Virus record (IMG/VR): IMGVR_UViG_3300048798_000040
Coordinates: 1-25,590 of that record
Reading direction: 5' to 3' (one strand)
DNA from: a virus
DNA: 25,590 nt
Part shown: positions 1 to 25,590 of the stretch, piece by piece
How positions within the stretch are numbered: position 1 is the stretch's first letter
Layout: each line of letters starts with the position of its first letter
Program-made: the position numbers and the translations under genes
Notes under the pieces: model-generated
Database searches by the model: none
What the model was told of the DNA's origin: nothing
The model's input: the letters and a program-made list of their open reading frames with translations, nothing else

Positions 1-2
1 TG

Positions 3-287
3 ATGAATGCAGGACTTTTAAGGGCCGGGTTAGATTCGTTTGGGTCTGGGTCTCGGTCTTGGTCTCGGTCTGGGTCTTGGTCTGGGTCTTGGTCTGGGTC
101 TCGGTCTGGGTCTTGGTTTTGGTCTGGGTCTCGGTCTCGGTCTTGGTCTCGGTCTCGGTCTTGGTCTTGGTCTTGGTCTGGGTCTCGGTCTTGGTCTCGG
201 TCTGGGTCTGGGTCTCGGTCTTGGTCTTGGTCTTGGTCTCGGTCTGGGTCTGGGTCTCGGTCTTGGTCTCGGTGTGGATCTCAATGA
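3..287 (+). CDS. Array unit 1: low-complexity Ser-(Gly/Arg/Trp) repeat protein
   Basis: Predicted 94-residue protein: MNAGLLRAGLDSFG, then about 40 Ser-X dipeptides in which X is Gly (GGG), Arg (CGG) or Trp (TGG), ending in Gln-stop. Ser is almost always TCT. The start is chosen because the same header follows a strong Shine-Dalgarno site at 2011 and forms stop/start overlaps in other units. The product would be basic, Trp-rich and probably disordered or a regular polar/aromatic strand. No family is recognised. The hexamer is open in other frames too, so coding is inferred from the header and RBS context rather than from homology. Confidence 0.5.
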   Translation: MNAGLLRAGLDSFGSGSRSWSRSGSWSGSWSGSRSGSWFWSGSRSRSWSRSRSWSWSWSGSRSWSRSGSGSRSWSWSWSRSGSGSRSWSRCGSQ

Positions 288-505
288 TGAATGCAGGACT
301 TTTAAGGGCCGGGTTAGATTCGTTTGGGTCTGGGTCTCGGTCTTGGTCTCGGTCTGGGTCTTGGTCTTGGTCTTGGTCTGGGTCTCGGTCTGGGTCTTGG
401 TCTTGGTCTTGGTCTGGGTCTCGGTCTTGGTCTTGGTCTCGGTCTCGGTCTGGGTCTCGGTCTGGGTCTCGGTCTTGGTCTTGGTCTTGGTCTCGGTCTC
501 GGTAA
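287..505 (+). CDS. Array unit 2: Ser-(Gly/Arg/Trp) repeat protein
   Basis: A 72-residue copy of the repeat protein with the same MNAGLLRAGLDS header, ending Ser-Arg-Ser-Arg-stop. An in-frame ATG at 284 (ATGATGAAT) overlaps the TGA of unit 1 as ATGA, so translation could be coupled. Either 284 or 287 may be used. The first X residues (G G R W R G W) match unit 1 and then drift, as expected for a duplicated tract that has since gained or lost hexamers. Unlike most block 2 units, it ends directly with TAA and no new header. Function unknown. Confidence 0.5.
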   Translation: MNAGLLRAGLDSFGSGSRSWSRSGSWSWSWSGSRSGSWSWSWSGSRSWSWSRSRSGSRSGSRSWSWSWSRSR

Positions 506-565
506 TGTATAGATTATATGGTTTTGGACCATTTAAAAATAAATTGTCCATACAGTCCGAAGAAT

Positions 566-594
566 TTGACATAAGCTAAAGGATATGTTACTAT
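566..594 (+). promoter_or_regulatory. Sigma70-type promoter upstream of the tRNA-like/ncRNA region
   Basis: TTGACA at 566-571 and TACTAT at 589-594 are separated by exactly 17 bp, placing a start near 601. It lies just downstream of array block 1 and would transcribe the microORF at 619, the tRNA-like gene and the structured region up to the hairpin at 1106-1141. No sequence data show activity. The match to consensus is the only evidence. Confidence 0.75.
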
Positions 595-618
595 TAAGGA
601 TAATCAAGGAGCAAGCAA

Positions 619-687
619 ATGAGATGGAGAGAACGGATTGTTTGTATTGTAGCGATTTTGTTGTTCCTTGCTTGTGCAATTAAATGA
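619..687 (+). CDS. 22-residue hydrophobic microORF
   Basis: ATG at 619 is preceded by AAGGAG (606-611) at a good distance. The product has a basic N-terminus (MRWRER) and a hydrophobic run (IVCIVAILLFLACAI), so it could be a single membrane helix. The LAC triplet resembles the end of a lipobox, but only three residues follow the Cys. It sits right behind a consensus promoter and five bases before the tRNA-like gene. It may be a real membrane peptide or a chance ORF in a leader RNA. Confidence 0.4.
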   Translation: MRWRERIVCIVAILLFLACAIK

Positions 688-691
688 GTTA

Positions 692-781
692 AACCCCATC
701 GTCTAGTGGTTTAGGACAGTCTATCTTACGCTAAGCACAAAGATAGAAAGACGGGAGTTCGAATCTCACCTGGGGTTGCCA
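692..781 (+). tRNA. tRNA-like gene with an aberrant anticodon arm
   Basis: The acceptor stem AACCCCA (692-698) pairs fully with TGGGGTT (771-777), followed by G and an encoded CCA (779-781). The D arm is normal (GTCT 701-704 with GGAC 714-717). The T loop TTCGAAT (758-764) is normal, but the T stem closes only if A768 is bulged. The middle is odd: TCTATCTT (720-727) pairs with AAGATAGA (740-747), giving an 8-bp stem and a 12-nt loop instead of 5 bp and 7 nt. No standard anticodon loop can be closed, so no isotype is assigned. It could be a degenerate tRNA, a tRNA mimic, or a domain of a longer RNA with the region downstream. Confidence 0.6.
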
Positions 782-1105
782 AGTCCCCTTGTCGGGTAGC
801 AAGGGTGGAGTGCCCTGATGTAGCAGGGAATATGCAGTTAAGGTCTACATTTAACCTCGCTGCTGGCGTGGGTGGCCGACCGACCCACTCAGGTCGTTAA
901 AGAGAGTAGTATGGTGACAATTCCTAGTCGCCCTTCGTAACACTTTAAGGTAAGCTGTAGTGTGTACGAAAACAGTTTCCCACACTCCCCATATGTGTAG
1001 GGGGCTAGTCCTGAGTAGGGACTTTAAAAGGCTCTTGATGGAGGTTGAAATGAGTAACTTCATTTAAAGCTCTGCATCCCCTGTAACTTAGTTGCCCCTA
1101 AGGAG
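782..1105 (+). ncRNA. Candidate structured non-coding RNA downstream of the tRNA-like gene
   Basis: No plausible gene lies here. Instead perfect or near-perfect hairpins follow one another: 786-791/800-805, 813-817/824-828, 837-841/851-855, 868-873/883-888, 897-902/943-948 enclosing 913-918/927-932, 959-964/981-986, 987-990/1000-1003, 1007-1011/1019-1023, 1048-1053/1060-1065 and 1087-1091/1098-1102. CGACC 877-881 can also pair with GGTCG 892-896 across a stem. The region lies between a promoter and a terminator-like hairpin. I cannot match it to a named RNA class. Large phage RNAs beside tRNAs, such as GOLLD, are known, but no GOLLD match is claimed. Confidence 0.55.
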
Positions 1106-1147
1106 TAATAGCGCTGAGTACCACCATTCTTGGCGCTATTATTTTAT
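1106..1147 (+). terminator. Terminator-like hairpin closing the RNA region
   Basis: TAATAGCGC (1106-1114) pairs perfectly with GCGCTATTA (1133-1141) and is followed by TTTTAT. The 18-nt loop is long for an intrinsic terminator and begins with TGAGTA. It lies about 20 bases upstream of the next Shine-Dalgarno site, so it may instead allow read-through into the gene at 1169. Confidence 0.6.
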
Positions 1148-1168
1148 CCAATTTTAAGGAGAGTCTGA

Positions 1169-1498
1169 ATGTCTGCTATAGATGAGCTTACTTTAGGTGA
1201 GCTTAAGTACATCCTAGAAACATATAAAGGAAAAGAGGATGAAGAAGTATGGGAAATTGGTGCTGCATACCTTATTCGTACTGTAACTATGATTGATACA
1301 GGGAGACTTGTTAAGTGTACACAACAAGAGCTTGTGTTGGATGAAGCGGCATGGATTGCTGATACGGGCAGGTTCTCAGATGCAATTAAGAAAGCTGAAT
1401 TTGGTGAAGTTGAGCCTTTTCCTGGAATTATTATTTTAGGCAGAGGATCAATTATTGACGCAGTAAAAATACATTCATTGCCAAGGTCTCAACGATGA
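1169..1498 (+). CDS. Conserved-type phage hypothetical protein, 109 aa
   Basis: AAGGAGAG precedes ATG 1169 at normal spacing. The central and C-terminal parts (YLIRTVTMIDTGRLV, WIADTGRFSDA, VEPFP, HSLPRSQR) resemble, from memory, a widespread phage hypothetical protein that ends in a similar L-P-R-x-Q-K/R motif. Function unknown. Its last codons, GGT CTC AAC GAT GA, are the same bases that join one array unit to the next, and its stop overlaps the ATG of the first block 2 unit (ATGA at 1495-1498). This gene end is therefore a likely source of the unit joint. Confidence 0.85.
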   Translation: MSAIDELTLGELKYILETYKGKEDEEVWEIGAAYLIRTVTMIDTGRLVKCTQQELVLDEAAWIADTGRFSDAIKKAEFGEVEPFPGIIILGRGSIIDAVKIHSLPRSQR

Positions 1499-1734
1499 AT
1501 GCCGGACTTTTAAGGGCCGGGTTTGATTCGTCTTGGTCTTGGTCTTGGTCTGGGTCTGGGTCTTGGTCTTGGTCTGGGTCTGGGTCTGGGTCTCGGTCTG
1601 GGTCTCGGTCTTGGTCTTGGTCTCGGTCTGGGTCTGGGTCTCGGTCTTGGTCTGGGTCTGGGTCTCGGTTTTGGTCTCGGTCTTGGTCTTGGTCTTGGTC
1701 TCGGTCTTGGTCTCGGTCTGGGTCTCAACGATGA
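1495..1734 (+). CDS. Array unit 3: Ser-(Gly/Arg/Trp) repeat protein
   Basis: A 79-residue product: MNAGLLRAGFDS, about 32 Ser-X pairs, ending Ser-Gln-Arg-stop. The ATG overlaps the stop of the conserved gene upstream as ATGA, so coupling to a normally translated phage gene is likely. This is the best argument that the array is translated. It carries one Leu-to-Phe change in the header (TTA to TTT) and one Phe replacing Ser in the repeat. Function unknown. The composition suggests a disordered, cationic and aromatic polypeptide. Confidence 0.55.
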   Translation: MNAGLLRAGFDSSWSWSWSGSGSWSWSGSGSGSRSGSRSWSWSRSGSGSRSWSGSGSRFWSRSWSWSWSRSWSRSGSQR

Positions 1735-1994
1735 ATGCCGGACTTTTAAGGGCCGGGTTAGATTCGTCTTGGTCTTGGTCTTGGTCTGGGTCTCGGTCTC
1801 GGTCTCGGTCTTGGTCTTGGTCTCGGTCTCGGTCTTGGTCTTGGTTTGGGTCTGGGTCTCGGTCTCGGTCTGGGTCTCGGTCTCGGTCTTGGTCTTGGTC
1901 TCGGTCTGGGTCTCGGTCTTGGTCTCGGTCTTGGTCTCGGTCTCGGTCTGGGTCTCGGTCTGGGTCTGGGTCTGGGTCTGGGTCTTGGCCTTAA
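1731..1994 (+). CDS. Array unit 4: Ser-(Gly/Arg/Trp) repeat protein
   Basis: An 87-residue product with header MNAGLLRAGLDS and about 36 Ser-X pairs. It starts in an ATGA overlap with unit 3. Its C-terminus differs from the ATGA-joined units: the repeat runs into GGCCTTAA and ends Ser-Trp-Pro-stop at 1992-1994. A fresh Shine-Dalgarno site follows. The internal X order R R G R R W W R G R W recurs in unit 6. Confidence 0.5.
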   Translation: MNAGLLRAGLDSSWSWSWSGSRSRSRSWSWSRSRSWSWFGSGSRSRSGSRSRSWSWSRSGSRSWSRSWSRSRSGSRSGSGSGSGSWP

Positions 1995-2009
1995 AAAAGG
2001 AGGGACTTA
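1987..2009 (+). promoter_or_regulatory. Duplicated 23-bp element with a strong Shine-Dalgarno site
   Basis: The element runs from GGCCTTAA through AGGAGGG to CTTA and is repeated exactly at 2625-2647. It provides the stop codon of units 4 and 7 and then AGGAGG. Here AGGAGG (1998-2003) lies 7 nt before ATG 2011, an ideal distance that sets the start of unit 5. At the second copy the next ATG (2657) is 15 nt away, which is long. The copy ahead of unit 5 therefore shows that the repeat reading frame is served by a real ribosome site. Confidence 0.75.
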
Positions 2010-2010
2010 G

Positions 2011-2094
2011 ATGAATGCCGGACTTTTAAGGGTCGGGTTAGATTCGTTTGGGTCTTGGTCTTGGTCTGGGTCTGGGTCTGGGTCTCAACGATGA
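2011..2094 (+). CDS. Array unit 5: minimal 27-residue repeat protein
   Basis: The shortest unit: MNAGLLRVGLDSFG followed by six Ser-X pairs and Ser-Gln-Arg-stop. It has the best start signal of the array (AGGAGG, 7 nt, ATG). The header has one Ala-to-Val change (GCC to GTC). Its stop overlaps the ATG of unit 6 (ATGA, 2091-2094). It is either a contracted unit or the translational entry point for the two units behind it. Confidence 0.5.
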   Translation: MNAGLLRVGLDSFGSWSWSGSGSGSQR

Positions 2095-2330
2095 ATGCCG
2101 GACTTTTAAGGGCCGGGTTAGATTCGTTTGGGTCTTGGTCTCGGTCTGGGTCTCGGTCTCGGTCTGGGTCTCGGTCTCGGTCTTGGTCTTGGTCTCGGTC
2201 TGGGTCTCGGTCTTGGTCTTGGTCTCGGTCTGGGTCTGGGTCTCGGTCTGGGTCTGGGTCTCGGTCTGGGTCTGGGTCTGGGTCTGGGTCTGGGTCTCGG
2301 TCTTGGTCTTGGTCTGGGTCTCAACGATGA
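2091..2330 (+). CDS. Array unit 6: Ser-(Gly/Arg/Trp) repeat protein
   Basis: A 79-residue product, equal in length to unit 3 but with a different X order. It starts and ends with ATGA overlaps (2091 and 2327-2330). The string R R G R R W W R G R W is shared with unit 4, after which both diverge. This supports recent copying within the array rather than independent growth. Function unknown. Confidence 0.5.
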   Translation: MNAGLLRAGLDSFGSWSRSGSRSRSGSRSRSWSWSRSGSRSWSWSRSGSGSRSGSGSRSGSGSGSGSGSRSWSWSGSQR

Positions 2331-2632
2331 ATGCCGGACTTTTAAGGGCCGGGTTAGATTCGTTTGGGTCTTGGTCTCGGTCTGGGTCTCGGTCTTGGTC
2401 TCGGTCTTGGTCTTGGTCTCGGTCTGGGTCTGGGTCTCGGTCTGGGTCTTGGTCTTGGTCTCGGTCTTGGTCTGGGTCTCGGTCTGGGTCTCGGTCTGGG
2501 TCTCGGTCTCGGTCTCGGTCTTGGTCTTGGTCTTGGTCTTGGTCTCGGTGTGGGTCTCGATCTGGGTCTCGGTCTGGGTCTCGATCTTGGTCTTGGTCTC
2601 GGTCTGGGTCTGGGTCTCGGTCTGGGCCTTAA
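2327..2632 (+). CDS. Array unit 7: longest Ser-(Gly/Arg/Trp) repeat protein
   Basis: A 101-residue product, the longest complete unit here. It has header MNAGLLRAGLDS and about 43 Ser-X pairs, with one Cys for Ser and two CGA codons, ending Ser-Gly-Pro-stop in the duplicated 23-bp element. It starts in an ATGA overlap with unit 6. Unique sequence resumes directly after it. Confidence 0.5.
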   Translation: MNAGLLRAGLDSFGSWSRSGSRSWSRSWSWSRSGSGSRSGSWSWSRSWSGSRSGSRSGSRSRSRSWSWSWSWSRCGSRSGSRSGSRSWSWSRSGSGSRSGP

Positions 2633-2656
2633 AAAAGGAGGGACTTACAAGAATAA

Positions 2657-2896
2657 ATGTCTCAGGTTAGTGTTACATTTGAGATTGACGGGGTGCCCGC
2701 AAGGAAGATATCCCTTGTCTCAGATAGAAATCAATTGATGATCTATGAACAAGATTTAGTTTTTGATAAACAAGGAGAGAATCCAGAATGGCATCCTACA
2801 CATATCACTTATCCTACCAACTTTAATTACGCTCATAGTGAGTGGATGGCGCGACTTGTATGCGCTGCTAAAGAGAACGGCAATCAAGGAGAATGA
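2657..2896 (+). CDS. Hypothetical protein, 79 aa
   Basis: The nearest Shine-Dalgarno site (AGGAGG, 2636-2641) lies 15 nt upstream, inside the duplicated array element, so expression may be modest or depend on read-through from the array. The protein starts MSQVSVTFEIDG and is acidic and soluble, with several aromatic residues. I recognise no family. It ends four bases into the region of the next gene's possible starts (ATGA 2893-2896). Confidence 0.7.
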   Translation: MSQVSVTFEIDGVPARKISLVSDRNQLMIYEQDLVFDKQGENPEWHPTHITYPTNFNYAHSEWMARLVCAAKENGNQGE

Positions 2897-2898
2897 TC

Positions 2899-3090
2899 AT
2901 GAATGAAAATACTGCTATAGCTATCAGTGTTGTAGGAGCCTTTATGTGTATTTTTGGTTGTATATTAGGATGTGTGTATTACGAAAATCATTCTTGGGAA
3001 GTTGTAGGTAAAGATTGTATTGCTAATAATATGAAGTGGGAAAGAGTAAGAATAAATAATGACCTTACTGTTGACTATGTATGTCATTAA
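2899..3090 (+). CDS. Small membrane protein, 63 aa
   Basis: One N-terminal membrane helix (about residues 5-28: TAIAISVVGAFMC onward, rich in Gly and Cys) is followed by a short soluble tail with two Cys. AAGGAG at 2886-2891 lies 7 nt before ATG 2899. An in-frame ATG at 2893 would overlap the previous stop but sits too close to the ribosome site. No family is recognised. It is a small membrane microprotein typical of phage accessory regions. Confidence 0.7.
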   Translation: MNENTAIAISVVGAFMCIFGCILGCVYYENHSWEVVGKDCIANNMKWERVRINNDLTVDYVCH

Positions 3091-3109
3091 AGGTTGGGGA
3101 GACATCTAA

Positions 3110-3406
3110 ATGGAAATTGCAGGACAGACCTACAGACCACGGCGTATTAGGAAGAATCTTAGTGGGAAAACATTTGGTAAATTATATGTGGTAGGGCCAT
3201 CAGAGTTTATTCCAAAGACTTATAATAGTAATACTCTGTATGATTGTATTTGTGGCTGTGGTAATACCCATATGGTTTACGGAGATCAACTTACAAGGGG
3301 AAAGACAAAAAGTTGTGGTTGTACACCAAAACCAACATTATGGACATCTGAGACTGCGCCTAATAGATGGGCAAACAGGAAGGAAGAAAACTATGCACAA
3401 ATATAA
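3110..3406 (+). CDS. Zinc-ribbon-like phage protein, 98 aa
   Basis: The protein has the layout L-S-G-K-x-F-G-K-L, then C-x-C-x-C-G-N at residues 46-51, then R-G-x-T-K-S-C-G-C near residue 70. That arrangement is common in small phage proteins and in the N-terminal part of phage AP2/HNH homing proteins, where the Cys residues form a zinc-binding fold. No HNH or AP2 domain follows here. A DNA-binding role is possible but inferred. The last 14 bases overlap the next membrane ORF. Confidence 0.75.
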   Translation: MEIAGQTYRPRRIRKNLSGKTFGKLYVVGPSEFIPKTYNSNTLYDCICGCGNTHMVYGDQLTRGKTKSCGCTPKPTLWTSETAPNRWANRKEENYAQI

Positions 3407-3506
3407 AGAATACTTAAAAGACCTATGGTTTGATGGTTATTTATTATTGTTTGTGTGTGTTTTTTTGTGTTTTGTTTGTTTGTTGGTGTTGTTTGTTTAT
3501 CATTAA
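3393..3506 (+). CDS. 37-residue membrane microprotein
   Basis: ATG 3393 follows AGGAAGG (3378-3384). The product has a charged N-terminus (MHKYKEYLKDLWFDG) and then a very hydrophobic Leu/Phe/Val/Cys segment of about 20 residues ending FVYH, so a single membrane helix is very likely. The coding sequence is extremely T-rich in the helix. Function unknown. Confidence 0.6.
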   Translation: MHKYKEYLKDLWFDGYLLLFVCVFLCFVCLLVLFVYH

Positions 3507-3517
3507 ATGGTGGTAAA

Positions 3518-3670
3518 ATGTACGAACTCAAGCAAGCCCTTAAGGACGTTAAGGCTACACGTAGATGTAGGGAAATAGCGTATGCCATTGCTCGTACTAA
3601 CTATGTAGCAGCAGTAGAATATGCTTTAGGATATACACGAAGGCAATTGATTGAGAAAAGCCTTAATTAA
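3518..3670 (+). CDS. Hypothetical helical protein, 50 aa
   Basis: MYELKQALKDVKATRRC at the start and an Ala/Tyr-rich middle suggest a small basic helical protein, perhaps helix-turn-helix-like (YTRRQLIEKSL at the end), but no family is recognised. The ribosome site is weak (GGTGG 3510-3514). It is the last gene before an intrinsic terminator. Confidence 0.6.
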   Translation: MYELKQALKDVKATRRCREIAYAIARTNYVAAVEYALGYTRRQLIEKSLN

Positions 3671-3695
3671 GTTCTATAGGATTATCCTTTAATAC

Positions 3696-3722
3696 AGCCC
3701 CTTTTGAGGGGCTTTTATTTTG
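3696..3722 (+). terminator. Intrinsic terminator
   Basis: AGCCCC (3696-3701), loop TTTTGA, GGGGCT (3708-3713), then TTTATTTTG. This is a compact 6-bp GC-rich stem and U-tract in textbook form. It ends the transcript carrying the small genes upstream. Confidence 0.9.
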
Positions 3723-3741
3723 TCTAAATTAGGAGGATGCA

Positions 3742-3804
3742 ATGAAGATTACACCTAAAGTAGAAACCATGCCTATCCGGTTGTCGCACACAGGAGCTAG
3801 GTGA
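3742..3804 (+). CDS. 20-residue leader ORF
   Basis: AGGAGG (3731-3736) lies 5 nt before ATG 3742, a stronger ribosome site than most in the window. The product (MKITPKVETM to GAR) has no recognisable feature. Its TGA overlaps the ATG of the next gene (TGATG, 3802-3806), so it may be a short coupled leader that delivers ribosomes to the GC-rich gene downstream. Confidence 0.45.
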   Translation: MKITPKVETMPIRLSHTGAR

Positions 3805-4058
3805 TGGAACAGCTACCAGAGCCGAAAGTTCTAGGTTGGCAAGCGCTTTATCAACCGGGCGCTCGCGCGAAGTGCATTAAAGATACGCCGCCAATGCGCG
3901 GGTTTGGCCGCACGCTTAAGATCGGTGATGTTGTAGACGTGCAGTCCGTATGTTGGCGCGGCAAATATGAAATTGCTGTAAAGACAGAATGCGCTTTCTA
4001 TGAGTTAGAGGGCTATTTTGAAGTCCTGCTGCCAAAAGGTGGTAGCTGTGTGTCTTAA
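3804..4058 (+). CDS. Hypothetical protein, 84 aa, GC-rich outlier
   Basis: The start is ATG 3804 (a GTG at 3801 is also in frame), with GGAG at 3792-3795. The region G-A-R-A-K-C-I-K-D followed by L-K-I-G-D-V-V-D-V resembles the strands of a small SH3/KOW-like barrel, but no family is assigned. The first half (about 3835-3970) uses GCG, CGC and GGC codons and is visibly richer in GC than its AT-rich neighbours, which suggests acquisition from elsewhere. A strong terminator lies just upstream of its leader. Confidence 0.75.
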   Translation: MEQLPEPKVLGWQALYQPGARAKCIKDTPPMRGFGRTLKIGDVVDVQSVCWRGKYEIAVKTECAFYELEGYFEVLLPKGGSCVS

Positions 4059-4068
4059 CCGGATAAGC

Positions 4069-4140
4069 ATGGTAGAAACAATGTATAGAATTGAAGTAGA
4101 TGCCTTCGAATTAGCAGATAGCACTAAGTTGGGCTTTTAA
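4069..4140 (+). CDS. Doubtful 23-residue ORF
   Basis: A short ORF (MVETMYRIEVDAFELAD and onward) fills most of the gap before the deaminase gene. Its ribosome site is weak (GGAT). It may be a decayed gene remnant. Nothing else is seen in this gap. Confidence 0.25.
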   Translation: MVETMYRIEVDAFELADSTKLGF

Positions 4141-4178
4141 TCAAATGGATTTTCTGAAGGTTAGGTGTAAATCCCTTT

Positions 4179-4583
4179 ATGCTCACTTTGCAAAAATTCC
4201 CTAAAGATCAGCATTTTAGGTATTTTGAGGCGGCGTATACAGTAGCCTTAGCTGCCCCTGGCGTGGGTGGAACTACAGGGTATCGTTTAGGTGCAGTCTT
4301 AGTATATAAGAAACAAATAATAGCTGCACGATACAATGAATTAAGGACGCACCCTAAGCTCCTTAAGTGGTATCCCTATCCATATCTACATGCAGAAGCT
4401 CATTGCATTTTAGCACATGGGCTTAATAATTGTGAGCATTGTAGATTGTATGTAATGCGGATACGAAAGGATAAATCTATAGCTATGTCGAGGCCGTGCC
4501 AATGTTGCCGGGCATTAATTGAGTATGTAGGGATTGATCAAGTATACTATTCAAAGGATGATGGATATGCAAGCCTTAAATGA
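4179..4583 (+). CDS. Cytidine/dCMP deaminase-like zinc enzyme, 134 aa
   Basis: The zinc-dependent deaminase signature is present: H71-A-E73 in the sequence LHAEAHC and P106-C-x-x-C110 in RPCQCC. His and the two Cys bind zinc and Glu73 shuttles the proton. Family members deaminate (deoxy)cytidine, dCMP or sometimes guanine. Phages use them to make dUMP for thymidylate or to alter nucleotide pools. The length fits a single-domain member. The exact substrate cannot be read from the sequence. The ribosome site is poor, so the start is uncertain. Confidence 0.8.
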   Translation: MLTLQKFPKDQHFRYFEAAYTVALAAPGVGGTTGYRLGAVLVYKKQIIAARYNELRTHPKLLKWYPYPYLHAEAHCILAHGLNNCEHCRLYVMRIRKDKSIAMSRPCQCCRALIEYVGIDQVYYSKDDGYASLK

Positions 4584-4695
4584 ACAACAGATTGAACAAT
4601 CCATTAAAGATGAACTTGATAAAGAAGAAATAGAGTTCCTCTTATTGCACACGTTATGGGAATATGATCTTAAAGCAACATTCGGAGATGAATGA
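4561..4695 (+). CDS. Small acidic hypothetical protein, 44 aa
   Basis: It overlaps the end of the deaminase gene. Starts at 4558, 4561 and 4567 are all in frame behind AAAGG. 4561 is an arbitrary choice among them. The product is acidic and helical (MQALNEQQIEQSIKDELD). It ends inside ATGA with the next gene. Function unknown. Confidence 0.55.
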   Translation: MDMQALNEQQIEQSIKDELDKEEIEFLLLHTLWEYDLKATFGDE

Positions 4696-4886
4696 TGAAT
4701 AATGGTCCTTGGAATGATACGCTCATGATGAATTTATATAATTTTCTTGGTGAAGTAATCAAGAGTGTAGCCTTATCTGAAACAACAGAATGGCCAGATG
4801 TTATACGGTATAATAATAGATTGTTTGTTTATGATGATCGTGTAGAAAATTACACAGAATCTGAAGTCATGGACATTAAAGATTAA
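4692..4886 (+). CDS. Hypothetical protein, 64 aa
   Basis: The ATG overlaps the previous stop (ATGA 4692-4695), with GGAG at 4684-4687. A second ATG at 4695 is equally possible. The product is acidic with several Asn, Tyr and Trp residues and no recognised domain. The leader around its start is copied after its stop. Confidence 0.6.
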   Translation: MMNNGPWNDTLMMNLYNFLGEVIKSVALSETTEWPDVIRYNNRLFVYDDRVENYTESEVMDIKD

Positions 4887-4909
4887 CATTCGGAGATGAA
4901 CGATGAATA
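4885..4909 (+). repeat. 25-bp duplicated translation leader (copy of 4677-4701)
   Basis: The sequence from AACATTCGGAGATG to ATGAATA occurs at 4677-4701 and here with one mismatch. It holds GGAG and two ATGs. In the first copy it starts the 64-aa gene. In the second it leads only to an 11-codon ORF (4903-4938). The second copy may mark the remains of a duplicated gene. Confidence 0.6.
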
Positions 4910-4989
4910 TCCGCTTTTATGAAGAATTTTCAGATTAGTTCTCGTCATGGTGATTCGCGAGAAACTAAACCTAAGATGTTCACATTTAT

Positions 4990-5055
4990 TTGATATAAAG
5001 GAACAGTCTGTAGGATATATAAGTAGTCACCAATTCAACTAGCTAGTGAATATTG
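4990..5055 (+). promoter_or_regulatory. Possible promoter and operator-like inverted repeat
   Basis: TTGATA (4990-4995) followed after 17 bp by GGATAT (5013-5018) is a moderate sigma70 match. Just downstream, 5031-5055 is an imperfect inverted repeat centred on CTAGCTAG with flanking TTCA and TGAA. It could be a repressor site or a 5' hairpin. The context is the 196-bp gap before a well-translated gene. Confidence 0.35.
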
Positions 5056-5082
5056 TAACAAACAGAAAGGAAGTAAATTTAA

Positions 5083-5562
5083 ATGAGTAAGCATACGGTT
5101 AATATTACCCGTGGTCCTACTGCGGTATCGAAGCGTCGTGATCAGGTTCCTTTTGGGCTTGTGTTTGCCGTTAAGGATCGTTCTGGGAAGCTTGGCACAA
5201 ACTATGCCTCTATCGGTGCTAATGGTCGTCTTTATAGCATTAACTTGGGCAGCCGTGAATTGGCATCTTCAAGTAATCCTGATAAGACTGTCACTCTTAC
5301 TGGTACTTGGCGTATGGGTGTAACTATGCTGCCCTCTTATCGTCAACGTAAGATGCTCCGTAGTGAGGTTGCTGTTGGTGAAATCTTTAAGGTTGAAGGG
5401 GGTACGCGAGAATACGCCCACATTGGTAAGATTGCCAAGGACAAGCGGGGCTGGCTTAGTGTGCCACTAGATAACACAGATAATCATGCTGTCACTAAGA
5501 ATGGTGATAGCCATGTTACTGTTATTGGCACATTTGCAATGAATGCAAGCCTAACCAAGTAA
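5083..5562 (+). CDS. Hypothetical protein, 159 aa, probably well expressed
   Basis: AAAGGAAG lies upstream of ATG 5083 and the gene has its own possible promoter. The protein is basic, rich in Gly, Thr and Ser, and starts MSKHTVNITRGPTA. Codons such as CGT, GGT and GCT are frequent, unlike the AGA/GGA-heavy neighbours, which suggests selection for strong translation. No family is recognised. A small phage DNA-binding or structural protein is possible but unproven. A foldable RNA follows its stop. Confidence 0.75.
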   Translation: MSKHTVNITRGPTAVSKRRDQVPFGLVFAVKDRSGKLGTNYASIGANGRLYSINLGSRELASSSNPDKTVTLTGTWRMGVTMLPSYRQRKMLRSEVAVGEIFKVEGGTREYAHIGKIAKDKRGWLSVPLDNTDNHAVTKNGDSHVTVIGTFAMNASLTK

Positions 5563-5569
5563 AGAGTTA

Positions 5570-5660
5570 GCCGGGATAACACATAATACAATACCCATAT
5601 TTGTTAAGGGAAATATTGTGATAAAATAATCTTAGGGAATTTGCCTAAGGTGATCCCGGC
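5570..5660 (+). ncRNA. Candidate three-way-junction RNA in a 3' untranslated region
   Basis: GCCGGGAT (5570-5577) pairs perfectly with ATCCCGGC (5653-5660). It encloses a hairpin ACAATA/TATTGT (5588-5593/5614-5619) extended by CCC/GGG, and a second hairpin CTTAGG/CCTAAG (5631-5636/5644-5649). The result is a neat three-way junction, followed by ATTTTCT and a further small hairpin (TCTGCC/GGCAGA). It lacks the hammerhead core. It may be an elaborate terminator, a stability element, or a regulatory RNA ahead of the next ORF. Confidence 0.5.
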
Positions 5661-5685
5661 ATTTTCTCTGCCTAGAGGGCAGAAC

Positions 5686-5814
5686 ATGAAAAAGAAATTA
5701 CTTAAGTTCTATACTAAAGAAGAATATAAGAAATGGCTTAAGTCTGCTAATAGGGCACCACATAAACCCTATATCTGTTTCCCTTCCCTTATAATTTACG
5801 TTAAGCTACTATAA
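5686..5814 (+). CDS. Basic hypothetical protein, 42 aa
   Basis: ATG 5686 follows GAGGG inside a small hairpin loop and stem (5667-5683), so its ribosome site may be masked. The product is strongly basic (MKKKLLKFYTKEEYKKWLK at the start) with a hydrophobic end. Function unknown. Confidence 0.5.
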   Translation: MKKKLLKFYTKEEYKKWLKSANRAPHKPYICFPSLIIYVKLL

Positions 5815-5835
5815 GTATATCATAGGAGGTAAATT

Positions 5836-7383
5836 ATGGCTAATGATGTTACTTCAGCTAAAGCTATTCTTGAGAAAATCTTTAATCTTTGTGAAGATAT
5901 TACTTCTGAAGAAAAACAGAAGTTGTATCTTTATTGTTTTAAATATGTGGATCATCCTGTAATTGAGGCCACACTAGCTAAGATTAAGGTATTAGCTCCA
6001 AAAGTAACTGAATTTTTAAATATGCTAAATCAATGTAGTAAGAACATTTCGAGCGCTTATAATAAATACACCACAGATAAACAAGTCCTTATTGTAGTGC
6101 CTAATGATCCAACTATGTTGCGTATTTACAAGAATATTACAATTAATGGTACAAAGGATCTAAATAATGCCAATAGTATGTCTCCTGACATCCTTAGTTC
6201 ATTCATCAAGGAATATGAAGCGGATATTTATAGAGATAAGAAATGGGCTGATATCAATAAACGCCTTGATGAATATGAAGATATGCCTACTGCAAGAGCG
6301 CTGGCTCGATATGCAAATTTAGGGCTTGATCCTCAAAGCGCAACCCTCAGGGATTTAGCCATTAGAATGGATGAATATAGGAAACCAATGGAAATTAAAT
6401 TTGCGGATACTCCTGAGGATTTCTATATTATGTATGGTTCTGGCCCTCATTCTTGTATGGGTTATAAGGCAAGTAATGTATCTTCATGGAAGCATCTAAC
6501 CGATAATAAAATGTACCCTTCTTCTTGGTACTCCTATTATCCTAAAACTAGGGGGGCTTATGTAATTAAAGGAAATACGGTGTTAGCCAGGGCTATCCTA
6601 TTTAAGCAGCCTGATGGTAGCTACCGTTATGGTCGTATCTATTACACAGCCACAGAATATATCGGCAAGTTCCAATCTTCATTGAAAGCTATGGGGATTA
6701 CACAACAAATAGGTCATCATAAGCCTTCAATTAATACAGAATTTTATATTCCTGGAATTGCAGTTAAAGGCAGTAATACTAAATACGCTCCTTGGCCTTA
6801 TTTCGATGATATCGATCCTGTATTCTCTGTTGAATGGGAAAAGGAAAAAAATAGATTTAGGATTACTCATAGCGCACGATCAGTAAATAAAAATGGAGTA
6901 CCTCAAAATGGTACTAATGGATTTATTAGGTCTTGTGACTATGAAAATGCAGGAATGTGCGATAATTGTGGTAGAACAGGAAAGATGGAACATACACATG
7001 ATGGAGCACGATCTTTCTGTACAACTGCTTGTGGTGTAGCTTTAGGATATAGACAAATCACACAAGGCAATGGTGCTGCAAGATGGGAAATCCCTGATGA
7101 ATATCATGTAAAGACTACTTCTGGTCTGCTTTTTTCAACCCTTCAGGCAGCCTTTGATAATGGTTATTATGTCACCCTTAATGAAGGTAAGGTTCCTGAA
7201 GAAGGAGATTTTATAGTATCAATGGAAGGTACAAGCTATGTATGTCAGCATGGATATTATGTAAGAGATAGGGAAGGCTTTGGATATTATCCTGAGACTT
7301 TTCCTATTGGTGCATATAAGGAAATGCGTAATGTAGAATATGATCCTGAAGATACTCATGTGGATATTCAATACGCCGCATAA
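5836..7383 (+). CDS. Large phage protein of unknown function with a Cys cluster, 515 aa
   Basis: AGGAGG (5824-5829) lies 6 nt before the ATG. The N-terminal third is helical. The middle has short conserved-looking motifs (MYGSGPHSCMG, YPSSWYSYYP, AYVIKGNTVLARAI) of a kind I associate with unannotated phage proteins, but I cannot name the family. Near residue 375 a C-x-x-C ... C-x-x-x-C set (MCDNCGRTG, FCTTACG) looks like a treble-clef zinc site. The C-terminus is Tyr-rich. It immediately precedes the peptidase and primase genes, so a role early in infection or in replication is possible. Confidence 0.8.
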   Translation: MANDVTSAKAILEKIFNLCEDITSEEKQKLYLYCFKYVDHPVIEATLAKIKVLAPKVTEFLNMLNQCSKNISSAYNKYTTDKQVLIVVPNDPTMLRIYKNITINGTKDLNNANSMSPDILSSFIKEYEADIYRDKKWADINKRLDEYEDMPTARALARYANLGLDPQSATLRDLAIRMDEYRKPMEIKFADTPEDFYIMYGSGPHSCMGYKASNVSSWKHLTDNKMYPSSWYSYYPKTRGAYVIKGNTVLARAILFKQPDGSYRYGRIYYTATEYIGKFQSSLKAMGITQQIGHHKPSINTEFYIPGIAVKGSNTKYAPWPYFDDIDPVFSVEWEKEKNRFRITHSARSVNKNGVPQNGTNGFIRSCDYENAGMCDNCGRTGKMEHTHDGARSFCTTACGVALGYRQITQGNGAARWEIPDEYHVKTTSGLLFSTLQAAFDNGYYVTLNEGKVPEEGDFIVSMEGTSYVCQHGYYVRDREGFGYYPETFPIGAYKEMRNVEYDPEDTHVDIQYAA

Positions 7384-7492
7384 TTTCCTCCTTGTTATGT
7401 GGCATATAGGTTTTGTAGGTAGAGCCTTAATCAACCTTCATTCCTTTATTTAGAGACAAATTGAACGATATCATCGTATAAGGGATAATTAA

Positions 7493-9178
7493 ATGTCAGC
7501 ACCATATAATCGTATTAAAGATTTAGTACCATTAAAGGAAAAAGGATTTCCTGATCTTTTGCGTCAATTGTTGTCTATGTGTACTCCACATGGTCATGAA
7601 AGACATATTGAAAAGATTATTAGAGATCAACCCTATGTAAATAATGTAATTAAAGATAAATCTTTAGGAAATATCATCATTAAGGTCGGTGAGTCTCGAT
7701 CTATTTTTTCATGTCATATGGATATTGTAGGCAATGTAACATCTAAGAATGCTAAACTTGGAGGAGTAGATGCAATTCATCTATTAACTCCTGCTGATAC
7801 AGAGGCCAATAAGACCTATAAAGGCTTTGTATATGGTGCTAAAATATATACAGATGCAGAAGGTAAGCGTTATTATACTCCATCTACATTGGGTGCTGAT
7901 GACAAGCTTGGTGTGTTTATTATGTTATCAATGATTAAAGAGAAAATTCCTGGTATTTACATATTTCATACAGGAGAAGAACCAGGGGGCAAAGGTTCCT
8001 TTTTTCTATCTACAAATCCAGTATGGAAAGATTTATTTAAAGATAAAGATAGGGCTATTGCTTTTGATAGGGCTAATTATGGGGATGTTATTGGTTGGCA
8101 ACGAGGGGGCAGATGTTGTTCCACTAAATTTGGTAAGGCATTGGCCAAAGCTCTAAATGAACATATGCCCCCAAGGCAATTATTCAAAGAGGATGTTACA
8201 GGCTCATTCACAGATACAGCTAATTATATTAAACTTGTGCCTGAATGTACTAACATATCTGTAGGATATTTCCATCAACATGGTGTAGATGAATGCTTTG
8301 ATTGGTATTGGCTTATAGACCATCTATTGCCAGCTATCCTTAAGGTGGATTATGAGAAGCTCCCAGTAGAGCGTGATCCTTCAAAGACTTACTCAAGTAA
8401 TTATAGTGGTGGGTACTATGACCACGGCCTCAATGGTGCTGAAAAGGTTGCATGGAAGGATGTAGATAAAGATACTCCCTTCTATAAAACCCCTAAATGG
8501 CACCCTGATCTTGGTTGGCCTAAAGGGGCATCTAAGGAGGCTCTATTTAAAGGCGTTGAATGGTACGTCAATCATGGATTCTTTGGGAAAGATAAAGAAG
8601 ATTTCCTTGTATCATATGTAGAGAATCTTGAGATTATTGATTTACTCAAGGATGAAGTTATTGCAAAGAAGATGCAAATTGAAAAGCTTAACCTTAAGTT
8701 AGGTATTACAAAGCCCTCTGAGAATGTGGCAGATATTGAAGTACACAAGAGGAAAGTCTTCATAGAGAGCATGGTAAAAGCTCTTGAAAATTCGACATTC
8801 TCTAGCAACGCAATGAGAATAATTAGTGATGGATATATAAAGGGTGCAACTAAATTTCTAGCAATTAATGTTGACAAGAATACATTCAAGAGTTTTACTA
8901 AGGAAAATCTATCAAAGATGAATAGATTGATATCCATGATGTCCTATTTATTGTCTTGTAGAGATAATCTTCCTGGGGAAGTATCTGCCATAGCTGTAAC
9001 AGAGGATGATATCATAGATGAACTTGTGATGAGTGCATTTGCATATATTGCAGCAAATCATAGTGAACCTGGATTTAGAGAGGAAGATTTGACCAAATCA
9101 ATTCAACATATACAGACACTATCCGATAGAGAGAAAGAACTAAAGGAATCTCAACCCAAACGAGTGACGGTGCATTAA
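7493..9178 (+). CDS. Zinc metallopeptidase of the M20/M28/M42 type, 561 aa
   Basis: Residues 1-290 carry a di-zinc exopeptidase core: H75-x-D77 (SCHMDIV), bridging Asp at L-G-A-D136-D-K, catalytic and metal Glu in T-G-E162-E163, Asp192 in AFDRANYGD, and His near 263 (GYFHQH). The closest known layouts are aminopeptidases and tripeptidases such as PepT. The remaining 270 residues are helical and have no recognised domain, making it longer than usual. Phage-borne enzymes of this class are known but their substrates are not. It may trim peptides or cut a host or phage protein. The start is ATG 7493 after AAGGG. Confidence 0.85.
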   Translation: MSAPYNRIKDLVPLKEKGFPDLLRQLLSMCTPHGHERHIEKIIRDQPYVNNVIKDKSLGNIIIKVGESRSIFSCHMDIVGNVTSKNAKLGGVDAIHLLTPADTEANKTYKGFVYGAKIYTDAEGKRYYTPSTLGADDKLGVFIMLSMIKEKIPGIYIFHTGEEPGGKGSFFLSTNPVWKDLFKDKDRAIAFDRANYGDVIGWQRGGRCCSTKFGKALAKALNEHMPPRQLFKEDVTGSFTDTANYIKLVPECTNISVGYFHQHGVDECFDWYWLIDHLLPAILKVDYEKLPVERDPSKTYSSNYSGGYYDHGLNGAEKVAWKDVDKDTPFYKTPKWHPDLGWPKGASKEALFKGVEWYVNHGFFGKDKEDFLVSYVENLEIIDLLKDEVIAKKMQIEKLNLKLGITKPSENVADIEVHKRKVFIESMVKALENSTFSSNAMRIISDGYIKGATKFLAINVDKNTFKSFTKENLSKMNRLISMMSYLLSCRDNLPGEVSAIAVTEDDIIDELVMSAFAYIAANHSEPGFREEDLTKSIQHIQTLSDREKELKESQPKRVTVH

Positions 9179-9199
9179 GATGGAAGTTAATATAGTGTC

Positions 9200-10009
9200 A
9201 TGCAAATAATAGATTTCATTAATACCCTTCAAATCCCTACACGTACAAGCTGCCCTAATTGTGGGGGCTTAAATACATTCTCTGTGAATAGAATTAATGG
9301 CGTGCTTGTATGGCACTGCTTTAAGGCTAATTGTGGATTGAAGGGACGACATGAGCAAGGATTAAGGCTAGATGATTTACGTAACGATACTATTGATGAC
9401 GGTGCTATTGATGTTTCCGCCGAGTGCATCAAGCTAGAGACTAAATATAAAGGGATGTTCTTTAATCCCCTGCAAAATGCCGACTGTTATAGGTTTATGC
9501 AGAGATATAATCTTATAGAGCCGTACCTTCAGGGTAGAGCAGATGTACGCTATGATCCACGACAACATAGAATTGTCTTTATATTGAAATGGAAAGGAAG
9601 TATTTATGGTAGCATTGGTAGGCGGCTTAGTTATTCTCTTAATAGTCCTAAATGGCTTGTATATGATCGCATTAAGGGATGTCCTTTTATATGTAAAGGC
9701 ATTAAGGAGAAATGTCGAAGCGGTAACTTTTTGCTTACGGAGGATTCGATCAGTTCTGTGGTGTCAAGTAGTGTTGTTACCTCTATTGCTATTCTTGGTA
9801 CTATTATTAATGAGACTATCTTGCCATACTTAGAAGACTATAGATGTGTCTATATAGCATTAGATGATGACGCTACTGGTAAATCATTGAAATTACAGCA
9901 TTTCTTATCTCCATATATTGAAACTAAGATATTACCAATTAAGACTGATATAAAATATTGGAGTAAAGAGCAATTAGAAGAATTAAGAAAGGAGCTTTAT
10001 GATGGCTAA
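9200..10009 (+). CDS. DNA primase, T7 gp4-like (zinc finger and TOPRIM), 269 aa
   Basis: It should make RNA primers on the lagging strand. An N-terminal zinc ribbon has C18-x-x-C21 and C40/C45. The TOPRIM fold shows Glu181 (LLTEDSISS) and the metal-binding D222-D-D224 (IALDDDATGKS). The helicase is encoded separately two genes downstream, so this is a split version of the T7 primase-helicase. The end overlaps the next gene by 11 bases. The start has no strong ribosome site, but the zinc finger begins at the expected place. Confidence 0.9.
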   Translation: MQIIDFINTLQIPTRTSCPNCGGLNTFSVNRINGVLVWHCFKANCGLKGRHEQGLRLDDLRNDTIDDGAIDVSAECIKLETKYKGMFFNPLQNADCYRFMQRYNLIEPYLQGRADVRYDPRQHRIVFILKWKGSIYGSIGRRLSYSLNSPKWLVYDRIKGCPFICKGIKEKCRSGNFLLTEDSISSVVSSSVVTSIAILGTIINETILPYLEDYRCVYIALDDDATGKSLKLQHFLSPYIETKILPIKTDIKYWSKEQLEELRKELYDG

Positions 10010-10343
10010 AGGATATATGGAAGGATATCCAAGAATAGGTTACTGGAATATAGAAGGGGCGGAATGGAAAAAATTTGATTTGGAAAAACGCGAATATTAT
10101 TTCGAAATTAAAAAGAAGGTAATTACTATTGGATATTATGCTAATGGATACAGATATTGGCCTTCATATGCTCTTACTAAGGGAGAGGCTGTAATTATTG
10201 TAGCAATAAGGCATGGGTATTTTCATTTCGTCCCTCTTTACTCTTTACTTATGGGTCGCGCATCCCTTAATACATTAACAAAATGGCATAAATCATACTA
10301 TCGTTTACCTAGAGCAAGGAAAGAAGAAATATTATTGACATGA
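9999..10343 (+). CDS. Hypothetical protein, 114 aa, between primase and helicase
   Basis: AAGGAG precedes ATG 9999 (an adjacent in-frame ATG is at 10002). The protein is basic and rich in Tyr and Trp, starting MMAKGYMEGYPRIGYW. No family is recognised. Overlaps with the primase end and the helicase start (ATGA at 10340-10343) place it in the replication operon, where a coupling or loading role is conceivable. Confidence 0.75.
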   Translation: MMAKGYMEGYPRIGYWNIEGAEWKKFDLEKREYYFEIKKKVITIGYYANGYRYWPSYALTKGEAVIIVAIRHGYFHFVPLYSLLMGRASLNTLTKWHKSYYRLPRARKEEILLT

Positions 10344-11548
10344 TTGAAAAAGAATTAATAAGGCTAATCCTTAATTACAATTTCTATGAGAACAATAAAC
10401 ATTTAATCCTAAAAGAAATGTTTCCAAGTAATCTTCAACAATTGTATTCAACTATTTGTGATATTCATGAAAAACTTAAGAGAGATTTAAGTGTAACTGA
10501 AATAAAGGCCATTTATAATTCAACCTATCCAACCACTACAAGAGCCTTTTGGGATAGCCTTAATGTAATATTAGATAATTTACCAGCGGAGATACAAGAA
10601 GATGCGGCAAGGGAAGTTCTTAAAAAGGCATGGTTGGTTGAACGAGGAAGACAAATTGCAGAAATTGGAATTGGAATTGTCAACGGAAAAGAAGCGCAAA
10701 TCTCGAAGGCAAAAGAGATTATCGAGAATATTGAACAAGGAAATCTTCTTATTGGAAATGACATATTCGAACCAATTAGCTCAGAATTAGAGGATATCTT
10801 AGAGGCAATTAATGTAACCACTAAGTGGCACTTTAATATAGAGCCTTTAAGGATCGTGGCTCAAGGAGTAGGCCCAGGTATATTTACCATCATTTATGCT
10901 CGCCCAGAAGTCGGTAAGACAGGTGCAATAGTATCATTGATGGCTGCCCCAGATGGGTTTGCAGATCAAGGGGCTAATTGTTGTTACTTCGGTAATGAAG
11001 AACCTCCACAGCGCACCCAAGGCCGCGCAGTAATGTCTTGGACTGGAATGACTCTACAAGAAATTTTATTGCATCCAGAAGAAGCGAAAGCAGAGTATGC
11101 TAAAATCAGAGAACGAATGAAATTCTTCGATTGCCGAGGAAAAGATATATCTGAAATTGAAGCATTTGTATCTAAACAAAAACCCGACATTGTTGCAATT
11201 GATCAATTAGATAAAGTAGGTATTAAAGGCACCTATGCAAGGGAAGACCAAGAGAAAGGTGCTCTCTATGTTGCTGCTAGAGATATTGGCCAAAAAAATG
11301 AAATCGCTATGTTTGCCCTTAGTCAAGCTAATGCGGACGTTGAAGGGAAAACTTACATGGGAAATGCTAATATGGCAGGAGCACGTACCTCAAAGTCGGC
11401 AGAAGCAGACCTTGCTATAGGCATAGGTAAAAGTGCAATCCATGATGATGCTACAAGAGTTCTAAATATATCAAAGAATAAAATCAATGGTGACCACAGA
11501 GATGTTATTTGTGTACTTAAGGGTGAAATATCGAGGTATGTAGCATGA
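10340..11548 (+). CDS. Replicative DNA helicase, DnaB/gp4 type, 402 aa
   Basis: A RecA-fold hexameric helicase. Walker A is A187-R-P-E-V-G-K193-T194, the probable catalytic Glu is in F-G-N-E-E-P (about 220), and Walker B is I-V-A-I-D288-Q-L. S-Q-A-N near residue 330 matches the DnaB motif that follows Walker B. The first 150 residues form a helical N-terminal domain, consistent with primase interaction. It unwinds DNA ahead of the family A polymerase. It is joined by ATGA overlaps to genes on both sides. Confidence 0.92.
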   Translation: MIEKELIRLILNYNFYENNKHLILKEMFPSNLQQLYSTICDIHEKLKRDLSVTEIKAIYNSTYPTTTRAFWDSLNVILDNLPAEIQEDAAREVLKKAWLVERGRQIAEIGIGIVNGKEAQISKAKEIIENIEQGNLLIGNDIFEPISSELEDILEAINVTTKWHFNIEPLRIVAQGVGPGIFTIIYARPEVGKTGAIVSLMAAPDGFADQGANCCYFGNEEPPQRTQGRAVMSWTGMTLQEILLHPEEAKAEYAKIRERMKFFDCRGKDISEIEAFVSKQKPDIVAIDQLDKVGIKGTYAREDQEKGALYVAARDIGQKNEIAMFALSQANADVEGKTYMGNANMAGARTSKSAEADLAIGIGKSAIHDDATRVLNISKNKINGDHRDVICVLKGEISRYVA

Positions 11549-11781
11549 AATACGGCATTGTAAGTAATACTATATTTAATGAAAATGGAGAATATTGGAG
11601 ATTTAAAACTCAAAGATGGGAAATAGGCCAATCTTACTACGCCTTTTTAAATCATAAAGACCTGTATCCAAAACCCCTAAAAGAGATTTTATTGTTTATT
11701 TTAGGAAAAACAAGAGACTATTATCATCATGAGAAAATACTTCCAGATATATTAAGAGAATTAATAAAGGAATTAGCATAA
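11545..11781 (+). CDS. Hypothetical protein, 78 aa
   Basis: It starts in an ATGA overlap with the helicase stop. It is aromatic and basic (MKYGIVSNTIFNENGEYWRF) with a helical C-terminal half. No family is recognised. The 100 bases after it hold only a 12-codon ORF with no support. Confidence 0.7.
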   Translation: MKYGIVSNTIFNENGEYWRFKTQRWEIGQSYYAFLNHKDLYPKPLKEILLFILGKTRDYYHHEKILPDILRELIKELA

Positions 11782-11883
11782 GGATAGTTTAAATGGCCAG
11801 TAGAATGACAGATAGTTGTAGTGTCAGATAAAGATGCCCTAGCCTTTGCAATAGATATATGTAGCTAAGAATGGAAAATTAGA

Positions 11884-12054
11884 ATGACAATGATAGAATC
11901 CTATAAGAGCATTCATGGGCAAAAAGATAATTTCGATAATGAAATCATTTATTTACTAGAGCAGGAATATGCATTATATTTCCCAGATGAAGATAAAATT
12001 AAGTTGACCTATAAGGGAATCCTTCAATTTAGTGAACCATTAGGGAGAGCTTAA
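11884..12054 (+). CDS. Hypothetical acidic protein, 56 aa
   Basis: ATG 11884 or 11890 begins an ORF (MTMIESYKSIHG) that runs without interruption to a TAA directly abutting the next ATG at 12055. The composition is normal for the phage. There is no clear ribosome site and no recognised family. Confidence 0.55.
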   Translation: MTMIESYKSIHGQKDNFDNEIIYLLEQEYALYFPDEDKIKLTYKGILQFSEPLGRA

Positions 12055-12240
12055 ATGGCTGATGTGACTAATCCTTGTAGAGGTATTTGTAAACAGCATC
12101 CTGAATTAAAGGTCTGTCAGGGATGCTATAGAAGTAGACTTGAGATTCGCATGTGGGATATGTTTACTCCATTAGAGAAATTGAATGTACTACAAGAAGT
12201 AACCCATAGGGAAGATTTATATGGTGATATAAAATGTTAA
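12055..12240 (+). CDS. DUF1289-like small Cys-rich protein, 61 aa
   Basis: The pattern N-P-C-R-G-I-C-K, then C-x-G-C-Y-R-S-R-x-E-I-x-x-W and a closing E-K helix matches the DUF1289 family, small proteins with four Cys that are common in proteobacteria. Metal or Fe-S binding is expected from the Cys pairs. The role in a phage is unknown. It begins directly after the previous stop and overlaps the next gene by 7 bases. Confidence 0.8.
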   Translation: MADVTNPCRGICKQHPELKVCQGCYRSRLEIRMWDMFTPLEKLNVLQEVTHREDLYGDIKC

Positions 12241-12446
12241 AACGAAAGAAGGATGATGAAAATTTCATTGTATTTCAAGGAGATGGAGTAATTTTAAATG
12301 CTGATCATCAATTATACCTTATAGATAATGAGGCCATTGATTTTGCCATTAAATTAATTATTGCAGTCTTAGACCGTAAAAAAATATCAGGAAAAGTGAT
12401 TGAGGAAATATTAAATGAAACTGCTAGTGAAAGACCTACAGGTTAG
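12234..12446 (+). CDS. Hypothetical protein, 70 aa
   Basis: It overlaps both neighbours. MLKRKKDDENFIVFQGDGV at the start is followed by a hydrophobic helix (DFAIKLIIAVL). No family is recognised. The 32-base overlap with the next gene is unusually long for this window, so the end of this gene or the start of the next is somewhat uncertain. Confidence 0.65.
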   Translation: MLKRKKDDENFIVFQGDGVILNADHQLYLIDNEAIDFAIKLIIAVLDRKKISGKVIEEILNETASERPTG

Positions 12447-13047
12447 TGTAAAGAATAAATACAATTGGAATAAAGTAAAGAGCTTACTTAAAGGAGTTCC
12501 TTTTGTTATTGCCGGAGGGGCTGCTCGTCAACTGTTCCTTGATGAGAAATTTGGCAGCACTGATATTGATATCTATCCTACAAAGGATAATTTAGGTAAA
12601 CTCTTAGAGATAGCGCGTTTAAAGGCTTCAAAGAATAAGTATGGTAATGCCGATACTTTCAAATATAAAGCCTTAACAATACAAATTATCCAAATTAATA
12701 CGCCTTATAATTCCATAGAGGATATATTCAATACTTTTGATTTGCATTGTTGTTGTATGGCTACAGATGGACAATATTTGTATTTCACTGAAGAAGCAGA
12801 ACGAGATGCTACATCTAAATATATGCGCCTAACAGGAAATGAAAAAGAACCTGATATTTATAGATTAATGAAATATTGGATGGGCAAAGGATATAAAATT
12901 GATGATGAGATTATTAGAGAACTAATTTACAAAGAGATGAAAGGATTTATATTACGCCATACGGCCTATGCTAAGGATACATTTTCTTATAGTAAATCAC
13001 ACCTAAGCACTTATTTAATGGAAGAAATAAAAGCATATAAAGGATGA
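12415..13047 (+). CDS. Nucleotidyltransferase-like protein, 210 aa
   Basis: The Pol-beta-type nucleotidyltransferase head is visible: A-G34-G35-A-A-R with S-T-D50-I-D52-I-Y-P, as in the CCA-adding enzyme and poly(A) polymerase head domain. A third acidic residue is probably in FDLHCC. The rest is helical. The substrate is unknown. Phage homologues could modify tRNA ends, nucleotides or proteins. It lies in the replication operon directly before the polymerase, which it overlaps by ATGA. Confidence 0.75.
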   Translation: MKLLVKDLQVSVKNKYNWNKVKSLLKGVPFVIAGGAARQLFLDEKFGSTDIDIYPTKDNLGKLLEIARLKASKNKYGNADTFKYKALTIQIIQINTPYNSIEDIFNTFDLHCCCMATDGQYLYFTEEAERDATSKYMRLTGNEKEPDIYRLMKYWMGKGYKIDDEIIRELIYKEMKGFILRHTAYAKDTFSYSKSHLSTYLMEEIKAYKG

Positions 13048-15146
13048 TACTTTTCCTAGATTGGGAGACGACATTTCAAATAGATGAAAAGAAAAGAACT
13101 GATCCTTCTCCTTATAATCCAAAGAATTATCTAGTTAGTGGTGGGCTAACAGCAGATACAGATAAATTTGTATGGTATTATTGCTTTAAGCACAATGAAC
13201 AAGGCCCTGATCCTTTTGCATTTGAAGATATACAAGCACAATTAGATAAAGTAACTCTATTGGTAGCCCACAATGCACGATTTGAATTGGCGTGGTTAAG
13301 GGCTGCTGGCTTTAAGTATGATGGGCCTGTAGCAGATACTATGATACGATCTTATGTCATAGCGCGCGGGCAGAAATTAGGAATGTCTCTTGAAGAATGT
13401 TGTATTAGATACAATGTGGCCCTAAAGAAATCAGCCTTAGTGGAAGATTATTTAAAGAAAGGAATTGGCTTTGAGGCCATGCCTTGGGAGACGGTTCAAG
13501 AGTACGGCATTGGTGATGTGCAATCATTGAAGGAACTTTATTATGCACAATTAAAGGTACTTGAAGAAAGCCCACATCTATGGCCCACTATTAATTTAAT
13601 GGAGGAAATGTGTGCTTGTTTATGCTCAATTGAGGAAAATGGTATTTGTATTGATCTTAAGGAATTGGATCGATTAGAGAAAGAATTTAAGGTCGAATTA
13701 GCGGAACATAAAGAAGTATTACAGAAAATTATATTTCAAGTAATGGGCGATACCCCTATTAATCTTGATAGCCCTCAACAATTATCAGAATTAATCTATT
13801 CTCGTAAAGTTACCGATAAGGAGACATGGAAGAAAGTATTTAATTTAGGCACAGAAATACGAGGCTCTGTAGTAAAGACTAAATATAAACCTAGAATGGG
13901 GAATACAGAATTTGTCAAATATATTCAATTATATACAAACATTATTTACAAAACAAAGGCTGAACATTGTACATTGTGTGAAGGAAAGGGGAACATACAA
14001 CGTATCCGTAAAGACGGACATCCTTTTGTTAAGCCTTCTAGTTGCCCCAACTGTCATGGCGCTGGTTATGTACTTATTCCATTAAAAGAGATTGCTGGTC
14101 TAAGATTTATACCTAGAGGCCCACAAGATGCTGCTATAGGAGGATTTAGTACAGATAAGGAAACCTTAGAGAGACTTGCAGAAACAGCTAAGAGTGATAT
14201 TGCAAGGGAATTTGTTAATAGGAGCAAGAGGATCAATGCAGTATCTAACTATATTGATACAGTTATTGCTGGTATTAGAAGGGGCATAAGACAAGGAAAT
14301 ATACTTCATGCACAATTCCTTCAATGTGTGACTGCTACAGGTCGTCTTGCAGGACGTGATCCTAATACAACTAATATACCTAGAGGACAGACGTTTCCTA
14401 TTAAGAGAGCCTTTATAAGTCGCTTTGAAGGAGGATATATAATTGAAGGGGACTTTAAACAACTTGAATTTAGAGCGGCAGGAGAACTTAGCGGCAATAA
14501 GCAAATATTAGAAGATATTCTTAATAACGTTGATATTCATACAGAAACTTCTAAGGTTGTTGGATTAAATAGACAAGATAGTAAGCCACATTCCTTTGCT
14601 CCATTATTTGGCGCTACACCTAACGGAAAATCTGAAAATGTAGCAAAATATTATGAGTTTTTTATTAAAAAATATGATTTGAATACATGGCATCAGGAAT
14701 GGTTTACTGAAGTATTAAACACAGGGGGGTATAAATTACCTTCAGGTAGAGAATTTGTATTTCCTAATACAAAGAGATTAAAGAATGGAGAAGTTACTAA
14801 TTCAACAATAATTAAAAATTATAGAATCCAGTCCTGGGCTACAGCAGATTTAGCCCAAATAGCTTTAGTAAAAACTTGTAAATTATTTAAGGAATATAAT
14901 TTAAAGTCATGTGTTATATTAACAGTTCACGATTCCATTGAAATAGATGCTCATCCAGATGAAATAGATATTTGTATTGAGTTATTATTACAGGGAATGA
15001 ATTCTTTAAAAGAAGAATGTAAAAGACGTTATAATTATAATTTAACTGTCCCATTAGAGGCAGAAATAAGTAAAGGTAAGAATTGGCTTGAGCAAATCTT
15101 GGTTAAAACAAAAGGAAGTTTAGATGAAGTTCCAATGGCAATATGA
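13044..15146 (+). CDS. Family A DNA polymerase with 3'-5' exonuclease, 700 aa
   Basis: The replicative polymerase. The exonuclease domain has D6-x-E8, H-N-A-R-F-E81 and Y154-x3-D158. In the second motif Glu stands where Asp is usual. The polymerase domain has T-G-R-L (432-435), motif A E-G-D470-F-K-Q-L-E-F-R, motif B R510-x3-K514-x3-F518-x3-F522-G and motif C V-H629-D630. Between them an insertion carries C309-x-x-C312 and C334-x-x-C337 in a DnaJ-like C-x-x-C-x-G-x-G setting, probably a zinc finger. Its position before the fingers suggests DNA or partner contact. It starts in an ATGA overlap. Confidence 0.95.
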   Translation: MILFLDWETTFQIDEKKRTDPSPYNPKNYLVSGGLTADTDKFVWYYCFKHNEQGPDPFAFEDIQAQLDKVTLLVAHNARFELAWLRAAGFKYDGPVADTMIRSYVIARGQKLGMSLEECCIRYNVALKKSALVEDYLKKGIGFEAMPWETVQEYGIGDVQSLKELYYAQLKVLEESPHLWPTINLMEEMCACLCSIEENGICIDLKELDRLEKEFKVELAEHKEVLQKIIFQVMGDTPINLDSPQQLSELIYSRKVTDKETWKKVFNLGTEIRGSVVKTKYKPRMGNTEFVKYIQLYTNIIYKTKAEHCTLCEGKGNIQRIRKDGHPFVKPSSCPNCHGAGYVLIPLKEIAGLRFIPRGPQDAAIGGFSTDKETLERLAETAKSDIAREFVNRSKRINAVSNYIDTVIAGIRRGIRQGNILHAQFLQCVTATGRLAGRDPNTTNIPRGQTFPIKRAFISRFEGGYIIEGDFKQLEFRAAGELSGNKQILEDILNNVDIHTETSKVVGLNRQDSKPHSFAPLFGATPNGKSENVAKYYEFFIKKYDLNTWHQEWFTEVLNTGGYKLPSGREFVFPNTKRLKNGEVTNSTIIKNYRIQSWATADLAQIALVKTCKLFKEYNLKSCVILTVHDSIEIDAHPDEIDICIELLLQGMNSLKEECKRRYNYNLTVPLEAEISKGKNWLEQILVKTKGSLDEVPMAI

Positions 15147-15306
15147 ATGGACTGAGGCTAATAGAAAAGAATTTAAAGTATATACACATGGCATTGTCTC
15201 TATAGATAAAATTATAGAAGAATATATACTCTATAACAATAGAGGCTTATTTAATACCCCTCAATTCCGTAATTGGAAAATAAAGGTGATCCGAGATGAA
15301 ATTTGA
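15124..15306 (+). CDS. Tandem small protein 1 of 4, 60 aa
   Basis: It overlaps the polymerase end by 23 bases. It begins MKFQWQYEW and ends with a strand-like KIKVIRDEI. The three following ORFs have the same length and overall pattern: MKF/MKY start, a central helix with Ile/Tyr/Asn, and a closing basic strand. They look like distant duplicates. No family is recognised. Confidence 0.65.
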   Translation: MKFQWQYEWTEANRKEFKVYTHGIVSIDKIIEEYILYNNRGLFNTPQFRNWKIKVIRDEI

Positions 15307-15484
15307 GCTACATTATAAATTTCAAGGAATGCCATCGGGACCAGAATATAAAGATACCCTTAAAGATATGATAAATTGTATTCAGGAAAATTGGGACTTA
15401 ATATCTTTTAAGTATAAACATGATTATTCAGACTTTAAGATTAAGATCATAAAGGATTATCCTAATGAAATATTTGACCTATAG
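15296..15484 (+). CDS. Tandem small protein 2 of 4, 62 aa
   Basis: It starts in an 11-base overlap with the previous ORF, with GATCCGAG upstream of the ATG. It begins MKFELHYKF and contains FKIKIIKD near the end, matching the first copy. Function unknown. Confidence 0.65.
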   Translation: MKFELHYKFQGMPSGPEYKDTLKDMINCIQENWDLISFKYKHDYSDFKIKIIKDYPNEIFDL

Positions 15485-15650
15485 ACCTAAGGTTTGTATA
15501 GAACCATCTAATTGGGCTAAATTCTCTAACGACCTTAAGAGACAAATTAAGGAGACCTTTAAGGGTGGTGAAGTGTACTTTGATGGCACTACATATGATG
15601 AGGTCTCTATTCCTAGAATTTATATAGTGGATCATGATAATGAAATTTGA
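15465..15650 (+). CDS. Tandem small protein 3 of 4, 61 aa
   Basis: It overlaps the previous ORF by 20 bases. It begins MKYLTYRPK and ends with PRIYIVDHDNEI, the most divergent of the set, but keeps the length, the central helix and the closing strand. Function unknown. Confidence 0.6.
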   Translation: MKYLTYRPKVCIEPSNWAKFSNDLKRQIKETFKGGEVYFDGTTYDEVSIPRIYIVDHDNEI

Positions 15651-15834
15651 GATCGGCTTTGAATGGAAACACCAAGAAGATAAAAAATGGATTAAACCTT
15701 TATGGACAGGAAATTTATCTTATCTCATTAAAATATATGAAGAAGATATAGCAGTTTGGATTGAGCCTGAAGGAAGAATGCAGCAATACGGATATTTAGT
15801 GCGTAATGTTTATTGTAAATTAATTAGGGATTGA
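15640..15834 (+). CDS. Tandem small protein 4 of 4, 64 aa
   Basis: ATG 15640 (MKFEIGFEW) gives the same 11-base overlap and the same ATGAAATTTGAG start as copy 2. An in-frame ATG at 15634 is less like the other copies. It ends VYCKLIRD, like the end of copy 1. Function unknown. Confidence 0.65.
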   Translation: MKFEIGFEWKHQEDKKWIKPLWTGNLSYLIKIYEEDIAVWIEPEGRMQQYGYLVRNVYCKLIRD

Positions 15835-15962
15835 CCCTAAATGCCGTACCATTATGGCCGTACCTTAATCGCTACACATTAATAGGGAATATTATATATA
15901 TATCCCTTGAACGCATAAAGCTTAGTATACACATTTATTTTCACTTTGTCAAGGAAAAAATG

Positions 15963-16457
15963 ATGGCTAATGTATTTTTTATTGGGGACACACATTTTGG
16001 ACATAGAAAATTACTTGATATGGAACCTTTGAGAAAGGCTTTTGCCGATACCATAGAAGAACATGATGAAAAAATTGTAAATAATTGGAATAATATTGTG
16101 AGATCAAAAGATGTTGTCTATCATCTTGGAGATGTATCTCTTGGAAATACTAAAGTGCTTTGTCGATTAAACGGTTATAAAAAGCTTATTTTGGGTAACC
16201 ATGATAAAGAAACACAATTAGGCGCGCATTTTGATAGAGTATTTGGAGCCTTTAGCTTGGGAGAATTTATTTTAACCCACATTCCTGTACACCCTCAACA
16301 ATTAGAGTTTCGATTTAAGAGAAATATTCATGGGCATTTACATAAAGCTAATGTTATGCATCATAAACCTTGGCAAGAACGAAAAGATGAAAGATACATA
16401 AATGTTTCATGCGAACAGATTAATTTTACTCCAATTGAATATGATGAATTAAGATGA
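15963..16457 (+). CDS. Calcineurin-like metallophosphoesterase, 164 aa
   Basis: It has all five metallophosphoesterase blocks: G-D9-T-H11-F-G-H, H-L-G-D-V, L-G-N-H-D, T-H-I-P-V-H and H-G-H-L-H. The ORF is open further upstream, but the fold begins right after ATG 15963 (MANVFFIGDTH), which follows CAAGGAA; ATG 15960 is equivalent. Phage members act on nucleotides, cyclic phosphates or DNA ends. The substrate here is unknown. The 125-bp gap before it contains an AT-rich inverted repeat (AGGGA/TCCCT). Confidence 0.9.
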   Translation: MANVFFIGDTHFGHRKLLDMEPLRKAFADTIEEHDEKIVNNWNNIVRSKDVVYHLGDVSLGNTKVLCRLNGYKKLILGNHDKETQLGAHFDRVFGAFSLGEFILTHIPVHPQQLEFRFKRNIHGHLHKANVMHHKPWQERKDERYINVSCEQINFTPIEYDELR

Positions 16458-16630
16458 ACACAGGAAAAGTTTCAACGCTTGATACAGAGCAAATGTACGC
16501 CATTAAGCGTATCTATGAGATTGCCTCTAATCATGTTAAGGAGAAATTTGAAGATAAAGATAAATGCCATTTGATTACGGAGATATTTGATCTATGTGAA
16601 AAATATTATGAACAAAAGGAAAGAAAATAG
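16454..16630 (+). CDS. Hypothetical charged helical protein, 58 aa
   Basis: It starts in an ATGA overlap with the phosphoesterase. It is highly charged (MNTGKVSTLDTEQMY start; EKFEDKDK middle) and predicted helical, with two Cys. Its TAG directly precedes the -35 box of the next promoter. No family is recognised. Confidence 0.65.
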   Translation: MNTGKVSTLDTEQMYAIKRIYEIASNHVKEKFEDKDKCHLITEIFDLCEKYYEQKERK

Positions 16631-16659
16631 TTGACAGAATGAAAATCTAGTGCTATAAT
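16631..16659 (+). promoter_or_regulatory. Consensus sigma70 promoter
   Basis: TTGACA (16631-16636), a 17-bp spacer and TATAAT (16654-16659) form a perfect consensus. Transcription should start near 16667. It drives the SSB-like gene and probably the nuclease genes behind it. A 9-codon ORF at 16669-16695 in the leader is probably chance, being almost at the RNA 5' end. Confidence 0.93.
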
Positions 16660-16703
16660 AAAACTACAATGAAAAATAAGAACGAGGTTTTATAAAAACA
16701 ATA

Positions 16704-17537
16704 ATGACTACCGAACTTTCAATTTATACCGATAGCGCCTCCTTTCAGGCTGTGGCCGAGATGACCGGGGCACAAGTACGTAACGATGTTTATCTTCCAA
16801 GGCTCACCATTAATCGTGATCCAGAGGATAGTGAAGGGAATACTGTACCTGTAGGACAATATTGTGTCACTCAGGATGGCAATACAGTATATGCAAAGAA
16901 TGCAACCTTTAGGGTCTTCCTTAACGCCTACCAATATCAACAATATGACCCGGAAGTAGGGAAGTACACTAACAGGTCTATAATCTTTAAGAACTTCAAT
17001 GAAGAAGCCCTTGATGAAAAGGGTGGAGTGGCTTGTGGTAAAATTAGTAGGAAACTTCTTGAGGGTGCCTCTGCTGAGGTTCTAGCCGAACAGAAGAACA
17101 TTAAGTGTAGTCGCCTAATGTATGGCGTAGTTACACTTAAGGATGCTGTAACGAGAACAGGTGAAAAGACAGAGATTGTTGATATGCCTGTTATGTACAA
17201 ACTTAGTGGATCGAATTTCCTAGCCCCTAAGGTTGCACTTGATGCTATTACACGAATGAAGCATCACTATTTCCAGCATAATCTAATTTTAACCCCAAAA
17301 CGTGCTAAGATGGGTGCGACAATTTATTATGAGGTTGTTGTTGAGCCTATTCTAAATAAGGAAGTACAATTTTCAGAGGAAGATTTGGCGACCTTTAAGT
17401 TGTTTCAAGAAACCATTGATCGTGAGAACCGATTTGTGGCAAGTAAATGGAAGCAAACTAAGCAGGAAGCCATTAAGCAAGATGATGTAGATATTTCATC
17501 TGCACTTGCATTTGATGATGATGTTACAGACCTTTAA
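16704..17537 (+). CDS. Probable single-stranded DNA-binding protein, 277 aa
   Basis: The protein has a beta-rich body and ends in an acidic tail (LAFDDDVTDL), as in bacterial SSB and T7 gp2.5, where the tail recruits partners. It has its own perfect promoter, codon use fitting strong expression, a terminator-like structure behind it, and replication and recombination neighbours. These all suit a protein needed in large amounts on DNA. No OB-fold signature can be confirmed by eye, so the call is inference. GAGG is about 16 nt upstream of the ATG, which is a long spacing. Confidence 0.55.
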   Translation: MTTELSIYTDSASFQAVAEMTGAQVRNDVYLPRLTINRDPEDSEGNTVPVGQYCVTQDGNTVYAKNATFRVFLNAYQYQQYDPEVGKYTNRSIIFKNFNEEALDEKGGVACGKISRKLLEGASAEVLAEQKNIKCSRLMYGVVTLKDAVTRTGEKTEIVDMPVMYKLSGSNFLAPKVALDAITRMKHHYFQHNLILTPKRAKMGATIYYEVVVEPILNKEVQFSEEDLATFKLFQETIDRENRFVASKWKQTKQEAIKQDDVDISSALAFDDDVTDL

Positions 17538-17549
17538 TTAAGCCTAGGG

Positions 17550-17647
17550 CCGAGTTAATGTGGCGAAATAAAAAACCTATGATTTTAATAGGGAATACGT
17601 CCTTTACAGAAGTAATTATTGTAATCTAATTACTCGGTCTTATTTTT
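17550..17647 (+). terminator. Structured 3' end, probable terminator of the SSB-like gene
   Basis: CCGAG (17550-17554) can pair with CTCGG (17633-17637) around two hairpins: CCTAT/ATAGG (17576-17580/17588-17592) and AGTAATTA/TAATTACT (17611-17618/17627-17634). The second hairpin and the outer stem compete for two bases. TCTTATTTTT follows at 17638-17647. It is AT-rich for a terminator and may be a partial one, since the nuclease gene starts 12 bases later. Confidence 0.5.
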
Positions 17648-17658
17648 AGGAACATATA

Positions 17659-18609
17659 ATGCACCAAATAGAAGCAAAAATATATAACTTCCTTCATAAT
17701 AGACTTAAGGATTATAAAATCCTGGAACACCTATTAGCGAAATTCGGGGAAGAATCAAAGGCAGCCCTAAAGGCTCAATTTGAGAGAGAGCCTAGAGATT
17801 TCCGTTTATCTATGTCTATGATTGGTAGACCTATTTGTATTTTACAATGGGAGCAATCAGGAATACAAGGAGAGAGTACGGATAATGCAATACGCTTTCT
17901 TTATGGTGAGCTTTGTGAGGATATTGTAATATTCTTATTGCACGCCTCTGGTATTCCAATTATATCCGAACAAGAGGAAGTTGAATTAGATATTGATGGC
18001 TATACCTTAAAGGGTCGCCTTGATATTGTCACTAATATTGATGGCATAGAGGAAGTATGGGACATTAAGAGCGCCTCAGCTTGGGCATTCAAGAATAAAT
18101 TCACTAACTTTGAGCAATTAGTTGAAGGAGATAGCTTTGGATACATATCCCAATTATTCCTCTATGCTGAGGCCAGAGGATGCAAGCCTGGTGGATTCAT
18201 TGTTTTTGACAAGTCATCAGGAGAGATTAACGTGCTTAAAATTCCTGAAGAACAGCGAGAATATTATCGAGAGAGAACTCTTAAAGACGCAGCTAAAAAG
18301 ATTGCAACACTATTTAGGCTAAAGTTATGCTCAATGGATGATTTGAACGAAACAGAAATGGGCTTATCAATATCCGCCAATAACTCCGATAAATTGGAGG
18401 GTGTAAATATAGATCGTCAATTTAGTCCAGTTGAGGAGGTATTTAGGAAAAGACCTACAGGTAATCTTGTACTAACTAATGAATGTTCAATGTGTCCGCA
18501 TAAATGGAATTGTTGGAAAGGATTGCAATTATTGCCCCAAGCTAAGAGTAATGCCAAGATACCTAAAATGGTCTATTATGTTAAATATGAAGGAGAATCT
18601 AATGTTTGA
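17659..18609 (+). CDS. Cas4/RecB-like PD-(D/E)XK nuclease with Fe-S cluster, 316 aa
   Basis: The nuclease core shows Glu84 or Glu87, G-R-L-D122, W-D135-I-K137 and Q165-L-x-L-Y. One Cys before the core (C60 in GRPIC) and three after it (C276-x-x-C279-x5-C285) match the 4Fe-4S arrangement of Cas4 and AddB-type nucleases. Phage members are thought to resect DNA ends for recombination or packaging. No CRISPR genes are nearby, so this is a phage recombination enzyme rather than a Cas protein. AGGAAC precedes the ATG. Confidence 0.85.
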   Translation: MHQIEAKIYNFLHNRLKDYKILEHLLAKFGEESKAALKAQFEREPRDFRLSMSMIGRPICILQWEQSGIQGESTDNAIRFLYGELCEDIVIFLLHASGIPIISEQEEVELDIDGYTLKGRLDIVTNIDGIEEVWDIKSASAWAFKNKFTNFEQLVEGDSFGYISQLFLYAEARGCKPGGFIVFDKSSGEINVLKIPEEQREYYRERTLKDAAKKIATLFRLKLCSMDDLNETEMGLSISANNSDKLEGVNIDRQFSPVEEVFRKRPTGNLVLTNECSMCPHKWNCWKGLQLLPQAKSNAKIPKMVYYVKYEGESNV

Positions 18610-18880
18610 AGAATATATTACAGGAGCAGGACAGAATCTTTTAGTACACAATATTAAAGACTGTAAAGGAGAACATTGTGTAATTCATAATCCTTCAGAG
18701 CATTGTATGCGAGAATTTTCGACATATTGGCGTTCAGACAGAGGTTTAATGGAAAGAATTTGTCCTCATGGTATTGGACATCCTGATCCTGATGATTTAG
18801 CTTATAAATCGCTACACATGAATGAGAAACGATTAAGTGCTGAATCTGTGCATGGTTGTGATGGATGTTGTCATGAGTGA
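18602..18880 (+). CDS. Cys/His-rich phage protein, 92 aa
   Basis: The start is ATG 18602 after AAGGAG, overlapping the nuclease by 8 bases. Conserved-looking motifs are C-x-I-H-N-P-S-x-H, R-I-C-P-H-G-I-G-H-P-D-P-D and the C-terminal H-G-C-D-G-C-C. They resemble small Cys/His-rich proteins common in phages and actinobacteria that probably bind zinc. The role is unknown. Confidence 0.8.
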   Translation: MFEEYITGAGQNLLVHNIKDCKGEHCVIHNPSEHCMREFSTYWRSDRGLMERICPHGIGHPDPDDLAYKSLHMNEKRLSAESVHGCDGCCHE

Positions 18881-19127
18881 GCCAGTAAATATATCCCAAA
18901 TTATGAAAGAAAGAACAGACTCTATTCTAGCCCCTGAAGGATATTTATGGATATGCAAAAATTGCGGTCGTTGGCATGAACATAGATACGGAGATAAGAA
19001 ATATAAAGGCAATAAGTATTGGGATGATAATTGCACATTTAATGCAGAATTATGGCACAAAAGTAATCTTGTGTTTAATGAAGAAAAGACGAAAGTATTG
19101 AGTATTAATGACGCCGAGATCAGCTAA
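18873..19127 (+). CDS. Zinc-knuckle-like hypothetical protein, 84 aa
   Basis: ATG 18873 (MSEPVNISQIM) is preferred over upstream in-frame ATGs because it gives a short overlap with the preceding gene. A C-K-N-C-G-R-W-H-E-H motif in the middle and a later Cys suggest metal binding. Function unknown. Confidence 0.65.
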   Translation: MSEPVNISQIMKERTDSILAPEGYLWICKNCGRWHEHRYGDKKYKGNKYWDDNCTFNAELWHKSNLVFNEEKTKVLSINDAEIS

Positions 19128-19467
19128 ACAAAAGGGTAAAAATTTAGAAAAGAAAATAGCAAAAATAATCCTTGACATTTTCCCTGAATTTGTATATAAT
19201 GAAGATATTAGGGTGACGATAGGGCAGGAACACGGATGTGATCTGAAATTATCCAAGAAAGCCCTTGAGTTACTCCCAATTAAGATCGAAGCTAAAGCAA
19301 GAGAACGACTAGAGACAATTTATGGATTCTATGAACAAGCACAATCACATGAAGGGAAACAAGAGGCTGTTGTAGTTATACGCAGTAATAGAAAAAAAGC
19401 ATTAGCTATAATTGATTTTGAATATTTAATAAGGCTCTTTAGAGAAAGGAATAAAAAGAATGTCTGA
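19108..19467 (+). CDS. Resolvase-like PD-(D/E)XK nuclease, 119 aa
   Basis: A small nuclease with Glu14 in the first helix, G-C-D45-L, and I-E61-A-K63 as the metal-binding and catalytic set, as in Holliday-junction resolvase and VRR-type phage nucleases. The basic N-terminus (MTPRSAKQKGKNLEKK) is typical. It probably cuts branched or stalled DNA during replication or before packaging. It overlaps both neighbours slightly. Confidence 0.75.
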   Translation: MTPRSAKQKGKNLEKKIAKIILDIFPEFVYNEDIRVTIGQEHGCDLKLSKKALELLPIKIEAKARERLETIYGFYEQAQSHEGKQEAVVVIRSNRKKALAIIDFEYLIRLFRERNKKNV

Positions 19468-19798
19468 GAGCGATATTTCACCAGATGAATTTTTCAATCA
19501 ATCCGATAGTTGTTACTTAAGGGTAAAATATATTGCAGAGGCGGATGGATACAATTTCCAAATCTTAAATTTAGCCTATAGAATGCATCCAGAAGATGTC
19601 GATATTCCTCAAGGGATTGTGCTAATGGGTACGCTCGTTAGGGGCTTAGCGGCTGTGGCTGTAACTTATCCAGGAACTGTATATTCAATTGGCCATAAAG
19701 AACAGCAGAATGATGCTATGTTGGATTTAGTTGAGGGGAACTTAAGCGAGGAAGCCCAAAAGAATATGTTATTAAGTGAACCACAGGGGTCTGCTTAA
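19460..19798 (+). CDS. Hypothetical acidic protein, 112 aa
   Basis: It overlaps the resolvase-like gene by 8 bases, with GAAAGGA upstream. It is acidic with a hydrophobic alanine/valine-rich middle (LVRGLAAVAVTYPGT), perhaps one buried helix rather than a membrane segment. No family is recognised. Confidence 0.7.
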   Translation: MSESDISPDEFFNQSDSCYLRVKYIAEADGYNFQILNLAYRMHPEDVDIPQGIVLMGTLVRGLAAVAVTYPGTVYSIGHKEQQNDAMLDLVEGNLSEEAQKNMLLSEPQGSA

Positions 19799-19856
19799 TT
19801 GAGAGATAAAGAAAAACAAAGAATACATAGATGGATTAATCCAAAGGATTTAGTTA

Positions 19857-20639
19857 TTGACGACTAAAACAATTGCAATTATACCCGATGCCCACGCAAA
19901 TCCAGATACTAATAATGATAGATTTGTATGGGCCGGTAGGTTTTTGTTGGACTTGCAGCCAGATATTATTGTGAATTTAGGCGATCTCTTTGATATGAAC
20001 AGCCTGTCAAGCTATGATCGTGGGAAACGTAGTTTCGAAGGTCGCCGATTTCAAAAGGACATAGATGCAGGAATTGATGCTTTAAATAAAATGCACGGCC
20101 CTTTTAATGAGTTTAATTCAAAACAAAAGAATATTAAAAAGGCTAAATTAAAAGAACCACGTAAAATAATGACTCTGGGCAATCATTCTTTTAGAATAAT
20201 TCGAGCTATTGAAAATAACCCAGAATTAGAAGGACTAATGAGTTTAGACAATCTTAGGCTTAAAGAATTTGGATATGAAGTATATCCTTTTAAACAGCCA
20301 GTTTGTATTGAAGGAATTTGGTTCTGTCATTATTTTGCATCAGGCGTAAAAGGAGAAGCAATTTCGGGTTTTAACATAGCGTCCAATCTTATTCAAAAGA
20401 ATATGGTTAGTAGTGTCTGTGGTCATTCTCATTTATGGGATATGGCTATTAGAGCGAAGCCAGATGGACAGAAGGTGATCGGCCTTTGCGCCGGATGGTG
20501 GGGAGATACTCCTACTTATTCTGATGCAACGGAACAATTATGGCACTCCTGTTTGACTGTACTTAGAGATGTGCACGATCAGGGTGTCTTTGATGTCGAA
20601 GTATTTAGTTATGATCGTATTAAGAGTATGTATAGCTAA
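19857..20639 (+). CDS. Metallophosphoesterase, 260 aa, TTG start
   Basis: A second calcineurin-like enzyme, distinct from the 164-aa one. Blocks are P-D-A-H, N-L-G-D-L-F-D, L-G-N-H, F-C-H and C-G-H-S-H. No ATG lies at a suitable place. TTG 19857 follows AAGGA (19843-19847) and opens exactly at the first strand (TIAIIPDAH), so it is taken as the start. A 22-codon TTG ORF (19799-19867) bridges the gap from the previous stop and is doubtful. The substrate is unknown; phage members are often DNA-end or nucleotide phosphatases. Confidence 0.85.
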   Translation: MTTKTIAIIPDAHANPDTNNDRFVWAGRFLLDLQPDIIVNLGDLFDMNSLSSYDRGKRSFEGRRFQKDIDAGIDALNKMHGPFNEFNSKQKNIKKAKLKEPRKIMTLGNHSFRIIRAIENNPELEGLMSLDNLRLKEFGYEVYPFKQPVCIEGIWFCHYFASGVKGEAISGFNIASNLIQKNMVSSVCGHSHLWDMAIRAKPDGQKVIGLCAGWWGDTPTYSDATEQLWHSCLTVLRDVHDQGVFDVEVFSYDRIKSMYS

Positions 20640-20995
20640 TGGCTAGTTTCTATTATCTTGCATCTCCCTTTAGTAAATATCCTAAGGGCCGTAAACAGGC
20701 GTACAAAGACATCTGTATAATGACCGATTTCTTGGAACATAAAGGATTATTTGTATTTTCACCTATATCTCATAGCTACGGCATTGAGAAGCACGGTAAA
20801 GACGGCCTTAAGTATGATTATGAATGGAGGCTCAGTAAGGATTTCTATTTCTTGGAACAATCAAGAGGATTAATTGTAGTTAAAATGGAAAATTGGGAAG
20901 AATCCTTTGGTGTGCAAGAAGAAATAAAATATGCGCATTATTTGGATAAGCCCGTTTATTACACTGAATTTATGGAGTTACCTATTGGATGGTGA
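20639..20995 (+). CDS. DUF1937-like protein, 118 aa
   Basis: The sequence Y-L-A-S-P-F-S at the N-terminus, F-S-P-I-S-H-S in the middle and G-V-x-E-E-I-x-x-A near the end match DUF1937, related in fold to nucleoside 2-deoxyribosyltransferases. A nucleotide-salvage or hypermodified-base role fits the MazG and ribonucleotide reductase neighbours but is inferred. It starts in a TAATG overlap. Confidence 0.8.
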   Translation: MASFYYLASPFSKYPKGRKQAYKDICIMTDFLEHKGLFVFSPISHSYGIEKHGKDGLKYDYEWRLSKDFYFLEQSRGLIVVKMENWEESFGVQEEIKYAHYLDKPVYYTEFMELPIGW

Positions 20996-21186
20996 ATGAT
21001 CCTACAGTACAAGCAGTATTAGATAAATTTACTACAAGATCAAATACAGGAATGATCAAATATAAAGTATCTATGAAAGATAATCCTGGTAATTTGGTTT
21101 ATTGGTTATTGAATTTACAAGAAGAATTACAAGACGCAGTTCTTTACATAGAACGAATTTTAGAAGAAATAAGAAAGGATAAATAA
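20989..21186 (+). CDS. Small helical phage protein, possibly MazG-related, 65 aa
   Basis: The sequence (KFTTRSNTGMIKYKVSM, then W-L-L-x-L-Q-E-E-L-Q-D-A-x-L-Y) resembles small phage proteins with a T-G-x-x-K-Y motif and an E-E-x-x-D-A helix, similar to one helix pair of all-alpha NTP pyrophosphohydrolases. It is too short to be a full enzyme. It overlaps the DUF1937-like gene by 7 bases. Confidence 0.7.
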   Translation: MVNDPTVQAVLDKFTTRSNTGMIKYKVSMKDNPGNLVYWLLNLQEELQDAVLYIERILEEIRKDK

Positions 21187-21188
21187 AT

Positions 21189-21374
21189 ATGGATTATGAA
21201 TTTAAGATTAGATTACAGTGCCTTGAATTGGCCCTTAATGCTGTAGCGCCGCAGGAGGATGGAGGGAAGTGTCCTGCATGTGTAGTCAATAGGGCAGATG
21301 TATTTGAGGAATATGTTTATACAGGGGCCGTTGATTGGAGTGAGGTAGATGAACCTGAAAACGCTACGCCCTAA
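21189..21374 (+). CDS. Hypothetical acidic protein with C-x-x-C, 61 aa
   Basis: AAAGGAT precedes ATG 21189. An N-terminal helix is followed by K-C-P-A-C and an acidic tail rich in Glu, Asp and Val. No family is recognised. One Cys pair alone would not make a zinc finger, though dimerisation could. Confidence 0.65.
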   Translation: MDYEFKIRLQCLELALNAVAPQEDGGKCPACVVNRADVFEEYVYTGAVDWSEVDEPENATP

Positions 21375-21528
21375 GGCTTATTATTTAGATGACATCTATG
21401 ATGATTCTTCTACAGCGAAGGAGATTATTATAGTTGATGGTGGACCTGAATGGACTGGTCTATATGATACAGATGAAAATCCTATATATAGGCCCCAGGA
21501 AAAGATAAAGTTTGGATTTCATGCATAA
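21349..21528 (+). CDS. Hypothetical protein, 59 aa
   Basis: ATG 21349 follows GGAG and GAGG and overlaps the previous gene by 26 bases. The product (MNLKTLRPKAYYLDDIYDD start) is acidic and continues uninterrupted to TAA 21526, inside the start of the MazG-like gene. No family is recognised. It bridges a gap that would otherwise be empty. Confidence 0.6.
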   Translation: MNLKTLRPKAYYLDDIYDDSSTAKEIIIVDGGPEWTGLYDTDENPIYRPQEKIKFGFHA

Positions 21529-21922
21529 ACAATTAGAACAATTAAGGGAATTTCATACTGCTGTATCTCAAAAGGTTGGGGGCGAAGGTGCTGCTTTAGG
21601 GCAGCCTTTTATTGCAGATGATAAAATTGCAAACTTTAGGGCCAACTTAATTGAAGAAGAAGCCGGAGAACTTGTTGATGCCCTTAAGAACGAAGATAAA
21701 TATGCGGTGCTAAAAGAGGCATGTGATCTTATTTATGTAGTCTTAGGAATGATTGTTACTTATGATATGCCTATAGAAGAAGCATTTGATCGTGTTCATG
21801 TCAATAATATGTTGAAGTTAACTAACGGTACGATTATTTGTACAGGTAAATTTCAGAAACCAAAGGATCATCCTAAGACTAAACTAGAAGATTTATTTGC
21901 AAAGAGGCTAGATGTAGTTTAA
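21521..21922 (+). CDS. MazG-like nucleotide pyrophosphohydrolase, 133 aa
   Basis: The all-alpha NTP-PPase signature is E-E-E-A-G-E in the second helix and K-E-A-C-D in the third, supplying the metal-binding acids. F-D-R-V-H-V-N-N-M-L-K matches the conserved end. It hydrolyses (d)NTPs to monophosphates; phage versions may remove aberrant nucleotides or lower ppGpp. ATG 21521 (MHKQLEQLREFH) is chosen over TTG 21512. It sits just ahead of the ribonucleotide reductase gene. Confidence 0.85.
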   Translation: MHKQLEQLREFHTAVSQKVGGEGAALGQPFIADDKIANFRANLIEEEAGELVDALKNEDKYAVLKEACDLIYVVLGMIVTYDMPIEEAFDRVHVNNMLKLTNGTIICTGKFQKPKDHPKTKLEDLFAKRLDVV

Positions 21923-21939
21923 CAGAAAGGATAATAACA

Positions 21940-22176
21940 ATGACAAAGACTTTCCGGTTACGCCAACATGCTTATACAAAAGTACCAATTTATTACATAG
22001 AGATGGAATACGTAAATGATGTACCAGATAAGATGGGCGTAATCGGAGGGTGCAGTATTGTGGCTATTGTGTATGATGCCGTAAGAGCAAATCAAATTTT
22101 AGACTTTTTAAAACAACAAGAAGAAGAAAAAGAGAATAATGTCATTCAAGTCGAGCCTAGGTCCATTCAAGAATAA
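21940..22176 (+). CDS. Hypothetical protein, 78 aa
   Basis: AAAGGAT precedes ATG 21940. It has a beta-rich body (MTKTFRLRQHAYTKVPIYY start) and a Glu/Gln-rich charged end. It overlaps the reductase start by 38 bases. No family is recognised. Confidence 0.65.
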   Translation: MTKTFRLRQHAYTKVPIYYIEMEYVNDVPDKMGVIGGCSIVAIVYDAVRANQILDFLKQQEEEKENNVIQVEPRSIQE

Positions 22177-23798
22177 GTTTGCTGAAGATATATTTAGACA
22201 AAAATATAGGCACGATGGATGCCTTACATGGGGAGAATTATGTAATACATTAGTAGATGAAGTTTGTGGTGATTATCTTTCTAATGGAGATAAAGAACAA
22301 TTAAAACACTTCATGCAAGAAATGAAGTTTATCCCAGGAGGGAGATATCTGTATTATGCGGGTCGTAGTAAGCGATATTACAATAATTGTTTTAGAGGTA
22401 CAGAGCAATTCCTGAGCTATAAAGGACTAATTAATTTTAAAGATAACGTAGGGGAATATGTATCTATTCTAAGTCCCGTTTCAAATACGTGGGAGATCGC
22501 TAAGGTTGAGTATTTTGGGAAACAAGTAACAAATAAAATTACTTTCCAAAATATTAGAGGAAAATCCAATAAGAGTTGGGTTGTCTATGCAACGGCAAAT
22601 CATATTTGGCCACTAGTATCAGGAGAGACTACAGATCATCTTATCGTAGGGGATCAAGTTAAAGCAGTATCAACGGCCTTGACAGATTATGGATCACAAG
22701 AAGGTGTCACGCATGGTATGGTGTATGCTGATGGTAATGTACATGAATTAAAAGATTCATTTGCACATCAATTACGATTATGCGGACTAAAAAGGATACA
22801 TAAATCTCATTTTGAAGAAGATTATGTGATTACTTATCCTACATTTGCAAACGGTGACCCTATAGTTTATATTAAATCAAAATATAATCTAAAAGAGTTG
22901 CCTAGAGAAAGTGATCCTATTGAGTATATTATTGGTTTCATTAGGGGTTGGATTGCTCTAGATGGACATAATGGTTTAACTAGACAGATTCATTCTATAC
23001 ATAAGGAAGCCATTGAATTCTTTATTAAGTACGCCCCCTATTGTGGATTTGTTGTAAGTGGAAATATTAAATATACAGACGCGCCTTCAAATTTTGGAGA
23101 TAGGAAACCTCTCTATTGGGTGAATTTTAGTTCACAGTTCCCTGGTTTTAAGGTAGTATCTATTGAAAAGCAGGAGGAAGAAGATGTCTATTGTTTAGTA
23201 GAGCCTAAGCATCATCAGTTTTATTTAGCAAATGGAATTGCCACTTCGAATTGTTATCTTCTTAAGTGCCTTGAAGATTCACGTGAGGATTGGGCAGACC
23301 TTAGTTGGAAAGCAGAACGATGTTTGACAGTGGGCGGCGGCATTGGGTCTGATTATAGTATCTATCGCGCTCGCGGAAGTTATCTGCACGGCACTGGTGG
23401 AACTGCATCTGGCCCAATTTCAAAAATGCGTATGGTCAATGAGATTGGTAGAGAGGTAATTCAAGGGGGTTCTCGAAGATCAGCAATCTACGCCAGTCTT
23501 AATTATAAGCATCAAGATATACAAGAATTTCTTCATGCAAAAGATTGGGCTAAATTAAAGATTGCTGGTACAGATAAGACTTATGCTGATGTAAGAAAAG
23601 AGGACTTTAATTTTCCTTGTCCTTTGGATATGACTAATATTTCCGTGAATTATGATACTTCATGGATCATGAACTATTGGACTAAAGGGGAGCTTGGAGA
23701 AATATTCATGGCTAATTGTAGACAGGCCATGATGGGCGGCGAGCCAGGGTTTAGTTTTAATTTCTTTGAAAAGGAAAAAGAAACATTACGTAATGCCT
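22139..23798 (+). CDS. nrdJ: Ribonucleotide reductase large subunit, class II-like, exon 1 with intein
   Basis: This encodes the first part of the enzyme that makes deoxyribonucleotides. Residues 1-83 are the N-extein (LGPFKNKFAEDIFRQKY), 84-371 an intein, and the C-extein starts at C372. The C-extein carries G-G-G-I-G-S-D, a Gly-rich region and Q-G-G-S-R-R-S-A, as in adenosylcobalamin-type enzymes. No NrdB-like partner gene is seen, which favours class II. The coding stops at 23800 unless the group I intron is removed; splicing joins GCCT to GTACT and restores A-C-T-E-V. Spliced and intein-free, the enzyme would be about 557 residues. The ribosome site is weak. Confidence 0.88.
22388..23251 (+). 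other. Intein in the reductase gene, 288 residues
   Basis: It begins at Cys84 (CFRGTEQFLS, block A), has T-A-N-H (block B) near residue 154, and ends E-P-K-H-H-Q-F-Y-L-A-N-G-I-A-T-S-N (blocks F and G) before Cys372 of the extein. The usual penultimate His is Ser, as in some phage inteins. A LAGLIDADG-like motif (GFIRGWIALDG, about 266-276) keeps the second Asp but has Ala and Leu where I-D-A is usual. It is larger than a mini-intein and smaller than most homing inteins, so the endonuclease may be decaying. It interrupts the protein just before a conserved Cys. Confidence 0.9.
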
Positions 23799-23967
23799 AG
23801 AATGTATGGGCATTTAAAACCTTCTCTGATTGACTTGGAAAGCTGAACATACAGCGACAGGGCGCAAGTTTAAATACAGCGTGAGAGACTAAGCGAGAGG
23901 GACACTTAATTGTGTATGCGATAGTCCAGACTACGATAGGAACTATGTTTGTTACTTATTGTGGTAG
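23799..23967 (+). ncRNA. Group I self-splicing intron in nrdJ, 169 nt, no ORF
   Basis: Exon AATGCCT (23792-23798) pairs with the guide GGGCATT (23808-23814), leaving the standard U-G pair at the 5' splice site. P7 is GACTA (23887-23891) with TAGTC (23922-23926), inside typical R (GAGAGACTA) and S (ATAGTCC) elements. P8 is ACAC/GTGT (23902-23905/23912-23915). The intron ends at G23967, the usual omega-G. Removing it restores reading frame and the conserved A-C-T-E-V. It is short and carries no homing endonuclease. Confidence 0.92.
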
Positions 23968-24845
23968 GTACTGAAGTAACGTCAGAAGATGATTCTGATG
24001 TATGTAATTTAGGGAGCCTTAATTTTGCTAGAATAACATCATTATCTGAATTGGCTGATGTAGTTGATCTTGCTACTAAATTTTTGTTATGTGGTACTTT
24101 AGTTGCAGAAATGCCATATGCTAAGGTTTATGAAACTAGGGAAAAGAATAGACGCCTTGGCCTAGGTATTATGGGTGTTCATGAGTTTAATCTACAGAGA
24201 GGGGATCAATATGAAGTCACTAAGGAATTGCATAGATGGCTTAGTGTATATGAGAGCGCATCTCGAAGTACTGCTAGTAGTTTCAGTAATAAACTTGCTG
24301 TATCTAATCCTGTTGCTTGTAGGGCTGTTGCTCCTACTGGCTCGATTGGTATTCTTGCGTCCACTACAACGGGCATTGAACCTGTGTATGCGGTGGCCAT
24401 TAAGAGACGCTATCTCAAAGGTTCTACATGGAAATACCAATACGTGGTGGATGAAATTGCAAAGGAATTTATCGAACGCTACGGACTTAATCCTGAAGCA
24501 TTAGAATGCTCTGTTGATTTGGCTAAGGATTACCAAAAGCGCATTTCATTTCAGGCCAAAGTACAAGACTTTGTGGATATGGCCATTAGTTCAACCATTA
24601 ATTTACCAGCATGGGGAACTGAATGGAATAATGAAGATCGTGTACAGGAATTTGCTAATACTTTGGCGAAATACGCCCATAGATTGAGGGGCTTTACTGT
24701 ATATCCCGATGGTAGTAGGGGGGGACAGCCTCTTGTCTCAGTTCCTTATAAAGAAGCATTAGATAAACTTGGAGTAGAACTTGAAGAAAATACTGAGCAT
24801 TTTGATAGTTGTGATATTAATGGAACTGGCTATTGTGGCATGTAG
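23968..24845 (+). CDS. nrdJ: Ribonucleotide reductase large subunit, exon 2
   Basis: It continues exon 1 in frame after intron removal: T-E-V-T-S-E-D-D-S-D-V-C-N-L-G-S-L-N, holding the Cys of the active-site radical region, then G-L-G-I-M-G-V-H, A-P-T-G-S-I-G and S-S-T-I-N-L-P. The C-terminus ends C-x3-N-G-T-G-Y-C-G-M, a Cys pair that probably passes electrons from thioredoxin. An ATG at 23949 inside the intron opens the same frame but should not be used. Confidence 0.9.
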
Positions 24846-24852
24846 CCCCTCA

Positions 24853-24915
24853 ATGAATAAACCGTGCTATGATCCAGTAACATTTGACGCGTGGGATTGT
24901 GGTGGACCTAAATGA
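24853..24915 (+). CDS. Doubtful 20-residue ORF
   Basis: MNKPCYDPVTFDAWDCGG and two more residues, with two Cys and no ribosome site. It fills part of the 89-bp gap after the reductase. It may be chance or a small redox peptide. Confidence 0.25.
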   Translation: MNKPCYDPVTFDAWDCGGPK

Positions 24916-24934
24916 AAATAAGAAAGGATAAATA

Positions 24935-25120
24935 ATGAGAGTTAAATGGAAGAAATTCGAGCGCTACACATCAAGTAACCAATTTAGTGAACAGGCTGGC
25001 GCTGGAACACTAATTAATTTCGTATATATCGGTTCTGATGTTGTGGGTGTTGTTAATCATGGGGCCAAGTTTGTGCAAGTCCCTATTGTATACTTAGAGA
25101 CGGATGGTAAAGATGCCTAA
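24935..25120 (+). CDS. Hypothetical protein, 61 aa
   Basis: AAAGGAT precedes ATG 24935. The protein has a basic start (MRVKWKKFERY) and a beta-rich body (FVYIGSDVVGVVN). It could be a small barrel, but no family is recognised. It overlaps the next gene by 8 bases. Confidence 0.7.
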   Translation: MRVKWKKFERYTSSNQFSEQAGAGTLINFVYIGSDVVGVVNHGAKFVQVPIVYLETDGKDA

Positions 25121-25346
25121 TTTTGCAGCAGATGATTTCGAGGCCATAAGGACTAATTTGGAAAAAATCAAGAAAGAGGAACAATTGCCTTCAGAACAAT
25201 CTAAAGGAGAACAACCAGCAGCACCGTTTCCTACGCACGAAGATGATTATTATGGTTGTGGGTACAATATTGAAAAATTGGCAAAGGCACTAAAAGAATG
25301 GAATGATGTTACTACTCCTCCATATCGAATATTACCGGGAATTTAA
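25113..25346 (+). CDS. Hypothetical acidic protein, 77 aa
   Basis: ATG 25113 (MPNFAADDFEAIR) follows GGATGG at a usable distance; ATG 25104 is the alternative. The first half is helical and charged, and the second is Pro/Glu-rich with D-D-Y-Y-G-C-G-Y. No family is recognised. Confidence 0.65.
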   Translation: MPNFAADDFEAIRTNLEKIKKEEQLPSEQSKGEQPAAPFPTHEDDYYGCGYNIEKLAKALKEWNDVTTPPYRILPGI

Positions 25347-25352
25347 GCCAGA

Positions 25353-25553
25353 ATGACTCCATTATTTGTACTTAAGGTTAGCATCAATAAGAATTGTGAG
25401 ATTATCCTTGATAGGGAAGCAGTTAATATTACAGATTTAACCAATCTTCATGAGAACAATGAATACTGCCTCCCTATTGTGGAACTTAAGCAATTGATGT
25501 CAATGCTGCATGAGAAGGCTGCTGAAGTTGAACAGGAAATAAGGAAACTTTAA
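25353..25553 (+). CDS. Hypothetical protein, 66 aa
   Basis: It starts 6 bases after the previous stop without a clear ribosome site. A beta-like N-terminal half is followed by a coiled-coil-like C-terminal helix (LMSMLHEKAAEVEQEIRKL). No family is recognised. Confidence 0.65.
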   Translation: MTPLFVLKVSINKNCEIILDREAVNITDLTNLHENNEYCLPIVELKQLMSMLHEKAAEVEQEIRKL

Positions 25554-25590
25554 TGAAAATTAATGTAGAGCTTTATACTAATCTTATTAC
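25553..25590 (+). CDS. Start of a gene cut by the window edge
   Basis: ATG 25553 overlaps the previous TAA (TAATG) and follows AAGGAAAC. Twelve codons are visible (MKINVELYTNLI). Nothing can be said about its function. Confidence 0.5.
   Translation, partial: MKINVELYTNLI

Follow-up and report, generated by a model that had tools for sequence, protein, structure and literature searches.

The phage analysed here, known from environmental DNA, appears to make a non-coding RNA of roughly 540 bases, modelled as one large folded domain preceded by a remodelled tRNA. We put the probability at about 0.45 that the phage uses the unit spanning ~601–1147 to produce a dedicated non-coding RNA acting in trans, an RNA of the general GOLLD/ROOL kind that belongs to no known family. 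The analysed stretch, here called the window, is the whole 25,590-base virus record IMGVR_UViG_3300048798_000040, and its main genes all lie on the + strand. The DNA polymerase, primase and helicase of the window share 23–42% identity with those of HMO-2011-type phages (e.g., Pelagibacter phage HTVC033P). Single-protein searches of IMG/VR with the helicase and the polymerase returned no close relative, and none emerged when most of the window was compared with 50,697 phages by megablast. Promoter, tRNA-like part, non-coding structured domain and terminator-like hairpin follow one another in this order on the same strand (Table 1), and with the short ORF that they enclose, the region 566–1147 has the appearance of one transcription unit.

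Table 1. Features of the proposed transcription unit, in window coordinates.
Feature	Position	Strand	Basis
Sigma-70-type promoter, TTGACA-17-TACTAT with TG before the −10 element	566–594	+	10/12 matches
Predicted 22-codon ORF MRWRERIVCIVAILLFLACAIK, hydrophobic, AAGGAG ribosome-binding site before the ATG	619–687	+	Sequence and translation
tRNA-like cloverleaf derived from tRNA-Glu	692–781	+	Rfam, ARAGORN, 25-nt identity
Candidate structured RNA domain, ~320 nt	787–1103	+	Predicted fold of one sequence
Possible H-type pseudoknot	868–896	+	Hairpin 868–873/883–888; loop CGACC (877–881) faces GGTCG (892–896), perfect pairing
Terminator-like hairpin, 15 bp (1104–1118/1129–1143), AT-rich tail TTATTTTAT	1104–1147	+	Fold and pair probability

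The consensus-type promoter and the terminator-like hairpin that a first-pass annotation of this DNA had placed on either side of the structured region were both confirmed. The promoter, 100 bases upstream of that region, is notable because only five sites of at least 10/12 quality, this one included, occur on the + strand of the whole 25.6-kb window; transcription would be expected to start near 601. The short ORF ends 4 nt upstream of the tRNA-like part. At the other end of the unit, the hairpin is stable (−19.1 kcal/mol, z −5.4, pair probability 0.98), but its U run is interrupted and its loop is long, which is why a simple terminator scanner omits it. The first gene of the downstream operon (1169–1498, 109 aa) starts 22 nt past this terminator, and the next + strand promoter of at least 10/12 quality does not appear before position 12926. 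A role in cis for the operon is therefore natural, and the main rival explanation, which we consider somewhat unlikely, holds that the promoter at 566 drives the operon from 1169 while a structured leader sets read-through of the hairpin at 1104–1143, whether by attenuation, in the manner of a riboswitch or through put-like antitermination. Both the location of the hairpin directly before the first gene and the short leader ORF agree with such a leader. However, the region is very long for a leader and includes a whole cloverleaf with CCA, no riboswitch family was matched, and none of the eight loci with relatives of the 109-aa gene in other phage contigs contains the RNA, such a leader being absent wherever the upstream sequence is available.

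The 109-aa gene has a characteristic neighbour. Several ORFs of the window (within 1–500, 1495–2014 and 2016–2640) begin MNAGLLRAGLDSFGSGSRSW... and continue as (Ser-Gly/Arg/Trp)n dipeptide repeats encoded by GGTCTN hexamers. In 8/8 related contigs (L090–L097) an (S-x)n repeat ORF of this type comes after the 109-aa gene, written there in other codons (GGTCNN, GGAGCN). Judged by sequence, the gene and the repeat ORF form a conserved two-gene cassette in diverse phages.

In the tRNA-like part, the 7-bp acceptor stem (AACCCCA/TGGGGTT) pairs perfectly, G73 is present, the CCA is encoded, the D-arm is normal and the T-loop has 7 nt (TTCGAAT). The T-stem contains one bulged A (768), and the place of the anticodon arm is taken by an 8-bp stem (720–727/740–747) with a 12-nt loop. 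Rfam scored the cloverleaf at 23.2 bits, under the gathering score of 29, and ARAGORN reported nothing by default and a 90-nt cloverleaf at a relaxed score. The first 25 nt of the cloverleaf, its 5′ part, recur exactly in 18 genome contigs spanning many phyla; 17 of them could be typed, each as tRNA-Glu, and the cloverleaf is therefore a remodelled tRNA-Glu. It resembles its parent in acceptor stem, D-arm and T-loop, with 25 nt identical in those 17 contigs, and differs in the replaced anticodon arm and the bulged T-stem, so that it cannot decode as drawn. Given the sub-threshold score and the 12-nt loop where a 7-nt anticodon loop is needed, the reading as a decoding tRNA was rejected. The degenerate anticodon and T-arms would also fit a decayed tRNA gene followed by non-functional spacer, in which the hairpins are leftovers, for instance of a lost mobile element; the genome does contain repeats and a probable intein, and no homologue of the region was found anywhere searched. 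We judge such decay unlikely, given that the acceptor stem is perfect, that folding of the region is strand-specific and strongly better than shuffled, and that a strong promoter and a terminator frame it.

The region 782–1147 had been described in the first-pass annotation as a run of about ten perfect hairpins, more GC-rich and more structured than the sequence around it, and the main points of that description are borne out and exceed chance. The + strand folds with a minimum free energy of −131.7 kcal/mol and a z of −3.57, none of 100 shuffles being as stable, whereas the reverse complement reaches z −1.44. Background windows of the same size, 46 in number, averaged z −0.8 (sd 1.2), and z < −4 was reached in just one of them, across the break in the ribonucleotide reductase gene. 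The GC content is 0.44–0.53, against 0.33–0.40 in the flanking genes. The excess of hairpins held, but their number came out lower: seven non-overlapping perfect Watson-Crick hairpins (stem of at least 5, loop of 3–10), with the terminator hairpin counted apart, compared with 2.2 ± 1.3 expected (p = 0.002, 1000 shuffles). There is no long frame on the + strand of the region, and a 70-aa minus-strand ORF (851–1063) runs opposite to every gene of the window.

The hexamer TGAGTA, previously proposed as a binding site used several times, does recur at 1012, 1051 and 1115, but just the copy at 1012 forms an exact apical loop. Because some hexamer occurs three times in 46% of dinucleotide shuffles, we dropped this recurrence as an argument; over the whole + strand of the window TGAGTA occurs 8 times. 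The wider proposal of one non-coding RNA joined to the tRNA-like part loses its TGAGTA component and otherwise fits the promoter, the terminator, the strand-specific folding and the lack of a coding frame.

The predicted fold is a single closed domain whose ends are joined by long-range helices (787–791/1099–1103, 794–800/1091–1097 and 823–828/1079–1084, with pair probabilities of 0.52, 0.92 and 0.96, respectively), and the 15-bp terminator-like stem follows directly. Pair probabilities in the domain span 0.52–1.0. An inner multibranch loop, closed by 902–907/1031–1036, is predicted to carry four hairpins (913–932, 934–970, 974–1006 and 1007–1023). Short local hairpins (786–805, 813–828 and 1087–1102) compete with the long-range helices, and one sequence cannot decide between them. 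The pseudoknot suggested earlier is possible as a pairing, but the predicted fold pairs 893–896 with 864–867 instead. On this single-sequence model, it is plausible that 782–1147 is a structured RNA. The same region also folds better than shuffled as single-stranded DNA (z −3.35), and partial tRNA 3′ ends lie between genes in related contigs, which would suit an origin of replication, a packaging site or a tRNA-gene-based attachment site. We regard such a DNA element as highly improbable, since the RNA folding is strand-specific, no integrase was found among the proteins scanned, and the 3′ 25 nt of the cloverleaf, taken as an attachment site, occurred in 0/398 genomes of one phylum with up to two mismatches.

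Searches for relatives of the RNA were uniformly negative. The Rfam search that had been suggested for this region gave no match at the gathering score and, at permissive settings (E up to 10), only the sub-threshold tRNA, with GOLLD, ROOL and tmRNA among the models; tmRNA, group I intron and riboswitch candidates were rejected for lack of a model match. Blastn identified no homologue in 50,697 phages, even at E 10, or in 72,556 plasmids, and the region had no match in 398 genomes of one phylum. Three exact-motif scans across the 2.9 million viral contigs of IMG/VR gave 0, 12 and 2 matches with no similarity past the search word; those inspected lie in or adjoining unrelated coding sequence, as chance matches would. 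The RNA was likewise absent from 80 distant loci taken from a helicase alignment and from the whole records of 49 relatives of the helicase or the 109-aa gene. A single-sequence covariance model of 902–1036 found itself (E 3.8e-47), with the next hit at E 9.2 in 0.95 Mb, and gave no match below E 0.4 in 48 whole records. Records closest to that of the window may be missing from most of these searches, which could conceal a close relative. The putative RNA is an orphan described from one sequence, and it matches no known family.

To our knowledge, few large structured RNAs have been described in phages, and two of them form RNA cages. GOLLD and ROOL, both cage-forming and of unknown function, are frequently located near tRNAs in phages, with a tRNA sometimes inside GOLLD (PMC12286853). 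The RNA proposed here resembles GOLLD in being phage-encoded, large, structured and beside or joined to tRNA sequence, the tRNA-Glu-like part standing directly before the domain. It differs in that many GOLLD members exceed 800 nt and share a universally conserved 3′ region, and membership was rejected because the covariance model found no match, neither at the gathering score nor with permissive filters up to E 10. With ROOL it shares phage origin, structure and the frequent proximity of tRNA genes; there was again no covariance-model match, and sequence and structure are distinct. Phages can also carry tmRNA, which in one-piece or permuted form joins a tRNA-like part to a long structured part. 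Here, in contrast, the structured part comes after a complete cloverleaf that includes the D-arm, and neither the tmRNA nor the permuted-tmRNA model matched, although the same model does detect an element in a related contig (L121). The put antitermination RNA of phage HK022, like the one proposed here, is structured and directly follows an early phage promoter, but, compared by description, it has ~65 nt and two hairpins against ~540 nt with a cloverleaf.

We favour an RNA acting in trans because of the + strand folding score, the hairpin excess, the closing helices, the promoter with a terminal hairpin and the lack of a + strand frame, and also because of the tRNA-Glu body with its encoded CCA and perfectly paired acceptor stem, the parallel layout in another contig (L113) and the tRNA proximity of GOLLD and ROOL. 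The succession of promoter, short ORF, CCA-bearing cloverleaf, closed domain and terminator suggests a precursor cut by host tRNA enzymes. Transcription would start at the strong promoter 566–594 and end, at least partly, at the terminal hairpin. Host tRNA-processing enzymes would then excise the cloverleaf, with RNase P cutting at ~691/692 and 3′ processing at the CCA (781). This would release an RNA of ~360 nt with both ends sealed by the long-range helices and its 3′ end guarded by the terminator stem. The closed multibranched RNA could accumulate and act during infection as a stable structural RNA or an RNA–protein particle, as GOLLD and ROOL, themselves associated with tRNAs in phages, are suspected to do. 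Transcription, processing, stability and action in trans are what we infer for the unit. This interpretation is weakened by the lack of a homologue, since a sequence without relatives might be of recent origin, in decay or a product of chance. It is weakened further because the L113 RNA is unrelated in sequence and many intergenic regions of related phages are structured.

The parallel layout came from a whole-record tRNA search among relatives. One distant relative, L113, comes from a 15.9-kb contig whose helicase is of the HMO-2011 type. There a canonical tRNA-Trp(CCA), at 1286–1359, is followed at once by ~380 nt without a credible gene (to ~1740), folding with z −4.52. As in the window, tRNA and structured stretch lie upstream of the replication genes. 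The segment 1286–1740 had no Rfam match, and nothing similar was found in phages beyond the tRNA. Its domain was rejected as a homologue after a negative alignment, the longest shared word being 9 nt, and the comparison is best read as one of layout, not homology. With a tRNA followed by ~380 nt of non-coding structured sequence, the layout therefore recurs. The parallel could reflect a recurring design, or phage tRNA neighbourhoods could simply be structured. The RNA of the window would be one more large phage RNA headed by a tRNA and unrelated to those known; taken with the matching layout in L113, it would point to tRNA plus large structured RNA as a recurring phage design, which makes the tRNA testable as a processing site, decoy or scaffold. 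We think it doubtful, as a bolder extension, that the RNA represents a new class of phage structural RNA, with a tRNA-like head and a closed multibranch domain of ~320 nt. In such a class the remodelled tRNA-Glu would serve not in decoding but as a processing signal, protein hook or tRNA decoy, and other phages with related replication genes, L113 among them, would carry unrelated domains in the same layout.

The ribonucleotide reductase of the window (22139–24845) has two interruptions, neither with an Rfam intron match. The first is an intein-like insertion inside ORF 22139–23800, running from CFRGTEQFL to HHQFYLANGIATSN-C, a probable intein. The second, the gap between this ORF and that at 23949–24845, has strongly folding surroundings (z −4.6) and is probably a small intron.

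Related contigs yielded observations of their own. One (L010) has 693 bases of little coding content just before its primase (8429–9121), with z −6.75 on one strand and the direct repeat TTAACACGTGTTAAG. The contig L121 (IMGVR_UViG_3300028829_001691), reached by a helicase-motif scan, lacks a domain like that of the window. It carries a 76-nt element (1116–1191) to which the tmRNA model aligns at both ends (70.9 bits, E 2.8e-27); only 12 nt stand where the model has about 310, a G3-U70-type acceptor pair and the CCA are retained, and a tRNA-Tyr follows directly. This predicted mini-tmRNA, consisting of the tRNA-like domain only, was not seen in 48 other HMO-2011-type records searched and could be a SmpB/AlaRS decoy or a tag-less rescue RNA. 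In L095, which also has the 109-aa/(S-x)n cassette, ARAGORN identified a 98-nt tRNA (3607–3704) with anticodon TTA, which reads the UAA stop, a possible suppressor tRNA. Finally, L041 (7910–7950) and L030 (3770–3810) both contain TTGGCTCCGGCGGT(T/A)GGGATCGAACC(A/T)ACGACCAATTGATTAACAG, which resembles the 3′ end of a tRNA, anticodon loop included, in antisense orientation and is therefore a likely attP core.
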